Origin: Clostridia bacterium
GTDB lineage: Bacteria; Bacillota; Clostridia; Oscillospirales; Acutalibacteraceae
Length of the DNA stretch: 64,000 bases
Assembly (NCBI GenBank): GCA_017468425.1
Contig: JAFUIO010000020.1
Coordinates: forward strand, 1-64,000
Reading direction: 5' to 3'
Shown: piece by piece, positions 1-64,000 of the stretch
Layout: each line of letters begins with the position of its first letter
Position numbering within the stretch: position 1 is the first letter of the stretch
Program-made: the position numbers and the translations under genes
Notes under the pieces: model-generated
Databases searched by the model: none
The model's input: the letters and a program-made list of their open reading frames with translations, nothing else
Told to the model about the DNA's origin: nothing

Positions 1-56
1 AGAATATAGTCCTCGAAGCAAGACAAGGTGTAGCCGTAGAATATCTCACGGCATAA
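1..56 (+). CDS. C-terminal end of an unidentified protein (partial)
   Basis: An open frame enters from the left edge (first complete codon at base 3) and stops at TAA 54-56, giving about 17 residues ending EYLTA. The composition (LEARQGVAVEYL) looks protein-like, but the piece is too short to name. A second frame is also open here, so the assignment is weak. Confidence 0.3.
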   Translation, partial: NIVLEARQGVAVEYLTA

Positions 57-84
57 CAAAAAAGAGCAGGCTCAAAACCTGCTC
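57..84 (-). terminator. Rho-independent terminator, minus strand
   Basis: GAGCAGG (64-70) and CCTGCTC (78-84) form a 7-bp stem with a 7-nt loop. Read on the minus strand it is followed by TTTTTTGTT. It lies downstream of the tRNA-Pro terminator and may be a back-up stop. Read on the plus strand there is no T-run. Confidence 0.6.
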
Positions 85-111
85 GATACATAACAATATT
101 AACTATGAGGA

Positions 112-159
112 AATGTAAAAAAGAAAAGTGAGTATTCACTTGTGTTATGAATACTCACT
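112..159 (-). terminator. Rho-independent terminator of tRNA-Pro
   Basis: A perfect 12-bp inverted repeat (127-138 with 148-159, 9-nt loop) is followed on the minus strand by TTTTCTTTTTT. It starts one base after the tRNA 3' end, so it ends a single-tRNA transcript. Confidence 0.85.
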
Positions 160-160
160 A

Positions 161-237
161 TGGTCGGAGTGACGGGACTTGAACCCATGGCCTCTTGGTC
201 CCGAACCAAGCGCGATACCAAACTTCGCCACACCCCG
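161..237 (-). tRNA. tRNA-Pro (anticodon CGG)
   Basis: The minus strand reads as a full cloverleaf: acceptor 5' strand CGGGGTG pairs with CACTCCG (one G-U), then A73 and an encoded CCA at 161-163. The anticodon stem CTTGG/CCAAG closes a TTCGGGA loop, giving anticodon CGG, which reads CCG codons. The T arm has the GTTCAAGTC pattern. It is a single tRNA with its own promoter and terminator. Confidence 0.93.
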
Positions 238-271
238 ATATTTATTTGTTCTTGTCGCTTTTGACTAGCAT

Positions 272-300
272 ATTATATAACATTCATTGAATAAAATCAA
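272..300 (-). promoter_or_regulatory. Promoter of tRNA-Pro
   Basis: On the minus strand TTGATT (295-300) and TATAAT (272-277) are 17 bases apart, the spacing of a vegetative sigma-A promoter. Transcription would begin near 265, about 28 nt before the mature tRNA. Confidence 0.7.
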
Positions 301-356
301 GAGCTAATTTGAAAAAAATTAAAATCAGGTAAAAACGTAGATTATTGCAGTTATCA

Positions 357-385
357 TTGCTTAATTTCAGAAAATATGGTATATT
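357..385 (+). promoter_or_regulatory. Promoter of the histidine phosphatase gene
   Basis: TTGCTT (357-362) and TATATT (380-385) are 17 bases apart. The expected transcript start near 392 lies downstream of the first in-frame ATG (376), so that ATG cannot be used and a later start is favoured. Confidence 0.5.
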
Positions 386-417
386 CAGTTTGTGTATTAA
401 TTATGGCAGGTGAGATT

Positions 418-1029
418 ATGATTCTTTATATTGCACGACATGGTGAATCGTTGGGAAATACGGGTGAAAATAACAGTGTTGATCCTGAACTTTCTGAAAA
501 AGGAAAAACACAGGCATCTCTGCTTGGCAAAAGAATGGAAAAAGAAAAAATAGACTGCATTATATCAAGTCCGCTTATCAGAGCAGTTGAAACTGCGGTT
601 GCAACTGCTGAACTCAAAAATATGCCGATTGAGATCTGGCCGCTTTTGTTTGAGGTTGGTACGGAATCAAGCTTCAAAGGGCAGGGTATTGATAATCTTA
701 AAAAGATTTATAATAACCTTTTATGTTATGATGATGGAATTGAATATCCTATGTGTCTCGGAAACGAAAACAAGGAGATTGCATACCAAAGGGCAAAAGA
801 AGTAATAGAAAGAATAAGAAAACGTTTTGACGATAACGCAACTGTAATGATTGTTGCTCACGGTACTTTCAACAACTACCTTATTAATGCTGCTTTCGGA
901 TTTCCTGTAAGAGATGATTTTAATTTCTGTCAGGAAAATACGGGCCTTAATTGCATTAAATTCATAAAAGATGGTATCGACAAAGTGAAAGCTGAGTTTA
1001 CTAATGACTATTCTCATCTGTGTATATAA
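418..1029 (+). CDS. Histidine phosphatase superfamily protein (phosphoglycerate mutase-like)
   Basis: Cytoplasmic phosphatase/mutase of about 203 residues. The catalytic RHG motif (ARHGESLGNTG) is near residue 7 and the second catalytic histidine is in VAHGTFNNYL near the C-terminus. Family members act on small phosphorylated metabolites; the substrate cannot be read from sequence. ATG 418 is chosen because AGGTGAG lies just upstream and because the promoter at 357-385 would begin transcription after the earlier ATG 376. ATG 403 is a second in-frame option. The gene is monocistronic; rhaA has its own promoter downstream. Confidence 0.85.
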   Translation: MILYIARHGESLGNTGENNSVDPELSEKGKTQASLLGKRMEKEKIDCIISSPLIRAVETAVATAELKNMPIEIWPLLFEVGTESSFKGQGIDNLKKIYNNLLCYDDGIEYPMCLGNENKEIAYQRAKEVIERIRKRFDDNATVMIVAHGTFNNYLINAAFGFPVRDDFNFCQENTGLNCIKFIKDGIDKVKAEFTNDYSHLCI

Positions 1030-1058
1030 TTTTTAATTATATTTTAAATGTAAAATGA

Positions 1059-1088
1059 TTGACAATGATGAGTCAAATATTTTATAAT
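1059..1088 (+). promoter_or_regulatory. Promoter of rhaA
   Basis: TTGACA (1059-1064) and TATAAT (1083-1088) are 18 bases apart. The box is followed by an AT-rich leader of about 45 nt and the ribosome binding site GAGGTG before ATG 1142. Confidence 0.7.
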
Positions 1089-1141
1089 ATTCTATAATAA
1101 AATAAAATTCAGAATAATGATAATTTTTCAGAGGTGTTTTT

Positions 1142-2383
1142 ATGAGCCGTTTTGAAGAGGCAAAGGCAAAATATTTAAAACAGGGAGTTGACGTGGAAAA
1201 AGCCATTGAAACTCTTAAGAGTATTCCTATAAGTATTCACTGTTGGCAGGGTGATGACGTTACAGGTTTTGAAAATGCAGATGGTACTCTTACCGGTGGT
1301 ATACAGACAACAGGTAACTATCCCGGCAAAGCAAGAACTCCGGATGAACTTATGGCTGACTTTGAGAAGGCAATCAGTCTGATTCCGGGTAAGAAACGTA
1401 TTAACCTTCATGCGTCATATGCGATTTTTGAAGGCAATAAGGTTGATCGCGATGAACTGAAACCCGAGCATTTTAAAAAGTGGGTTGATTTTGCTAAAAA
1501 GAATGACATAGGTGTTGATTTTAACCCTACTTTCTTCAGCCATGATAAAGCTGCAGATAGTCTTACTCTTTCAAGTCCTGATGATGAAAAGAGAGAATTC
1601 TGGATTAAGCATGGTATCGCTTCACGCAGAATCGCTGCATATTTTGCAAAAGAACTCGGCACACATTGTCTTAACAATGTGTGGATTCCTGATGGCTATA
1701 AAGAGATTCCTGCAGACCGTTTAGGGCCCAGAATGCGTCTTAAAAACAGTCTTGACAGAATTTTTGAAGAAAAACTCGACGGCGTTGTTGACTGTATCGA
1801 AAGTAAAGTTTTCGGTATTGGTCTTGAGGCGTATACAGTAGGCAGTAACGAATTCTGCCTTTCATATGCTGCATCAAAAGGTGATGTTTACTACCTTCTT
1901 GATAACGGCCATTTCCATCCTACAGAAGTTGTAAGTGATAAAATTCCCAGTCTGCTTACATTCTTTGATAAAATTCCTCTCCATGTTACACGTGCAGTAA
2001 GATGGGATAGTGACCACGTTGTTATCCTTGAAGATGAAATAAAAGAAATCGCAAAAGAAATCGTAAGAAATAATGCTGAAGAAAAAGTTCTTATCGGTCT
2101 TGATTTCTTCGATGCAAGTATCAACCGTGTTGCAGCATGGGTAATCGGTACAAGAAATATGCAGAAAGCACTTCTTTATGCACTTCTTCTTCCCAACGCA
2201 AAAATGAAAGCTCTTCAGGATGAAGGTAACTTCACTGAAAAGCTTATGCTTGATGAAGAGATGAAAACATATCCTTTTGGTGATGTTTGGGAAGAATATT
2301 GTAAGCAGTCAGGTGTGCCTGCAGATGAAAGCTGGTATAATGAAGTAAAACAGTATGAGCAGGATGTGCTTCTGAAAAGATAA
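1142..2383 (+). CDS. rhaA: L-rhamnose isomerase
   Basis: 413 residues, close to the family's usual ~415-420. It converts L-rhamnose to L-rhamnulose in the cytosol, the first step of rhamnose breakdown, using Mn2+ or a similar metal. The N-terminal pattern [14 protein letters not shown] and the metal-site regions ([33 protein letters not shown]) are typical of RhaA. No rhaB kinase, rhaD aldolase or rhamnose transporter is next to it, so the pathway is dispersed or incomplete here. GAGGTG precedes the ATG. The following gene starts 21 bp downstream and may be co-transcribed although it looks unrelated. Confidence 0.95.
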
Positions 2384-2404
2384 TTTTGAAGAAGGAAGAT
2401 TGTT

Positions 2405-3208
2405 TTGGATAGAAGAAGAAAAAAAGCACAAAAACGTAGAGAAGAATATAACAAAGCAGTAAAGCACAAAATGGAAAGTGCCGCAGACCTTGCCGATAAA
2501 TATTCAAAAGTATATGAGATGACGGGGAAAACTGCAGGTTCTGCCGGCAGAAGACTCACTTCAACGGCACAGAAAAAAATGTTATACCAGATTGGTGCAA
2601 TATTTACTCACACTGTTATATTGGTGTTACTTATAGCACTTGTGTTTTTGCCTTTCAGGAAAAATCTGAAAGATATCTGGCAGAAGTATTTTTCTGAAAC
2701 CGTGCCGGAATTTATTTCATCGGCGCTTACTGATGATTTTGTCGGCTCAGATAATGTTGACAGTAATGTTCATTTCAATAGCATACAACAGCCTGATATT
2801 AATTGTTCATATGCAAAACTCACGTCTGACGGAATTGATAGTAAGATTTATTTCGGTCTGACAGAGGAAGCATTGCTTGAAGGTGTGTGCCAGATATCAA
2901 CTACGTCGTTGCCCGGTCTCGGTAAGCCTGTGATGGTATACGGATATAACAGTACATATCTTTATGAAATAGAGAATATTACTGAAGGTGATATAATTAA
3001 AATCACTACTAATTATGGTGTGTACAGTTATTCTGTAGGGTTTACAGGAAGTTTTGATAAAGAAACAGAGCCCCCGTATAATCTGGACGCAGATGAAGAA
3101 ATGTTGATAATCTGCACTGATTATCCGTTCAATGAATATAAAACAGAGTTCAGTGAAACCTATTGCGTTATAGCAAAAAAAGTTTCCGGACCTGTTGTTG
3201 AATATTAA
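2405..3208 (+). CDS. Membrane-anchored sortase-fold protein lacking the catalytic triad
   Basis: 267 residues from a TTG start with GAAGGAAG upstream. It has a very basic cytosolic N-terminus (1-60), one membrane helix (about 66-84), then an extracellular domain (about 125-260) that follows the class D-type sortase pattern: a segment ending SLPGLGKPVMVYGYNST, then the ITEGDIIKI strand and NYGVYSYSV. In active sortases the first segment carries the His of GHRDT, the TCYPF box carries the Cys, and the ERY region carries the Arg. Here these positions read Tyr181, Asp239 (ICTDYPF) and Thr252. All three catalytic residues are therefore replaced, and transpeptidation is unlikely. Cys237 lies two residues before the normal site. 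The fold assignment is my reading of sequence motifs. No LPXTG-type substrate is visible in the window. Confidence 0.65.
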   Translation: MDRRRKKAQKRREEYNKAVKHKMESAADLADKYSKVYEMTGKTAGSAGRRLTSTAQKKMLYQIGAIFTHTVILVLLIALVFLPFRKNLKDIWQKYFSETVPEFISSALTDDFVGSDNVDSNVHFNSIQQPDINCSYAKLTSDGIDSKIYFGLTEEALLEGVCQISTTSLPGLGKPVMVYGYNSTYLYEIENITEGDIIKITTNYGVYSYSVGFTGSFDKETEPPYNLDADEEMLIICTDYPFNEYKTEFSETYCVIAKKVSGPVVEY

Positions 3209-3224
3209 TAGAGAGGTGCTGACT

Positions 3225-4091
3225 ATGAAAATGGAAAATAACACCTCAACCGCTAAACAGGTTTTATTGCACACCGTGTCATTTTTTATGGCACTTGCTA
3301 TTGTTTTTATTTCAGCTATGGTTGTGGCGGATATAACTTTGTTTAATGATCGGGAACTATTGTCGAAGGTTTCCGGTACAAACTATTTTTCACAATTAAA
3401 TGAAGATGTTGTTCTTAAAATTAAAACAATCGGCGCAAAATACGGAGTAGATTATAGGATTATTACAGACGTAATCACTCCGGGTAAGATCGACACTGAT
3501 ATGACTATATATTTCAATTCATTGAAGATAGAAGATCCTGACAGTGCCAAAGATACGATTGATGTGAAAACTCTTGAAAAGCAACTTATTGATAAATTTG
3601 AGGAAAACAATGCTTTTATTACAGATTCGCAGGAGTTATCGCTGCAAACAATTGCAGCTTTGATTGCCGAGGAATACAAAGACGCAATTGTTATAGAACA
3701 TTTTGAAGCTTTTCTTGTTTTTGCACGTGAATACAGGACTGTAAGCCGTTACGTGTTTTTTGGTTTGTTAGTATTCCTGATATATCTTGTTTGCGTTGTT
3801 TTTGTTCTGAACGGTAAACAACAGAAGCATAAATTGCTTCGAAGATATTCAATCAGTTTTGGTAGTGCAGGACTTACTATAATATGTATTTCTCTTGTTA
3901 TCAGATTTACTGAAATTATTGAGAGGGTTTCATTTGTGTCTTCAGAACGTGAATATAATCTCTTTGTTTATGTTTTTACCGATTTTGTTAAAAATTACTC
4001 TATTGTAGGTGTCGGCTGCGTTATGGTAGCAGTTGTTTTGCTTGCTTTGTGGTACTTGTCTGTTACAGGCAGAACAAGACGCTTTATTTGA
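3225..4091 (+). CDS. Four-helix membrane protein of unknown function
   Basis: 288 residues from ATG 3225 (GAGAGGTG upstream), 16 bp after the sortase-like gene, so probably co-transcribed with it. It has one N-terminal membrane helix (about 16-37), an extracytoplasmic domain of roughly 130 residues, then three C-terminal helices (about 173-193, 210-232, 255-280). I recognise no family. Topology resembles a surface sensor or assembly factor, but that is only inference. Its last 8 bases overlap the end of spoIIID on the opposite strand. Confidence 0.75.
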   Translation: MKMENNTSTAKQVLLHTVSFFMALAIVFISAMVVADITLFNDRELLSKVSGTNYFSQLNEDVVLKIKTIGAKYGVDYRIITDVITPGKIDTDMTIYFNSLKIEDPDSAKDTIDVKTLEKQLIDKFEENNAFITDSQELSLQTIAALIAEEYKDAIVIEHFEAFLVFAREYRTVSRYVFFGLLVFLIYLVCVVFVLNGKQQKHKLLRRYSISFGSAGLTIICISLVIRFTEIIERVSFVSSEREYNLFVYVFTDFVKNYSIVGVGCVMVAVVLLALWYLSVTGRTRRFI

Positions 4092-4335
4092 GTGATTTAT
4101 ATTTTTCTTTTGTTGCAATACCGCCTCTGATATGACGTTGTGCTTTGTTCAGTTCAAGCACTTCTCTTACCATGTGATAAAGTTGAGGGTTGAATTCTTT
4201 CAGTCTTGTTGCAACATCCATATGTACAGTTGATTTACTTATTCCGAACTGCTTTGCTGTGGCTCTCACAGTGGAGCGGTTCTCTACAATATATACACCT
4301 AATTCTACTGCTCGTTCTTCAACGGGATTTTTCAT
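4084..4335 (-). CDS. spoIIID: Sporulation transcriptional regulator SpoIIID
   Basis: 83 residues, the family's usual size. SpoIIID is a mother-cell DNA-binding protein that activates or represses sigma-E and sigma-K genes during sporulation. The helix-turn-helix (TVRATAKQFGISKSTVHMDV, about 22-41) and the flanking ERAVELGVYI and LNKAQRHIRGG segments match the family. Position 38 is Met where I recall Lys (STVHKDV) in Bacillus. GGAGG precedes the ATG. It is transcribed alone, convergent with the membrane protein gene, with an 8-bp overlap of coding ends. Confidence 0.93.
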   Translation of the reverse strand: MKNPVEERAVELGVYIVENRSTVRATAKQFGISKSTVHMDVATRLKEFNPQLYHMVREVLELNKAQRHIRGGIATKEKYKSLK

Positions 4336-4365
4336 TTATATAACCTCCAAAACTCTGTTAATACT

Positions 4366-4393
4366 TACATATGCGTTCATGGAGGAATATATG
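4366..4393 (-). promoter_or_regulatory. Possible sigma-E-type promoter of spoIIID
   Basis: On the minus strand CATATATT (4386-4393) and CATATGTA (4366-4373) are 12 bases apart and resemble the sigma-E elements (ATATT near -35, CATANNNT near -10). The spacing is slightly short. Known SpoIIID genes are sigma-E dependent, which makes this worth listing. Confidence 0.35.
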
Positions 4394-4417
4394 ATTTCAG
4401 GGAAGGAGAATTAATAT

Positions 4418-5113
4418 ATGAAATTAATCGGATTGCAGAAAATGACTGTTCTTGATTTCCCCGGAAGAGTCGCATGTATAGTTTTTACATTCGGATGTAA
4501 CTTCAGATGTCCTTTTTGCCATAATGCTTCACTTGTTATGGGAGATGGTGAAAGTGATGTCAGCGAAGATGAGTTTTTTGCTTATCTGAAAAAACGTCAG
4601 GGTATTCTTGATGGTGTTGTTGTTACGGGAGGGGAGCCGCTTCTGCAAAAAGATATTGAAGATTTTCTTCGTAAAATCAAAGCTTTCGGATATGAAATCA
4701 AGCTTGATACAAACGGCACTTTCCCTGAAAAACTCAAGAGTATTGTAAATGAGGGTCTCGTTGATTACGTGGCTATGGATATTAAAAATACTCCCGAACA
4801 TTATGCTGTGACCATAGGAAAAGATGAATTTGATATTGACTGCATAAGGGAAAGTGTTGATTTTCTGATTAATCAGGATAAAGTTGAATATGAATTCCGC
4901 ACAACAGTTGTTGCTCAATTCCATTCCGAAGAAATGATGGATGAAATCGGTGAGTTCATTAAAGGTGCAAAGAATTATTATTTGCAGGGCTTTGTGGATT
5001 CAGGCGACCTGATAGGCGAAAATATGTCAGCTCTTCCTAAAGCAAATATGCAGAAGATGGCGGACAGAATCCGTCCGTATGTACAGAATGTTAATCTCAG
5101 AGGAGTCAACTGA
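4418..5113 (+). CDS. nrdG: Anaerobic ribonucleoside-triphosphate reductase activating protein (radical SAM)
   Basis: 231 residues. The 4Fe-4S/SAM motif CNFRCPFC near residue 27 and the VVVTGGEPLLQ loop mark a radical-SAM activase of the NrdG/PflA group. Such enzymes make the glycyl radical on class III ribonucleotide reductase (or another glycyl-radical enzyme) in anaerobes. The opening MKLIGLQKMTVLDFPGRVA is typical of the clostridial NrdG-type branch. The partner reductase nrdD is not in the window, so the exact client is inferred. It starts behind AAGGAG and is followed after 33 bp by an SGNH hydrolase gene. Confidence 0.85.
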   Translation: MKLIGLQKMTVLDFPGRVACIVFTFGCNFRCPFCHNASLVMGDGESDVSEDEFFAYLKKRQGILDGVVVTGGEPLLQKDIEDFLRKIKAFGYEIKLDTNGTFPEKLKSIVNEGLVDYVAMDIKNTPEHYAVTIGKDEFDIDCIRESVDFLINQDKVEYEFRTTVVAQFHSEEMMDEIGEFIKGAKNYYLQGFVDSGDLIGENMSALPKANMQKMADRIRPYVQNVNLRGVN

Positions 5114-5146
5114 ATTCTGTGAACGAAAATCAGGAGTGTGTAAAAA

Positions 5147-5926
5147 ATGGATATTACAGCATTATTTAATGAAAATGAGAAACCTCTTGAAAATATTCCT
5201 GCAAATGGTGGGTTTTGCGGAATTCTGAGAAAAATCGCCTGTGTCGGAGACAGTATGTCTTCCGGTGAGTTTGAAGCGATTAGTGAAAACAGTGAAAAAA
5301 CCTATCACGATATGTTTGAATTTTCATGGGGACAGTTTCTTGCACGTATGACAGGTACAACTGTTTATAACTTTTCGCGAGGCGGTATGACTGCAAAGGA
5401 ATACTGTGAAACGTTTGCCGAACAGAATGATTTCTGGAATGAAGATAAAAAATGTAATGCCTATATAATTGCTTTAGGCGTTAATGATTTGATGAATATG
5501 AATATGCCTGCAGGAACAACAGACGATGTGGATCTGGAGGATTATAAAAACAATAAGCCGACCTTTGCAGGGTATTACGGCAAAATAATTCTGAAGTATA
5601 AAGAGATTCAACCTGATGCGAAATTTTTTCTTCTGACAGTTCCGAATGACAGTGTGTGGGATAACAGAAGAAAGGAACACACAGATTTAATTTATAAATT
5701 TGCTGAACTTTTTTCAAATTGTTATGTTCTTGACTTAGGAAAATATGGTCCGGTGTTCGACGAGACTTTCAAAAAAAGATTCTTTTTAGGCGGACATATG
5801 AATCCGTGCGGATATAATCTGATAGGGCAGATGGTTATGTCGTATATTGACTATATAATCCGTCATAATATGGACGATTTCAGTCAGGTAGGATTTATCG
5901 GCACCGGATATCAGTACAAGAAATGA
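5147..5926 (+). CDS. SGNH/GDSL-type hydrolase
   Basis: 259 residues without a signal peptide, so probably cytosolic. Block I is CVGDSMSSGE (Ser in a GDS context near residue 34), block III is ALGVNDLMN, and the C-terminal block is LGGHMNPCGYN with its catalytic-type His. Family members are esterases, lipases or deacetylases on carbohydrates; the substrate cannot be told. AGGAGTG precedes the ATG. Co-transcription with the activase gene is likely from the 33-bp gap. Confidence 0.8.
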   Translation: MDITALFNENEKPLENIPANGGFCGILRKIACVGDSMSSGEFEAISENSEKTYHDMFEFSWGQFLARMTGTTVYNFSRGGMTAKEYCETFAEQNDFWNEDKKCNAYIIALGVNDLMNMNMPAGTTDDVDLEDYKNNKPTFAGYYGKIILKYKEIQPDAKFFLLTVPNDSVWDNRRKEHTDLIYKFAELFSNCYVLDLGKYGPVFDETFKKRFFLGGHMNPCGYNLIGQMVMSYIDYIIRHNMDDFSQVGFIGTGYQYKK

Positions 5927-5966
5927 AAAAACTTGAAAAATATCTTGAAAAATATTGATTTTACTA

Positions 5967-5995
5967 TTGATTTTTAAAATGACTTGTGCTATAAT
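5967..5995 (+). promoter_or_regulatory. Promoter of rpsB-tsf
   Basis: TTGATT (5967-5972) and TATAAT (5990-5995) are exactly 17 bases apart. Transcription should start near 6002 and give a leader of about 122 nt before rpsB. Confidence 0.8.
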
Positions 5996-6001
5996 TCTAT
6001 A

Positions 6002-6123
6002 GCAAAACGCACGCATGGCGATTGGTCAGCATGTGCATTCACAAGAGTGTTGCGTGTCCAAGTTGAACCGTGCGGTGGAAATAGCGGCAAAAACCGCTTT
6101 ACAAACAAAAGGAGGAAACAAAA
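6002..6123 (+). promoter_or_regulatory. Long structured leader of rpsB (candidate ribosomal-protein autoregulatory leader)
   Basis: About 122 nt between the promoter and rpsB, less AT-rich than other spacers here. CACGCA (6010-6015) can pair with TGCGTG (6051-6056). AGCGG (6083-6087) pairs with CCGCT (6094-6098) around a CAAAAA loop. The ribosome binding site AGGAGG sits at 6110-6115. There is no terminator, so translational rather than transcriptional control is more likely. Many ribosomal-protein operons use such leaders to bind the encoded protein; that S2 binds this one is inference. Confidence 0.5.
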
Positions 6124-6858
6124 ATGGCAGTAGTATCAATGAAACAGCTCTTAGAAGCAGGTGTTCACTTCGGACACCAGACAAGAAGATGGAACCCCAA
6201 AATGTCTCAGTACATCTTTACTGAACGTAACGGTATCTACATCATCGACCTTCAGAAGACTGTAAAGAAGCTTGAAGAAGCTTATCTCTTCATCCGTGAC
6301 ATCGCAGCAGAAGGCGGCGAAGTTCTCTTTGTAGGTACAAAGAAACAGGCTCAGGATTCAGTTAAAGAAGAAGCTATCCGTTGTGATATGCCCTACGTAA
6401 ATGCACGTTGGCTCGGCGGTATGCTCACAAACTTCAACACAATTCAGAGAAGAATCAAGAGACTTGCTCAGCTCAAAACAATGGAGTCTGACGGTACATT
6501 TGACCTTCTCCCCAAAAAAGAAGTTATCAAACTCAACCTTGAAATCGAAAAACTCGAAAAATTCATGGGTGGTATCACAGGTATGAAAAAGCAGCCCGCT
6601 GCTATGTTCATCGTTGACCCCAGAAAAGAAAGAATCGCAGTTGCTGAAGCTCACAAACTTCACATCCCGATCGTTGCTATCGTTGACACAAACTGTGACC
6701 CCGATGAAGTTGATTTCGTAATCCCCGGTAACGATGACGCTATCCGTGCAGTAAAACTTATTGCAGGTGCTATGGCTGATGCTATCATCGAAGGCCGTCA
6801 GGGTGAACAGTCAGCTCCCGCTGCTGAAGAAGCAGTAGCAGAAGAAGCTGCTGAATAA
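6124..6858 (+). CDS. rpsB: 30S ribosomal protein S2
   Basis: 244 residues, full length. S2 sits on the 30S platform and is needed for S1 binding and initiation. The N-terminus [20 protein letters not shown], the [11 protein letters not shown] segment and FIVDPRKE are family hallmarks. The C-terminal tail is short, acidic and Ala/Glu-rich. Strong AGGAGG site. Codon choice is visibly richer in C-ending codons than in neighbours, as expected of a highly expressed gene. tsf follows after a hairpin. Confidence 0.98.
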
Positions 6859-6877
6859 TTCAGATTTTAAAACCTTG

Positions 6878-6900
6878 CTGCCCGAATAACTTTCGGGCAG
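6878..6900 (+). terminator. Intercistronic hairpin between rpsB and tsf
   Basis: CTGCCCGAA (6878-6886) pairs with TTCGGGCAG (6892-6900), 5-nt loop. No U-tract follows, so it is more likely an mRNA-stabilising or weak attenuating hairpin than a full terminator. Confidence 0.55.
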
Positions 6901-6935
6901 TATTAGAATAATTTATAATTCAGGAGGAAATTATT

Positions 6936-7859
6936 ATGGCATTTACAGCTAAAGACGTACAGGCTCTTCGTGAAAAAACAGGCGCTGGTATGATGGATTG
7001 TAAAAAAGCTCTCGTTGAAACAGACGGAGATATGGATAAGGCAGTAGACTTCCTCAGAGAAAAAGGTCTTGCTGCTGCAGCTAAAAAAGCAAGCCGTGTT
7101 GCTGCTGAAGGTACAGTTGCTGCTTACTGCGATGCAAACGCAGGTGCTCTTGTTGAAATCAACTGTGAAACAGACTTCGTTGCTAAAGGTGCTCCCTTTA
7201 TTGCACTTGCAAAAACAGTTGTTGAAACTGTTGCTGCAACAAAACCCGCTGATGTTGATGCTCTTCTTGCAACAAAAGCATTAGGTTCAGACAAAACAGT
7301 TGAAGAAGAAGTTCAGGAAGTATTCCTTGCTCTTCGTGAAAATATGAAAGTTCGTAGATTTGCTGTTGTTGAAGGTCACACAGCAACTTATATCCACGCT
7401 GGCGGTTCAGTTGGTGTTATCGTTGCTTTTGATACAGACGATGCAACAGCTGCTAAAGATGAATTCGCAGCTATGGGTAAAAACGTTGCAATGCAGGTTG
7501 CAGCTATGAACCCCGCATATCTTGATGATGCATCAGTTCCTGCCGAAGTTCTTGAAAAAGAAAAAGGCATCCTCATCGCTCAGATGAAAGAAGATCCCAA
7601 AATGGCTAACAAACCCGAACAGGTTCTTGCAAAAATCGTTGAAGGTAAAGTTGGCAAATTCTATAAAGAAAACTGCCTTGTTAACCAGGACTTCGTTCGT
7701 TCAGACCTCTTTGACGGTAACGTTTCAGGTTATGTTGCTTCAGTTGCTAAAGCACTCGGCGCTGACATTAAGCTTAAGAGCTTTGTTCGCTTCGAAAAAG
7801 GCGAAGGCATCCAGAAGAGAGAAGACAACTTCGCTGATGAAGTTGCAAGCATGATGTAA
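6936..7859 (+). CDS. tsf: Translation elongation factor Ts
   Basis: 307 residues. EF-Ts exchanges GDP for GTP on EF-Tu in the cytosol. The N-terminal UBA-like region (VQALREKTGAGMMDCKKAL) is followed by the conserved NCETDFVAKG core near residue 75 and two dimerisation subdomains. AGGAGG site. It is the second gene of the classical rpsB-tsf operon; the pyrH and frr genes that often follow are absent here. Confidence 0.97.
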   Translation: MAFTAKDVQALREKTGAGMMDCKKALVETDGDMDKAVDFLREKGLAAAAKKASRVAAEGTVAAYCDANAGALVEINCETDFVAKGAPFIALAKTVVETVAATKPADVDALLATKALGSDKTVEEEVQEVFLALRENMKVRRFAVVEGHTATYIHAGGSVGVIVAFDTDDATAAKDEFAAMGKNVAMQVAAMNPAYLDDASVPAEVLEKEKGILIAQMKEDPKMANKPEQVLAKIVEGKVGKFYKENCLVNQDFVRSDLFDGNVSGYVASVAKALGADIKLKSFVRFEKGEGIQKREDNFADEVASMM

Positions 7860-7880
7860 TTAATATTATTATCAATATTT

Positions 7881-7911
7881 AAACCCTCGGCTATGTCGGG
7901 GGTTTAATTTT
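7881..7911 (+). terminator. Terminator after tsf
   Basis: AAACCCTCGG (7881-7890) pairs with TCGGGGGTTT (7896-7905), including two G-U pairs, and is followed by AATTTT. The tail is modest, so some read-through into nanE 18 bp later is plausible. Confidence 0.65.
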
Positions 7912-7928
7912 AAATGATAGGTGATTTT

Positions 7929-8621
7929 ATGACTAATAAAGAAATTCTTGAACAGATTAAAGGCGGACTTATTGTTTCTTGTCAGGCTCTTCCTACGGAA
8001 CCTCTTTATGATAGCTACATTATGTCAAAAATGGCATGGGCAGCATTTCTCGGCGGTGCAGTCGGCATCAGAGCAAATACGGTTGTTGATATCAAAGCAA
8101 TCAAAGAAAAGGTTGATTTGCCTGTTATCGGTATTATCAAAAAAGATTATGATGATTCAGACGTATACATTACTCCTACTATGGAAGAAGTAGATGCTCT
8201 CGTTGAAGCTGGTTGTGAAATTATTGCAGTTGATGCAACAAACAGATTAAGACCGAATGGCGTTACTTTTGAAGAATTTTTCAAAGAAGTAAGAGCAAAA
8301 TACCCGAATCAACTTTTTATGGCTGATACTTCTTGCTTTGAAGAAGGTAAGCTTGCTGCTGAACTTGGTATTGACCTTGTTGGTACAACAATGGCAGGGT
8401 ACACACCATATACTAAAGGCAGAAAACTTCCTGATGTTGAACTTATCGAAAGATATGTTGAAGAACTTGATGTTCCTGTAATTGCTGAAGGTGGTATCTG
8501 GGTTCCGCAGGACCTTAAAGATGTATATAAAGCAGGTGCTTTCAGTGCTGTGTGCGGCACTGCAATTACAAGACCGATGGATATTACAAAACGCTTTGTT
8601 AAGGCTTTGGGTGAAGATTAA
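7929..8621 (+). CDS. nanE: N-acetylmannosamine-6-phosphate 2-epimerase
   Basis: 230 residues (family ~230). It converts ManNAc-6-P to GlcNAc-6-P in sialic acid and ManNAc catabolism. A TIM barrel with GGLIVSCQALP at the start, the catalytic-lysine region IIKKDYDDSDVYITPT, and AEGGIW near the end. ATG 7929 is used because AGGTGA precedes it; an in-frame ATG at 7914 lacks a good site. It overlaps the next kinase gene by one base (TAATG), so the two are translationally linked. No promoter fits between the tsf terminator and the start. Confidence 0.93.
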   Translation: MTNKEILEQIKGGLIVSCQALPTEPLYDSYIMSKMAWAAFLGGAVGIRANTVVDIKAIKEKVDLPVIGIIKKDYDDSDVYITPTMEEVDALVEAGCEIIAVDATNRLRPNGVTFEEFFKEVRAKYPNQLFMADTSCFEEGKLAAELGIDLVGTTMAGYTPYTKGRKLPDVELIERYVEELDVPVIAEGGIWVPQDLKDVYKAGAFSAVCGTAITRPMDITKRFVKALGED

Positions 8622-9502
8622 TGAAAATTATCACTTTTGATATTGGCGGTACATTTATCAAATATGCTTTGTGTGATGAGAGTTTCAATCTTTCGCAGTC
8701 AACAAAGATTCCTACTGATGCAAAACAAGGCGGTAGAAAACTTATTGATAAAGTTATAGAAATTGTAAAAGAACACAAAGATATTGACCGTGTGGCAATT
8801 TCAACTGCAGGTCAGGTTGATAGCACAACAGGTACTATTGTTTATGCAACGGATACTATTCCCGGATACACAGGCACAAAAATCAAAGAAATGGTTGAAA
8901 GTGCAACCTCAATTCCTACTTATGTGGAGAATGATGTGAATTCTGCAGCTCTCGGTGAAGCATATTTCGGCAAAGCCAAAGGATATAATGATTTTATCTG
9001 TCTTACTTATGGTACAGGCATTGGTGGTGCTATCTGGCTCAATGGCGATTTATACAAAGGCTCACTTTGCTCGGCGGGAGAGTTGGGTCATATTATAACT
9101 CATTCAGGTGGCAAAAAATGTACTTGTGGCGGAAACGGATGCTATGAGTGTTATGCCTCTGCACGTGCACTTGTGGAAAGTGTCAATGAAAATTCTGATG
9201 AGATTCTTGACGGAGTAAAAATTTTTGAAGAAAAGAATTTCAATAATCCTGTTATCAGAACAAAAGTTGACGAGTGGATTGATGAAATTGTTACAGGACT
9301 TATGAGTATTGTTTACACTTTCAATCCGTCATTGATTGTTCTTGGTGGCGGTATTATGAATGAAAACTATATTGTTGATTCAATCAATGAAAGAATAAAT
9401 AAAAAGCTTATGCAGAGTTTCAGAAACGTTAAAATCGTCAATTCCAACCTTGGAAATACTGCGGGTATGCTTGGTGTAGCATATAAAGCAAGTAAAATAT
9501 AA
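8621..9502 (+). CDS. nanK: ROK-family sugar kinase, probably N-acetylmannosamine kinase
   Basis: 293 residues. The ATP-binding motif DIGGT is at 7-11, the catalytic Asp105 lies in ENDVN, and zinc ligands are His157 with Cys167, Cys169 and Cys174 (KCTCGGNGC). ROK kinases phosphorylate hexoses. The one-base overlap with nanE strongly suggests ManNAc as substrate, giving ManNAc-6-P for the epimerase. The symbol rests on context; glucokinase or another hexosamine kinase are alternatives. A strong terminator follows. Confidence 0.82.
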   Translation: MKIITFDIGGTFIKYALCDESFNLSQSTKIPTDAKQGGRKLIDKVIEIVKEHKDIDRVAISTAGQVDSTTGTIVYATDTIPGYTGTKIKEMVESATSIPTYVENDVNSAALGEAYFGKAKGYNDFICLTYGTGIGGAIWLNGDLYKGSLCSAGELGHIITHSGGKKCTCGGNGCYECYASARALVESVNENSDEILDGVKIFEEKNFNNPVIRTKVDEWIDEIVTGLMSIVYTFNPSLIVLGGGIMNENYIVDSINERINKKLMQSFRNVKIVNSNLGNTAGMLGVAYKASKI

Positions 9503-9527
9503 TACAAAATAAAGATATTTGTTTAAG

Positions 9528-9556
9528 CAGGTGCGTTTTGCACCTGTTTTTTTTAT
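9528..9556 (+). terminator. Terminator after nanK
   Basis: CAGGTGC (9528-9534) pairs with GCACCTG (9540-9546), loop GTTTT, followed by eight T. Confidence 0.9.
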
Positions 9557-9574
9557 TTATTTTTATTATAATCA

Positions 9575-9603
9575 TTGCAAGATTGACATTTTTCGTGTAT
9601 AAT
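9575..9603 (+). promoter_or_regulatory. Promoter of the primosome operon
   Basis: TTGCAA (9575-9580) and TATAAT (9598-9603) are 17 bases apart. It begins just after the nanK terminator and 33 bp before the DnaD-like gene. Confidence 0.65.
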
Positions 9604-9635
9604 ATATTTTAACTACGTTGATTGGAGGCATAATA

Positions 9636-10679
9636 ATGGAATACATAATTAATCCTGTAAAATGGAATACGTCTTTTGCTGTGCCGTCTGAGGTAGTTGA
9701 CAAATATTTACGTCTTGCAGGTTCTGTTCAGATTAAAGTTTTACTCTGGATTATGCGTCATTCTGCAGACGAAAAAACAATTGAACAAATGTCTGATTCT
9801 ATCGGTGTTTCAGCAGCTGATTGCGCTGATGCTTTGACTTTCTGGGTAGAAAACGGTATTCTGATTAAATCTGAAAATATCGGCTCACTTGATTTAAAAA
9901 CAAGTGAAGAAGCAGAGCAGGAAAAATCTGTTAAAAAGGAAGTTACACCCGTTGTTAATACTCCGAAAATATTACCTGAAATTGAGGCAGTAAAGCCGAC
10001 TGCTGAACAAATAGCGGCAAGAGGATGCGAAAGCGAAGAAATCCGTTTTCTTTTTAACGAAGCACAGTCGAGAATGGGTAAAACTATCGGACATGACGGA
10101 CAGGCTGTACTTCTTATGATGCATGATTCATACGGTCTGCCTGTTGAAGTTATTGTTACAATAATTGAATATTGTGTTTCCGTTGGTAAAACATCTACAT
10201 CATATATTTCAAAAATCGGTAAGGACTGGGGCGAAAGAGAAATCGATACTCTTGAAAAAGCCGATGAAGTTATCAGTGAACTTAAAGCTGCTGATGAAAT
10301 GTGGAATGAATTCAGAATAAAAACAGGTATTTCTACTCCAAGACCTACTTCTGCACAGATGAAATATCTCAATGTATGGAAAAATCAATATAATTTTTCT
10401 ATGGATATGGTTTTTCTTGCATATGAAGAATCTGCTAATAACATACAGAAAATCAGTTTTCCGTATATGGATAAAGTATTGCAGAATTGGCATAAGGAAG
10501 GTATAAAAACACCTGCTGATGTTAATAAAGCGAAGCAGGAAAGATTACTTCAGGCAACTAAACCTGCAGCAAAACAAGAAAAAGTACAGAAGAAAAAGTC
10601 ATCGTACGATATTGATGAAATTCTTAAAGCTAATAATCAGACTGAACTTGTATATAAAAGAAAGGGGGATGACGATTAA
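9636..10679 (+). CDS. DnaD-domain replication initiation protein (DnaB/DnaD-like)
   Basis: 347 residues. The N-terminal ~85 residues look like a winged helix (QIKVLLWIMRHS, VSAADCADALTFWVENG). The C-terminal half holds two DnaD-type helical segments (near 150-210 and 225-300, the latter with PTSAQMKYLNVWKNQ). In Firmicutes such proteins remodel origin DNA and recruit the helicase loader. ATG 9636 is chosen for its GGAGG site. It overlaps the downstream DnaI-like loader by one base (TAATG), which fits a loader partnership. I cannot say whether it corresponds to Bacillus DnaB or DnaD. Confidence 0.85.
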   Translation: MEYIINPVKWNTSFAVPSEVVDKYLRLAGSVQIKVLLWIMRHSADEKTIEQMSDSIGVSAADCADALTFWVENGILIKSENIGSLDLKTSEEAEQEKSVKKEVTPVVNTPKILPEIEAVKPTAEQIAARGCESEEIRFLFNEAQSRMGKTIGHDGQAVLLMMHDSYGLPVEVIVTIIEYCVSVGKTSTSYISKIGKDWGEREIDTLEKADEVISELKAADEMWNEFRIKTGISTPRPTSAQMKYLNVWKNQYNFSMDMVFLAYEESANNIQKISFPYMDKVLQNWHKEGIKTPADVNKAKQERLLQATKPAAKQEKVQKKKSSYDIDEILKANNQTELVYKRKGDDD

Positions 10680-11656
10680 TGTCAGTAAATAAAGAAATTT
10701 ACCTGCGAGCTAAAAATGAAATCGACCGCAGACGCGAAGAAGCACAGCTGAGTGCATTTGAAAGACGCGAAGAATGTAAACGTCGTTTCCCGGAAATTGC
10801 ACAGTCTTATAAAATTATGGCAGACACTGCTTGCGAGTGTGTTAAAGCAATGGCACTCAGCGGTGGAAAAGCACAGGATTTTATAGATGAAATTTCAAAG
10901 AAAAATCTTGAAGCCCAACAGGTAATTGCCGAAACATTAAAAAAAGCAGGTTTACCTGAAGATTACCTGAAAGAAAAATATTCTTGCAACGAGTGTAAAG
11001 ATAGTGGTTTCGTAGAAGGCAAGATGTGTACTTGTCTTAAAAATGCTATGAAACAGTTAACATATAATTCTTTGTGCGATAAAGTACCGCTTGAGAAATA
11101 CCGTTTTGATAAATTTTCACTTGAATATTATCCTGATTCCGTGAACGAAGATGGCATAGTGCCTCGCAAAAGAATGAAAAACTTCTTCGATTATTGTGTA
11201 AACTATGCGGATGATTTTAGTTCAAAATCTGCTAATATACTTATGACAGGTGAAACAGGCTTAGGAAAAACCCATTTATCGCTTGCAATTGCAGGTCAGG
11301 CTGCTAAAAAAGGCTACTCTGTCGTTTACGGTTCAGCACAGAATCTGCTTTCAAGCCTTGAAAGCGAAAAATTCGGCAGAAGTCAGACAGGTGCGGAACA
11401 AGCAATACAGGAATGCGATTTGCTTATAATTGACGATTTAGGTGCGGAATTTTCAACACAGTTTACTGTTTCTGCAGTGTACAACATCATAAATACAAGG
11501 CTTATGATGTCTAAACCTACAATTATCAGTACAAATATGTCAATGTATGAAATTGAAGAAAAATATACTCAGAGAATTGCCTCCAGAATTCTTGGTAACT
11601 ATATACTGATGGAATTCACTGGCAGAGATATCAGAGTTCAGAAAAAGAAACAGTAA
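10679..11656 (+). CDS. Helicase loader, DnaI/DnaC-like AAA+ ATPase
   Basis: 325 residues. The N-terminal part is helical and carries a zinc-binding cluster Cys103/Cys106 and Cys117/Cys119 (CNEC, CTC) as in DnaI-type loaders. The AAA+ domain has Walker A GETGLGKTH (Lys197), Walker B LLIIDDLGAE, and sensor ISTNMS. It loads the replicative helicase onto DNA. The operon with the DnaD-domain protein supports this over the IstB transposition helper, which lacks the N-terminal zinc region. Confidence 0.88.
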   Translation: MSVNKEIYLRAKNEIDRRREEAQLSAFERREECKRRFPEIAQSYKIMADTACECVKAMALSGGKAQDFIDEISKKNLEAQQVIAETLKKAGLPEDYLKEKYSCNECKDSGFVEGKMCTCLKNAMKQLTYNSLCDKVPLEKYRFDKFSLEYYPDSVNEDGIVPRKRMKNFFDYCVNYADDFSSKSANILMTGETGLGKTHLSLAIAGQAAKKGYSVVYGSAQNLLSSLESEKFGRSQTGAEQAIQECDLLIIDDLGAEFSTQFTVSAVYNIINTRLMMSKPTIISTNMSMYEIEEKYTQRIASRILGNYILMEFTGRDIRVQKKKQ

Positions 11657-11670
11657 AGGAAAAATAACTA

Positions 11671-12312
11671 ATGTCTATAAGAAACAGTAATTCAATTCCT
11701 CAAAAACAAAAAGCGCACACATATATCTGGATTTTTTGCAGAGTGGCACTGCTTATCTGGGGAATTGTAGAGTTCCTGCTTGGAAACACAACGCAGTTTC
11801 TGCAGTCTCTTTTTGCTATAGCGTTTACACATTTGTGGGATATGTTCCAGATGTGGGGCGGAAAATCTTTTATAACAAAAGTTCCTTATTATCTTCAAAC
11901 GGAATTGAATGTTTTTATTTGTGTGGGATGCGTTATCGGTACATCTCTCAATCTCCATACTGATTTTGAATCTATGGATATAATTCTTCATACCTTTGCA
12001 GGCGTTCTTTCTCAGAGCTTTATGTTTGAATTGATACCGCTTGTAAATGGTAAAAACAGAGAAACAGGTCCGGCTATGCAAGCGATGTTTTCTTTTACCG
12101 GTGCCATTGCAATACTTGTAGGTTGGGAATTTTATGAGTTTACAATGGACAGGATATACGGAATGGTTATGCAGCGTTCTGATATATTCACTGAAGTTGG
12201 TATAGTTGATACAATGTGGGATTTAATCAACGGCACAGCGGGGGCGCTTGTTTCGATGTTTATACTTGCTTTTTCGAAAAACGGAAAGTTTAAACGGAGG
12301 AAACGTGTATGA
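11671..12312 (+). CDS. Integral membrane protein, DUF2238/YjdF-like
   Basis: 213 residues with about six hydrophobic helices. The C-terminal DTMWDLINGTAGALV segment resembles the conserved Asp motif of the DUF2238 (YjdF) family; the function of that family is not known to me. It follows the loader by 14 bp and shares an ATGA overlap with the XRE regulator downstream, so membrane protein and regulator are translationally coupled. Confidence 0.65.
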   Translation: MSIRNSNSIPQKQKAHTYIWIFCRVALLIWGIVEFLLGNTTQFLQSLFAIAFTHLWDMFQMWGGKSFITKVPYYLQTELNVFICVGCVIGTSLNLHTDFESMDIILHTFAGVLSQSFMFELIPLVNGKNRETGPAMQAMFSFTGAIAILVGWEFYEFTMDRIYGMVMQRSDIFTEVGIVDTMWDLINGTAGALVSMFILAFSKNGKFKRRKRV

Positions 12313-12704
12313 GTATTGGCAGTGCTTTAAGGTTTTTCAGAAGTAAACACGGATATACACAGGCTGAAGTAGCCGAAAAAATTGGCATTAAAAGAACAAC
12401 ATATATTTCATATGAAAATTCAAAAACTGTGCCACCGTATGATTTGGTTGAAAGATTTGCTGAGTTTTACGGTGTTTCTATGCAGGATTTTGAAAACGAA
12501 ATCAGAAGCAAAACAATTCTTCAGATGAATTCCGAAGTGCCGTCTTATCAGATAACAATACGCGAAAATATGGCTGAGCTTACAAGTGATGAAAGAATGG
12601 TAATAAAGTATATAAGATTATTGGATTCTGAAGAAAAAGCTGATTTTTTTGAAAAAATTAAAGATGATTATCTGGATAGGCGATTTAAAGAAGATTCAGA
12701 ATAA
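12309..12704 (+). CDS. XRE-family transcriptional regulator
   Basis: 131 residues. An N-terminal Cro/CI-type helix-turn-helix (YTQAEVAEKIGIKRTTYISY, about 17-36) is joined to a C-terminal part rich in charged residues without a known fold. Targets are unknown. The ATGA overlap with the DUF2238-type gene suggests that it acts with or on that membrane protein. There is no terminator directly after it. Confidence 0.85.
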   Translation: MSIGSALRFFRSKHGYTQAEVAEKIGIKRTTYISYENSKTVPPYDLVERFAEFYGVSMQDFENEIRSKTILQMNSEVPSYQITIRENMAELTSDERMVIKYIRLLDSEEKADFFEKIKDDYLDRRFKEDSE

Positions 12705-12722
12705 TTTTTAATTTTTTATCTA

Positions 12723-12751
12723 TTGATAATCAGGTGAAAGTATAGTAAACT
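12723..12751 (+). promoter_or_regulatory. Probable promoter of the Thr-rich lipoprotein gene
   Basis: TTGATA (12723-12728) and TAAACT (12746-12751) are 17 bases apart, 30 bp before the start. The -10 box is a weak match. Confidence 0.4.
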
Positions 12752-12780
12752 GATAAAAATATTTTTATGAGGAGACTTAT

Positions 12781-13737
12781 ATGAAAAAATATATTTCTAT
12801 AATTTTAATGGTTGTTTTGCTTTTCAGTTTTTCATCGTGTGCAACGAAAGAAAATGACCCTGATGAACAGACATCTGTTACAGTCAACGGAGTGCAGTCT
12901 GATTCGGATAAAACAAACGGTGAGGAAGCAACAGAGGTTGTTACTGAAATAGTTACTGAGGTTGTAACTGATGACGAGGGTAACACAGAAATTGTTTCTG
13001 AAGTTGTTACTGAAATCGTAAAAGCTGAATCTTCTTCCAAAGAGAAAACCACTAAAAAGAAAGACACAACTACTAAGAAGAAAGAAACAACTACTAATGT
13101 GAAAAAACCTGTTGCAGACAAAAATGATGACCCGTCAGAATGGACTAAGGAAGAAGTTGTGGCTTATTACAAAGCTGCTTGTGAAAAATCTTCTTATAAA
13201 AAATCTGTCCAGACTATGAGTATGCGTAAAAACACTCTTAAAGCCGGTGGCGGAATCGGTAAGTTTTTAAGCGTTGCCGAACCCATTATCAGAGGAGTTC
13301 TTGAACTCAATTCAACGGAAATTGATGGGATTACGGGCGGATATTGGAATCTTGTTCCGTCTGACTGTAAAACTGCAAAAGCATATAAAAGTGGCGATTA
13401 CACTGTTGTGGAAATGACAATGGTTGACCAGACAGACGGAGTATACGGTAAAAAGTTTGAAGGAACAGTTGCTCATGCAATTACAGTTGTTGATGGTGTT
13501 GCTGAGGCAGCCGAACAGTTCCCGGCCTTTGATATAAAATATAAAGAGGCTGATATTAAGATTCATTACACAGATGCAAAACTTAAGGTTAAAATCAACG
13601 ATAAAGGTATAATTGAAAAAGGTACATGGTCTTATGTTGTAACTCCTGTAGTTAATGACCTCTATATTGAAAATCTTGAAGTAGATAATGCAGGTGCTAT
13701 AGTTGATTATAAAGTTACAGTAGGCGGTGGATTTTAA
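12781..13737 (+). CDS. Lipoprotein with a repetitive Thr/Val/Glu linker
   Basis: 318 residues. A lipoprotein signal (hydrophobic 5-17, lipobox FSSC with the lipidated Cys at 20) is followed by an extended low-complexity linker (about 25-110) with repeated TEIVTEVV units and Lys/Thr-rich TTKKKDTTTKKK stretches. The C-terminal ~200 residues form a globular domain I cannot name. The linker probably spans the cell wall. GAGGAG site, and a terminator follows. Confidence 0.8.
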   Translation: MKKYISIILMVVLLFSFSSCATKENDPDEQTSVTVNGVQSDSDKTNGEEATEVVTEIVTEVVTDDEGNTEIVSEVVTEIVKAESSSKEKTTKKKDTTTKKKETTTNVKKPVADKNDDPSEWTKEEVVAYYKAACEKSSYKKSVQTMSMRKNTLKAGGGIGKFLSVAEPIIRGVLELNSTEIDGITGGYWNLVPSDCKTAKAYKSGDYTVVEMTMVDQTDGVYGKKFEGTVAHAITVVDGVAEAAEQFPAFDIKYKEADIKIHYTDAKLKVKINDKGIIEKGTWSYVVTPVVNDLYIENLEVDNAGAIVDYKVTVGGGF

Positions 13738-13743
13738 AAATTG

Positions 13744-13772
13744 ACAGTCACTCAATAGAGTGGCTGTTTTCT
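13744..13772 (+). terminator. Terminator after the lipoprotein gene
   Basis: ACAGTCACTC (13744-13753) pairs with GAGTGGCTGT (13758-13767) with one G-U pair, then TTTCT. Confidence 0.75.
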
Positions 13773-13773
13773 A

Positions 13774-13802
13774 TTGTGTTTTTTAAAAATATTTGTTACA
13801 AT
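13774..13802 (+). promoter_or_regulatory. Promoter of the SIS isomerase gene
   Basis: TTGTGT (13774-13779) and TACAAT (13797-13802) are 17 bases apart. A transcript start near 13809 leaves little leader for the ATGs at 13817 and 13826 and favours ATG 13835. Confidence 0.5.
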
Positions 13803-13834
13803 ATTTATATATCTTTATGATTGGAATGATAAAA

Positions 13835-14455
13835 ATGAATGATTTATTCAGAAGATATCCTGAATTATCAGTCTGCCGTGAAAGTCTGGAAAAGGCAGTA
13901 GAAATGATGTGTGAAACATATTATAACGGTGGCAAAATACTTGTTTGCGGAAATGGCGGAAGTTGTGCCGACAGCGAGCATATTGTAGGGGAATTGATGA
14001 AAAGCTTTACACTTGCCAGAAAGATTCCTGATGAAGACAGAGAAAAACTTTTCTCCCTTCTTGGCGATGAATCAAAACTTTTTGTTGAAAATCTTCAAAG
14101 AGGTATACCTGCATTTTCTTTGTGCTCGCAAAGCGGCGTTATGACTGCATATAACAACGATGTAAATCCTGATATGGTTTATGCACAACTTTTGTATGCT
14201 TGCGGTAAAAAAGAAGATCTGCTTATCGGTATTTCAACTTCAGGTAATTCAAAAAATGTTGTAAACGCAGTTAAAGCAGCAAAAGCATTTGGTATAAAAA
14301 GTTTATGCCTGACAGGTGCAAAAGAATGTATGCTTGATGATTTTGCAGATTGCATAATTAAAGTGCCTGAAACAGAAACATATAAAATTCAGGAACTTCA
14401 CCTGCCTGTTTATCACTATTTATGCCTTGAAACTGAAAAGAAATTATTCGGATAA
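13835..14455 (+). CDS. SIS-domain sugar isomerase, GmhA-like
   Basis: 206 residues. A single SIS domain with LVCGNGGSCADSEHIVGEL near residue 40 and ISTSGNSKNVVNAV near 130, as in D-sedoheptulose-7-phosphate isomerase (GmhA). The His/Glu metal-site region EHIVGE is present. GmhA starts the heptose pathway for surface glycans. No heptose kinase or adenylyltransferase is nearby, and a DiaA-like replication role is also possible. In-frame ATGs at 13817 and 13826 are alternatives to 13835. The gene is monocistronic between a promoter and a shared terminator. Confidence 0.75.
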   Translation: MNDLFRRYPELSVCRESLEKAVEMMCETYYNGGKILVCGNGGSCADSEHIVGELMKSFTLARKIPDEDREKLFSLLGDESKLFVENLQRGIPAFSLCSQSGVMTAYNNDVNPDMVYAQLLYACGKKEDLLIGISTSGNSKNVVNAVKAAKAFGIKSLCLTGAKECMLDDFADCIIKVPETETYKIQELHLPVYHYLCLETEKKLFG

Positions 14456-14463
14456 AAGTTAAA

Positions 14464-14490
14464 TCCCACTCAGATGAGTGGGACTTTTTT
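14464..14490. terminator. Bidirectional terminator between the SIS gene and the MATE gene
   Basis: TCCCACTC (14464-14471) pairs with GAGTGGGA (14476-14483). Read rightward, CTTTTTT follows. Read leftward, a weaker T-rich tail follows. It ends convergent genes. Confidence 0.8.
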
Positions 14491-15847
14491 ATACTTGTGA
14501 TTTTTCAAGTTTTTTCAATTCTTTCAGTACGCTTGTTGTTACGAATATGGACACTATAAAAGTCAGACAATCTGATATTGCCTGTGACATCTGTAAACCT
14601 AAAAGTCCGATTGTGGTTGATAAAATCAGATAAAGAGGAATCAGGAATAAACCTTGTCTTCCCATTGCTACTATTGAAGCACGTCCGCCGAATCCGATGG
14701 ATTGTGATAAGAATTGTGACATCATTGCACAGGCCTGAAGCGGTAATGCAAGGCTCTGTAATCTTAATGCAAGAGCACCTATTTCAATTACTTCCTTGTC
14801 ATTTTCTCTGAAAAATGCCATAATCTGCGGTGCCAGAATGAAAGATATAACACCTAAAGTCGAGAGTAAAATTATTGCAACCACAAGGCAGAATTTAAAA
14901 GCACTTCTTACACGGTCAAATCTTTCAGCACCGAAGTTGAACCCCGAAACCGGTTGGAAACCCTGGCAGAAGCCGATAAGTCCTGCATGGATAAACAACA
15001 TATATTTGTTTACTATTGAAAGTGCAGAAAGTGCAGCTGCGCCAAAGGGACCTGCTGCAACATTAAGGATAATTGAAGAAACACTTGCAAGACCTTGTCT
15101 GCAGAAAGAGGGGAGACCTGAATGCAATATTTCTTTATAAATTTCCAGAGTCGGTCTGAAGTTTTTCAGTTTAATGCTTATACTTGTTTTCTTGACATTT
15201 GTAAATATTAGTAACAAACAGAAACTTATAAACTGACTTATTATTGTTGCGAGTGCAGCACCTGAAATTCCCATCTTCATATTGTAAATCATAATCGGGT
15301 CTAAGATGATGTTTATAACAGTGCCGGTGGAAATGCCTATCATTGAGTATAACGCATTTCCTTGTGCTCTTAACTGATTGTTAAGCACAAATGATGATGC
15401 CATAAAGGGTGCACCGATAAGGATATATCTGGCGTAGTCTACTGCGTAGGGTTTTACGCTTTCTATTGCACCGAGTAATGTTACAAATTTTTCAAGAAAC
15501 GGAAAAACTCCGATGCAAAGCAAAACGCCAAAAATAAAGGCAGTGAAAAATGCAGTTGATACCGTTCTTTTTGCTTTGTCATATTCTTTCATTCCCAGAA
15601 GTCTTGAAACAAAAGTGCCGCTTCCCATTCCTAACGTGAATCCGATTGCCTGAATCATTGCCATTATTGAATATGTAACGCCAACTGCGGCAGATGCTTC
15701 AGTTGAAATATGGCTTACAAAATATGTATCTGCCATATTATAAAGCGACGTTACAAGCATACTTATGATTGTAGGTACGGCAAGTTTAAGAATTAATTTT
15801 TTGACAGGAGTTTCTGTCATATAAATGTGTCGTTCTTCGCGTGTCAA
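14489..15847 (-). CDS. MATE-family efflux transporter
   Basis: 452 residues, about 12 membrane helices. The MATE opening KLILKLAVPTIISMLVTSLYNMADTYFV and the second repeat with GFCQGFQPVSGFNFGAE are clear. Members exchange Na+ or H+ for drugs or metabolites; the substrate is unknown. TTG 15847 is used because relatives typically begin with an ERH segment ahead of MTETP; ATG at 15820 is the alternative. It begins directly after the phosphoesterase stop codon, so the pair is one operon. Confidence 0.9.
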   Translation of the reverse strand: MTREERHIYMTETPVKKLILKLAVPTIISMLVTSLYNMADTYFVSHISTEASAAVGVTYSIMAMIQAIGFTLGMGSGTFVSRLLGMKEYDKAKRTVSTAFFTAFIFGVLLCIGVFPFLEKFVTLLGAIESVKPYAVDYARYILIGAPFMASSFVLNNQLRAQGNALYSMIGISTGTVINIILDPIMIYNMKMGISGAALATIISQFISFCLLLIFTNVKKTSISIKLKNFRPTLEIYKEILHSGLPSFCRQGLASVSSIILNVAAGPFGAAALSALSIVNKYMLFIHAGLIGFCQGFQPVSGFNFGAERFDRVRSAFKFCLVVAIILLSTLGVISFILAPQIMAFFRENDKEVIEIGALALRLQSLALPLQACAMMSQFLSQSIGFGGRASIVAMGRQGLFLIPLYLILSTTIGLLGLQMSQAISDCLTFIVSIFVTTSVLKELKKLEKSQV

Positions 15848-17449
15848 TTAAACATCTTCTTTCAATTTATCTGCATATTTTATTTTGTTGCAAAGATATG
15901 CTATTAATAGTGCAACTAAAGCAACAGGAATTAACGGGATTAATAAAATTATAAGTAAAGCAAGTGTGATTATTATCGGTAATCCTTTTTTACTCTTGTT
16001 GATAGTTGATTTTGCATCAGGGATTATTTTTTCAATATCCTCTTTTGTTGCTTTCAACGGTAATGTAATATTGTGGTCAGGGATTCCGCTGTTGAAAACC
16101 AACGGTTCAACCAAGTCAGAAACATTTTCGGTAACCTTGAGAATTTTCCCGATTTTAATTCCGAGTACACCAAGTAATGAATCAATTATACTCATTAATC
16201 CCATTGTGATTTTATAATGCGGTGTATCAGGCGAATATGGGGCATCTCCGCCGTATAAATTCTGAATGAGTGAAATTATATAGTCTATGACCTTCTCGTC
16301 TTTAATGGTGGAATAATCAGCTTTTTTCAGGCCTGTTTCTTTTTTAGTCCATTTTGCAACAGTGCCGATTTTTAATTTGCAGAGAAGCTTTGCAACAGGC
16401 TTGAAAATCCAACCGTATCTGTAAACCACTTTTGGTCTTACGCTGAAAGCATTTGCGGCAAAAGCAAATTCATCAATGCTTGTTGCGGCCGCTTCAATTG
16501 TTTTCTTTATCATTCCGAAAAACTGATTCTGCAGATGCTCATCAAAATTTTTGCCGTTGAATTGAATATCAGGGTCTTTTTCAAGATGCTTTGATTCAAT
16601 CTGCATTGTTCCGGCTTTTTTATCAAAAGTTACAACTCTGTAAAGGGCAGGGTAACCAACAGTTGCAGCAGTTGTTATATCGTAAAAAATATTGTTGTTT
16701 TTGCTGAAATGATATGAAACATCGTGCATATGTGAGTGACCTGTAAACATAAAGCTTACACCCATATCGGGGAATTGTTCGCGTCTTATTTCGTGGTCGC
16801 CCATCATATCGCCTTTGCCGATTAGCGAGAAGAAAGGTGAAGGTGAGAGTACAGGATGATGCGACATTGGGATAATCAACTGATTGTTTTTCTTTGCATC
16901 TTCAACCTGTTCTTCTATCCACTTGAAGCAGTTTTTGCTGAATCCGCTTTTACCTTCATGGTTTCTGTCGTCATTCAATGCAAAAAGTCTGAAACCGTCT
17001 TCAAGCTGAACAATATATGACATACTGTCTTCGTGAACTGCAATTGCTTCAGATGGTCCGAACTCATAATATAAATCCCACAGTTCTTTTCTTGTTGTTG
17101 CGGTTGTTTCAACTTTTTCATCGCCCACAAATTTATGGCCGATTCCGCTGTCGTGAAAATCATGAGTTGCAGTAATAACGTAAACTCTTTTCCCAGCAGC
17201 TTTGACTTTGCGTAATAAATCAATAAATTCAATGTGGCTGTCAGGTTCACCGTTTTTAGTAACGTCACCTGAAATGATAATAATATCATTTGTTTTATCT
17301 TCAACAATCTGTTCAAAAAAAGCCTCAAGAACTTCCTGGCTGTCTTTGATTAAGTTTGTGCTTCTGCTGTTTTCCTGTATAAAAGCTTTGCCGTCAATAC
17401 CGTTCTTTTTGGAATAGTAGTGTGTGTCAGAAACAACTGTGATTTTCAA
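15848..17449 (-). CDS. Calcineurin-like metallophosphoesterase with a C-terminal membrane anchor
   Basis: 533 residues. The N-terminal ~280 residues carry the metal-binding blocks SDTHYYS, SGDVTKNGEPD, TATHDFHD, MSHHPV and GHSHMHD. The middle region (about 290-480) is unfamiliar. Hydrophobic residues near 490-520, followed by a basic tail (CNKIKYADKLKED), look like a membrane anchor. There is no N-terminal signal peptide, so the catalytic domain is probably cytosolic. The substrate is unknown. Divergent from the GH2 gene and co-transcribed with the MATE gene. Confidence 0.85.
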   Translation of the reverse strand: MKITVVSDTHYYSKKNGIDGKAFIQENSRSTNLIKDSQEVLEAFFEQIVEDKTNDIIIISGDVTKNGEPDSHIEFIDLLRKVKAAGKRVYVITATHDFHDSGIGHKFVGDEKVETTATTRKELWDLYYEFGPSEAIAVHEDSMSYIVQLEDGFRLFALNDDRNHEGKSGFSKNCFKWIEEQVEDAKKNNQLIIPMSHHPVLSPSPFFSLIGKGDMMGDHEIRREQFPDMGVSFMFTGHSHMHDVSYHFSKNNNIFYDITTAATVGYPALYRVVTFDKKAGTMQIESKHLEKDPDIQFNGKNFDEHLQNQFFGMIKKTIEAAATSIDEFAFAANAFSVRPKVVYRYGWIFKPVAKLLCKLKIGTVAKWTKKETGLKKADYSTIKDEKVIDYIISLIQNLYGGDAPYSPDTPHYKITMGLMSIIDSLLGVLGIKIGKILKVTENVSDLVEPLVFNSGIPDHNITLPLKATKEDIEKIIPDAKSTINKSKKGLPIIITLALLIILLIPLIPVALVALLIAYLCNKIKYADKLKEDV

Positions 17450-17532
17450 AGTGTCCGTAATTATCCCACCTTTCGCTTATCTTACTGAGATATTATACAA
17501 TTTTTTCTTTATAAGTGTCAATAAATTAACTT

Positions 17533-17568
17533 AAACTAATTGAATTAGTTTGAGAAATATGTTATTAT
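17533..17568 (+). promoter_or_regulatory. Promoter with overlapping palindromic operator, GH2 gene
   Basis: AAACTAAT-TGA-ATTAGTTT (17533-17551) is a perfect 8-bp inverted repeat. It overlaps the -35 box TTGAAT (17540-17545), which lies 17 bases before TATTAT (17563-17568). This layout suits a dimeric repressor of the glycosidase gene; no cognate regulator is adjacent. Confidence 0.55.
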
Positions 17569-17603
17569 TACTTTAAGTATTAACCGAAAGGTGGTTTTTT
17601 GTT

Positions 17604-19973
17604 ATGAGAAAACGTATACCGATTAACTTTGACTGGAAGTATTCAGAAGTTTTTACTGAGGATATGCTCGGTAAAGATTATGATGACAGTAACTTCGAGA
17701 CAGTTAACATTCCTCATACTAATAAAGAAATTCCCTATAATTATTTTGATGAAAAAATGTATCAGTTTGTTTCTTGCTACAGAAAAACTGTAACATTGAA
17801 AAAAGATGATATTGATTCAAAATTACTCCTTCATTTTGAAGGTGCCGCAAACTATTCCAAAGTTTATGTAAACGGTAAATATGTAGGTGAGCATAAAGGC
17901 GGTTACACACCTTTTGTGTTTGATGTTACTGATGTTGTTAAATCAGGTAAAAACGTTATTGCCGTTATGCTTGACTCAACTGAACGTCCTGAAATTCCGC
18001 CTTTCGGCAAAGTTGTGGACTATCTTGTTTACGGTGGTATTTATCGCGAAGTATGGCTTGAAAAAGTTGATGAAGTTTATATCAAAGATGTTTTTGTTAA
18101 ACCCAAAAATATTTTCTTTGAAAATAAACTTATTGATGTTGATATTGCTTTTTCAGAAAGCTATTCAGGTCTTGTGAAGCTTGTTTTCTCTGACGGAGAA
18201 AATGTACTTGGTGAAAGAAAAGTAAGAGTTGACGGAGATTCTGTTTCACATAAATGGAAAGTAGGCGAAGTTGAACTCTGGGACCTCGATAATCCCAAAC
18301 TTTACTATCTTACAGTAATAATGGGTGAAGATGAATATAAAGTACGTTTCGGTTTCAGAAGTGCACGTTTTAAGAAAGACGGCTTCTATCTCAACGGAAA
18401 GAAAGTTAAAATCAGAGGTCTTAACAGACATCAGAGCTATCCTTATGTAGGTTACGCTATGCCTGCATCTGCACAGATTGCCGATGCTGAGCTTATGAAA
18501 TACACACTCGGCTGTAACCTTGTAAGAACATCTCACTATCCCAATTCAATTCACTTCCTTGACAGATGTGACGAAATCGGTTTGCTTGTATTCACTGAAA
18601 TGCCAAGCTGGCAGTTCCTTGGTGAAGGCGAGTGGAGAAAGAATTGTCTTGACAATATAGAAAAAATGATTGTCCGCGACAGAAATCACCCGAGTATTAT
18701 TCTCTGGGGTGTCCGTGTTAACGAAGGTGAAGACTGCGACGAATTCTACACTGAAACAAATGCTCTTGCAAGAAGTCTCGACCCCACACGTCAGACAGGC
18801 GGCGTAAGAAATATGCCCTTCAGTCATCTGCTTGAAGATGTTTACACATACAATGACTTCTCACATTCAGGTAAGGGCATCAAGCTTCTTCCGCCCTCAC
18901 TTGTATCAGCAAGCCTTAATGCACCTTATCTCGTAACAGAATATAACGGCCATATGTTCCCCACAAAGAGCTTTGACCGCGAAGCATTAAGAACTGAACA
19001 TGCTCTGCGTCACGCAAGAGTTCAGAATAAATCACACGGTACCGACAGAATCAGCGGTGCAATCGGTTGGTGTATGGCTGACTATAATACACATAAAGAC
19101 TTCGGCAGCGGTGATAAAATCTGTTATCACGGTGTTACTGATATGTTCCGTATTCCCAAACTTGCTGCAGCAGTTTATGCTTCACAGCAGGACGAAACAC
19201 CTGTTCTTGAAGTTTCATCTTCAATGGATATCGGTGACCATCCCGGCGGAATTCAGGGTCCCGTACACATTTTCACAAACTGCGATTATGTTAAAGTTTA
19301 CAGAAACGGCGAATTCAAGAGTTACGCATATCCTGACAAAAAGCGTTTCCCCAATCTTCCTCATCCGCCTGTTATGCCTGATGACTTCATCGGTGATGCA
19401 CTCCTTAAGGATGACGGACTTGACGAAGTAACAGCAAGGAATCTTAAAGCAGCACTTTGCGCAGCAAGTGTTTACGGCTTTATTATGCCTCCTCAGAATT
19501 ATCTTAAATTTGCTTTCGCTTTCCTTCACGGCAAGATGAGCATTTCTGAAATGATTGAAATAGTTACAAAGTATTTTGCTAACTGGGGCGACTGTCAGGT
19601 AGCTTATACTTTCGAAGGTTATAAAGACGGTAAGATGGTTAAATCAGTAACAAGAACTGCAGTTAATTCTCTTGACTTCACAGTTAAAGCAGACAAAACT
19701 GAACTTGTTGAAGATGAAACATACGATGTAACAAGAATTGAAGTTATTTCTGTTGACCAGTGCGGAAACAGACTTCCTTACGATAATACACTTGTTAATG
19801 TTAAAATTGACGGTGATGCAGAAGTTATCGGACCTGATTCATTTGCACTTGTCGGCGGTGTAAGAGCTTTCTGGGTTAAGACCAAGGGCAAAACAAGTGA
19901 TGTAAAAGTTACTGTTTCTGTAGAAGGCAGAGGCGAAAAAGTAATTGACCTTAAAGTCGAGAAAGTTAAATAA
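17604..19973 (+). CDS. Glycoside hydrolase family 2 (beta-galactosidase/beta-glucuronidase-like)
   Basis: 789 residues without a signal peptide, so an intracellular exo-glycosidase. Domain order: jelly-roll sugar-binding domain (~1-155), Ig-like domain (~155-255), TIM barrel (~258-560), C-terminal beta domains. The acid/base is Glu374 in the WGVRVNE context and the nucleophile is Glu446 in VTEYNGH. The family covers beta-galactosidase, glucuronidase and mannosidase; I cannot choose. Expression probably depends on the operator at 17533-17551. A strong promoter for the next gene starts right after its stop. Confidence 0.9.
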   Translation: MRKRIPINFDWKYSEVFTEDMLGKDYDDSNFETVNIPHTNKEIPYNYFDEKMYQFVSCYRKTVTLKKDDIDSKLLLHFEGAANYSKVYVNGKYVGEHKGGYTPFVFDVTDVVKSGKNVIAVMLDSTERPEIPPFGKVVDYLVYGGIYREVWLEKVDEVYIKDVFVKPKNIFFENKLIDVDIAFSESYSGLVKLVFSDGENVLGERKVRVDGDSVSHKWKVGEVELWDLDNPKLYYLTVIMGEDEYKVRFGFRSARFKKDGFYLNGKKVKIRGLNRHQSYPYVGYAMPASAQIADAELMKYTLGCNLVRTSHYPNSIHFLDRCDEIGLLVFTEMPSWQFLGEGEWRKNCLDNIEKMIVRDRNHPSIILWGVRVNEGEDCDEFYTETNALARSLDPTRQTGGVRNMPFSHLLEDVYTYNDFSHSGKGIKLLPPSLVSASLNAPYLVTEYNGHMFPTKSFDREALRTEHALRHARVQNKSHGTDRISGAIGWCMADYNTHKDFGSGDKICYHGVTDMFRIPKLAAAVYASQQDETPVLEVSSSMDIGDHPGGIQGPVHIFTNCDYVKVYRNGEFKSYAYPDKKRFPNLPHPPVMPDDFIGDALLKDDGLDEVTARNLKAALCAASVYGFIMPPQNYLKFAFAFLHGKMSISEMIEIVTKYFANWGDCQVAYTFEGYKDGKMVKSVTRTAVNSLDFTVKADKTELVEDETYDVTRIEVISVDQCGNRLPYDNTLVNVKIDGDAEVIGPDSFALVGGVRAFWVKTKGKTSDVKVTVSVEGRGEKVIDLKVEKVK

Positions 19974-20002
19974 TTGACAATTATTGTATATTGTGGTATA
20001 GT
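19974..20002 (+). promoter_or_regulatory. Promoter of the amino acid ABC transporter operon
   Basis: TTGACA (19974-19979) and TATAGT (19997-20002) are 17 bases apart, directly after the GH2 stop. This is one of the strongest consensus matches in the window. Confidence 0.85.
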
Positions 20003-20032
20003 ATCTGTATAAATATTCAGGAGGTATTTATT

Positions 20033-20785
20033 ATGAAAAAATTAGCAAAAGTTCTTTCATTAGTTATGGCACTTGTTCTTTGCCTTGCACTTTTCAGTGC
20101 TTGCGGTGCTGAAAAAGACGGCGGAAAAGAAAAACTCATTATGGGTACAAACGCAGCATTCCCTCCCTATGAGTATTATGATGGCGATAAAATTGTAGGT
20201 ATTGATGCTGAAATCGCTGCACTTCTTGCAGAAAAACTCGGTATGGAACTTGAAATTACTGATATGGATTTCAATGGCATTATCAGTGCTGTTCAGAATG
20301 GTGTTGTTGATATCGGTCTTGCAGGTATGACAGTTACTCCCAAAAGACTTGAGTCTGTTAACTTCTCTGATCCGTACGCAAAAGGTATTCAGGTAGTTAT
20401 CGTTAAAGAAGGTTCAGATATCAAAGCTATCAAAGACCTTGAAGGTAAACTTATCGGTGTTCAGGAAGCAACAACAGGTGACATCTATTCAACAGATGAA
20501 TTCGGTGAAGGCAACATCAAGAGATATCAGAACGGTGCTGCTGCTATTTCTGCACTCCAGGGTGATATCGTTGATGCAGTTATCATTGATAACGAACCTG
20601 CAAAAGCTTTTGTAAAAGAAAACAAAGGTCTTAAAATTCTTGAAGCACACTATGCTGATGAAGATTATGCTATTGCAGTAGCAAAAGATAACACAGAACT
20701 TCTTGAGAAAATTAACAAAGCTCTTGATGAACTTAAAGCAGACGGTTCAATCGACAAGATTGTTAACAAATATATTCCCTCATAA
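20033..20785 (+). CDS. Polar amino acid ABC transporter substrate-binding lipoprotein
   Basis: 250 residues. Lipoprotein signal with lipobox FSAC near residue 23, then an SBP family 3 fold: LIMGTNAAFPPYEYYDG, the FNGIISAVQNGVVDIGLAGM segment and NFSDPYAKGIQVVIV. It captures polar amino acids (glutamine, arginine or cystine class) outside the membrane. ATG 20033 has AGGAGG upstream. A terminator separates it from the permease gene, which should leave the binding protein in excess. Confidence 0.92.
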   Translation: MKKLAKVLSLVMALVLCLALFSACGAEKDGGKEKLIMGTNAAFPPYEYYDGDKIVGIDAEIAALLAEKLGMELEITDMDFNGIISAVQNGVVDIGLAGMTVTPKRLESVNFSDPYAKGIQVVIVKEGSDIKAIKDLEGKLIGVQEATTGDIYSTDEFGEGNIKRYQNGAAAISALQGDIVDAVIIDNEPAKAFVKENKGLKILEAHYADEDYAIAVAKDNTELLEKINKALDELKADGSIDKIVNKYIPS

Positions 20786-20798
20786 GTTTTAAAAATTA

Positions 20799-20827
20799 AG
20801 AGGCTGCCTGAGTGACAGCCTCTTTTT
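20799..20827 (+). terminator. Intra-operon terminator between binding protein and permease
   Basis: AGAGGCTG (20799-20806) pairs with CAGCCTCT (20816-20823), then TTTTT. I see no convincing promoter between it and the permease, so partial read-through is expected. Confidence 0.75.
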
Positions 20828-20865
20828 GACGTGTATAGATATTTTTTTTGAAAGGCAGATAACAC

Positions 20866-21708
20866 ATGAGAGATTTCAAGATATCTAAAAAAGTTCTCTG
20901 GATTCTTATTGCTGCGCTTTCTGTTTCGCTGATTTTCAGTTTTGCTGTTCCGGCTTTTGCTGCGGCAGCAGAGTCTGTGCCTCAGGATGCAGGGATTGTG
21001 GATATAGTAAAAGAAGCTTTTTTAGAAATAAAACACGACATATACAGTGTTTTGATACAGAACGATAACTATAAGCATATTACAGATGGTCTTGGTGTTA
21101 CAATTGAGATTACAATTGCAGCCTTGTTCATTGGCCTTGCACTTGGTTTTATTGTTGCGATTATTCGTTCTACTCACGATAAAACAGGTAAGTTTAAACT
21201 TCTTGACTCAATTTGTAAATTGTATCTTACCGTATTCAGAGGTACACCTGTTATCGTACAGTTGCTTATTATATATTACCTGTGGTTAGGTAAAATGGGC
21301 ATTCACGAAAATATTGCAGCAATTATCGCATTTGGTGTAAACTCAGGTGCTTACGTTGCGGAAATTCTTCGTTCAGGCATTATGTCTATTGATAACGGTC
21401 AGTTCGAAGCAGGCAGAAGCCTTGGATTTAACTATTTCAAAACAATGATTTATATTGTTTTACCGCAGGCTTTTAAAAACACATTGCCTACTTTGGCTAA
21501 CGAATTTATTGTTTTACTTAAAGAAACATCTGTTGCAAGCTTCATTGCAGTTAAGGATATGATGAAAGGTGCAAATGCACTCGTTGGTTTCACATACAAT
21601 ATGAATGTACCGTATATTACGGTTGCACTTATTTACCTTGTAATGGTTCTTGTATTACAGAAGGGTGTAAGCATACTCGAAAGGAGGCTTCGTAACAGTG
21701 ACCACTGA
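20866..21708 (+). CDS. Amino acid ABC transporter permease with an N-terminal extension
   Basis: 280 residues, longer than the usual ~220. The C-terminal ~210 residues are a standard HisM-type permease ([21 protein letters not shown] and the EAA loop [20 protein letters not shown]). The first ~75 residues are extra: a hydrophobic segment (about 10-32) ending AFAAAAES, which resembles a signal-peptidase site, then an extracellular-looking helix. The gene overlaps the ATPase gene by 11 bp. Confidence 0.9.
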
Positions 21709-22444
21709 TAATAGTGTTTTAATCAAAGTTGCCGGCCTCAAAAAGAGTTTTGGCGAATTGAATGTTCTTAAAGATATTAATACTGAAATTAAAAAAGGTG
21801 AAGTTGTAGTTATTATCGGTCCTTCGGGTTCGGGTAAATCAACTTTCCTGCGTTGTCTTAACAGACTTGAAGAGCCCACAGACGGTGTAATTGAGTTTGA
21901 CGGTGTTAACATTATTGACAAGAAAGTCAACATTAATAAACACCGCGAAAAAATGGGAATGGTATTCCAGCAGTTCAATCTTTTCAACAATCTTACTATT
22001 CTTAAAAACATCACATTAGCACCTGTAAAACTTGGGCTGATGAAGAAAAATGAAGCTGAAGAAAAAGCAATAGAGCTTCTTAAAAGAGTTGGTCTTGCTG
22101 AAAAAGCAGATGCATATCCCTCTCAGCTTTCAGGCGGACAGAAACAGCGTGTTGCAATTGTACGTGCTCTTGCAATGAATCCTGAAGTAATGCTTTTTGA
22201 CGAACCTACCTCTGCTCTTGACCCTGAAATGGTAGGTGAGGTTCTTGAAGTTATGCAGGAACTTGCAAAAGAAGGAATGACAATGGTTGTTGTTACTCAC
22301 GAAATGGGCTTTGCAAAAGAGGTTGCTTCAAGAGTAATGTTTATGGATGAAGGATATATTATGGAAGAAGCACAACCTGAAGAATTCTTCTCAAACCCCA
22401 AAACAGACAGATGTAAAGATTTCCTTTCAAAAGTTCTTTTATAA
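21698..22444 (+). CDS. Amino acid ABC transporter ATP-binding protein (GlnQ-like)
   Basis: 248 residues from a GTG start behind AAGGAGG. Walker A GPSGSGKS, signature LSGGQKQR, Walker [15 protein letters not shown] and the switch [10 protein letters not shown] are all present. It powers the transporter with the preceding permease and binding protein. A terminator follows. Confidence 0.94.
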
Positions 22445-22453
22445 AAGGATAAA

Positions 22454-22484
22454 AGGCTATCGGTTTTCCGATAGCCTCTTTTGT
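22454..22484. terminator. Bidirectional terminator after the ABC operon
   Basis: AGGCTATCGG (22454-22463) pairs with CCGATAGCCT (22468-22477), loop TTTT, then CTTTTG. The other strand also ends in TTTTAT, so it can stop the convergent GDPD gene. Confidence 0.85.
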
Positions 22485-22508
22485 TTCTCTTATATTGAAT
22501 TTTTTTAT

Positions 22509-23333
22509 TTACGGTGTGATAAAGTTTGAAGTTATGTATCTGATGCCGAGATTATAGAGAGATTCCATTTTAGAAAGTCTGTCTACAGTCCAGACGCATA
22601 CTTTAAGTCCTGCTTTTACTGCTTTTTTGAAATCGCTGTTTTTATTGCTTGCACATACTGCATATGCAAAACCATATTTTTTTGCGTTCTCAATACCTGC
22701 GTTATCTATTGTTTCAACAAGATACCAGTATTCTGTGTCAGGTGAATACTCCTGAAGTTTAATGAGTTTGTTGATATCAAATGAAATAATAATTGCTTTA
22801 TCAAGAAGATTTCTTTCTTTCAATTTTTCAATGATATCTGTAAGCTTTGTGTCATAATAACCATCGCGCTTAATTTCTATTTCAGGCACTTTGTTGTATT
22901 TTTGGCAAAGGTCAAGATATTCGTCGAGAGTAGGTAACTTCAGGTCAGGATATTTTTCAATTCCGTGACCATATGTAACCTTAAAATTACGCAATTCTTC
23001 AAGTGTATAGTCGCTTATATTACCTTCGCCGTTACAGGTCTTGTCTATTGTTGAGTTGTGGCATACTATCCATTCTCCGTCTTTAGTAAGATGCACATCG
23101 CACTCAATTGCGTAATAAGCCTCTTTACAGGCTTTTTCAAAGGCAGGCAAGGTGTTTTCAGGTGCAACTCCTGAAAAACCTCTGTGTGCGGTGATATGCA
23201 CAGGATCGTTTTTCTTTATAATTTTTGATGTTGAAGCAGAAACCACACCGATTTCTTTTCTTTTTAATATTTCGCCTAAAAAATAAACTCTGCAGGCTAT
23301 AAATCCCCATACCTGCTTTAACGTTTTACCCAT
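22509..23333 (-). CDS. Glycerophosphodiester phosphodiesterase
   Basis: 274 residues. The GDPD barrel opens with ITAHRGFSGVAPENTLPAF (catalytic His near 50) and IECDVHLTKDGEWIVCHN with the metal-binding Glu/Asp and second His. It hydrolyses glycerophosphodiesters to glycerol-3-phosphate and an alcohol. A hydrophobic N-terminal patch (about 8-22) could be a weak membrane anchor. ATG 23333 is preferred because AGGGGTGA lies just before it; GTG 23342 has no spaced site. Confidence 0.9.
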   Translation of the reverse strand: MGKTLKQVWGFIACRVYFLGEILKRKEIGVVSASTSKIIKKNDPVHITAHRGFSGVAPENTLPAFEKACKEAYYAIECDVHLTKDGEWIVCHNSTIDKTCNGEGNISDYTLEELRNFKVTYGHGIEKYPDLKLPTLDEYLDLCQKYNKVPEIEIKRDGYYDTKLTDIIEKLKERNLLDKAIIISFDINKLIKLQEYSPDTEYWYLVETIDNAGIENAKKYGFAYAVCASNKNSDFKKAVKAGLKVCVWTVDRLSKMESLYNLGIRYITSNFITP

Positions 23334-23357
23334 ATTTCTCACCCCTGATTAGATAAT

Positions 23358-23380
23358 AGCCGCATCTTTTGGATGCGGCT
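23358..23380 (-). terminator. Hairpin between the DapA-like gene and the GDPD gene
   Basis: AGCCGCATC (23358-23366) pairs with GATGCGGCT (23372-23380). On the minus strand only TATTAT follows, so it is a leaky terminator and the GDPD gene may be reached by read-through. Confidence 0.5.
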
Positions 23381-23388
23381 GAATTATT

Positions 23389-24303
23389 TTATTTAAGCAT
23401 AAGTCCTTCGCTTACTGCAAAATCGTGAAGCACTTTAAGTGAGTGCTTTTTCTGGTCATTGATTGAAGAACCTGTTCTTGTATATGTATTCATTTTTGCA
23501 CCGCCAAGAGAAGCCATATATTTAGCACTTGCAGTGAAACCGTTATCAACAGTTTCAGCAAATACGTTTACAAAACGGTGGATTTTTTCTGCTTTTTCAA
23601 TGTCTTTTTCTACGAAAAACGCATCATACATTTTTCTGAGCATATATGTACCGCATGTACTGGGAGTTGCAATAACACCGCGTGCACCTGCTTTGTATGC
23701 TTCAAAAAGATAGGGTGTGTTTGCCTGAAGAACATTACTTTCTCCCTGAACAGCAATTTTTGCTTTAATCCAATCCATAGAGCATGTTGTATCTTTCATA
23801 CCTACAAACTTACCTGTTTCAACAAGTCTTCTGTAAGCATCAGCACTGATTTTGTAATTCTGGAAACCGGGGAATTCATAAATAAGAACGGGAAGCTCAG
23901 TGTGCTCAGCAAGACTGCACATATAGTGTACTAAATAATCATCATCCTGTGCGTAGCCTTTTGTTACGAAAACAACACCGTCAACACCAGTAGCTGACAT
24001 TCTTTTAACTTCATCAATCTGTTCTTCTTTTGAGCCGAGGCAAAGGTTTGCTGTTGCAAAAACGGGTTTGCCATTAGCGTGTTTAACAACTGTTTCAGCA
24101 ATTTTAAGGCGATCTTCAAAATCGATTTTTGTCATTTCAGAGCTACCGCAAACAGGGAAAAGAGCGTGAGGATTCTGCTCAACCTGCCATTCTGTGTAAC
24201 CTTCCAATGCTTTGAAATCGATTGACATATCATCATTGTAGGGAGTAAGCAAGAGTGAATATACACCTGCATATTTTTCCATCTGACCTTTAAAACTGTT
24301 CAT
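23389..24303 (-). CDS. Dihydrodipicolinate synthase / N-acetylneuraminate lyase family protein
   Basis: 304 residues. TIM-barrel class I aldolase of the DapA/NanA family. The Schiff-base Lys170 (VGMKDTT) and the proton-relay Tyr142 (LIYEFPG) are present. The usual GTTGE-type dicarboxylate motif is replaced by PVCGSSEMT, so it is unlikely to be the housekeeping DapA. A lyase for sialic acid or another 2-keto-3-deoxy acid is more likely. Together with nanE-nanK 15 kb away it could complete sialic acid use, but that is inference. A strong promoter and palindrome precede it. Confidence 0.8.
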   Translation of the reverse strand: MNSFKGQMEKYAGVYSLLLTPYNDDMSIDFKALEGYTEWQVEQNPHALFPVCGSSEMTKIDFEDRLKIAETVVKHANGKPVFATANLCLGSKEEQIDEVKRMSATGVDGVVFVTKGYAQDDDYLVHYMCSLAEHTELPVLIYEFPGFQNYKISADAYRRLVETGKFVGMKDTTCSMDWIKAKIAVQGESNVLQANTPYLFEAYKAGARGVIATPSTCGTYMLRKMYDAFFVEKDIEKAEKIHRFVNVFAETVDNGFTASAKYMASLGGAKMNTYTRTGSSINDQKKHSLKVLHDFAVSEGLMLK

Positions 24304-24327
24304 TTTGAGACCTTCTTTTTGAAAAAA

Positions 24328-24379
24328 TTGTATATCTTATATACAAGGGTATTATATATCATTTATATATAAAATGCAA
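24328..24379 (-). promoter_or_regulatory. Promoter and palindromic operator of the lyase gene
   Basis: On the minus strand TTGCAT (24374-24379) and TATAAT (24351-24356) are 17 bases apart. TTGTATAT-CTT-ATATACAA (24328-24346), a perfect 8-bp inverted repeat, covers the expected transcript start. The placement suits a repressor; the shape resembles GntR-type sites, but no regulator gene is adjacent. Confidence 0.65.
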
Positions 24380-24396
24380 TTACTTTTAATAATTTA

Positions 24397-25581
24397 TCAG
24401 AGGTTATTTTTAAAAATTTCAATACTTCTTTCCAGAATACCATTTATGTGTGCAATGAGTGTACCGTAGTTTGTAATCGGTACGCCTGCATCGTTGGCAG
24501 ATTTGTTTCTGTAGCGTATTTCGCGCTCGTTTAGCATACATCCGCCGCAATGGACAATCAAAGAATATTTCTCGAGATTTTCGGGGAAACTTCCTCCTGA
24601 AGTAAATTCAAAGTTCAGTTTTTTACCTGTGAAATCAGAAATCCAGTCGGGCAATTTTACCGTGCCGATATCATCGCATTGTCTGTGATGAGTACATCCT
24701 TCGCATATCAGCACAACATCATCATCTTTCAGTCTGCTTAAGTGGTTTGCACCATTAACTGCACTTTTCAATAAACCTTTATATCTTGCAAAAAGAATTG
24801 AAAAAGATGTGAGGGGGATGTTTTCAGGAACGATGCTTTTTACTTTGTTGAAAACCTGACTGTCAGTTATAACCATTTTCGGGTTAAACTTAAGAGCGTA
24901 TTTCAATTGTTCAGGTTGCACCACAACACAGACTGCATGTTTGTCAATTACATCCCGTATTGACTGTACCTGAGGTAAAATCATTCTGCCTTTCGGTGCT
25001 GACGAATCAATAGGAGTCACAAGTATAACTACATCATCTTCATTCAATAAATCTGAAACGATTTTTTTGCTGTCATTTTCTATTTTTACGAGTGATGCAA
25101 TTCTTTCTTTCAACTCAGTGATATTTGTGTTTTTGAGTGCACTTACCTGAATTGAATTTTCATCGGTAATTGTTGTGTCAGATATATCAGCTTTATTATA
25201 CACAACAAGATACGGAATTTCTTTTTTTATGAAAAGTTCAATCAATTCTTTATCTTCTTCTGATTTGCCGATTGCAGAATCAATAACTAAAACAGCAATA
25301 TCGGTTTTGTTAAGAATCTGACGTGCTCTTTTTACTCGTAATTCACCAACCAAGCCTTCATCATCAATTCCCGGTGTATCTACAATCACAACAGGTCCTA
25401 ACGGTAAAAGTTCCATCGCTTTGGTTACCGGGTCAGTTGTCGTGCCTTTATAATCGGCAACTATTGAAATTTCCTGACCTGTTATTGCGTTAACAACGCT
25501 TGATTTACCTGCATTTCTTTTACCGAAAAATGCTATATGAGGTCGTTCAGCGCTTGGTGTCTGGTTAAGATTTGCTGCCAT
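24397..25581 (-). CDS. hydF: [FeFe]-hydrogenase H-cluster maturation GTPase HydF
   Basis: 394 residues. The N-terminal GTPase has G1 GKRNAGKSS, DTPGIDDEGL and NKAD. A middle dimerisation domain is followed by a C-terminal iron-sulfur domain with CEGCTHHR and HCGGCMLNEREI, the cluster ligands of HydF. It is the scaffold on which the 2Fe subcluster is assembled before transfer to the hydrogenase. ATG 25581 has AAAGGTG upstream; GTG 25590 is an in-frame alternative. Last gene of the hydE-hydG-hydF operon. Confidence 0.96.
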   Translation of the reverse strand: MAANLNQTPSAERPHIAFFGKRNAGKSSVVNAITGQEISIVADYKGTTTDPVTKAMELLPLGPVVIVDTPGIDDEGLVGELRVKRARQILNKTDIAVLVIDSAIGKSEEDKELIELFIKKEIPYLVVYNKADISDTTITDENSIQVSALKNTNITELKERIASLVKIENDSKKIVSDLLNEDDVVILVTPIDSSAPKGRMILPQVQSIRDVIDKHAVCVVVQPEQLKYALKFNPKMVITDSQVFNKVKSIVPENIPLTSFSILFARYKGLLKSAVNGANHLSRLKDDDVVLICEGCTHHRQCDDIGTVKLPDWISDFTGKKLNFEFTSGGSFPENLEKYSLIVHCGGCMLNEREIRYRNKSANDAGVPITNYGTLIAHINGILERSIEIFKNNL

Positions 25582-25597
25582 TAAAATCACCTTTTAA

Positions 25598-27013
25598 TCA
25601 GAATCTGAAATCTCTTTTTCCCAAATGTATATTATCGAGATAATCTTCTGCAATTTTTCTTACATTATCTTTAGGGATGTTCTTAAGTTCATCGCGGATT
25701 AATTTTTCGCCTATTTCTTTTGTTTCTTCGCTTGCGTAGTCTTCAAGGAATTCTTTTAACGTCATCAGTGCGTTAGGATGGCAACAGTTCTGAATCTGTC
25801 CGCTCTTAAGCAAAGACATAAATCTGTCGCCTGTTCTGCCTTCTCTGTAGCAAGCAGTGCAGAAGCTGGGTATAAATCCAAGTTCCATAAGCCATTTTAC
25901 AACTTCATCAAGTGTACGCTGGTCAGAAACGTCGAATTGTTCTGAATCGTGAGGCCTTTCTTCTTCTGTGTATCCGCCTACAGATGTTCTGGAAGCACCG
26001 CTGATTTGTGAAACACCAAGCTTAAGAACTCTTTCTCTTACTTCCTGACTTTCTCTTGTGGAAATAATCATTCCTGTATAAGGTACAGCGATTCTGATAA
26101 GTGCACAGATTTTTGCGAAAATATCATCGCTTATGCTGTTGTCAAAAGCACTGGGGTCGATATCATCAGCTTTCTTGATTCGCGGTACACTGATTGTATG
26201 CGGTCCTACACCGTAAACAGCTTCAAGATGTTCTGCGTGCATAAGAAGTGCTGCAAGCTCGTATCTGTAAAGTTCAAGGCCGAAAAGAACACCAAGGCCT
26301 ACGTCATCGATTCCTCCCTGCATTGCTCTGTCCATCGCTTCTGTATGGTAAGCATAGTTGTGTTTTGGACCTGTGGGATGAAGCTTTTCATAACTTTCCT
26401 TGTGGTAAGTTTCCTGGAAAAGGATATATGTTCCGATTCCTGCATCGTGGAGTTTCTTATAGTTTTCTACAGTTGTTGCAGCGATGTTTACGTTTACACG
26501 GCGGATTGCACCGTTTTTATGCTTGATTGAATAGATTGTATTGATACATTCAATAATGTATTCAATCGGATTGTTAACAGGGTCTTCACCGGCTTCAATA
26601 GCAAGTCGTTTGTGTCCCATATCCTGAAGTGCAATAACTTCATTTTTTACTTCTTCCTGTGTTAATTTTTTACGTGCGATATGTTTATTTTTATAATGAT
26701 AAGGGCAGTAAACGCATCCGTTGACGCAATAGTTAGACAGATAAAGAGGGGCGAACATAACGATTCTGTTGCCGTAAAAATCTTTTTTAATCTGTGCGGC
26801 AAGTTCGTATATTTCATTGTTGATTTCTTCATTGTCACAAGCGAGAAGAACTGATGCCTCACGGTGTGAGAGACCTTTACGTAATCTTGCTTTTTCAACT
26901 ATTGATTTAACGTATTCAATATCATTTTTCTTTTCATCTGCAAATTTAAGCGAATCAAGCACTTCTTCGTGGCAGATAAATTCTTCAGCTTTTGTTGATT
27001 TGGGATTATACAT
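25598..27013 (-). CDS. hydG: [FeFe]-hydrogenase maturase HydG (radical SAM tyrosine lyase)
   Basis: 471 residues. HydG cleaves tyrosine to deliver CO and cyanide bound to iron for the H-cluster. The radical-SAM cysteines are Cys96, Cys100 and Cys103 (CVNGCVYC). The C-terminal auxiliary-cluster motif CTACYREGRTGDRF is also intact. ATG 27013 is preferred over TTG 27031 because GAAAGAAGTG lies at a better distance. The start sits 20 bp after hydE. Confidence 0.97.
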   Translation of the reverse strand: MYNPKSTKAEEFICHEEVLDSLKFADEKKNDIEYVKSIVEKARLRKGLSHREASVLLACDNEEINNEIYELAAQIKKDFYGNRIVMFAPLYLSNYCVNGCVYCPYHYKNKHIARKKLTQEEVKNEVIALQDMGHKRLAIEAGEDPVNNPIEYIIECINTIYSIKHKNGAIRRVNVNIAATTVENYKKLHDAGIGTYILFQETYHKESYEKLHPTGPKHNYAYHTEAMDRAMQGGIDDVGLGVLFGLELYRYELAALLMHAEHLEAVYGVGPHTISVPRIKKADDIDPSAFDNSISDDIFAKICALIRIAVPYTGMIISTRESQEVRERVLKLGVSQISGASRTSVGGYTEEERPHDSEQFDVSDQRTLDEVVKWLMELGFIPSFCTACYREGRTGDRFMSLLKSGQIQNCCHPNALMTLKEFLEDYASEETKEIGEKLIRDELKNIPKDNVRKIAEDYLDNIHLGKRDFRF

Positions 27014-27032
27014 ATATGTCACTTCTTTCAAA

Positions 27033-28076
27033 TTAATTATTTATTTTATAATCGCCACGTGAAACAACTGTTTCGTAGCCGATTTTTTTCATGCTTTCTT
27101 TTAAGAGATTAAGGCTTTCAGCAGCTTCTGCACCGCTTGAAAGCTTATTGTTATAAAGCATATATTTATCTCTTACATTTTCAGGGGATAAGTTGGGCAT
27201 TACAACGTTTGCGCCGTAAAGTATACCTTTTTCTCTTCCGTCTTTTTCAACAGAGCCTAATGCTGTTGTTGCAGGCAGAAGAACATTCGGTAACATTAAC
27301 CGGATTATGCTTAAAATTTTACAGGTTAAATCTGCATCACCTGCAGGTTCATTTTTAAATGGTGTATCTGTGTGGGGGATAAAAGGACCTACACCCACCA
27401 TCTGAGGCTTGAATTCTGCGATAAAAAGCAGGTCTTCTGCGATATTTTCAATAGTCTGATACGGAGAACCAACCATAAACCCGCATCCTGTCTGAAAACC
27501 GATTTCTTTAAGATTTTTAAGACAATCCATTCTGTTTCTGAGTGTTAATTCTGCAGGATGAAGTTTTGAGTAATGGTCAGCATTTGCTGTTTCGTGTCTG
27601 AGCAGATATCTGTCTGCACCTGAATCGTAAAGCTTTTTGTAGCTGTCTTTTGTTCTTTCACCTAATGACAGTGTCACGGCACAGTCAGGATATTCGCTTT
27701 TAATTGAAGAAATAATATCGCATAACACTTCATCAGTATAATATCCGTCTTCTCCGCCTTGCAGAACAAAAGTCCTGAAACCAAGGTTATAGCCGCTTTT
27801 ACAGCAGGAGAGAATATCTTCTTTTTTTAGTCTGTATCTTGAGCAATTTTTGTTGCTTTTTCTTATACCGCAATAATAACAATCGTTTTTGCATATATTC
27901 GAAATTTCAATAAGGCCTCTTATATATACGTGGTTTGAATAAATTTCCAGTCTTTTTTTTACGGCACACTCACGCAGGTATCCGTTGGTCTGAGTATCGT
28001 TACATTCAAGTAATGCAATTAATTCTTCTTTATTAAGAATGCCGTTACATAAAAGTTTATCAACAGTATTTATCAT
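27033..28076 (-). CDS. hydE: [FeFe]-hydrogenase maturase HydE (radical SAM)
   Basis: 347 residues. It works with HydG and HydF to build the bridging dithiolate ligand. The motif CKNDCYYC (Cys62, Cys66, Cys69) and the LQGGEDGYYTDE strand are typical. GAGGTATAACA precedes the ATG, 2 bp after the regulator gene, so they are translationally linked. Confidence 0.95.
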   Translation of the reverse strand: MINTVDKLLCNGILNKEELIALLECNDTQTNGYLRECAVKKRLEIYSNHVYIRGLIEISNICKNDCYYCGIRKSNKNCSRYRLKKEDILSCCKSGYNLGFRTFVLQGGEDGYYTDEVLCDIISSIKSEYPDCAVTLSLGERTKDSYKKLYDSGADRYLLRHETANADHYSKLHPAELTLRNRMDCLKNLKEIGFQTGCGFMVGSPYQTIENIAEDLLFIAEFKPQMVGVGPFIPHTDTPFKNEPAGDADLTCKILSIIRLMLPNVLLPATTALGSVEKDGREKGILYGANVVMPNLSPENVRDKYMLYNNKLSSGAEAAESLNLLKESMKKIGYETVVSRGDYKINN

Positions 28077-28078
28077 TG

Positions 28079-28342
28079 TTATACCTCATTTTCAAAGTCG
28101 TAGTTTGAAAATGCAGTTTTAGCACTTACACCGTCAAGTCTCCCGATTTTACCTGTCAAAGAATTTATAACATCAGAAGGGGCTTCAAGAGCAACACTGA
28201 TAATACTTATATTTCTTTTTTTGTAAGGAATTCCCATTCTGCCTATAATATACTCTCCGTATTCGTGTAAAACAGAATTGAGTTTTTCAACACTTTCAAA
28301 ATTTTCGATAATAATTGAAATTAAAGCAACTCTTGTTTTCAT
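28079..28342 (-). CDS. TM1266-type iron-only hydrogenase system putative regulator
   Basis: 87 residues. The sequence follows the small ACT/NikR-like family found beside hydE, hydF and hydG in clostridia (start KTRVALISIIIEN, YGEYIIGRMGIPYK, then a beta-rich end). It has no DNA-binding domain, so direct transcriptional control is doubtful; ligand sensing or maturase assembly are alternatives. It is first in the operon, directly after a leader with a terminator. Confidence 0.85.
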   Translation of the reverse strand: MKTRVALISIIIENFESVEKLNSVLHEYGEYIIGRMGIPYKKRNISIISVALEAPSDVINSLTGKIGRLDGVSAKTAFSNYDFENEV

Positions 28343-28352
28343 AAATTTCCTC

Positions 28353-28386
28353 CAAACAAAAATAGCTGCACCACGAGGGTACAGCT
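28353..28386 (-). terminator. Leader terminator of the hydrogenase maturation operon
   Basis: On the minus strand AGCUGUACC (28386-28378) pairs with GGUGCAGCU (28372-28364) around a CUCGU loop, then AUUUUUGUUU. It lies within the 5' leader, only 11 bp before the first start codon. Confidence 0.8.
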
Positions 28387-28482
28387 ACAGAATTTCAGCA
28401 TATAAAAATACCAAGGTTGTTTTTTGTAGCTTTCGCCTCAATGAATTTTGGCGTCAGGTACATATTTATAATCATCTCATTG
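28378..28482 (-). promoter_or_regulatory. Candidate riboswitch-like attenuator leader of the hyd maturation operon
   Basis: The ~139-nt leader holds a CGCC/GGCG hairpin (28434-28437 with 28450-28453, 12-nt loop). A 7-bp long-range stem AGCUACA/UGUAGCU (28431-28425 with 28389-28383) shares four bases with the terminator's 5' arm, so the two structures compete. This is the architecture of a transcription attenuator. I could not match it to any riboswitch or T-box consensus I know. Confidence 0.6.
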
Positions 28483-28487
28483 ATGAC

Positions 28488-28516
28488 ATTATAACACATT
28501 GACAAAAATTTATCAA
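28488..28516 (-). promoter_or_regulatory. Promoter of the hyd operon with a Rex-like site
   Basis: TTGATA (28511-28516) and TATAAT (28488-28493) on the minus strand are 17 bases apart. The 18-bp stretch 28499-28516 (plus strand TTGACAAAAATTTATCAA) matches the clostridial Rex consensus TTGTTAA-N4-TTAACAA at 11 of 14 defined positions and covers the -35 box. Confidence 0.6.
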
Positions 28517-28519
28517 TAC

Positions 28520-29068
28520 TTATTTAAACGATTTCATAAATTTTTTTCGCCATCTTTTCTTGTATATAATTGCGAGCCTTGAAAGAACAATATCATACAT
28601 ATAAAAGAAAACACTTGCAAAGACAATTATAATCGGTGCTACATACCACTTTGTAAGATATGGTGTTATCCATTCAATTCCCTCGGTGTCTATTCCGAAG
28701 AATTTAAGTGAAATGTAATAGCTTAACAGTAAAACAATATTGGCAATTATTAGTTTGAAGATTAAAGCAATATGCCTTGAAAATTTATTTTCAAAAATAG
28801 TTTTGACTACAGGATAATAGCCGAAAATCAAAGCGTATGCTGCTCCTGCGGATTTATCAGGAATAAGTATCAATGAAAGTATACTTACACAGGCATAAAC
28901 CAGTAATGCCCATTTTTTACCACATTCTGTAACAAGAATTATTATCAGAGTACCGCAGATTGCCGGTACGGCATAGGACAAAAAAGGGATAATTGTTGTT
29001 AAGATCATAAGAGCGATTGACAAGCCTGACATTATCGCACCCAATGCTATTTTAGAAGTGTTTTTCAA
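28520..29068 (-). CDS. Membrane protein resembling ECF transporter S components
   Basis: 182 residues with about five membrane helices and a basic C-terminus (YKKRWRKKFMKSFK). The segment ALGAIMSGLSIALMILTTII is like vitamin-uptake S components, but I cannot name the substrate. TTG 29068 is preferred because GAGGTGA is well spaced before it; an ATG at 29122 lies in frame upstream. Its end abuts the hyd promoter. Confidence 0.6.
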   Translation of the reverse strand: MKNTSKIALGAIMSGLSIALMILTTIIPFLSYAVPAICGTLIIILVTECGKKWALLVYACVSILSLILIPDKSAGAAYALIFGYYPVVKTIFENKFSRHIALIFKLIIANIVLLLSYYISLKFFGIDTEGIEWITPYLTKWYVAPIIIVFASVFFYMYDIVLSRLAIIYKKRWRKKFMKSFK

Positions 29069-29151
29069 AAATTTCACCTCAACCAAATGATTGTTTATAC
29101 TTAATAAGTTTACAACAAACATTACTGATTGTGTTTAACATATTGTAAACT

Positions 29152-29183
29152 TTAAAAAATAACCCTGCCGTGAAGACAGGGTT
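29152..29183 (-). terminator. Terminator after the dehydrogenase/zinc-ribbon gene
   Basis: AACCCTG (29161-29167) pairs with CAGGGTT (29177-29183). On the minus strand ATTTTTTAAA follows. Confidence 0.85.
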
Positions 29184-29196
29184 ATTTAACTTTAAA

Positions 29197-30726
29197 TTAG
29201 TCTTTGAAACCTTCAAATCCTTTGAAGATTGCTTCTGTGTAAACGTTGTTTTCGTTTACATCGTGAAGGGGATACCAAACCTGTGCAAAGAAGGGGTTGA
29301 TTTTTGCTTCTGTGTCGTAATCCCAGTTGAATTTTTTGCCTTCGCAATCTGTGGGATGTTCTGACGGACACCAATGGCCGCCCTTAAGTACAAGGTTAGC
29401 AGACATCATAAATTCGTGACCTCTTGCACATTTCCATTTGATAGGTGTGTAGAAATCAACATATTCATCTTCTGTAGCAAGACATTCACCGCCACGGAAT
29501 TCAGCAGCTTTCTTAAGATCTTCAAGTGTGATGTCTTCAACAGCTTTGCTTTCATCATAACCGTGATCAAGATAAGATCTTTCTCTTGTGGGACGTTCTG
29601 CTTCGGGGTTATAATCTTTCCAGGTGCCGATTTTGTTGTATTCTTCAAGAGAACCCCAATAAGCTGTGATTCTGTCCTGAACATTATTTTTGAGCCACCA
29701 GTTTGTACCATAAATTTCTTCGTTTGAAAGTTTTTTCATGAAAAGTTTTACAGCAGGCGGACAGAGCTGTGCAGCAGGTGCAAGTTTAATCCAACCGGGA
29801 GCCTGTGCTTTAAGACCTGCAAAATATTCTTTAACAGGAATATTAGCACGGAAGTGGAGATAATCGTCAAGTACATCACTGTCAAGATACCACTGACCGT
29901 GGAAGTTACGTGTGATAAACCAATTACGGTCGAAAAGTTTTTCAACTTTACCAACACCGAGAGCACCAAGAAGGAGACATTCGAATTCATAGTTAGTGAT
30001 TCTGTATTCTTCACCACTACCGATATTATAGAATCTTCTCCAGAAATCTTCAGGAACATCGTCTCCGCAGATGTTAGCGAGAAGTCTGCCTGAATCTTCT
30101 ACTGTTGCCCATTCAAGCACGCCGTTAAGAGGAACGTGGAACATGATGGGGTCGATATTTTTAATGATTCCGGGATAGAGGATACCTGACTGGCGGAGTG
30201 AAACCCAATGTTTAAGACCTGATTCAGCGAAAATCTGTTCAGCAAGAACTTTACTTGCTGCATAGTGGTCATAAATACTGATTTTGATGGGGTCACCTGT
30301 ACGAGCCCAGTGAATAGGAGCGTTTCTGTCACCTGTTTCAGCAACAGTACCGATGTAAACAACTTTAATATCATCAGCATTAGGCTGTTCTTTTACTGCA
30401 TTTACGATGTTTCTTGCAGCTGTTGTATTTGTAACAACTGTCTTTGTGGGATAATAGTCAGCACTGGGAGATACCATACCGCCAACGTGAAGAACATAGT
30501 CTGCACCTTTCACGCATTTAAGAACATCATCATATTTTGTAAGGTCGCCCCAAACGAGTTTAACTGAAGGGTCACCTTCATATTTTGCGAATTTTTCGCG
30601 GTTTTTCTTACTTCCTCTGTTGAGAAGCACAATGTTGTATTTGTCTTTCTTTGCATAGAGTTCTTTGAAACCGGCCCATCCCATGTTACCTGATGAACCT
30701 GTTAAAAAGACGGTTTTTTTAGACAT
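29197..30726 (-). CDS. Extended SDR (NAD-dependent epimerase/dehydratase) fused to a C-terminal zinc-ribbon-like domain
   Basis: 509 residues. The N-terminal ~320 form a Rossmann SDR with VFLTGSSGNMGWAG at 6-19 and a catalytic YxxxK-type region (YDHYAASKVLAEQ). The C-terminal ~110 residues are unusual: GGECLATEDEY, then KWKCARGHEF (Cys433, His437), then GGHWCP (Cys453) and Cys461. This spacing resembles the treble-clef/zinc-ribbon modules found at the ends of phage-type nucleases and DNA-binding proteins. Substrate and role of the tail are unknown. It has its own promoter (30749-30811 region, minus strand) and a terminator. Confidence 0.8.
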   Translation of the reverse strand: MSKKTVFLTGSSGNMGWAGFKELYAKKDKYNIVLLNRGSKKNREKFAKYEGDPSVKLVWGDLTKYDDVLKCVKGADYVLHVGGMVSPSADYYPTKTVVTNTTAARNIVNAVKEQPNADDIKVVYIGTVAETGDRNAPIHWARTGDPIKISIYDHYAASKVLAEQIFAESGLKHWVSLRQSGILYPGIIKNIDPIMFHVPLNGVLEWATVEDSGRLLANICGDDVPEDFWRRFYNIGSGEEYRITNYEFECLLLGALGVGKVEKLFDRNWFITRNFHGQWYLDSDVLDDYLHFRANIPVKEYFAGLKAQAPGWIKLAPAAQLCPPAVKLFMKKLSNEEIYGTNWWLKNNVQDRITAYWGSLEEYNKIGTWKDYNPEAERPTRERSYLDHGYDESKAVEDITLEDLKKAAEFRGGECLATEDEYVDFYTPIKWKCARGHEFMMSANLVLKGGHWCPSEHPTDCEGKKFNWDYDTEAKINPFFAQVWYPLHDVNENNVYTEAIFKGFEGFKD

Positions 30727-30763
30727 TTTTTATTGCCCCTTTCACTATAAAATTATACACAAA

Positions 30764-30805
30764 CATTTTATCATTTTTTATAATAAAAAGCAATGATTTT
30801 TTAAC
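30764..30805 (-). promoter_or_regulatory. Probable promoter of the SDR/zinc-ribbon gene
   Basis: On the minus strand TTGCTT and TAAAAT are 17 bases apart within this stretch. A TATAAT a little closer to the gene lacks a good -35. Confidence 0.4.
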
Positions 30806-30859
30806 TTTTTTTAATATTTTTCATAGAATAGATTAAAGAATAACAAAGGAATGATACAC

Positions 30860-31108
30860 TTGAATGAGTTGTGTTTATTATCTCAATTAAGTGAAGGTGA
30901 AATCGGAATAGTTAATGCAATAAACGTTACCGGTTCTATGCGAAGACGCCTTCAGGATTTGGGATTAATTCGTGAAACAGAAATAAAATGTCTGTTCAGA
31001 AATGTTAAAGGAAACCTCGGTGCTTATAATATCAGAGATGCGGTAATTGCTTTGAGAAACAGTGATACATCTCGTATAGAAGTTATAAGAAAGAAAAATG
31101 GGGCGTGA
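30860..31108 (+). CDS. feoA: Ferrous iron transport protein FeoA
   Basis: 82 residues. Small SH3-like cytosolic partner of FeoB, with MRRRLQDLGLIRETEIKCLF typical of the family. TTG 30860 is preferred, with AAAGGA nine bases upstream; ATG 30851 sits directly on that site. It precedes feoB by 4 bp. Confidence 0.9.
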   Translation: MNELCLLSQLSEGEIGIVNAINVTGSMRRRLQDLGLIRETEIKCLFRNVKGNLGAYNIRDAVIALRNSDTSRIEVIRKKNGA

Positions 31109-31112
31109 TAAC

Positions 31113-33239
31113 ATGGGACTTACACTGTCTTCTACAGGAACAAATATTGCTAAAAAAGATTTGTTTGAATATAATGCACTGAAACAGAGAGAAGAAATAC
31201 TGATAGGTCTCGCAGGTAATCCTAATGTGGGGAAAAGTACACTTTTCAATAATCTGACAGGTATGCATCAGCATACGGGGAATTGGCCGGGCAAAACAAT
31301 TTCGAGTGCTATCGGTAGAATTAAATATGGTGAAAAACAATATTTACTTGCAGATTTGCCGGGAACATATTCTTTGCTTACTCATTCAAAAGAAGAAGAT
31401 GTGGCACGTGATTTTATTTGTTTTTCAGGAGCGAAAAAAATAATTGTTGTTTGTGATGCTACTTGTCTTGAAAGAAATCTGAATCTCTGTTTGCAGATAA
31501 TAGAAATGACGGACAATGTATGTGTATGTGTAAATCTGATTGATGAAGCAGAAAGAAAGGGTATTGAAATAGATTTTGATAAGCTCTCTGTTGAATTGGG
31601 TGTTGAAGTTGTAAGTGTTATAGCTCGTCAGAAAAAATCAGCAAAATTATTATCTGAACTTTCCGAATTATCTGTCAGTCAAAAGAAAATTCAAATAAAG
31701 TATCCGTCTGTAATTGAAGAATGCATTGACGTACTTAAAGATAGTTTTATAAAATATAATTTCAATTTTTCCGAACGTTGGCTTGCTGTGAATCTGTTAA
31801 CTTGCAGAGAAGAAATAACAGAAAAAATCAAGACATATTATAATATTGATTTAATGCAGGATAAGCAGGTAGTCACGGCATTGAAAATGACGGATAAAAT
31901 AATAGAACGATACGGACAAACATCAGAAAGCATAATTGATAAAGTTGCAAGAACATTTGTAAAAAAGGCAGAAGAAATTTCAGGAAAAACAGTTGTGAAA
32001 AAACAAAATAAAGAGAATACTGTATTGGATAAAATACTTACAGGTAAAATTACGGGAAGAATTCTTATGGTAGGATTATTGTTAGTTGTTTTCTGGCTGA
32101 CAATAAAAGGAGCAAATTTACCTTCTGAATTATTGAGTAAAACATTTATAGCAGGGGAGAAATACATAGATATTTTTCTCGATAAACTCAATGTGCCGGA
32201 AATTTTCAAAAATATGTTGATTTGCGGTGTGTACAGAGTTCTTACATGGGTAATTTCTGTTATGCTGCCGCCTATGGCAATATTTTTCCCGCTTTTTACA
32301 CTGCTCGAAGATTCAGGTTATCTTCCGAGAATTGCCTTTAATATGGATAATTTCTTCCGTAAATGTAATTCCTGCGGTAAACAGGCACTGACCATCAGTA
32401 TGGGTTTCGGATGCAATGCAGCAGGTGTTACCGGAACAAGGATTATTGATTCGGACAGAGAAAGATTAATTTCAATTCTGACTAATTCCTTTGTTCCTTG
32501 TAACGGAAGATTTCCGATGATGATATCAGTGATTTCCATATTTTTTGCAACGTCTATGGCTATTTCGGATGTTATATCTGCATTAATTATGACTGCACTT
32601 ATCTGTTTTGGGATTTTTATGACATTTATTGTGTCAAAAATATTGTCTGAAACGTGGCTGAAAGGGGAAAGCTCATCCTTTGCACTTGAGTTGCCTCCAT
32701 TCAGAAAGCCGCAGATAGGAAAAGTAATTATAAGGTCTGTGTTTGACAGAACACTTTTTGTCCTGTTGCGTGCAATGGCAGTTGCAGCACCTGCAGGATT
32801 GATTATATGGTTAATGGTAAATATCAAAGTTGATTCAGTATCGTTATTTTCTTTATGTGCTGATTTTCTTGACCCATTCGCATCCTTTATAGGTCTTGAC
32901 GGAGTAATACTCATTGCCTTTATTCTTGGGTTTCCTGCAAATGAAATAGTTGTTCCGTTAACGATTATGGGTTACACCTGTTCAGGTGAATTGCAACAGG
33001 TTTCCGATATGGAAACGCTGAAATATATTTTCACATCAAATGGCTGGACAGCAGTTACAGCAATTTGTTTTCTTGTATTTACTCTTATGCACTGGCCTTG
33101 TTCAACAACGTGTATAACAATATATAAAGAAACCAAAAGCAAAAAGTGGACATTTTTAGGTTTTGTTATTCCAACATTATGCGGAATGATATTATGTTTT
33201 CTGATAAATACAGTATATAAAATTTTAACGGCGGTATGA
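31113..33239 (+). CDS. feoB: Ferrous iron transport protein FeoB
   Basis: 708 residues. N-terminal G protein with GNPNVGKSTLFN (G1), LADLPGTYSL (G3) and VNLIDEAE (G4-like), then two Gate domains with cysteine-containing helices (CNSCGKQALTISMGFGCNAAG; ALMHWPCSTTC-type end) and about 8-10 membrane helices. It imports Fe2+, which this iron-sulfur-rich anaerobe needs for hydrogenase maturation and aconitase. ATG 31113 follows GGGG at a proper distance; ATG 31098 is an in-frame alternative overlapping feoA. A hairpin follows. Confidence 0.96.
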   Translation: MGLTLSSTGTNIAKKDLFEYNALKQREEILIGLAGNPNVGKSTLFNNLTGMHQHTGNWPGKTISSAIGRIKYGEKQYLLADLPGTYSLLTHSKEEDVARDFICFSGAKKIIVVCDATCLERNLNLCLQIIEMTDNVCVCVNLIDEAERKGIEIDFDKLSVELGVEVVSVIARQKKSAKLLSELSELSVSQKKIQIKYPSVIEECIDVLKDSFIKYNFNFSERWLAVNLLTCREEITEKIKTYYNIDLMQDKQVVTALKMTDKIIERYGQTSESIIDKVARTFVKKAEEISGKTVVKKQNKENTVLDKILTGKITGRILMVGLLLVVFWLTIKGANLPSELLSKTFIAGEKYIDIFLDKLNVPEIFKNMLICGVYRVLTWVISVMLPPMAIFFPLFTLLEDSGYLPRIAFNMDNFFRKCNSCGKQALTISMGFGCNAAGVTGTRIIDSDRERLISILTNSFVPCNGRFPMMISVISIFFATSMAISDVISALIMTALICFGIFMTFIVSKILSETWLKGESSSFALELPPFRKPQIGKVIIRSVFDRTLFVLLRAMAVAAPAGLIIWLMVNIKVDSVSLFSLCADFLDPFASFIGLDGVILIAFILGFPANEIVVPLTIMGYTCSGELQQVSDMETLKYIFTSNGWTAVTAICFLVFTLMHWPCSTTCITIYKETKSKKWTFLGFVIPTLCGMILCFLINTVYKILTAV

Positions 33240-33268
33240 CAAAATGTCTACCGCCGTCAGTTTAATTA
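33228..33268. terminator. Bidirectional terminator between feoB and the PmoA-family gene
   Basis: ACGGCGGTA (33228-33236) pairs with TACCGCCGT (33249-33257), with inner GAC/GTC. T-rich flanks lie on both sides of the convergent genes. Confidence 0.7.
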
Positions 33269-34299
33269 TTTAAGTTGTAAATTAAAAATCTGTCACTTAC
33301 ATCTTCTGCAGTGTTGTTAAAGAAACATATTCTGTATCTGTATGTAAGTTTTTCGTTTTCAGGAATTGAAATCCCGCCTCTGAAGAATAAATTGTTTGCA
33401 GCAAAAAGTCCGTAATTTCTGATGTGCCAGCAAGTGGGAAAACGCTCGTTTTTCTCATTGTCAAAAATTGCTATTGCACAATCTTCGTCATTAAGTTTTC
33501 CGCCGTATAAGCACCATTGAGCACTTTTGCTCCAACATTCACTCTCTCCGCAGGCACCGTAAGAATTTCTCATATATCCGCCGTGTGCCACGTCAATTTT
33601 TTCATTTACTCTTACTCCGAGAGGTCCTGCTTCTTTTGTGTTGCCGAAAGTAACAGGGCAGTAGACTGCATTGAAAGTAATATCAATATCAACATATCTG
33701 CATTCTTCACTCTGGTTATAAAGTGTGAATTTTCTTGTTTCGTTCAGAAGTTTATTTCCGTCTTTGTCAACCCAGATGTTTTTTACGTCAAATGAGAAAA
33801 ATGCAGAACCGCAAATAAAGTTTTCAGGTTTGCCTTTCTCAATGTAACCGCTGTCTTCCGGTTCGTTCCACAAATCTACACCATTCACATCACCGACACC
33901 TACGAAAACTGAACGCTGGTGAGGATGTTCCTCGTGGTGTAAATCAGGGCGGGTAAAAGTGTTACCTGTTTTTGTGAAAACAGGGCCGAAAAAGGGCTTT
34001 TTCAATTCTGAAAGGTATTGGTATGAAGAAAATATTTTGCCGTTAAACAGAATATTGAGTTTTTCGTTTTCTTCTTCGTAGGAAATGATATTCTCATACT
34101 CTTTGTCAGAAAGAGAAAGTGTAACTTCTTCAGTGGAGTCTGATGTGAAAATTACAATTACACCGCCATCAGTTTTCTGGGCAGGGAAGACGTTTCCTTT
34201 TTCGTCAATTGCGCAAGTAACATTCAAATCAAATTCATCACATTCAATATAGAACGGCTCATTTTTGCAAGGTCTTGCAGGTTTTATGTTTATATTCAT
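33262..34299 (-). CDS. PmoA-family (DUF6807-like) protein
   Basis: 345 residues, no signal peptide. The patterns KPFFGPVFTKTGNTFTRPD, HPHQRSVFVGVGDVNGVDLW and NTKEAGPLGVRV match the family once named methane oxygenase PmoA, now DUF6807-like. It is usually found in carbohydrate-use loci and has no known link to methane oxidation. Function unknown; the His-rich HHEEHPHQR segment could bind metal. It shares an ATGA overlap with the sugar isomerase-type gene before it, suggesting a shared substrate. Confidence 0.78.
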   Translation of the reverse strand: MNINIKPARPCKNEPFYIECDEFDLNVTCAIDEKGNVFPAQKTDGGVIVIFTSDSTEEVTLSLSDKEYENIISYEEENEKLNILFNGKIFSSYQYLSELKKPFFGPVFTKTGNTFTRPDLHHEEHPHQRSVFVGVGDVNGVDLWNEPEDSGYIEKGKPENFICGSAFFSFDVKNIWVDKDGNKLLNETRKFTLYNQSEECRYVDIDITFNAVYCPVTFGNTKEAGPLGVRVNEKIDVAHGGYMRNSYGACGESECWSKSAQWCLYGGKLNDEDCAIAIFDNEKNERFPTCWHIRNYGLFAANNLFFRGGISIPENEKLTYRYRICFFNNTAEDVSDRFLIYNLNN

Positions 34300-35111
34300 T
34301 TCTTGAAAACCTCTCTAAGATAAACAATGGCATCTCTGATGTCATGTGAAAAGTCGTTGTATGCACTCTCAATTGTTACTGTTTTATTGTAATCTGCTTT
34401 GTTGAGTGCTTCCGCAAAAGCTCGTATTAACTTGTTTTCTTCACGAGTGGGACAAGTTCTTGTCAATGGATTATTAACATGCACGTGGCAGATTTTTTCA
34501 ACAGTTTCACTGATAACAGAAAAATCTTCATTTTCAACGTGCATATGGAAAATATCTGCAAGGATTCTGACATTGCTTAAATCAAGCTTATTGCACAAAT
34601 CATATGCTGATTTTACAGTAAGCAAAAAGTTACTTTCGTTGTGATTGAGTGGTTCAAGAGCAAGAATCATATTGTGCTGTTTTGCAAGTTTATTACATCT
34701 GATAATGAATTTTTCAAGTTTTTCAAGACCTTCATCATAAGACATACTTTCAGGAATTCTTCTTGCACCGCCGCTGCCGAAAACAATAATTTCAGCAGAA
34801 ACTTTTTCCATTCTCCAGAAAGCTTTTCTGATGTATTCCCACATTTCGGGTGTATCTTCAATTATCTTTAACTCAGACGGAACAAAGCAGTTGAAAGCAC
34901 GTATTTTTACGTTCTTTTCTATAACTTTTTCAAAATCTTCATCTGAAATACTCATAAGAAGACCAACACTGCATTCGGCGTAATCATAACCGCAGTTTTT
35001 TATTTCATCAGCACCCCACAAAAGTACATCGTAAGGTGAATAAGCCTCTTTATCAGGAGCTTCGGGCATAAAAGATGCCCCGGGAATACAACAACCAAAC
35101 TCAACAGACAT
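34296..35111 (-). CDS. Sugar phosphate isomerase/epimerase-type TIM barrel protein
   Basis: 271 residues of the xylose isomerase-like AP-endonuclease-2 fold. Metal-ligand-like residues occur in LALEPLNHNE, ILADIFHMHVE, ICHVHVNNP and VTIESAY. Relatives epimerise or isomerise keto sugars and inositols. The start lies 10 bp after rex, so it likely belongs to the acn-icd-rex transcript. Coupled to the PmoA-family gene. Confidence 0.8.
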   Translation of the reverse strand: MSVEFGCCIPGASFMPEAPDKEAYSPYDVLLWGADEIKNCGYDYAECSVGLLMSISDEDFEKVIEKNVKIRAFNCFVPSELKIIEDTPEMWEYIRKAFWRMEKVSAEIIVFGSGGARRIPESMSYDEGLEKLEKFIIRCNKLAKQHNMILALEPLNHNESNFLLTVKSAYDLCNKLDLSNVRILADIFHMHVENEDFSVISETVEKICHVHVNNPLTRTCPTREENKLIRAFAEALNKADYNKTVTIESAYNDFSHDIRDAIVYLREVFKK

Positions 35112-35121
35112 ATTTATTTCC

Positions 35122-35763
35122 TCAATCTTTGTTAGCGTTTTTTAACTGATAACTCAATGTGAGAAGACTATCAGAAAGATGAACATTTTCTACAATTACA
35201 TCGGGATAAACTGAAAGAATATCGTAGTGTGAATAGTTCCAGAAACCTCTTATGCCGCTGTTATAGAGTCTTTCAACAATAGAAGCAGCAGGGTTGGTGG
35301 GTACGCAGATTATTGCAACTTCAGGTTTATGGTGATTGCAAAAATCTTCAAGAGAGCTGATTGAATAAATTTCAGTGTCTTTGATTTTTCCTCCGATAAG
35401 GTTGGGGTTTTCGTCAAATGCACCGATAAGTTTAAAACCACGTCTTTCAAACTCCATATGGCTTGCTATTGCGTGACCGAGATTACCTGCACCTACAAGT
35501 ATAACGTTAAGTGCAGTGTTTACACCGAGAATATTGCCGATTTCTTCGTATAACTGTTCAACGTTATATCCGTATCCCTGCTGACCGAAACCACCGAAGC
35601 AGTTAAGGTCCTGACGTATCTGTGATGCAGTAAATCCCATCATTTTTGAGAGTTCGCAGGAAGAAATTCTTATAATTCCGTCGTCTTTGAGCTTGCCGAG
35701 AAATCTGTAGTATCTCGGCATTCTCTTGATGACAGACATAGAAATGTTGTCGTTTCTAGGCAT
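35122..35763 (-). CDS. rex: Redox-sensing transcriptional repressor Rex
   Basis: 213 residues. An N-terminal winged helix (ISMSVIKRMPRYYRFL; ISSCELSKMMGFTASQIRQDL) and a C-terminal Rossmann domain with VILVGAGNLGHAI that binds NAD(H). Rex leaves DNA when NADH is high and so controls fermentation and hydrogen genes. It is 20 bp downstream of icd. Rex-like operator sequences near 38944-38962 and 28499-28516 suggest that it controls its own operon and the hyd operon. Confidence 0.95.
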   Translation of the reverse strand: MPRNDNISMSVIKRMPRYYRFLGKLKDDGIIRISSCELSKMMGFTASQIRQDLNCFGGFGQQGYGYNVEQLYEEIGNILGVNTALNVILVGAGNLGHAIASHMEFERRGFKLIGAFDENPNLIGGKIKDTEIYSISSLEDFCNHHKPEVAIICVPTNPAASIVERLYNSGIRGFWNYSHYDILSVYPDVIVENVHLSDSLLTLSYQLKNANKD

Positions 35764-35783
35764 AATTAATACCTCGTTATAAA

Positions 35784-36950
35784 TTATTTACCGCTTTTAA
35801 CTGTTTCCATAACGTAGTTGCCGAATTCTTCACATGTGCAACCGTTATCGCGGCCTGTGATTTTAAGTTTTGCTTCTTCATACATGCAGAAGTCAAGTGC
35901 TCTTTCAAGTGCATCAGCTTTGTCCTGCTTGCCGATGTGTGAAAGGAGCATAACAGAAGCTCTGAGCATTGAACAGGGGTCAGCATACTGGCCTCTGCCT
36001 TCTCTGATCATTCTGGGCGCTGAACCGTGGATAGCTTCAAACATAGCGTATTTTTTACCGATGTTTGCACTACCTGCAGTACCTACGCCGCCCTGGAATT
36101 CAGCAGCTTCGTCAGTGATGATATCGCCGTAAAGGTTAGGAAGAACGAATACTTTGAAATCTGTTCTTCTTTTGGGGTCGATAAGTTTTGCAGTTGTGAT
36201 ATCGATATACCATTCATCCGTGATGATTTCGGGATAGTCTTTACCGATGTTCTTACAGATGTTAAGGAATTTACCGTCAGTTGTTTTGATGATGTTTGCT
36301 TTAGTGATGATAGAAACTCTTTCTTTCTTGTTTCTGCGAGCATAGTCGTAAGCAAGTTTTGCAATTCTTTCGCAGCCTTCTGTTGTTGTAACAACGAAGT
36401 CCATTGCAAGGTCATCAGTTACGTTAACACCTTTTGAACCGACTGCATATGCACCTTCTGTGTTTTCACGGAAGAAAGTCCAGTCAATCCCTTCTGAAGG
36501 AACTTTAACGGGACGAAGGTTAGCAAAAAGGTCAAGAGCTTTTCTCATTGCAACGTTAGCACTTTCGATGTTGGGCCAGGGATCGCCTGCCTGAGGAGTA
36601 GTTGTAGGTCCTTTAAGGATAACGTGGCATGATTTAAGTTCTTCAAGAACGTCATCGGGAATTGCTTTGTTAGCAGCAACACGGTTTTCGATTGTAAGAC
36701 CATCGATTACTTTGAATTCAACTTTACCTGCTTCAACTTCTTCTTTAAGCATAAATTCAAGCACACGTGCACTTTCTTTTGTGATGATGGGGCCGATGCC
36801 GTCACCGCCGCAAACACCGATGATGATTTTATCAAGCTTTTCGTAGTCAACGAAATCGCCCTGTTTTTTGATGTTATCTGAACGTTCTGACTGTTCTCTG
36901 ATAAGAGCTTCAAATTTTTCTGTAGCCAATTTAATCTGCTGTTCTGTCAT
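35784..36950 (-). CDS. Isocitrate/isopropylmalate dehydrogenase family enzyme, probably isocitrate dehydrogenase
   Basis: 388 residues. Beta-decarboxylating dehydrogenase fold: CGGDGIGP near the start, FFRENTEGAYAVGSKG and VLPNLYGDIITDEAAEFQGGVG with the metal Asp residues. Following aconitase in one operon, it most likely oxidises isocitrate to 2-oxoglutarate for glutamate synthesis. Cofactor choice cannot be read with confidence. ATG 36950 follows AAAGGA. Confidence 0.88.
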   Translation of the reverse strand: MTEQQIKLATEKFEALIREQSERSDNIKKQGDFVDYEKLDKIIIGVCGGDGIGPIITKESARVLEFMLKEEVEAGKVEFKVIDGLTIENRVAANKAIPDDVLEELKSCHVILKGPTTTPQAGDPWPNIESANVAMRKALDLFANLRPVKVPSEGIDWTFFRENTEGAYAVGSKGVNVTDDLAMDFVVTTTEGCERIAKLAYDYARRNKKERVSIITKANIIKTTDGKFLNICKNIGKDYPEIITDEWYIDITTAKLIDPKRRTDFKVFVLPNLYGDIITDEAAEFQGGVGTAGSANIGKKYAMFEAIHGSAPRMIREGRGQYADPCSMLRASVMLLSHIGKQDKADALERALDFCMYEEAKLKITGRDNGCTCEEFGNYVMETVKSGK

Positions 36951-36990
36951 TTTTAAAATCCTTTCGTTGTGTGGTAATACTGACTGTATC

Positions 36991-38925
36991 TTAAACTTTA
37001 TCTCTTGTGTAGTTAAGAAGTCCGCCTGCAAGAATCATATCTGTCTGACGTTCTGAGAATTCATAAGCAAGGGGATAAGATTCGTTCTTTGTAATGTTTT
37101 TAAGAGTAATGTCGAGTTTGTTCTTGATTGAGTCTTTGATGTTTTCAATTGCAAGTTCATCGCCCTGGTCAATTCTGTCATAATCATCTGCATTAACAAA
37201 TGTAAAGGGAACAATACCTGCATTGATAAGGTTAGCCTGGTGAATACGTGCAAAAGATTTTGCAACAACACTCTTGATGCCGAGATAGAGCGGAACAAGA
37301 GCAGCGTGTTCACGTGAAGAACCCTGACCGTAGTTTGCACCGCCGATAATGATGCCTTTACCTTCTTTTTTGCAGTTTTCTGCAAAGTTTTCATCGCACT
37401 GTCTGAAACAGAAGTTTGAAAGGAAGGGGATGTTTGAACGGTAGGGGAGAATCTTTGCACCGGCAGGCATAATGTGGTCAGTTGTGATGTTGTCGCCTAC
37501 TTTGAGAATTGCTTTAGCTTCAATTTTTTTTCCGAGAGCTTCACCAACGGGGAAAGGTTTGATATTGGGACCGTATTTTACTTCAACAGCATCTGCTTCT
37601 TCCTCACTTGCAGGAAGTAATACCATGCTGTCGTTGATGTCAAATTTTTCAGGCATTTCAATAACGGGAGCTTCACCGAGTTTTCTGGGGTCTGTGAATA
37701 CACCTGTAATTGCACTTGCAGCAGCAACTTCAGGGCTTACAAGGTAAATACCTGCATCTGCAGTACCGCTTCTGCCTTCAAAGTTTCTGTTGAATGTTCT
37801 CAGAGATACACCCTTTGAATTAGGTGACTGACCCATACCGATGCAAGGACCGCAAGCACTTTCGAGAATTCTTGCACCTGCAGCAATCATATCAGCAAGA
37901 GCACCGTTTGTTGCAAGCATATGAAGAACCTGCATTGAACCGGGAGCAATAGCAAGGCTTACGTTGGGAGCAACTTTTTTACCTTTAAGGATAGCAGCAA
38001 CTTTCATCATGTCAACATATGATGAGTTTGTACATGAACCGATACATACCTGGTCAACTGTGATTTCGCCGATTTCTTCAACTGTTTTAACTCTGTCAGG
38101 CATATGAGGACAAGCTGCCATGGGTTTGAGAGAAGAAAGGTCAATAACAATTTCTTCGTCATAAACTGCATCTTCGTCAGCTGAAAGCTCAACATAATCT
38201 TCTTCTCTGCCCTGAGCTTTGAGGAATTCTCTTGTGATTTCATCTGAGGGGAATACTGAAGTTGTAGCACCGAGTTCAGCACCCATATTTGTGATAGTTG
38301 CTCTTTCGGGAACTGTAAGTGTTTTAACACCTTCGCCACAATATTCGATAATTTTGCCTACGCCGCCTTTAACTGACATAATTCTCAATACTTCGAGGAT
38401 AACGTCTTTTGCAGCAACCCAGGGAGAAAGCTTGCCTTTGAGTTCAACTTTAACTGTTTTCGGGATTGTGATGTAGTAAGCACCACCGCCCATAGCAACT
38501 GCAACGTCAAGTCCGCCTGCACCTATTGCGAGCATACCGATACCGCCGCCTGTAGGTGTGTGGCTGTCTGAGCCGATAAGTGTTTTGCCGGGGATACCGA
38601 ATCTTTCAAGATGAACCTGATGGCAGATACCATTACCGGGACGAGAATATCTTACGCCTCTCTTTTTTGCACAAGACTGAATGAAACGGTGGTCGTCAGC
38701 GTTTTCAAAACCTGTCTGTAATGTGTTGTGGTCAACATATGCTACAGAAAGTTCAGTTTTTACTCTTTTAACTCCCATAGCTTCAAACTCAAGGTATGCC
38801 ATTGTACCTGTAGCATCCTGAGTTAATGTCTGGTCAATACGTATGCCGGCTTCAGTACCCTTAACGAGTTCACCGTCAACGATGTGATTTTTGATGATTT
38901 TTTCACTGATTGTGTAACCCATCAT
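36991..38925 (-). CDS. Aconitate hydratase (short, Aquifex-type)
   Basis: 644 residues, shorter than the ~890 of AcnA. The 4Fe-4S cysteines are in GSCTNSS and ACGPCIG, with the swivel domain (IIGGANYGQGSSREHA) at the C-terminus. It interconverts citrate and isocitrate. The two tandem ATGs (38925, 38922) both fit the GGAGG site. With the dehydrogenase it gives the oxidative branch to 2-oxoglutarate; citrate synthase is not in the window. Confidence 0.93.
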   Translation of the reverse strand: MMGYTISEKIIKNHIVDGELVKGTEAGIRIDQTLTQDATGTMAYLEFEAMGVKRVKTELSVAYVDHNTLQTGFENADDHRFIQSCAKKRGVRYSRPGNGICHQVHLERFGIPGKTLIGSDSHTPTGGGIGMLAIGAGGLDVAVAMGGGAYYITIPKTVKVELKGKLSPWVAAKDVILEVLRIMSVKGGVGKIIEYCGEGVKTLTVPERATITNMGAELGATTSVFPSDEITREFLKAQGREEDYVELSADEDAVYDEEIVIDLSSLKPMAACPHMPDRVKTVEEIGEITVDQVCIGSCTNSSYVDMMKVAAILKGKKVAPNVSLAIAPGSMQVLHMLATNGALADMIAAGARILESACGPCIGMGQSPNSKGVSLRTFNRNFEGRSGTADAGIYLVSPEVAAASAITGVFTDPRKLGEAPVIEMPEKFDINDSMVLLPASEEEADAVEVKYGPNIKPFPVGEALGKKIEAKAILKVGDNITTDHIMPAGAKILPYRSNIPFLSNFCFRQCDENFAENCKKEGKGIIIGGANYGQGSSREHAALVPLYLGIKSVVAKSFARIHQANLINAGIVPFTFVNADDYDRIDQGDELAIENIKDSIKNKLDITLKNITKNESYPLAYEFSERQTDMILAGGLLNYTRDKV

Positions 38926-38942
38926 TAATTCCTCCAATGTAA

Positions 38943-38963
38943 ACTTGTTTAATTTTTTAACAA
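38943..38963 (-). promoter_or_regulatory. Candidate Rex operator at the aconitase operon
   Basis: On the minus strand TTGTTAAAAAATTAAACAA is a near-palindrome just downstream of the -10 box. The TTGTTAA half matches the clostridial Rex consensus exactly; the other half reads TTAAACAA with one extra A. A rex gene is in the same operon. Confidence 0.45.
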
Positions 38964-38968
38964 TCTCT

Positions 38969-38997
38969 ATTGTATTACTTTGTCAGAATTTTGTCAA
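38969..38997 (-). promoter_or_regulatory. Promoter of the acn-icd-rex operon
   Basis: On the minus strand TTGACA (38992-38997) and TACAAT (38969-38974) are 17 bases apart. Confidence 0.75.
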
Positions 38998-39080
38998 TAG
39001 CAACCTTTACATAAATTGTATATTAATTATTAATAAACTGTGTAATTATTAAAAATTATTAAGAAATGGTCCGTTTTCTG

Positions 39081-39109
39081 TTGCTATAAACAGTAACTTG
39101 TGTTATAAT
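39081..39109 (+). promoter_or_regulatory. Promoter of the lipoprotein/two-component operon
   Basis: TTGCTA (39081-39086) and TATAAT (39104-39109) are 17 bases apart, about 75 bp before the lipoprotein start. Confidence 0.65.
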
Positions 39110-39183
39110 TCATTGATATAAAGAAAAGTATGCGTAAAAGTGGGCATATAAGCATGATACATTGCCTGAAAGGAGGGTGCCTG

Positions 39184-40539
39184 ATGAAAAATACATTGAA
39201 ATTTCTGTCGTTATTTATTGCTGTTCTGACTGTTTTTTCTTTGACGGGTTGTAGTTTCTCTGTTGTTTCTGCTGATAAGCTGATAAGACCGCCTAAGTCA
39301 GGTGCCGAGATTGAAAACGCAATCGAAAAAGCTACAGGCGAAAGTATTCTTCTTAAAAGTCCTGTCAATTCAGTGTCCGAATATAATTCTCCGCTTACAT
39401 TAATTGACCTTGATGCCGATGGCACAGAAGAAGCTGTTGCTTTTTACACAACAACCTCAAATAACAGCAGCGTTCACCTTAATGTGCTTAAACACATCAA
39501 CGATGAGTGGGTGTCAATAGGTGACTTTTCAGGATACGGAAATAATATTGAAACGCTTTCTTTCAGGAATCTTTCTAAAGGTATGACACAGTACGATATT
39601 GTTGCAACGTGGAGTTATATCGACAATAAGGTTCTCACTATTCATAAAGTTTCAGGTACAGGCAGACGTTCAAAGCTTCGCCTTGTATGTAATGAATCTT
39701 ATTCTGCAATGGGTTATGTTGATATAGATAAAGACGGTTCATATGAGCTTTTCCTTATCAGTGGTGATTTTGCCGATAAAGCAAGGGTGCCTGTTGCAAA
39801 AGTAATAAGAATCGAAAAGTATAATATTCTGAATATTGGTATGACTTCCTTATCGAGAGATATAGTTGCTTTTGAAAATACCGTTTGCCAGGATATAAAT
39901 GACGAAAATATCTCCATGATGTCTGTATATGATTACATCAATAATGACGGTATGTACAGCACTGATGTTGTATATTGGGATTGCAAACGTTCCTGCCTTG
40001 ATGTAATGAGAGTTGACAGTAAAACAAATTCTGCTTTTTCAACTTTGAGAAAAGTTTCTGTATTAAGTGCAGACGTAAACGGTGATTCACTTATTGATAT
40101 TCCTGTTCAGGAACAGATAGTCGGTTCTTCTATGAATGAAAATGCTGTTGATTCGGCATTGACATATACTAAATGGTGTAAACTTGTTCCGGAAAATGAC
40201 GGAATCGGTCTTGAACAGAGCGGTAAATACAGGATTTATTTCACTGACAGAGATTATTTTGAAGCGGAAGATGAGTTGATTCAGAGAATAACAGCCGTAA
40301 CCAATGCAAAAAATGATTCCTGGGATATCATGACATATAACCCGGAAAATCTTATTGATAATACAGTGTTGCTTTCGGTTAAAAAAGTTGCTCAGGACAA
40401 TCTTGATAATTATATTTCAAGCGGATACAAGCAGCTTTCTTCTATGACAAATGACGGATTCGCTGTTGTTTATCAGATTTCAGAAGCAGGAAAGCTTCAT
40501 GGTATCAGCGACGGCAATCTGATTAATATCAGTTTGTAA
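39184..40539 (+). CDS. Lipoprotein with FG-GAP/VCBS-like repeats
   Basis: 451 residues. Lipobox LTGC with lipidated Cys near 21. The extracellular part has acidic calcium-site-like loops LIDLDADGTEEAV, YVDIDKDGSYELFLIS and VLSADVNGDSLIDIPV, typical of beta-propeller FG-GAP repeats. GGAGG precedes ATG 39184. It lies 19 bp before the response regulator, so it is probably part of the signalling unit. Confidence 0.78.
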   Translation: MKNTLKFLSLFIAVLTVFSLTGCSFSVVSADKLIRPPKSGAEIENAIEKATGESILLKSPVNSVSEYNSPLTLIDLDADGTEEAVAFYTTTSNNSSVHLNVLKHINDEWVSIGDFSGYGNNIETLSFRNLSKGMTQYDIVATWSYIDNKVLTIHKVSGTGRRSKLRLVCNESYSAMGYVDIDKDGSYELFLISGDFADKARVPVAKVIRIEKYNILNIGMTSLSRDIVAFENTVCQDINDENISMMSVYDYINNDGMYSTDVVYWDCKRSCLDVMRVDSKTNSAFSTLRKVSVLSADVNGDSLIDIPVQEQIVGSSMNENAVDSALTYTKWCKLVPENDGIGLEQSGKYRIYFTDRDYFEAEDELIQRITAVTNAKNDSWDIMTYNPENLIDNTVLLSVKKVAQDNLDNYISSGYKQLSSMTNDGFAVVYQISEAGKLHGISDGNLINISL

Positions 40540-40558
40540 AATTCAGAAAGGAGTTAAA

Positions 40559-41263
40559 GTGTTTATGAAAAAAGTATTGGTAGCAGAAGATGAAGCATCT
40601 ATAAGAGAATTTATTGTTATTAATCTGAAGCGTTCAGGTTACGAGGTAAGTCAGGCAGACAATGGCCGTGCCGCACTTGAAATATATGAAGCTGCAGACG
40701 GTGATTTTGATGTTGTTCTTCTTGATATTATGATGCCGGAAATGGACGGACTTGAGGTTTGCAAAAAATTAAGAAGTATGAGTCAGACAGTCGGTATTAT
40801 TATGCTTACTGCCAAAACTCAGGAGATTGACCGTGTTACAGGTTTATTGGTTGGTGCGGATGACTATGTAACAAAACCGTTTTCACCTTCAGAGCTTATG
40901 GCAAGAGTTGATGCTATTTACAGACGAGTTGAAATGAATAAGAATCGCGAGGAACCGCAGAAGAGTATTATAGAACTTGGCGAATTCGTACTTAATCTTC
41001 GTGATCATACTCTGAAGAAAAATGAAGAATTGATTGAACTTACACAGGTTGAGTTTCAGATAATTGAATATTTCTTCACAAATGAAGGTGCAGCACTCAG
41101 CCGTACAGATATTCTTAACCGCGTATGGGGTAAAAAATATTTTGGTGAAGAAAAAGTTGTTGACGTTAATATTAGAAGACTCAGAATGAAAGTTGAAGAT
41201 GAACCTTCTAACCCCAGACATCTTGTAACAGTGTGGGGACTTGGTTATAAATGGGTAATCTGA
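40559..41263 (+). CDS. OmpR/PhoB-family response regulator
   Basis: 234 residues. Receiver domain with phospho-acceptor Asp56 (VVLLDIMMPEMDG) and VTKPFSPSEL, then a winged-helix DNA-binding domain (LTQVEFQIIEYF; VNIRRLRMKVE). GTG 40559 is five bases from GGAG; ATG 40565 is an alternative. Partner of the following kinase. Confidence 0.93.
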   Translation: MFMKKVLVAEDEASIREFIVINLKRSGYEVSQADNGRAALEIYEAADGDFDVVLLDIMMPEMDGLEVCKKLRSMSQTVGIIMLTAKTQEIDRVTGLLVGADDYVTKPFSPSELMARVDAIYRRVEMNKNREEPQKSIIELGEFVLNLRDHTLKKNEELIELTQVEFQIIEYFFTNEGAALSRTDILNRVWGKKYFGEEKVVDVNIRRLRMKVEDEPSNPRHLVTVWGLGYKWVI

Positions 41264-41304
41264 TTATTTAAATGCTATCTTGAAGTAAAGGCAGGTGATA
41301 CGGA

Positions 41305-42789
41305 TTGAAATTTAAAAAACTGATAGAAAAATACAAAATCAACGGTATAAGAGCAACATGGCTCAAAAATTTTGTTTTAGTTTCAGTTATTATAGTTTCT
41401 CTCGTATCTCTTGTTGTAGGAATACTTGTAAGGTGGTATTACTACAATTCTGTGTCCGTTTCTTTACAATCGCTTGACACAAATCTTGTTCAGAACTATT
41501 TCAGTTCATACTTAAGCACAACGGAAGAACAGTTTGAAAACGGTGCTAAAAGGTTCATAGAAGAATTTTCCGAAAAAGATAAAATGGAAGTCTGGGTGAT
41601 TAACAAAGACGGAGTGCCCATTGTTACATCAAGCGGCTTTGGTATATCGGATCATCCGATTATGCCTGACTATACGGATGCGTTTTCTTCTTCGGACGGT
41701 ATCGGCAGATGGACAGGTAAAAATGAATACGGCGAAAAGGTTATGGCTATGACTGTGCCGATTGAAAAGTCAGATGATGGTGAATACACATCAGAGGCGG
41801 CTATCAGATATATTGTTTCTATGGAAGATATTGACAGGCAGTTGCTTGTGTTATATTTTTACATTTTTCTGGCAGCTCTTGTAATTATTCTTATTGTTTT
41901 ATTCTCCGGCAGATATTTCATCAGTTCAATTGTGAATCCTGTTGAAGAATTGAGTAAAACAGTCAATAAAGTTGCATCAGGTGATTATACTGCAAGAGTT
42001 AAATATGATGAAGGAAATGATGAAATTCACAGCCTTTGCAGTAATATCAACTCGATGCTTGAAGAAATCAGCGGAATGGACAGAATGAAAAATGATTTCA
42101 TTTCAACCATTTCTCACGAAATACGAACACCCCTTACTGCAGTTAAGGGGTGGGGCGAAACGCTTCTGCAGATAGGCGATAAAGACCCCGTTATGCTCCA
42201 GAAAGGTCTTGAGGTTATTATTAACGAATCAGGAAGACTTTCAGAACTTGTTGAAGAACTTCTTGATTTCTCAAGAATGCAGAACGGTGCACTGAAAATG
42301 AAGAAAGAAAAAATTGATATCCTTGCTGAACTTGACGAAAATGTTTTTGTTTTCAGAGACAGGTCAGTCCGTGAGGGAATTGATTTTGTATATACAGCAC
42401 CTGAAGAACCGGCACCTATGTTCGGTGACCCCAACAGAATTAAACAGGTGTTCACAAATATATTGGATAATGCTCTTAAATATACAGACCAGGGCGGAAA
42501 AGTTACTGTTAATGCTGTGATTCAGACAGACGGATTTCTGAATGTATATTTTATTGATACAGGCTGCGGTATTTCTCCTGAAGATTTGCCGAAAGTAAAA
42601 GAAAAATTCTACAAAACAAGTATCAACTACAGAGGCTCAGGCATCGGTCTTGCCGTTGCTGAAGAAATTGTGAAATTGCACGATGGTGAAATTGAAATTT
42701 CAAGTGTGCTCGGTGAGGGCACAACGGTAAAACTGGTTTTGCCTCTTGAAAAAGTACAACAAGCTTTAAATGCAACTGAAAAGGAGTAA
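41305..42789 (+). CDS. Sensor histidine kinase (PhoR/WalK-like)
   Basis: 494 residues from TTG 41305. Two membrane helices (about 22-43 and 181-201) flank an extracellular sensor of ~135 residues. HAMP follows, then a HisKA domain with the phosphorylated His271 (ISHEIRTPLTAVKGW) and an ATPase domain with TNILDNALKY, DTGCGI and GSGIGLAVA. The ligand is unknown. It forms a two-component system with the preceding regulator. Confidence 0.93.
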   Translation: MKFKKLIEKYKINGIRATWLKNFVLVSVIIVSLVSLVVGILVRWYYYNSVSVSLQSLDTNLVQNYFSSYLSTTEEQFENGAKRFIEEFSEKDKMEVWVINKDGVPIVTSSGFGISDHPIMPDYTDAFSSSDGIGRWTGKNEYGEKVMAMTVPIEKSDDGEYTSEAAIRYIVSMEDIDRQLLVLYFYIFLAALVIILIVLFSGRYFISSIVNPVEELSKTVNKVASGDYTARVKYDEGNDEIHSLCSNINSMLEEISGMDRMKNDFISTISHEIRTPLTAVKGWGETLLQIGDKDPVMLQKGLEVIINESGRLSELVEELLDFSRMQNGALKMKKEKIDILAELDENVFVFRDRSVREGIDFVYTAPEEPAPMFGDPNRIKQVFTNILDNALKYTDQGGKVTVNAVIQTDGFLNVYFIDTGCGISPEDLPKVKEKFYKTSINYRGSGIGLAVAEEIVKLHDGEIEISSVLGEGTTVKLVLPLEKVQQALNATEKE

Positions 42790-42795
42790 TATAAA

Positions 42796-43986
42796 ATGGC
42801 AAAAGTAAACAGAGTTTCAGTGGGTGGTCAGGCCCTTATTGAAGGCATACTTATGAGAGGTCCTAAATGCTCAGCAATGGCATTAAGACTTCCTGACGGC
42901 TCGATTGAAGTTGAAGAAAAGAAAATAACATCTCTTAAAGATAAAAACAAAATTTTTGGTTTCCCTATTATCAGAGGTGTTATAGGTTTTGTTGAAAGTA
43001 TGATTTCAGGTTATAAATGCCTTATGGAATCAGCTGAAAAAGTAAGTTTTGATGAAATCAAAAACGATGATGATATAGAAAATATGTCAAAGGTTGACAG
43101 ATGGATTACAGAGCATTTCGGCGAAAAAATGGTAACGGCAATTTCTGTTATTTCAATGATTCTCGGCTTTGGTCTTGCATTTGCGTTGTTTTTCTATCTT
43201 CCTACTCTTGCAGCAGACTTTGTCAATAAAATTACTGACGGTGCTATTGCCAATTTCAGAGTTATTATTGAAAGCCTTGTGAGAATAATTATTTTTGTTC
43301 TTTATATGGTGCTTGTTTCTCAGATGAAAGATATCAAGCGTATGTTTATGTACCACGGTGCAGAGCATAAAGCTATTTTCTGTTTCGAAGCAGGAAAAGA
43401 ACTTACTGTTGATAATGTAAGAGAAATGAGCAGACTTCATCCCAGATGCGGAACAAGCTTTATGTTCGTAATGATTCTTATCAGTATGATTATTTCATCT
43501 GTTATTTCTATTGCATTTCCGGGATTGAGAGATGTAAGAATCGTATGGATGATTGTTAAAATCTTATTACTTCCCGTTGTTATGGGTCTTGGCTATGAAT
43601 TTATCAAATTTGCAGGTTGCCACGATAATCTCTTCGTTAAAATAGCATCTGCACCCGGTCTCTGGATGCAGAGAATTACAACTAATGAACCTACAGACGA
43701 CATCATTGAAGTAGGTATTGCAGCACTTAAAGCTGCTTTGTATGGTGTTGAAGAAGCAAATGAGGAAACTATTGCAGACGAAGCAGAAGAAACTTTTGTT
43801 GACTTTATTCCTGTAGCAGATACAACACCCGTAGTAGCTATAACAGAAGAACCTGTTATAGAAGAAATCGTTGAAGCAGAAGTTCTGGAAGCAGAAGCTG
43901 TAATACCTGAAGAAGATAATTACAAGAAGGCAGAAAGCATTGTTGACGATTTGCTTTCAGAAATTCTTTCAGATAAAAATAACTGA
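42796..43986 (+). CDS. DUF1385-family membrane protein with an acidic tail
   Basis: 396 residues. The N-terminal SVGGQALIEGILMRGP and the YHGAEHKAIFCFE motif define the family; it has about four membrane helices. Function unknown. The last ~90 residues are an acidic Glu/Val/Ala-rich extension not typical of the ~300-residue family core. It precedes prmC with a one-base overlap, a linkage common in Clostridia. Confidence 0.88.
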   Translation: MAKVNRVSVGGQALIEGILMRGPKCSAMALRLPDGSIEVEEKKITSLKDKNKIFGFPIIRGVIGFVESMISGYKCLMESAEKVSFDEIKNDDDIENMSKVDRWITEHFGEKMVTAISVISMILGFGLAFALFFYLPTLAADFVNKITDGAIANFRVIIESLVRIIIFVLYMVLVSQMKDIKRMFMYHGAEHKAIFCFEAGKELTVDNVREMSRLHPRCGTSFMFVMILISMIISSVISIAFPGLRDVRIVWMIVKILLLPVVMGLGYEFIKFAGCHDNLFVKIASAPGLWMQRITTNEPTDDIIEVGIAALKAALYGVEEANEETIADEAEETFVDFIPVADTTPVVAITEEPVIEEIVEAEVLEAEAVIPEEDNYKKAESIVDDLLSEILSDKNN

Positions 43987-44834
43987 TGAATATATTTGAA
44001 GTTCTTAAATCTGGTATTGCTATTCTTGAAGAAAATAATATTGAAGATAGCGGTTTCGACGCAGGGTGTCTGTTGGAAGAGGCTTTCGGTTTTACAAAAA
44101 ACGATTATTTTCTTAACAGATTCAATACTGCGGATGAAGATAAAACAGAGAAATTCATTTCCCTTATCAACAGACGTGCATCGGGTGAGCCGTTGCAGTA
44201 TATAATCGGCAAATGGCCTTTTATGACAGGTGAGTTTTATGTTGGCAGCGGTGTGCTGATTCCACGTGCAGATACTGAAATTCTTGTAGAAGCGGCAGCA
44301 GAATTTATAAGACGCAATAAAGATGTAAAAACTGTTTATGATTTGTGTTCAGGCAGTGGTTGTGTCGGTATTTCTATAGGAATGATGTTCCCGGAAGTAA
44401 ACGTATATTGCGTTGAATTATCCGATGTTGCGTTTTCTTATCTTGAGAGAAACATTAAACTCAACAAAGTGCAAAATGTAAAAGCAATAAAAGGTGATAT
44501 TACAGAAGGCTATGAAAAAATTGCAGTCGGAGAAATTGATGTACTTGTCTCTAACCCGCCTTATATAGAAACTGACGAAATTCAGACATTGAGCCGGGAG
44601 GTAAGGCAAGAACCTTTTATGGCACTTGATGGCGGAAAAGACGGATTTGTTTTTTATAATGTTATTAAAGACAGATGGATTCCCTATATGAAAAAAGGCT
44701 CTTTTGCAGCTTTTGAATGTGGCGAAAACCAGGCTGAACAACTTAAAAAAATGTATTCCGAATATTCAGATAAAACTGAAATATTCAAAGATCTTAACAA
44801 TATAGAACGTGTTGTATCGTTCATAAGAAACTGA
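43986..44834 (+). CDS. prmC: Release factor glutamine methyltransferase
   Basis: 282 residues. It methylates the GGQ glutamine of release factors. SAM-binding DLCSGSGCVGIS and catalytic NPPYI are present. prfA, its usual neighbour, is absent here. A site-2-protease gene follows after 10 bp. Confidence 0.94.
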   Translation: MNIFEVLKSGIAILEENNIEDSGFDAGCLLEEAFGFTKNDYFLNRFNTADEDKTEKFISLINRRASGEPLQYIIGKWPFMTGEFYVGSGVLIPRADTEILVEAAAEFIRRNKDVKTVYDLCSGSGCVGISIGMMFPEVNVYCVELSDVAFSYLERNIKLNKVQNVKAIKGDITEGYEKIAVGEIDVLVSNPPYIETDEIQTLSREVRQEPFMALDGGKDGFVFYNVIKDRWIPYMKKGSFAAFECGENQAEQLKKMYSEYSDKTEIFKDLNNIERVVSFIRN

Positions 44835-44844
44835 GGTGTTTTAA

Positions 44845-45537
44845 TTGCTGAGAAGTATATTAGCAGGTGGGGGAGACCCTATCGTTGTTATAATGCAATT
44901 ACTTTCAACGGCGTTTGTAGTTTTCTGCACTTTGCCAGTGCACGAATATGCACATGCTCTGATGGCAACAAAGCTGGGTGACCAGACTGCAAGACTCAGC
45001 GGCAGACTTACATTATCTCCGCTCAGACACATCGATGTGATAGGTGCAATTATGATATTTATTGCAGGCTTCGGTTACGCAAAGCCCGTGCCTGTCAATA
45101 TGAATAACCTGAATACCAAAAATAAAAAAGTCGGTATGGCTCTTGTTGCACTTGCAGGTCCCGTTTCAAATATAATTATGGCAGCGTTTTTCATTCTTCT
45201 CAAAAACATCTGTGCCGTAATTTATGAAACAGGTGCAATGTCAGAATTACTTGCAACAATTATCGCGTATTTCTTCTATTTTGCAGCGTCTATAAATGTT
45301 TCACTTGCTGTGTTTAATCTCATTCCCATACCGCCGCTTGATGGTTCAAGAATTTTGTTTTCAATTATTCCGGACAAATACTATTATACAATTATGAAAT
45401 ATGAAAGACAGATTATGCTCGGTATGCTTGTTCTGCTTGCTTTAGGTGTATTTTCTGTACCGCTTTCATTCTTGTCAGATTTTCTTTACAATGCACTCAA
45501 TAAGTTAATTTCATTACCCTTTAATTTAATAAGATAA
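44845..45537 (+). CDS. Site-2 protease family protein (M50)
   Basis: 230 residues from a TTG start. Five or more membrane helices. Zinc motif HEYAH (near 31-35) and NLIPIPPLDGS near 155 are the M50 metal sites. It cleaves within membranes; the substrate is unknown. It is placed directly before scpA, a common Firmicute arrangement. Confidence 0.92.
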   Translation: MLRSILAGGGDPIVVIMQLLSTAFVVFCTLPVHEYAHALMATKLGDQTARLSGRLTLSPLRHIDVIGAIMIFIAGFGYAKPVPVNMNNLNTKNKKVGMALVALAGPVSNIIMAAFFILLKNICAVIYETGAMSELLATIIAYFFYFAASINVSLAVFNLIPIPPLDGSRILFSIIPDKYYYTIMKYERQIMLGMLVLLALGVFSVPLSFLSDFLYNALNKLISLPFNLIR

Positions 45538-45548
45538 GGTTGATTTTT

Positions 45549-46265
45549 TTGGAAAAGATTTCATACAAGCTTGAAGCCTTTGAAGGTCCTCTTGACCTGT
45601 TGCTTCATCTTATCAACAAACACAAACTGAATATTAATGATATTCCGATTTTCACTCTTGTTGAACAGTATCTTGACTATGTCCGTCAGATGCAGGAAGA
45701 TGATATGGAAGTGGCAAGTGAATTCCTTGAAATGGCAGCAAGGCTTGTGTATATTAAGTCTGTATCACTTCTTCCCGTACACGAAGAAGCGGAACAGCTT
45801 AAGATGGAACTTGTTGGTGAATTGCTTGAATATAAAGAATGCCAGGCTATTGCAAAAGAATTGTCAGAGCACGCAGATGGTTTTGAATTGTATTCACGTC
45901 CGCAGCAGGATTTTGAACCGGATAAAACATACAGACGTCTGCATCCCGTTGCTGATATTCTCAATGCATATATTGCTGCGGTAGGCAAAGGTAAAAGAAA
46001 ATTGCCTCCTCCCGTGGAAGCATTCACTAAAATTGTTGCTCATAAAATTGTTTCAGTCAGTTCGCGTATTAACGCAGTTATGCACAGACTTTTTGAAAGA
46101 AGAAGAGATAAATTTATTTCTTTCTTTATGAACGCAGAATCAAAGTCTGAATTAGTTGCAACATTTCTTGCAATTCTCGAACTTGCTAAAACAAAGCGTG
46201 TCAAGCTTATCGGCGAAGCAGATGAATTGGAAATCGAATTGACAGAAGGAGGTAAAACAGAATGA
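45549..46265 (+). CDS. scpA: Segregation and condensation protein A
   Basis: 238 residues. Kleisin subunit of the SMC condensin, with the family opening KLEAFEGPLDLLLHLINKHK. TTG 45549 is preferred because ATAAGG is well spaced; TTG 45540 is an alternative. Overlaps scpB by ATGA. Confidence 0.94.
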   Translation: MEKISYKLEAFEGPLDLLLHLINKHKLNINDIPIFTLVEQYLDYVRQMQEDDMEVASEFLEMAARLVYIKSVSLLPVHEEAEQLKMELVGELLEYKECQAIAKELSEHADGFELYSRPQQDFEPDKTYRRLHPVADILNAYIAAVGKGKRKLPPPVEAFTKIVAHKIVSVSSRINAVMHRLFERRRDKFISFFMNAESKSELVATFLAILELAKTKRVKLIGEADELEIELTEGGKTE

Positions 46266-46858
46266 ATGTAAATGAAATGCAAGCGGCAGCTGAAGCTATG
46301 CTTTTTGCTTGCGGTGAACCTCTTGAAATTGAAAGAATAGCAGAAATACTCGGTATTGATGCAGAAAACGCAGAAAGCCTTGTGCTGAATATTGCGGCTA
46401 AATATGACGATACAAACAGTGGAATAAAAATTGTTAAGATGGACAAGAAATATCAGATCTGCACCCGTAAAGAGTTTGCAGAGCAGGTAAGAGACATTCT
46501 TGATATGAAGAAAAATGCACCCTTGTCACAGGCTGCATTTGAAGTTCTCGCTGTTGTTGCTTATAATCAGCCGATTACAAAGGCATATATTGAACAAGTC
46601 AGAGGTGTTGACTGTTCAGGTGTTATTTCAACCCTCTGTCAGAAAGGTCTTATTGAAGAAGTCGGCAGACTTGAACTTCCGGGCAGACCTTTGATTTACG
46701 GTACTACAGCAGAATTTCTGAAATGTTTCTGTATTAATTCTCTTGAAGATTTACCTGATATTCCCGAGCTTAACGAGAAATCTGTTGAAGAACAGCAGGC
46801 AGAAATAGAATTTGACAAAATGGACGCAGAAGCAAAAGAAGCAGAAAACGAAGACTAA
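46262..46858 (+). CDS. scpB: Segregation and condensation protein B
   Basis: 198 residues. Winged-helix partner of ScpA (LSQAAFEVLAVVAYNQPITKAYIEQVRGVDC) with a second winged helix ending GRPLIYGTT. The acidic C-terminal tail is usual. Confidence 0.95.
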   Translation: MNVNEMQAAAEAMLFACGEPLEIERIAEILGIDAENAESLVLNIAAKYDDTNSGIKIVKMDKKYQICTRKEFAEQVRDILDMKKNAPLSQAAFEVLAVVAYNQPITKAYIEQVRGVDCSGVISTLCQKGLIEEVGRLELPGRPLIYGTTAEFLKCFCINSLEDLPDIPELNEKSVEEQQAEIEFDKMDAEAKEAENED

Positions 46859-46879
46859 TTTACTATAGGAGGTGAGGAA

Positions 46880-47635
46880 ATGCCGTTTTTATACACTCTT
46901 CTTGCAATAATAGCTTTCATAATAGTGCTTTTTCTCATCCCTGTGAGAGTTACAGGCCATTATGAAAATACATTTGAAATGTACATAAAGTATGGCTTTA
47001 TAAAAATTAAGCTTTTTCCGCAGAAAGAGAAAAATAAGAAAGATAAACCTAAGAAGGAAAAAGCTAAAAAAGACAAACCCTCAAAAGAAACATCTGAAAA
47101 ATCAGAGTCTGAAAATACGGATAAATCAAAATCCAAAAAGAAAAAAGATATTACGAATAAAGAAAACATTTTTCTTAAATTCTACAGAACTCAGGGCTTT
47201 GATGCCACGCTGCAACTGATTGCAGATGCATTAAGTGCAGTCGGCGGTATTTTCGGCGGTATCTTCAAGCATTTCGTATTCAGAGAACTTTACCTTGAAA
47301 TGGTAATAGCAGGCTCAGATGCGGCAGAAACTGCGATAAAATACGGTAAAATTTCATCTGCAGTTTTCCCTGCAATGGGGCTTCTCTGTTCAAAAGCAAA
47401 GGTAAGAAAATACGATATTGATATTTCACCTGATTTTCTTGCCGTAAAAGATGAAGCAATGTTTCATTTTCAGTTCGGGTTCTGTCCCATATTTGCAACA
47501 AATGCGGTTATAGTTGCTGGCTTTAAGTTGTTTAAGAATGTATTACTTGAACTTATTAAGGTCAACAATTCAGATAACAAAGATAAGAAACATCTTGAAA
47601 AACAAGTTAAAAAAGCTTTAAAAAAGGAGAGATAA
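46880..47635 (+). CDS. DUF2953-family protein (YtfI-like)
   Basis: 251 residues. One N-terminal membrane helix, a highly basic Lys-rich linker (about 50-95), then a conserved domain with ELYLEMVIAGSDAAETAIKYGKISSAV. In Bacillus it pairs with ytfJ/gerW, as here. AGGAGG precedes the ATG. Confidence 0.85.
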   Translation: MPFLYTLLAIIAFIIVLFLIPVRVTGHYENTFEMYIKYGFIKIKLFPQKEKNKKDKPKKEKAKKDKPSKETSEKSESENTDKSKSKKKKDITNKENIFLKFYRTQGFDATLQLIADALSAVGGIFGGIFKHFVFRELYLEMVIAGSDAAETAIKYGKISSAVFPAMGLLCSKAKVRKYDIDISPDFLAVKDEAMFHFQFGFCPIFATNAVIVAGFKLFKNVLLELIKVNNSDNKDKKHLEKQVKKALKKER

Positions 47636-47638
47636 TCT

Positions 47639-48061
47639 ATGAAAGAACAGTCAGCATCAGGTATCCTTGGTACAACAATTGATAAAATTAAGAACCTTGT
47701 TGATACAAGCACAGTAATCGGTGAACCTATGAAAGTTTCCGAAAAAATTACTGTTATTCCGATTTCAAAAGTAACATACGGTTTTGCTTCAGGCGGTTCA
47801 GATTTTCCGTCAAAAACAAACGCTGAACTTTTCGGCGGTGCAGGCGGCGCAGGTATTACAGTAACACCTGTTGCATTTCTTGTTGTAAATGATGATATTG
47901 TTACAATCAAAACAATTTCAACAACTGACAACCCCATTGAAAAAGTGGTTTCAGCTGTTCCGGAAGTTGTAAACACAGTTACAGGTCTCGTTAACAAATT
48001 TTCAAAGAAAGACGAACCTGAAACAGATGTAATTGACGATATTTCATCTGAAAATGAATAA
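47639..48061 (+). CDS. ytfJ: Sporulation protein GerW/YtfJ
   Basis: 140 residues. The conserved core VIPISKVTYGFASGGSDF and a Gly-rich GGAGGAGITVTPVAFLV stretch mark the YtfJ family, linked to spore germination in Bacillus. It is 3 bp after the DUF2953 gene. Confidence 0.9.
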   Translation: MKEQSASGILGTTIDKIKNLVDTSTVIGEPMKVSEKITVIPISKVTYGFASGGSDFPSKTNAELFGGAGGAGITVTPVAFLVVNDDIVTIKTISTTDNPIEKVVSAVPEVVNTVTGLVNKFSKKDEPETDVIDDISSENE

Positions 48062-48066
48062 TTAAA

Positions 48067-48121
48067 CAGGCATTTGCCGCATAGATATAATTGACAATAT
48101 TTCTGTGACGGCAGGTGTTTG
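48067..48121 (+). promoter_or_regulatory. Hairpin covering the ribosome binding site of the carboxypeptidase gene
   Basis: Bases 48067-48079 can pair with 48109-48121 (13 pairs, several G-U) around a 29-nt loop. The 3' arm contains AGGTG, the site for TTG 48125. The gene's translation may depend on melting this stem. Confidence 0.4.
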
Positions 48122-48124
48122 CGA

Positions 48125-49291
48125 TTGATTAAAAAATACTTTTCGTTATTTTTGTGTATTCTGGTATCAATTCCTGTTTTTTCAATCAGGCCAAAGGCAG
48201 TTTCCCTGGGGATTTCTGCGTCTGCAGCCGTTGTTATGGTGGCACAGACAGGTGAAGTTATTTATGAATATAATGCTCATAAGCAACTTTCTATGGCAAG
48301 CACAACGAAGATTATGACTTCGCTTCTTGCACTCGAAAAAGCAGACCTGAATAAAGAAATTACCGTCAGAGAAGAGGAATTGAAAGTTGAAGGCACTTCT
48401 ATGGGACTTCTTGCAGGTGACAAAGTTACCTACGAGGGGCTTGTGTACGGAATGTTACTTCAATCAGGCAATGATGCGGCAAATGTTGTGGCATCAAGAC
48501 TTGGTAAAAATATCGATAATTTTATAGTTATGATGAATAAGCGTGCAGTTGAGCTGGGAATGAAAAACACTCATTTTGCAACTCCGTCAGGACTTGATGA
48601 TGATGAACATTATTCAACTGCTTATGATATGGCACTGCTTGGTTCGGAAGCAATAAAGAATCCGGATTTCCGTTACATTTCTTCGCAGACATCTGCAAGA
48701 GTGTATTACGGTAACCCGCCATATTCCAGAACACTTACAAATCATAATAAAATGCTTAAAATGTATGATGGCTGTATTGGTCTTAAAACAGGTTTTACCA
48801 AGAAAAGCGGCAGATGCCTTGTAACAGCTGCCGAAAGAGACGGAATACTCCTGGTTGCGGTTACGCTTAATGCGCCCGATGATTGGAACGATCATAAAAT
48901 TCTGTTGGATTACGGCTTTTCAGAAGTTGAAAATAAGCATTTAGAGCCGCAGTCGGTAAAGCTTCCTGTTGTTGGAGGTGTATCAGACAAAGTTACTGCT
49001 GTGCCCGCTATGGACGCGTATGTGAATCTTATTTCAGATTATTCTGAATATAAGCCGGTTTATCTCGTTGATAAATTTATGTATGCACCTGTAGAAAAAG
49101 GTGAAATTGCGGGTAAGATTTTATATTTGTCTGATGGCAGATGTGTAGCCGAGGTTTTGCTTATTGCAAATGAAACGATTGCTTTGAAAAAAGTCAATAA
49201 AAAAGAGAAATCTTTCAGAATAAGATTCAGGAATTATATGAAAAGTATTTTTGAAAAATTACGGAGGAAAATATGGCAGATAACAGCATGA
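48125..49291 (+). CDS. D-alanyl-D-alanine carboxypeptidase (DacF/DacB-like)
   Basis: 388 residues. A signal peptide is followed by the serine peptidase S11 domain with STTK, SGN and KTGFT motifs, then a C-terminal domain. It trims peptidoglycan stem peptides; the position between ytfJ and rluB suggests a cortex role in sporulation. TTG 48125 fits AGGTG better than TTG 48119. Overlaps rluB by 19 bp. Confidence 0.9.
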   Translation: MIKKYFSLFLCILVSIPVFSIRPKAVSLGISASAAVVMVAQTGEVIYEYNAHKQLSMASTTKIMTSLLALEKADLNKEITVREEELKVEGTSMGLLAGDKVTYEGLVYGMLLQSGNDAANVVASRLGKNIDNFIVMMNKRAVELGMKNTHFATPSGLDDDEHYSTAYDMALLGSEAIKNPDFRYISSQTSARVYYGNPPYSRTLTNHNKMLKMYDGCIGLKTGFTKKSGRCLVTAAERDGILLVAVTLNAPDDWNDHKILLDYGFSEVENKHLEPQSVKLPVVGGVSDKVTAVPAMDAYVNLISDYSEYKPVYLVDKFMYAPVEKGEIAGKILYLSDGRCVAEVLLIANETIALKKVNKKEKSFRIRFRNYMKSIFEKLRRKIWQITA

Positions 49292-50019
49292 GACTTCAGA
49301 AATTTCTTTCAGAATGCGGTGTTGCATCAAGAAGAAAATCAGAAGAACTCATTTCGATGGGCAAGGTTAAAGTAAACGGCAGAGTGGCACAGATTGGCGA
49401 TAAAGTTAATCCTAAAAGAGATACTGTTACCGTCAGTGGTAAAAAAGTTGTCGGAAGTAAAAATAAATATTACATTATGCTCCACAAACCCAGAGGTTTT
49501 GTTACAACTTTAAGTGACGAAATGGACAGAAGATGTGTTGCAGATCTTGTTAAAGATATTCCCGAAAGAATTTATCCCGTGGGTAGATTAGATAAAGATT
49601 CTGAAGGTTTGTTGCTGATGACAAACGATGGTGATTTTGCCAATGCTATGATGCATCCTAAACATCATGTGCCCAAAACCTACCGCGTTACGGTCAGACA
49701 GAATGTTACCGAAAATATGGTTGACCAGCTTGCCGTGGGAATAATGATCGAGGGCAGAAAAACTGCACCTGCAGATGTAAGAGTGCTTCTTAAAGAAGAC
49801 ACAAGAACTGTGCTTGAAATCGTATTATATGAAGGCAGAAACCGTGAAATCAGAAAAATGTGCGAAAGCCTTGGTCTTGATGTTATCAGACTTAAAAGAA
49901 TACAGTTCGGTTCAATTAAACTTGGTATGCTTGCACAGGGCAAATACAGAGAACTGACTGCAGATGAAGTTCACAGACTGATGACTTCAAGCGGTGCAGT
50001 TACAAAAAAGAAGTGGTAA
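49273..50019 (+). CDS. rluB: 23S/16S rRNA pseudouridine synthase, RluB type
   Basis: 248 residues. S4 domain at the start (MRLQKFLSECGVASRRKSEELI), then catalytic GRLDKDSEGLLLMTNDG with the nucleophilic Asp and YEGRNREIRKM. GGAGG lies inside the end of the previous gene. Confidence 0.93.
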   Translation: MADNSMRLQKFLSECGVASRRKSEELISMGKVKVNGRVAQIGDKVNPKRDTVTVSGKKVVGSKNKYYIMLHKPRGFVTTLSDEMDRRCVADLVKDIPERIYPVGRLDKDSEGLLLMTNDGDFANAMMHPKHHVPKTYRVTVRQNVTENMVDQLAVGIMIEGRKTAPADVRVLLKEDTRTVLEIVLYEGRNREIRKMCESLGLDVIRLKRIQFGSIKLGMLAQGKYRELTADEVHRLMTSSGAVTKKKW

Positions 50020-50022
50020 ATT

Positions 50023-50391
50023 ATGTATATTTTTAAACCGATAAGTGATGTTTCAGTGCTTTCGGAAATGTTTGCAGGTGATGCAAACGGCGGCTACATA
50101 GGCTACGAAGGCGATGAAATTATAGGTAAATGCAGTTTGTTTGTCGACGGACATACAGTAACTGTAAAAACTATTGAATTTGATAAGGACAAGCCTGATA
50201 TCGGCGAAGGTCTTATGCGTGCAGCACTTAATTTCGGTGCTAACAGAAATGCATACTACGCGTATTGCAGTTGTGAAAACGCAACAGACATTATGAAATT
50301 GATGGGCTTTGAAGAAAATGACGGGGTTTTCAGCGGTGATATTCCCACTTTGTTGGGAGGCAGCTGCGGATGTTGCCGTCACAATATATAA
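50023..50391 (+). CDS. Small GNAT-like protein with a Cys-rich tail
   Basis: 122 residues. Resembles a short acetyltransferase core (strand-helix pattern VKTIEFDK, GEGLMRAALNFGANR), but the acetyl-CoA loop is incomplete. The C-terminus ends SCGCCRHNI with three cysteines. Function unknown. Confidence 0.7.
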   Translation: MYIFKPISDVSVLSEMFAGDANGGYIGYEGDEIIGKCSLFVDGHTVTVKTIEFDKDKPDIGEGLMRAALNFGANRNAYYAYCSCENATDIMKLMGFEENDGVFSGDIPTLLGGSCGCCRHNI

Positions 50392-50406
50392 TAAGGTTGT
50401 GAAACA

Positions 50407-51288
50407 ATGATTAGCAGTATGACAGGATACGGCAGAGGTCAGTGCACTACAGACAGTATGGATATTACTGTTGAAATAAAAAGTGTAAATCACAGATACT
50501 ATGAATTTTCTGCCAGAACTCCCAGAAATTATCTTTTCCTTGAAGAAAAGCTTAAAAGTTTTTTTGCACAGTCTATTTCGCGTGGTAAGGTTGAATGTTT
50601 TGTTCAGATTACCTGCCTTGACGATGAAAACGTAAACGTAACTGCAAATATTCCTCTGGCAAGCAGTTATCTTGCTGCACTTAAGGATATTGCAGAAAAT
50701 TTAGGTGTTTCAGCAGACGTTTCTGCTAATGCCCTGGCAAGATATAACGATGTTCTTGAAATTAAAAAAGCTGAAGTTGACGAAGAAAAAGTATGGAACA
50801 GTGTTAAAGCTGCTGCTGAAATTGCATTGAACGGTATTCTTGCAATGAGAAAAGCAGAAGGCGAAAAACTTAAAAATGATGTTCTTTCAAGACTTGATTT
50901 TATTTCAGAAAAAGTTTCAATGATTGAAGCTCGTTCTCCCGAAACAGTTAAAGAATATTCGCAGAAACTTCTTGCAAGAATGAATGAAGTTCTCGGTGAT
51001 ATCGCTCATATTGATGAACAGAGAATTCTTACAGAAGCCGCTATATATGCAGACAAAGTTGCAGTTGCAGAAGAAACTGTAAGACTTTCAAGCCATATGT
51101 CACAGCTCAGAGAATTCCTTGTTTCAGATGAGGCTATCGGCAGAAAAATGGATTTCCTTGTTCAGGAGATGAACAGGGAAGCCAATACAATAGGCTCTAA
51201 AGCCCAGGATGTGGAAATTGCAAGAGCAGTTCTTGATATAAAGGCTGAAATTGAGAAAATCAGAGAACAGATTCAGAATATCGAATAA
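50407..51288 (+). CDS. YicC-family endoribonuclease-like protein
   Basis: 293 residues. The hallmark SSMTGYGRG opening and the C-terminal [20 protein letters not shown] are clear. E. coli YicC is linked to RNA decay. It heads the remA-gmk-rpoZ-priA series, as in Bacillus (yloC). Confidence 0.94.
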
Positions 51289-51302
51289 GGGGAATACAGA
51301 TT

Positions 51303-51584
51303 ATGAAGCTTATAAATATCGGTTTCGGTAATATGGTAAATGCATCACGTCTTGTTGCAATAGTAAGCCCCGAATCTGCTCCCATTAAGAGAATTATTCA
51401 GGACAGTAAGGAAAAAGGCACACTCATTGATGCAACTCACGGAAGAAGAACAAGAGCTGTTATTATTACTGATTGCGGTCAGATAATTTTAACATATTTG
51501 CAGTCTGAAACTGTTGCAAACAGACTTAATGATGTTGAAGATGAACTTGATATTGCAGACGAGGAGGATGAAAATGAGCGCTAA
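51303..51584 (+). CDS. remA: RemA-family (DUF370) regulator
   Basis: 93 residues. RemA is a DNA-binding matrix regulator in Bacillus. [19 protein letters not shown] and [15 protein letters not shown] are conserved. Its end overlaps gmk. Confidence 0.92.
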
Positions 51585-52185
51585 AGGTTTACTCGTGATT
51601 TTATCCGGACCGTCAGGCTCAGGTAAAGATACAGTACTTGATTGTGTACATAAAAAAGATATTCCGATACAAAGGTCAGTTTCTATGACAACTCGAGCAA
51701 AGCGTGAAGGCGAAATTGACGGTGTGGACTATTATTTTGTAACCAAAGAGTATTTTGAAAAGCAGATAAAAGAAAAAAATATGCTTGAAAGTGCTATATA
51801 TAGTTCGAATTACTACGGAACTCCCAAAGGACCTGTTGACAGATGGCTTTCAGAAAACAAAACAGTTGTTCTGAAAATTGAGGTTCAGGGTGCGGAAAAA
51901 ATCAAAAAAATGTATCCTGACAGTGTAAGCATATTTATTATGCCGCCATCAATGCAGATACTTGAAAAAAGACTCCGTGGCAGAGACACTGATTCTGAAG
52001 AATCTATCCGTATGCGTATGGATGCTGCACTTGGCGAAATGCAGTGCGCAGAAAAATATGATTATGTTGTGTTTAACGATGTTCTCGGAGACACCGTTGA
52101 CGATATATGTGCTATTATCAAAGCAGAAAAATTTAAATCATCAAGAATGAAATATTCAGTAAGAGAGGTAATCAAAAATGCTTAA
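51574..52185 (+). CDS. gmk: Guanylate kinase
   Basis: 203 residues. P-loop [29 protein letters not shown] and the GMP-binding YYGTPKGPV. Phosphorylates GMP to GDP. ATG 51574 has GAGGAGG upstream. Confidence 0.95.
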
Positions 52186-52387
52186 TCCCGATTTAAGAAA
52201 TGTACTTACAGGCAAAACAAGCCGTTATTCACTTGTTATTGCAACTGCAAAAAGAGCAAGAGAAATTGCTGAGGATGCAGAAGAAAAAGGTGAAATCATC
52301 GTAGAAAAACCCGTTACACTTGCTGTGAACGAGTTTATCGACGGTAAATACATAATTGAAGAACCTGAGGATATCAGAGATCTTTAA
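52178..52387 (+). CDS. rpoZ: RNA polymerase omega subunit
   Basis: 69 residues. SRYSLVIATAKRAREIAE is the conserved omega helix. Overlaps gmk by 8 bp. Bacillus coaBC, usually next, is absent. Confidence 0.9.
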   Translation: MLNPDLRNVLTGKTSRYSLVIATAKRAREIAEDAEEKGEIIVEKPVTLAVNEFIDGKYIIEEPEDIRDL

Positions 52388-52421
52388 TTTTTAACTTAAG
52401 TTTTTTCAGGAGGGATATGTT

Positions 52422-54869
52422 GTGTCTAAGCTTTATGCTCAAACGTCTGTTGACGGTGTATTGCCGTCATTTGACAGGACATATGCATATCTTCTTGACG
52501 AAAAAGATAAAGATGTTAAAGTCGGCACACGCGTGCTTGTTCCTTTCGGTGCGTCAAATAAGCCTAAAATGGCTATTGTTACCGATGTAACAGATGAAAA
52601 ACCTTCTGTAAAAGGAAGAGTAAAATCAGTTATGCGCGTTATTGATACAGAGCCAGTGTTAACAAAAGAAATGGTTTCTCTGGCTTTCTGGCTTAAAGAG
52701 CGTACTTTCTGTACCGTTTATGATGCAGTTAAAGCAATGCTACCCACAGGAATCAATTATCGTACAACCGTTTCTTATTCTTTTAATTCAGAGAAAGATT
52801 TTTCGGGAATTGAATTAACTGAAGATGAAAATAAAATAGTTGAGTTTTTCAAAGAAAAAAACAGAGGTTTTGTTGATAAAGAAAAAATCAGCAAACAACT
52901 TAATTTATCTGAAGATTGTGAAGCTTTTACAAGTCTTTATAATAAACAGATTCTGCTCAGAAATTTCGATGCATCAAGACGAATAGGCGATAATATGCAG
53001 AAAATGGTGCGTCTTATCTGTAAAGAAACAGACCTGTCTTTATCTAAAAAGCAACAGATTGTGTTTGATTTGCTTAACGAAGTCGGCACGGCATCAGTTA
53101 AGGAAGTCTGCTATTACACAGGTGTAACTTCGGCGGTTGTAAATGCTCTTGTAATAAAGGGTATTGCTGAATTTTACGAAAAAGAAGTTTACAGAACTCC
53201 TTTTATTGCTGATGCTCAACAGAAAAATGATATTGTTTTATCAGAAAAACAAAACATTGCTTTTGATGGTCTTAAAGAGCTGCTTCATAGCGGTAAAAGT
53301 AATGCAGCACTTCTTTATGGTGTTACAGGCAGCGGTAAAACACAGGTGTTTCTGAAACTCATTGATGAAGCTGTGGAAAACAACAAAGGCGTCATTCTTA
53401 TGGTGCCTGAAATTTCACTTACACCGCAGATGATAAGAATCTTTAAAAATCGCTACGGTAAAAAAATTGCAGTATTTCATAGCGGTCTTTCAATGGGCGA
53501 AAGAACTGATGAATATAAGCGTGTAAAAAATAAAGAAGCGACTATTGCTATCGGTACACGTTCAGCTGTGTTTGCGCCTCTTGAAAATCTTGGTCTTATA
53601 ATTATTGACGAAGAGCAGGAGCATACATATAAATCAGAGAGCAATCCCAGATTTCATGCTCGTGATGTTGCAAAATTCAGATGTGCAAATAACAACGCTT
53701 TGCTATTGTTGGCTTCTGCAACGCCAAGCGTTGAATCTTTTGCAAATGCTCAGAATAACAGGTATAAACTTTTCACTTTAGACGAACGATATGGTAATGC
53801 CATACTTCCTGAAGTTGTTACGGTAAACCTGAATGATGTAACAAAATTCGGTGAAAAAACAATTATTTCGCCTCGCTTGGCTCAGGAACTTGAAACGAAT
53901 TATAATAGCGGACATCAGTCAATTATTCTTCTTAACAGACGTGGATTCAATACATTTGTGGCATGTAAAAAGTGCGGAGAAGTTGTAACATGTCCTAATT
54001 GCAGTATTTCTATGACATATCACTCTGCTAACGGCAAATTGATGTGTCACTATTGCGGTCACAGTGCAGACAGTAAAATTGTTTGCAGTAGTTGTGGCAG
54101 CGAAGAAATGCGATTCAATGGTGTCGGAACACAGAAAATTGAACAGGAATTGCAGTTTTTATTGCCAGAAGCAAGAATTCTCCGAATGGATGCTGATTCC
54201 ACAATGTCAAGATTTGCTTTTGAAGAAAAATTTGAAAAATTTTCAAAAGGTGAATACGACATAATGGTGGGCACACAGATGGTTGCAAAAGGTCTTGATT
54301 TTGAAAATGTAACTCTTGTCGGTATTATATGTGCTGATATGCAGTTATATAATGATGATTTCAGAAGCAGTGAGCGTACATTTTCTCTCCTGACCCAGGT
54401 TATCGGTCGTTCAGGCAGAGGAAACTATGCAGGTAAAGCTATTATCCAGACTTTTTCTCCTGAAAACGAAATTATAAAATTTGCAGCTGACCAGGACTAT
54501 GATTCGTTTTATAATTTTGAAATTAAAATCCGCAAAATGATGGTTTATCCGCCATATTGCGACCTTTGTGTTATTGGATTTACAGGCGAAAAAGAAGCAG
54601 ATGTTGCTGTTTCTTCAAGAGCTTTCCTGCAACTTTTAAAAGAAAAAACAGAAAATAAATATAGTTCGGAACAGATAATTGTTCTCGGACCTGTACCTTT
54701 GCGTGTGGCAAAAGTCAGCAACAAATTCAGATACAGGCTGATACTTAAATGTCACAACACAAAATCATTCAGAAGTATGGTAGAAGAACTTCTCAGTGAT
54801 TTTGATAATAAATTTAAAAAATCGGATGTTACGGTTTATGCAGACATAAACCCGGAAACTTTAATATAG
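52422..54869 (+). CDS. priA: Primosomal replication helicase PriA
   Basis: 815 residues from GTG 52422. Walker A GVTGSGKTQ, Walker B IIDEEQEHTYKSE, and zinc-binding CxxC pairs (CKKCGEVVTCPNC, CHYCG, CSSCG). Restarts stalled forks. Confidence 0.95.
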   Translation: MSKLYAQTSVDGVLPSFDRTYAYLLDEKDKDVKVGTRVLVPFGASNKPKMAIVTDVTDEKPSVKGRVKSVMRVIDTEPVLTKEMVSLAFWLKERTFCTVYDAVKAMLPTGINYRTTVSYSFNSEKDFSGIELTEDENKIVEFFKEKNRGFVDKEKISKQLNLSEDCEAFTSLYNKQILLRNFDASRRIGDNMQKMVRLICKETDLSLSKKQQIVFDLLNEVGTASVKEVCYYTGVTSAVVNALVIKGIAEFYEKEVYRTPFIADAQQKNDIVLSEKQNIAFDGLKELLHSGKSNAALLYGVTGSGKTQVFLKLIDEAVENNKGVILMVPEISLTPQMIRIFKNRYGKKIAVFHSGLSMGERTDEYKRVKNKEATIAIGTRSAVFAPLENLGLIIIDEEQEHTYKSESNPRFHARDVAKFRCANNNALLLLASATPSVESFANAQNNRYKLFTLDERYGNAILPEVVTVNLNDVTKFGEKTIISPRLAQELETNYNSGHQSIILLNRRGFNTFVACKKCGEVVTCPNCSISMTYHSANGKLMCHYCGHSADSKIVCSSCGSEEMRFNGVGTQKIEQELQFLLPEARILRMDADSTMSRFAFEEKFEKFSKGEYDIMVGTQMVAKGLDFENVTLVGIICADMQLYNDDFRSSERTFSLLTQVIGRSGRGNYAGKAIIQTFSPENEIIKFAADQDYDSFYNFEIKIRKMMVYPPYCDLCVIGFTGEKEADVAVSSRAFLQLLKEKTENKYSSEQIIVLGPVPLRVAKVSNKFRYRLILKCHNTKSFRSMVEELLSDFDNKFKKSDVTVYADINPETLI

Positions 54870-54886
54870 AATGGTGGAAATATAAA

Positions 54887-55342
54887 ATGGCTTTAAGAAA
54901 TATAGTAAAATACGGTGACCCTGTGCTTCGCAAAAAGAGCAGGGTGGTTGAAAAATTTGACAGCAAACTTGCAACTCTTATTGATGATATGATTCAGACT
55001 ATGAGAAACGCTGACGGTGTCGGACTTGCGGCTGTCCAGGTTGGTGTTCTCAAAAGAGTTGTTGTTATCGATATAGGCGAAGGCGTTATGGAACTTGTAA
55101 ATCCTGAAATTATAGAAGAGTCAGATGATGTTCAGGTAACTCCCGAAGGTTGTCTTTCTTTACCCGGTCAGACAGGTACAACTTCACGACCTATGACTGT
55201 TAAAGTTAAGGCTCAGGACAGAAACGGTAAATGGTATATCCATAAAGGCTCTGAGCTCAAAGCTAAAGCTTTCTGTCACGAAATTGACCATCTTGACGGA
55301 ATATTGTATATTGACAAACTTGTTGAATCATCGGAGGATTAA
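54887..55342 (+). CDS. def: Peptide deformylase
   Basis: 151 residues. Motifs GVGLAAVQVG, EGCLSLP and HEIDHLDG give the metal ligands Cys and two His. Removes N-formyl groups from new proteins. Immediately followed by fmt. Confidence 0.96.
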   Translation: MALRNIVKYGDPVLRKKSRVVEKFDSKLATLIDDMIQTMRNADGVGLAAVQVGVLKRVVVIDIGEGVMELVNPEIIEESDDVQVTPEGCLSLPGQTGTTSRPMTVKVKAQDRNGKWYIHKGSELKAKAFCHEIDHLDGILYIDKLVESSED

Positions 55343-55344
55343 TA

Positions 55345-56271
55345 ATGAGAGTAGTTTTTATGGGCACACCTGATTTTGCAGTGCCGTGCCTTGAAAAGCT
55401 TGTTGAATGCGGACATGATGTTGTGGGTGTTTTTACACAGCCTGATAAACCTGTGGGCAGAAAACGCATAATTACACCGCCTGAAGTTAAAGTATGTGCA
55501 CTTAAGCATGGTATTGATGTTTATCAGCCTGAAAAAATGAGAGACGGTACAGCACTTGAAATTATTAAAGGTCTTAACCCTGAATTGATAGTTGTTGTGG
55601 CTTACGGTAAAATTTTGCCGAAAGAAATTCTTGATTTTCCTAAATACGGTTGCATCAACATTCACGGCTCTTTACTGCCGAAACTCCGCGGTGCAGCACC
55701 GATTCAATGGTCTGTTATCAATGGTGATGAATACGCAGGTGTAACTTCTATGATGATGAATGAAGGCCTTGACACAGGTGATATGATTCTCAGAAGAGAA
55801 GTGAAAATTGATTTTAATGAAACATCCGGTCAGTTGTATGACAGATTATCTTTTGTAGGTGCTGATGTGCTTGAAGAAACTCTTTTGCAGTTGGAAAACG
55901 GCACTATGGTATGCACACCTCAGAATGATAAAGAATCAACATATGCGCCGTTGTTAAGCAAAGAATTATCAGAAATTAACTGGAATGATACAGCTCTTGC
56001 TGTTTACAATAAAATCAGAGGTCTGAATCCGTGGCCTGTAGCTGTTACGTATATTGACGGAGTAAAATTTAAAATTTTTGAGTCCGAATATATCGAAAAT
56101 GTTAAAGGTACAGCAGGTGAGATTGCGGATAGCAATAAAAAACTTGTTGTTGCTTGCGGTGACGGTAACGGAATTTCAATTAAAACATTACAGCCTGACG
56201 GTAAAAAACAAATGGACATTGTTGCATATCTGTCAGGAAATAAACTTGAAAAAGGTAAAATTATCGGGTAG
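55345..56271 (+). CDS. fmt: Methionyl-tRNA formyltransferase
   Basis: 308 residues. GTPDFAVPCLEKL start and NIHGSLLPKLRGAAPIQW, which holds the catalytic His/Asn region. Provides formyl-Met-tRNA for initiation, opposite in function to def. Confidence 0.96.
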   Translation: MRVVFMGTPDFAVPCLEKLVECGHDVVGVFTQPDKPVGRKRIITPPEVKVCALKHGIDVYQPEKMRDGTALEIIKGLNPELIVVVAYGKILPKEILDFPKYGCINIHGSLLPKLRGAAPIQWSVINGDEYAGVTSMMMNEGLDTGDMILRREVKIDFNETSGQLYDRLSFVGADVLEETLLQLENGTMVCTPQNDKESTYAPLLSKELSEINWNDTALAVYNKIRGLNPWPVAVTYIDGVKFKIFESEYIENVKGTAGEIADSNKKLVVACGDGNGISIKTLQPDGKKQMDIVAYLSGNKLEKGKIIG

Positions 56272-56280
56272 GTGATTATT

Positions 56281-56982
56281 GTGTGGTGGTATTATCTTGA
56301 AAGTTATTGGTTATATCTTGTAGTTGTTGGTCCTGCTTTGCTTTTTGCTATAGGTGCCCAGATAAAAGTTAAGAATAATTTCAATAAATACTCACGCATT
56401 TTGTCTTCAAGAAGAATCACAGGTGCAATGGCAGCACAGCAGGTACTTTCATATTACGGCATACACGATGTTCGTATAGAGCAGGTATCAGGAAGACTCA
56501 GTGACCATTTTGACCCACGTACAAATGTTATAAGGTTGTCAGATGGTGTGTATAATTCGTGTTCAGTTGCTGCAATTGGTGTTGCCTGCCACGAAGCGGG
56601 TCATGCAGCACAACACGCTGAAGGCTATTCTCCCATTAAGGTGAGAAATGCAATTATACCTGTTTGTAATATAGGTTCAACTCTTGGTATTCCTATTGCG
56701 TTTGTAGGCTTGTTTTTCGGAAGCGATGCTCTTATCAATATCGGCCTTGCGTTATACTCGCTTATTGCTGTTTTTCAGTTTGTTACACTTCCTGTTGAAT
56801 TCAATGCAAGTAAAAGGGCAGTGGCAGTTATTTCTCAGATGAATATTTTAAGTGAGGAAGAACTTGTCGGCACAAAAAAGGTGCTTTCTGCCGCAGCAAT
56901 GACATATGTTGCAGCGTTGGCAACTTCACTTGCAAACCTTTTAAGATTTATAATTATGTTTGGCAGAGGCAGAAGAAAATAA
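56281..56982 (+). CDS. Zinc-dependent neutral metallopeptidase, YugP type
   Basis: 233 residues, about four membrane helices. HEAGHAAQH is the zinc site; LSDHFDPRTNVIRLSDGVY is conserved. GTG 56281 is preferred with AGGTGA upstream over GTG 56272. The peptidase role is inferred from family. Confidence 0.88.
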   Translation: MWWYYLESYWLYLVVVGPALLFAIGAQIKVKNNFNKYSRILSSRRITGAMAAQQVLSYYGIHDVRIEQVSGRLSDHFDPRTNVIRLSDGVYNSCSVAAIGVACHEAGHAAQHAEGYSPIKVRNAIIPVCNIGSTLGIPIAFVGLFFGSDALINIGLALYSLIAVFQFVTLPVEFNASKRAVAVISQMNILSEEELVGTKKVLSAAAMTYVAALATSLANLLRFIIMFGRGRRK

Positions 56983-58316
56983 TGGGTATTAAAAATTCAC
57001 CGCGTCAGAAAGCATTTGAAATATTGCTTAAGATACATGTATCAAACGCATATTCTAATCTGACGCTGGATACATATTTGCAAAAAGATAATATGGATTC
57101 CCGTGATAAGGCTTTTATCAGTGCGTTGGTTTATGGTGTTTGTGAAAGGCAGATTACGCTTGATTACAATTTGTCCCGCTACCTTAAGCAACCCATCAAA
57201 AAGCTTAAACCGGAAGTGCTGATAATTCTCAGATTAGGTGCTTATCAGATTTTGTTTATGGATAAAGTGCCTGTTTCTGCTGCGATTAATGAAAGCGTAA
57301 ACCTTACAAAAGCAAATAAATCAGCTTTCGCATCAGGACTGGTTAATGCTGTTCTCCGTAATGTTTCTAAAAAGGGAGTTGTTTTGCCGGAAGAAAACGA
57401 TAAAAATTATCTTTCTGTTAAATACTCTTGTCCCGAATGGCTTGTAAATATGTGGTCGGAAGAATACGGAAGAGAAAACACAGAAGATATTTTATCTATG
57501 TCTATAGGCGAAGTACCGGTTTACATAAGAGTGAATACACTAAAAACAACATCTGACGAACTTGTTCTTTTACTTAAAAAAGAAGGCGTTACGGCAGAAA
57601 AATGTACAAGTATTCCGGATGCACTTGTGTTGAAAAAACAAGGCTCGGTTGAAAACCTTGAATGCTTTAAAAATGGATTATTCCACGTTCAGGATTTATC
57701 TTCCCAGTTATGTTGTAAAACTCTCGGTGCGGAAGCGGGTGATACAGTTCTTGATGTCTGTTCTGCTCCCGGCGGTAAATCTTTTACAATTAGTCAGTAT
57801 ATAAAAGATTGCGGCTCTGTTATTTCATGTGATATTTATCCGTCCAGAGTACGATTAGTTGAAAGTGGTGCTGAAAGACTTGGTATCAGTTCAATCAGCA
57901 CAGAAGTATCAGATGCTTCTGTATACAATAAGAACTTTTCACAATACGATAAAGTTCTTTGTGATGTGCCTTGTTCAGGCTTGGGCATTATAAGAAGAAA
58001 GCCTGAAATCAAATATAAATCTCCGGAGGATATTGACAAATTACACAATTTGCAGTATCTTATATTATGTATAACCTCAAGATATGTGAAAAATCAGGGC
58101 GTTCTTGTTTATTCAACCTGTAGCCTTAATCCGAGAGAAAATACTGAAGTTTGTCGACGTTTTCTCCGTGAGAATAAAGATTTTGTCTTGTGCGATATAC
58201 AGGATGCAGATTCGTTCGGTAAAACAGAAGATAAAATGTTAACTGTTTTGCCTTCAAAAAATGATAGTGACGGCTTTTTTATAGCCAAATTTATGAGAAA
58301 AGAGGAACTGATTTGA
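56982..58316 (+). CDS. rsmB: 16S rRNA m5C967 methyltransferase RsmB
   Basis: 444 residues. N-terminal NusB-like domain, then SAM-dependent domain with DVCSAPGGKSF and catalytic DVPCSGLG. Overlaps the YugP-type gene by one base and rlmN by TTGA. Confidence 0.95.
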   Translation: MGIKNSPRQKAFEILLKIHVSNAYSNLTLDTYLQKDNMDSRDKAFISALVYGVCERQITLDYNLSRYLKQPIKKLKPEVLIILRLGAYQILFMDKVPVSAAINESVNLTKANKSAFASGLVNAVLRNVSKKGVVLPEENDKNYLSVKYSCPEWLVNMWSEEYGRENTEDILSMSIGEVPVYIRVNTLKTTSDELVLLLKKEGVTAEKCTSIPDALVLKKQGSVENLECFKNGLFHVQDLSSQLCCKTLGAEAGDTVLDVCSAPGGKSFTISQYIKDCGSVISCDIYPSRVRLVESGAERLGISSISTEVSDASVYNKNFSQYDKVLCDVPCSGLGIIRRKPEIKYKSPEDIDKLHNLQYLILCITSRYVKNQGVLVYSTCSLNPRENTEVCRRFLRENKDFVLCDIQDADSFGKTEDKMLTVLPSKNDSDGFFIAKFMRKEELI

Positions 58317-59359
58317 GTAAGATTGATATTAAATCTATGACTAAAGATGAATTATCTCTTGCTCTTGAAGAAATCAAATTACCTCGATTCAGAACAAATC
58401 AGATTTTTTCATGGCTTCATCAGAAAGGTGTATCATCATTTGATGAAATGTCAAATTTGTCAAAACAATTAAGAGAAACTCTTGATGACAGATTTATTAT
58501 TAAATCATGTGTAATTGAAACAAAGCGTGTTTCCCGCGAAGACGGAACAATCAAGTATCTGTTTAAGCTTTCAGATGGTGAATACATCGAGAGTGTTCTT
58601 ATGAAATATAAATACGGCTATTCTCTTTGTGTTTCAACTCAGGTAGGATGCCGTATGGGGTGTAAATTCTGTGCGTCAACTTTGGGTGGCGTAATAAGGG
58701 ATTTGTCTGCCTCAGAAATTCTTTCTCAGATTCATATGGCACAGAATGATGAGAATGTCCGCGTTTCACACGTAGTTTTAATGGGAATGGGCGAACCTTT
58801 TGACAATTTTGAAAATGTTAAAAGATTCCTTTTTCTTGCTAATTGTGATGAAGGTCTCAACCTTTCTATGCGTAATATTTCTCTTTCTACATGCGGTATC
58901 GTGCCTAAAATTTACGAGTTGATGGATGTGAATCTTCAGTTGACTCTTTCTGTTTCTTTGCACGCACCGAATGATAAAATCCGTTCTGAACTTATGCCTA
59001 TAAATAAAAAATACAATGTAAGTGAACTTATTAAAGCTTGCAGAGATTATACCAAAAATACATCAAGACGTATTTCTTTTGAATATTCAATGATTTCAGG
59101 TGTCAATGATTCAGATGAATGTGCATATGAGTTATCTCAATTGCTCAAAGGAATGCTGTGTCATGTTAATCTGATACCGGTGAATAATGTGCGTGAAAAT
59201 AATTTTGTAAAAAGTGATGATAACAGATTAAAGAAATTTGTGTCTATACTTGAGAAAAATTCGATTAATGTTACAGTCAGAAGAACTCTCGGTAAAGATA
59301 TAGAGGCTTCCTGTGGGCAGCTTCGTAAAAAACATATCAGTACACAAGGAGGAGAATGA
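58313..59359 (+). CDS. rlmN: 23S rRNA (adenine-2503-C2) methyltransferase RlmN
   Basis: 348 residues from TTG. Radical-SAM CRMGCKFC and the catalytic second cysteine near the C-terminus (DIEASCGQL). Methylates A2503 and tRNA. Confidence 0.95.
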   Translation: MSKIDIKSMTKDELSLALEEIKLPRFRTNQIFSWLHQKGVSSFDEMSNLSKQLRETLDDRFIIKSCVIETKRVSREDGTIKYLFKLSDGEYIESVLMKYKYGYSLCVSTQVGCRMGCKFCASTLGGVIRDLSASEILSQIHMAQNDENVRVSHVVLMGMGEPFDNFENVKRFLFLANCDEGLNLSMRNISLSTCGIVPKIYELMDVNLQLTLSVSLHAPNDKIRSELMPINKKYNVSELIKACRDYTKNTSRRISFEYSMISGVNDSDECAYELSQLLKGMLCHVNLIPVNNVRENNFVKSDDNRLKKFVSILEKNSINVTVRRTLGKDIEASCGQLRKKHISTQGGE

Positions 59360-59360
59360 G

Positions 59361-60083
59361 TTGAAAATTTACGGACAAACGAATATCGGCCTTGTGCGCT
59401 CTTCTAATCAGGATTTCTTTATGACAGGAAAACTTCCCGGTGGCGGTGTCTGGGCCGTTGTATGTGACGGAATGGGCGGTGCTTCAGGCGGAGATATTGC
59501 AAGTAAATTGGCAGTTGAGTCGATTGCTGAAAGAATTAATTCAAACTATAACGAAAAAATGAAACAGTTATCGGTTTCGAATCTGCTTGAATCAGCCATT
59601 AATTTTGCAAATATCAGAATATTTGATATGGCACGCGAAGATGAAACCTTGAAAGGGATGGGTACAACTGTTGTGGCGGCTATTGTAAGAGAGAATGAAG
59701 TGTTCATCTCTCATGCCGGCGACAGCAGAGCGTATATTATTAACGATGAAATCAGGCAGATTACAACTGACCATTCAATTGTTCAGGAAATGCTTGAAAG
59801 AGGTGAAATTACTTCAGATGAAGCGAAACATCACCCGATTAAGAATTATATTACAAGAGCTCTCGGAGTGACCGACAGAATTGCTGTTGATTTTACTGCT
59901 GAAAGTTTTAGTGAAAATGATATTCTTCTTTTGTGCACTGACGGATTATCAAACTGCGTTGAAAATGAAGAAATCTTTAACCTTGTAAAAACTGTTGATG
60001 AAGATACTGTACTGAAGCTTGTTGACGAAGCAAATGCTAACGGCGGTAATGATAATATAACGGTAGTTATAGCTTCTTATTAA
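59361..60083 (+). CDS. prpC: PP2C-type protein phosphatase PrpC/Stp
   Basis: 240 residues. Opening GLVRSSNQDFF, CDGMGGASGGD and GGNDNITVVI metal sites. Reverses PrkC phosphorylation. TTG 59361 follows AAGGAGGAG, just after rlmN's stop. Confidence 0.94.
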   Translation: MKIYGQTNIGLVRSSNQDFFMTGKLPGGGVWAVVCDGMGGASGGDIASKLAVESIAERINSNYNEKMKQLSVSNLLESAINFANIRIFDMAREDETLKGMGTTVVAAIVRENEVFISHAGDSRAYIINDEIRQITTDHSIVQEMLERGEITSDEAKHHPIKNYITRALGVTDRIAVDFTAESFSENDILLLCTDGLSNCVENEEIFNLVKTVDEDTVLKLVDEANANGGNDNITVVIASY

Positions 60084-60109
60084 AAAAACGATACATAAGG
60101 AGATAAGAT

Positions 60110-62104
60110 ATGGATAGTTATGTTGGAAAGAGAATTGACGGCAGATACGAAATCAGAGAGATAATAGGCGTAGGTGGTATGGCTGTTGTCTACAAAGCTT
60201 ATGATAATATCGACGACAGAATTGTTGCGGTGAAAATTCTTAAGGAAGAATTTCTGGCAAATGAGGAATTCCGTCGCAGATTTAAAAACGAATCAAAGGC
60301 TATTGCGGTGCTTTCACATCCCAATATTGTAAAAGTTTTCGACGTCAGCTTCGGTGACAGATTACAGTACATAGTAATGGAGTATGTTGAAGGTATTACT
60401 CTTAAAGAGTATATTGAACAGCAGCAGGTTATTAACTGTAAAGAAGTTGTTCATTTCACTACTCAGATTCTCAGAGCACTTCAGCACGCTCATGATAAAG
60501 GTATTGTTCATCGCGATATCAAGCCTCAGAACATTATTCTTCTTCAGAACGGAAATATTAAAGTAACAGATTTTGGTATTGCACGTTTCAGCAGAAGTGA
60601 AACACGCACCATGACAGAATCTGCAATCGGTTCAGTTCATTATGTTAGTCCTGAACAGGCAAGAGGCGAGGCAACTGACGGAAAAACTGATATATATTCT
60701 GTGGGTGTACTTGTGTACGAAATGCTTACAGGTCAGCTTCCTTTCCAAAGTGATAATGCTATTTCCGTTGCACTTATGCAGGTAAATGAAGATGCAATTC
60801 CTCCCAGCACGATTAATGAAGACGTGCCCACAGGTCTTGAACAGATTACAATGCGTGCTATGCAGAAAAACCAGAAAGAAAGATATCAGACTGCTGCTGA
60901 GATGCTTCTTGATATTGAAGAATATAAACGCAATCCAGCAGTTGTGTTTGATTATTCATATTTTGTTGACGATAATCCCACAAAATTTGTAACCAGTGAA
61001 GAAGTAAAGACTTTTTCAGGTTTTTCAAGTGTTCATGAAGAAACACCTATCCCGAGTGCAGAGGAGATGAGTCTGCCTCATCCGAAACCTAAAAAGAAAA
61101 AGTCACCGTTACCGGTTATTGTTGGTATTCTTGCAGGTATTCTTGTTGTGCTTCTGCTTGCTGTCGGATATGTTTTCTTCAAAGATCAGATAACCGATTT
61201 GTTTGCTTTCAAATCATCCGTTCCTGATTTTGTAGGAATGAATTATTATAATGATATCAAGGGTGAGGAACAGTTTGAAAAATTCACTTTTGAAATAGAA
61301 GAAAAGGTTTCAAAAGATGAAGAAGACGGTGTTGTTCTTGAACAGACACCTGAAGAAGGAACTAAAGTAAAACCAAGCGAAACAATCAAACTTGTTATTG
61401 CTTCAGAACCGGAAGAACAGTTACTGCCTGATTTTTCTAATGGTGATTTGTTTGATGTGCGTGAAAGACTTAATGCTATGAGTCTTACTTATGTTGAACT
61501 TAAAGAAGTAAGCGAAACAATAGATGACGGTAAAGTTATAAGAACTGAACCTGTTGCAGGTTCAACAGTAAAGAGTGGCGACAAAATCACTATTTATGTC
61601 TGCTCAAAAGAAGGCGCTAAGGTTCATGTTCCTGACATCACAACGATGTCACTTGAAATGGCGAAGCTTGAACTTGAATCTGTAGGTCTTGTTCTTGATG
61701 CCAATTATACATCAGAAGGCAGTATGACTGTGCCTGAAGGTTATATCATCAGATGTACACCTACTGTTAATACAGAGGTTGAGCAGGGTTCATCAGTTTC
61801 TGTTGTTGTAAGTCTTGGTCAGAAAGCAACAACACGCGATATCAGCGTTAAACTTCCTACATCAGGCTCAGGTTCAATTGTTTATAAGCTTAACGGTAAT
61901 ACTGTTCACACAGTTCCTGTTTACAGCTTCTACGGTAATTTGTATACTGCATCTGTAACAGGAGTAGGTGCAAGCGATGCTGTTGAAGTTTATGTTAGTG
62001 ATAATCTTTACTTCAGCTGTAACGTTAACTTTACAACATCACCTCCCACAGTAACAAATGTAACAGATTACACAGGCACGATAGATTACGGAACTTTATA
62101 TTGA
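60110..62104 (+). CDS. prkC: PASTA-domain serine/threonine protein kinase PrkC
   Basis: 664 residues. Kinase domain: Gly loop GVGGMAVVY near 20-28, Lys42, HRDIKPQN with Asp136, DFG 154-156. One membrane helix near 335-360 after a Lys-rich stretch. Extracellular PASTA repeats (roughly three between 370 and 575) that bind muropeptides, then a beta-rich C-terminal domain. Signals cell-wall state and germination; paired with prpC. Confidence 0.95.
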   Translation: MDSYVGKRIDGRYEIREIIGVGGMAVVYKAYDNIDDRIVAVKILKEEFLANEEFRRRFKNESKAIAVLSHPNIVKVFDVSFGDRLQYIVMEYVEGITLKEYIEQQQVINCKEVVHFTTQILRALQHAHDKGIVHRDIKPQNIILLQNGNIKVTDFGIARFSRSETRTMTESAIGSVHYVSPEQARGEATDGKTDIYSVGVLVYEMLTGQLPFQSDNAISVALMQVNEDAIPPSTINEDVPTGLEQITMRAMQKNQKERYQTAAEMLLDIEEYKRNPAVVFDYSYFVDDNPTKFVTSEEVKTFSGFSSVHEETPIPSAEEMSLPHPKPKKKKSPLPVIVGILAGILVVLLLAVGYVFFKDQITDLFAFKSSVPDFVGMNYYNDIKGEEQFEKFTFEIEEKVSKDEEDGVVLEQTPEEGTKVKPSETIKLVIASEPEEQLLPDFSNGDLFDVRERLNAMSLTYVELKEVSETIDDGKVIRTEPVAGSTVKSGDKITIYVCSKEGAKVHVPDITTMSLEMAKLELESVGLVLDANYTSEGSMTVPEGYIIRCTPTVNTEVEQGSSVSVVVSLGQKATTRDISVKLPTSGSGSIVYKLNGNTVHTVPVYSFYGNLYTASVTGVGASDAVEVYVSDNLYFSCNVNFTTSPPTVTNVTDYTGTIDYGTLY

Positions 62105-62123
62105 TTTTTAGGGGTTGACTTTA

Positions 62124-63005
62124 TTGCAGCAACTTGAAGGAACAATTATTAAAGGAATCGGCGGCTTCTATTATATAGAAGTCGCTGATGTTGTATACGA
62201 ATGCAAGGCAAGAGGCATTTTCAGAAAAAATAAAATCTCGCCTTTGCCGGGAGACAGGGTGAAATTTACCGTAAATGACGGTGCTGAAAATACTATTGAT
62301 GAAATTTTTCCGCGAAGAAATGTTCTTGTAAGACCGCCTATTGCAAATATCGACAGGTTGTTTGTTGTAACATCTGTTTGCGAACCGAAACCTAATACAT
62401 TGGTTATTGATAAACTTATTGCTATTGCGGAAAAGAATGATATTGAGCCTGTTGTTGTTATAACAAAAACAGACCTTGGTGATTATTTAGAACTTGAAGA
62501 AATCTACAGAATGGCGGGATATGAAACTGTTGTAACATCTGCTGAAACAGGAGAAGGCGCAGAAAGAATAAAAGAACTTATTGAAGGTCATATCAGTGCT
62601 TTTGCAGGTAATACAGGAGTCGGTAAATCATCATTGCTTAATTCTGTTGACAAGACTCTTTCTTTGCAGACAGGCGAAATAAGCGATAAATTAGGCAGAG
62701 GCAGACACACTACACGACATATCGAGCTGTTCAAGGTCTGTGGCGGATATATTGCTGATACTCCGGGCTTTTCTTCTATTGATTTTCAGAATGCAGAAAA
62801 AATTCTGAAAGATGAACTGCCATTCTGCTTTAAGGAATTTGAAGAATATCTTGGCACTTGTAAATTTTCAACCTGTTCGCATACGCAGGATAAGGGATGT
62901 AAAATTATCGAAGCTGTAAATGATGGTAAAATTCATCCTTCGCGTCACGAAAATTATATTACTATGTATAATGAAGTGAAAGACCTAAAAGAATGGGAAT
63001 TATAA
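62124..63005 (+). CDS. rsgA: Ribosome small-subunit GTPase RsgA
   Basis: 293 residues. OB fold, then a circularly permuted GTPase (TKTDLGD before AGNTGVGKSS), and zinc ligands in CKFSTCSHTQDKGC. Helps 30S maturation. TTG 62124 has AGGGG at a usual distance; TTG 62115 is adjacent to it. Confidence 0.94.
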   Translation: MQQLEGTIIKGIGGFYYIEVADVVYECKARGIFRKNKISPLPGDRVKFTVNDGAENTIDEIFPRRNVLVRPPIANIDRLFVVTSVCEPKPNTLVIDKLIAIAEKNDIEPVVVITKTDLGDYLELEEIYRMAGYETVVTSAETGEGAERIKELIEGHISAFAGNTGVGKSSLLNSVDKTLSLQTGEISDKLGRGRHTTRHIELFKVCGGYIADTPGFSSIDFQNAEKILKDELPFCFKEFEEYLGTCKFSTCSHTQDKGCKIIEAVNDGKIHPSRHENYITMYNEVKDLKEWEL

Positions 63006-63010
63006 TTCTG

Positions 63011-63043
63011 AGCCGTTGAAGTAATTAACTTCAACGGCTTTTC
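63011..63043 (+). terminator. Terminator after rsgA
   Basis: AGCCGTTGAAG (63011-63021) pairs perfectly with CTTCAACGGCT (63029-63039), then TTTC. Confidence 0.8.
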
Positions 63044-63098
63044 ACACTTGTTTATGCGTTGAATATAATAAAAATAGCAGGTATTAAGAGGTGATTTT

Positions 63099-63248
63099 GT
63101 GAGACATCGCAGAAATTGTGGTTTAGGCATTGTTCTGATTTCTTTCGGAACAGGTTTGTTTATTGCAAGTTGTTTCCCAACATCATTTCTCGTGGCTGTT
63201 ATCGCTGTTTCGGTGATACTTATTGGTATTGCTGTATGCAAGAATTAA
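63099..63248 (+). CDS. 49-residue two-helix membrane protein
   Basis: Short gene from GTG 63099 with AGAGGTGA upstream. A basic start (MRHRRN) is followed by two hydrophobic helices with GTGLFIASCFP between. Similar small proteins lie near spoVM in Clostridia by my recollection; function unknown. Confidence 0.65.
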   Translation: MRHRRNCGLGIVLISFGTGLFIASCFPTSFLVAVIAVSVILIGIAVCKN

Positions 63249-63263
63249 TCTGGAGGTTCTGGT

Positions 63264-63356
63264 ATGAAAGTAATTGTTTTTAAAAATCCAAAAGTATTCG
63301 GTGGTTTGCTGAGAATGATTTTCGGTATAAAAAAACAGGATTTTTCAAACAGTTAA
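63264..63356 (+). CDS. spoVM: SpoVM-like sporulation peptide
   Basis: 30 residues from ATG 63264 behind GGAGG. It aligns with Bacillus SpoVM over its whole length: MK start, KNPKVFGGLLRMIFG matching KLPKFLGGIVRAMLG, an amphipathic helix that senses forespore curvature and recruits SpoIVA. The place after prpC-prkC-rsgA matches the Bacillus order. Confidence 0.85.
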   Translation: MKVIVFKNPKVFGGLLRMIFGIKKQDFSNS

Positions 63357-63363
63357 CATACCT

Positions 63364-63395
63364 TACTGCAGGGGGCTTCTCTGCAGTATTTTTTT
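63364..63395 (+). terminator. Terminator after spoVM
   Basis: TACTGCAG (63364-63371) pairs with CTGCAGTA (63381-63388), then TTTTTTT. Confidence 0.88.
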
Positions 63396-63396
63396 C

Positions 63397-63426
63397 TTGA
63401 CTAAATATGCAACTGAGTGATATACT
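63397..63426 (+). promoter_or_regulatory. Promoter of the GH38-like gene
   Basis: TTGACT (63397-63402) and TATACT (63421-63426) are 18 bases apart, just after the spoVM terminator. Confidence 0.55.
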
Positions 63427-63447
63427 GACGGAAAGGAGTGATGCAAG

Positions 63448-64000
63448 ATGAAAAATAAACCGTTGTATATATTGACATATGATCATGGTGGCTTTGTTCT
63501 TTGGGGAAATGATGTTAAACCTCGTCTTAAAGAACTTGTAGAATGGATGGAGAAATACCCTAAATTAAAAATCGGCCTTGATTATGAATCATTCACATTT
63601 GACGAATATTCAAAAACCGATCCTGAAATTATTGAACTTATTACATATTTACTTGAAAAGTATCCCGGCAGATTTGGTCTTGGTGCCACAACTTACGGAC
63701 AACCCTTGTCCTTGTTTGTTTCTGAAGAATCAAATGTGCGTCAGCTTACTTATGCTGTTAAAACTAATCTTAAATTTTTCGGACAGACACCGAATGTGTA
63801 TGCCATTTCCGAATTTGCTCTGAATAATCAGACTCCGCAGTTGGCTAAACTTTGCGGATACGATGCGGCAATTCTTCGTTCTCACGTTATGGGATACGGA
63901 TATACCAAAACTTTCGATTTACCCTGGGGGCGTTGGATAGGTAAGGATTTAACTGAAATTCCCGCAGTTCCCACATATGATGAGCAGGGCAGAGGCTTTA
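63448..64000 (+). CDS. Glycoside hydrolase family 38-like N-terminal region (partial)
   Basis: About 184 residues before the window ends. ATG 63448 follows GGAAAGGAG. The start YILTYDHGGFVLW and KIGLDYESFTFDEY, then RFGLGATTYGQPLS, recall the GH38 alpha-mannosidase barrel (metal His/Asp in xDHx, acidic residue after the second strand). The C-terminus and catalytic nucleophile are beyond the edge, so the class is tentative. Confidence 0.6.
   Translation, partial: MKNKPLYILTYDHGGFVLWGNDVKPRLKELVEWMEKYPKLKIGLDYESFTFDEYSKTDPEIIELITYLLEKYPGRFGLGATTYGQPLSLFVSEESNVRQLTYAVKTNLKFFGQTPNVYAISEFALNNQTPQLAKLCGYDAAILRSHVMGYGYTKTFDLPWGRWIGKDLTEIPAVPTYDEQGRGF

Follow-up and report, generated by a model that had tools for sequence, protein, structure and literature searches.

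We describe a short conserved RNA hairpin in the leader of a [FeFe]-hydrogenase maturation operon and propose that this covarying hairpin is the core of an OFF attenuator, likely held by TM1266, the putative regulator encoded by the first gene of the operon; we give the proposal as a whole a probability of roughly one half. One part of it is considerably firmer: very probably the leader is an OFF attenuator built on a conserved hairpin ahead of the genes for H-cluster assembly. To our knowledge, little is known about how bacteria control this costly assembly in [FeFe]-hydrogenases. In the following, the window is the whole stretch of DNA that was analysed, 64,000 nt of a contig from a Clostridia bacterium.

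The window leader and its operon

The first-pass annotation of the window had placed a promoter, a leader of about 139 nt, a GC hairpin, a long-range AGCUACA/UGUAGCU stem and a terminator ahead of TM1266, hydE, hydG and hydF. All of these elements are present on the minus strand at the positions it gave, and NCBIfam matches bear out the genes behind them, with all four products over the curated cut-offs. The long-range stem and the terminator have six bases in common (28388-28383), not four, and the GC hairpin and the antiterminator arm, taken as separate things in that annotation, both belong to one conserved element. The features are:

28488 to 28516, minus strand: sigma-70-type promoter match, TTGATA-17-TATAAT with TG before the -10 box (11 of 12 positions)
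28343 to 28481, minus strand: leader, 139 nt, its 5' end (start near 28481) inferred from the -10 box
28427 to 28460, minus strand: conserved hairpin, supported by covariation; 39.6 bits with a first model (R1, 16 sites) and 38.1 bits, E 8.7e-7, with a second (R2, 33 sites), the window site being among the rows of both
28457 to 28430, minus strand: hairpin core, with CUGA at 28457-28454, P1 CGCC/GGCG pairing 28453-28450 with 28437-28434, and AAAG at 28433-28430
28425 to 28462, minus strand: outer pairing of UGUA (28462-28459) with UACA (28428-28425), which extends the hairpin in the minimum-energy fold
28425 to 28431, minus strand: antiterminator 5' arm AGCUACA, overlapping the 3' strand of the hairpin (complementarity; own-versus-cross pairing test)
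28383 to 28389, minus strand: antiterminator 3' arm UGUAGCU (complementarity; six bases common to the terminator)
28354 to 28388, minus strand: intrinsic terminator, an 11-bp stem of 28388-28378 with 28372-28362, then a U-rich tail
28349 to 28353, minus strand: Shine-Dalgarno GGAGG of TM1266 (sequence)
28079 to 28342, minus strand: TM1266-family protein, 87 aa, putative regulator (TIGR03959, 114.6 bits, cut-off 60.8; PF21699)
27033 to 28076, minus strand: HydE radical SAM maturase (TIGR03956, 568.9 bits)
25598 to 27031, minus strand: HydG radical SAM maturase (TIGR03955, 932 bits)
24397 to 25590, minus strand: HydF maturation GTPase (TIGR03918, 544.6 bits)

The 1.6-kb region around the leader holds 16 promoter-like sites against 7.0 in shuffled sequences, and a similar promoter-like sequence is seen by eye at the same place in loci L002 and L003. 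The terminator is the only terminator-like site between 27600 and 29200 (1 found, 0.5 expected). The outer UGUA/UACA pairing has no sequence conservation outside the window leader. No open reading frame of at least 70 aa lies on the minus strand within the leader, and an upstream peptide of that size was dropped.

Taken alone, the window leader is only mildly unusual in its folding (z -1.70; 16 of 200 shuffles fold equally well), and the case leans on comparison across sites. Such a mild value would suit a constitutive leader, in which a chance hairpin stands before an ordinary terminator and nothing is regulated. However, covariation in two sets of sites, enrichment in strand and position and the complementarity of hairpins to their own terminators all contradict this explanation, and we regard it as very improbable.

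Directly upstream of the promoter lies a membrane-protein-like open reading frame (28520-29122, minus strand) with a weak match to DUF2232 (23 bits, under the cut-off of 27.8); by eye, sequence resembling it seems to be present at the same place in L002 and L003. Beside the hyd operon, on the opposite strand, a small open reading frame and one of 713 aa (30851-33239, plus strand) look by eye like FeoA and FeoB of ferrous iron transport.

A covarying hairpin class and the genes behind it

The starting set was DNA upstream of TM1266 genes, found through a protein match in 51 of 98 related genomes; it comprised 47 loci, in many of which the same hairpin could be recognised by eye. The consensus reads CUGA, a helix of 3-4 bp, RAAR, a variable loop, YUGA, the helix partner and RAAG. 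In a finer layout it is CUGA, P1 (3-4 pairs), RA, P2, the variable loop, GA, the P1 partner and RAAG, where P2 occurs as AA/UU, AG/CU or GG/CC; in the window hairpin AAAA/UUGA makes up the inner loop and P2. Two near-identical inner loops, with GA facing RA, flank the helix of 3-4 bp.

Across the 33 related sites of the second model, 8 of 9 pairs vary on both sides with pairing retained, and the covariation score of 0.607, compared with 0.225 for shuffles, was reached in none of the 500. Pairing is found in 90.1% of the cells and falls to 49.7% or less when the partner is slid by 1-3 columns. RNAalifold gives the same helices on this alignment, which was fitted to the first model. A separate set of at least 80 TM1266 loci was fetched by protein similarity (one, L191, is a training locus). 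Among the matches listed, with a threshold of E 1, it yielded 56 sites in 49 of 80 loci. Every site is on the strand of TM1266, and the other 31 loci had no model match at that threshold. In these 56 sites, again among the matches listed, 93.4% of the cells pair, a figure that like the 90.1% above leans towards the model since both alignments were fitted to one. A divergent form with AAGGGNNCGUCCC, present in the relatives L021, L028, L034, L040 and L042, falls outside the models, so that our site counts are lower bounds. At the second position of P1, L026 and L027 have G facing G instead of the standard pair found at most other sites (by eye); in L026 this depends on the register, and L019 may be another case.

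At threshold, Rfam 15 returned only a tRNA (164-237) in the whole window and only tRNAs in 20 homologous loci. Seven matches of the leader at E up to 10 were all sub-threshold, the best being rli32 (23.7 bits against 100) and Ref84 (28.2 against 52). With no family at gathering threshold in the leader or the 20 homologous loci, a known Rfam class was rejected. A kink-turn, which has a 3-nt bulge beside tandem G.A pairs, was likewise dropped, as the inner loops are 2 by 2 and the aligned sites have no such bulge. Both checks suggested by the first-pass annotation, covariation across homologous leaders and comparison with Rfam, thus came out in its favour.

A survey of the class with the second model at E up to 0.05 found a match in 96 of 341 genomes. 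Gene context led us to accept 62 of these, 38 by sequence context and 24 by coordinates, the sorting being our own judgement; in G147 and G201 the assignment used the coordinate of hydG alone, and TM1266 in between was assumed from G113 of the same genus. Sequence inspection set 26 aside, most of them inside a coding frame; the 26 also include G110 and G146, where a degenerate copy common to both is flanked by TM1266 and a substrate-binding protein, and the ambiguous G396 and G430. The remaining eight (G102, G160, G229, G269, G299, G376, G403, G404) were left out of the inspection; in three of them, G102, G269 and G299, neither TM1266 nor hydG was matched. Weaker matches at the stage of the first model lay mostly in coding frames, L089 and L091 not being clear-cut.

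The commonest position of an accepted site is ahead of TM1266. Others lie ahead of hydE (G200, G366, G415), of hydG (for example G277, G287, G171, G143, G209, G296, G107, G368, G383), of hydF (G303, G132) and of aspA, which encodes aspartate ammonia-lyase (G388, by eye, and G186, where the protein matches NF008909 with 688.5 bits and hydF comes next). According to PMC11736057, ammonia-lyases, aspA foremost, are linked to hyd operons and are able to provide the nitrogen for the bridge of the H-cluster. Tandem hairpins in G090 and G066 stand before a small acetyltransferase-like reading frame, followed by hydG- and hydF-like frames (by eye). Three genomes had no hydG match (G152, G206 and G228), and in these the hairpin is followed by TM1266 and what looks like a small membrane protein; that of G152 has no Pfam or NCBIfam family match, and NuoE- and NuoF-like subunits lie downstream of it. 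In G089 (L248) the hairpin is followed by TM1266, a FecCD-type permease and a NifH-like protein, and in G303 (L247) by hydF, a HydE-like frame (by eye) and NifH-like and nitrogenase-component-1-like proteins. These neighbours hint at a wider metal-cofactor regulon.

An ABC transporter set adjoins TM1266 in L246 (G326) and L250 (G110), with permease and ATPase assigned by eye; the substrate-binding proteins of these two genomes have no Pfam family at the cut-offs used, and in L250 a [FeFe]-hydrogenase gene precedes TM1266. In L251 (G277) such a set sits behind a weak hairpin copy, and the substrate-binding protein is NMT1/phosphonate-binding-like; the G277 match ahead of an ABC substrate-binding protein gene (L150) is weak (E 0.014) and unsure.

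Predicted coupling to terminators and ribosome binding sites

The relation to terminators was followed over 122 distinct sites: the 33 of the model set, the 56 of the separate set (among the matches listed) and 34 of 70 class sites, those judged real, with one duplicate taken out of the total. In a lax search a terminator follows 114 of the 122, which overstates the frequency because the count omits four class sites adjacent to a hydG Shine-Dalgarno (L098, L118 and one each in L142 and L149); a few of the 114 are poor terminators (L226, L150, L186). A terminator score above 25 within 120 nt is reached by 42 of the 56 separate-set sites and by none of the 56 shuffled means, among the matches listed. 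The 3' strand of the hairpin forms a duplex with its own terminator region at a mean of -11.8 kcal/mol, against -8.35 kcal/mol with the regions of other loci (p 1e-17). Own pairing beats 90% of the cross pairs in 49 of 114 sites and 95% of them in 31, and this control is conservative since related loci share arms. The AAG strand of the hairpin is included in 101 of the 114 antiterminator duplexes. In the window, the terminator (28388-28362) occupies other bases than the hairpin (28462-28425), and the minimum-energy fold contains both. The hairpin competes with the antiterminator but fits with the terminator, which suggests an OFF logic. Covariation, position ahead of H-cluster genes and complementarity to the own terminator together support what had been put forward from the window, a new attenuator controlling hydrogenase maturation.

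The mechanism we propose has two states. Without a factor, AGCUACA would quit the hairpin and pair with UGUAGCU, the terminator would be blocked and transcription would reach TM1266-hydE-hydG-hydF. With the factor bound, AGCUACA would be kept in the hairpin and the terminator would form. Early in transcription of the window leader the computed energies are -14.7 for the antiterminator and -13.3 for the hairpin, the shorter transcript favouring the antiterminator by 1.4 kcal/mol; in this model the two states are as close as a switch would need. At full length, however, hairpin and terminator together are the more stable state of the leader (-31.1, antiterminator -27.0) even without any factor. 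This speaks against a factor-dependent switch unless the choice falls during transcription, as it would have to.

At 16 sites an ATG follows the end of the hairpin by 7-13 nt, and the hairpin extends into the Shine-Dalgarno. The ATG belongs to hydG in 14 of them (four by search, ten by N-terminal sequence, by eye) and to TM1266 in two (L187, L210). There a held hairpin would block ribosomes and hence initiation, with the same predicted sign. Both L187 and L210 are labelled Spirochaetales. Their hairpin sits over the TM1266 Shine-Dalgarno and its inner arm is longer, at 51 and 54 nt; if the labels are right, this suggests translational control outside Clostridia.

What may hold the hairpin

Given the two near-identical halves of the hairpin and the TM1266 gene as its most constant partner, a protein-bound switch is at least as likely as a riboswitch. 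Our first choice for the factor is TM1266, with about even odds of being right. It would probably act as an oligomer, for which the symmetry would suit a two-fold RNA site, and its binding would result in feedback control tuned by some signal. The window protein meets the family cut-off, and a relative has been solved (2NZC); the family libraries (TIGR03959/PF21699) place it in the iron-only hydrogenase system as a putative regulator, and we found no study of its target in the literature searched. It is predicted to form one beta-alpha-beta-beta-alpha-beta domain and aligns to the C-terminal domain of NikR only, with a Pfam NikR_C match of 16.5 bits, under the cut-off of 22. Unlike NikR, the 87-aa protein has no ribbon-helix-helix DNA-binding part in the predicted model and fold match. 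It may be, at odds somewhat short of even, that TM1266 is a NikR-fold sensor of H-cluster, metal or redox state that acts on RNA instead of DNA. Gripping the two-fold symmetric hairpin, it would switch off, by terminator or ribosome block, a regulon of hydE, hydG, hydF and aspA, joined in some species by nitrogenase-like genes, FecCD-type transport and electron-transfer subunits of the hydrogenase type. If this is true, we know of no earlier member of the NikR fold that acts on RNA.

TM1266 is present in 60 of the 62 accepted motif genomes. However, co-occurrence tests count its own leaders, and without them the association is not significant (9 of 70 versus 2 of 42, p 0.22). Two motif genomes, G111 and G287 (97% and 93% complete), yielded no TM1266 above cut-off, even when PF21699 was searched at E 10, and 149 of 209 TM1266 genomes have no accepted motif. 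The protein is neutral (median pI 6.5 in 23 members), whereas RNA binders are usually basic, and the 3-bp P1 seen in 15 of the 56 separate-set sites (among the matches listed) is awkward for a rigid dimer. The non-significant test and the neutral charge would also agree with another RNA-binding protein, or a trans RNA, binding the hairpin, TM1266 being merely an operon neighbour; yet no other gene accompanies the motif within the few genes read per operon, and we consider such a binder unlikely.

A close rival to TM1266 is a small ligand, for which the first-pass annotation had put forward a link to iron, SAM or redox state. The hairpin with its two GA/RA inner loops would then be a metabolite or metal riboswitch that binds an H-cluster-linked compound (iron, SAM, ammonium or what HydG or HydE produces, for example) and shuts off the genes when this compound is abundant. 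One feature expected of a riboswitch, a conserved, covarying candidate aptamer coupled to an expression platform, is found here. The coupling of hairpin and terminator with OFF logic, the sites at many genes of one pathway, aspA included, and the tandem copies (L017, L078, L079, L165, L178, L237), as in some riboswitches, would all fit, as would the two motif genomes in which no TM1266 was found. On the other hand, the hairpin is small and simple for an aptamer, its halves are near-identical, its loop is of free length, and TM1266 goes with nearly all motif genomes. We give the riboswitch a substantial minority chance and keep TM1266 as the preferred factor.

Known systems resemble the proposed switch in part. 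In terminator-coupled OFF riboswitches a leader hairpin and an antiterminator share a strand, with an intrinsic terminator downstream. The same arrangement of a common 3' strand and a following terminator is seen here, but with a short single hairpin, two near-identical inner loops and no Rfam family at threshold. The RAT/LicT-SacY hairpin overlaps its terminator directly, and binding favours read-through. Our hairpin is likewise short, and its two inner loops, separated by about 3 bp, would likewise suit a symmetric protein; however, it is compatible with the terminator and the predicted sign is opposite, and since the two do not overlap, an antiterminator of the RAT/LicT type was rejected. 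In ribosomal protein operons proteins regulate their own synthesis via leader hairpins. Here too a hairpin precedes the operon of the putative binder and is also found at Shine-Dalgarno sites, although TM1266 is a putative binder only and many sites lie ahead of other genes.

No description of this RNA class was found in the literature searched, which excluded most subscription papers and supplements, where one may exist. The accessible main text of the RNA-discovery papers PMC11109978, PMC8632094, PMC6429828 and PMC2864571 contains neither 'hydrogenase' nor hydE or hydG, and the same holds for the accessible parts of reviews on former orphan riboswitches (PMC7266159) and on C. difficile riboswitches (PMC11477304); in those of PMC10418091 and PMC11365079, riboswitches or hydrogenase come up in connection with other matters. 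Leader RNAs in competition with a terminator are an established kind; this RNA class and its regulon are new within the literature searched, as is the possible NikR-fold RNA regulator.

The same predicted control extends to aspA, for which recent work (PMC11736057) describes a link to the nitrogen in the bridge of the H-cluster. The hairpin RNA would be the first proposed target of the TM1266 family. As an RNA of 36 nt found in dozens of Clostridial genomes, it makes both the control of the H-cluster and the target of TM1266 directly testable, and it would offer a handle on hydrogen metabolism in gut Clostridia.
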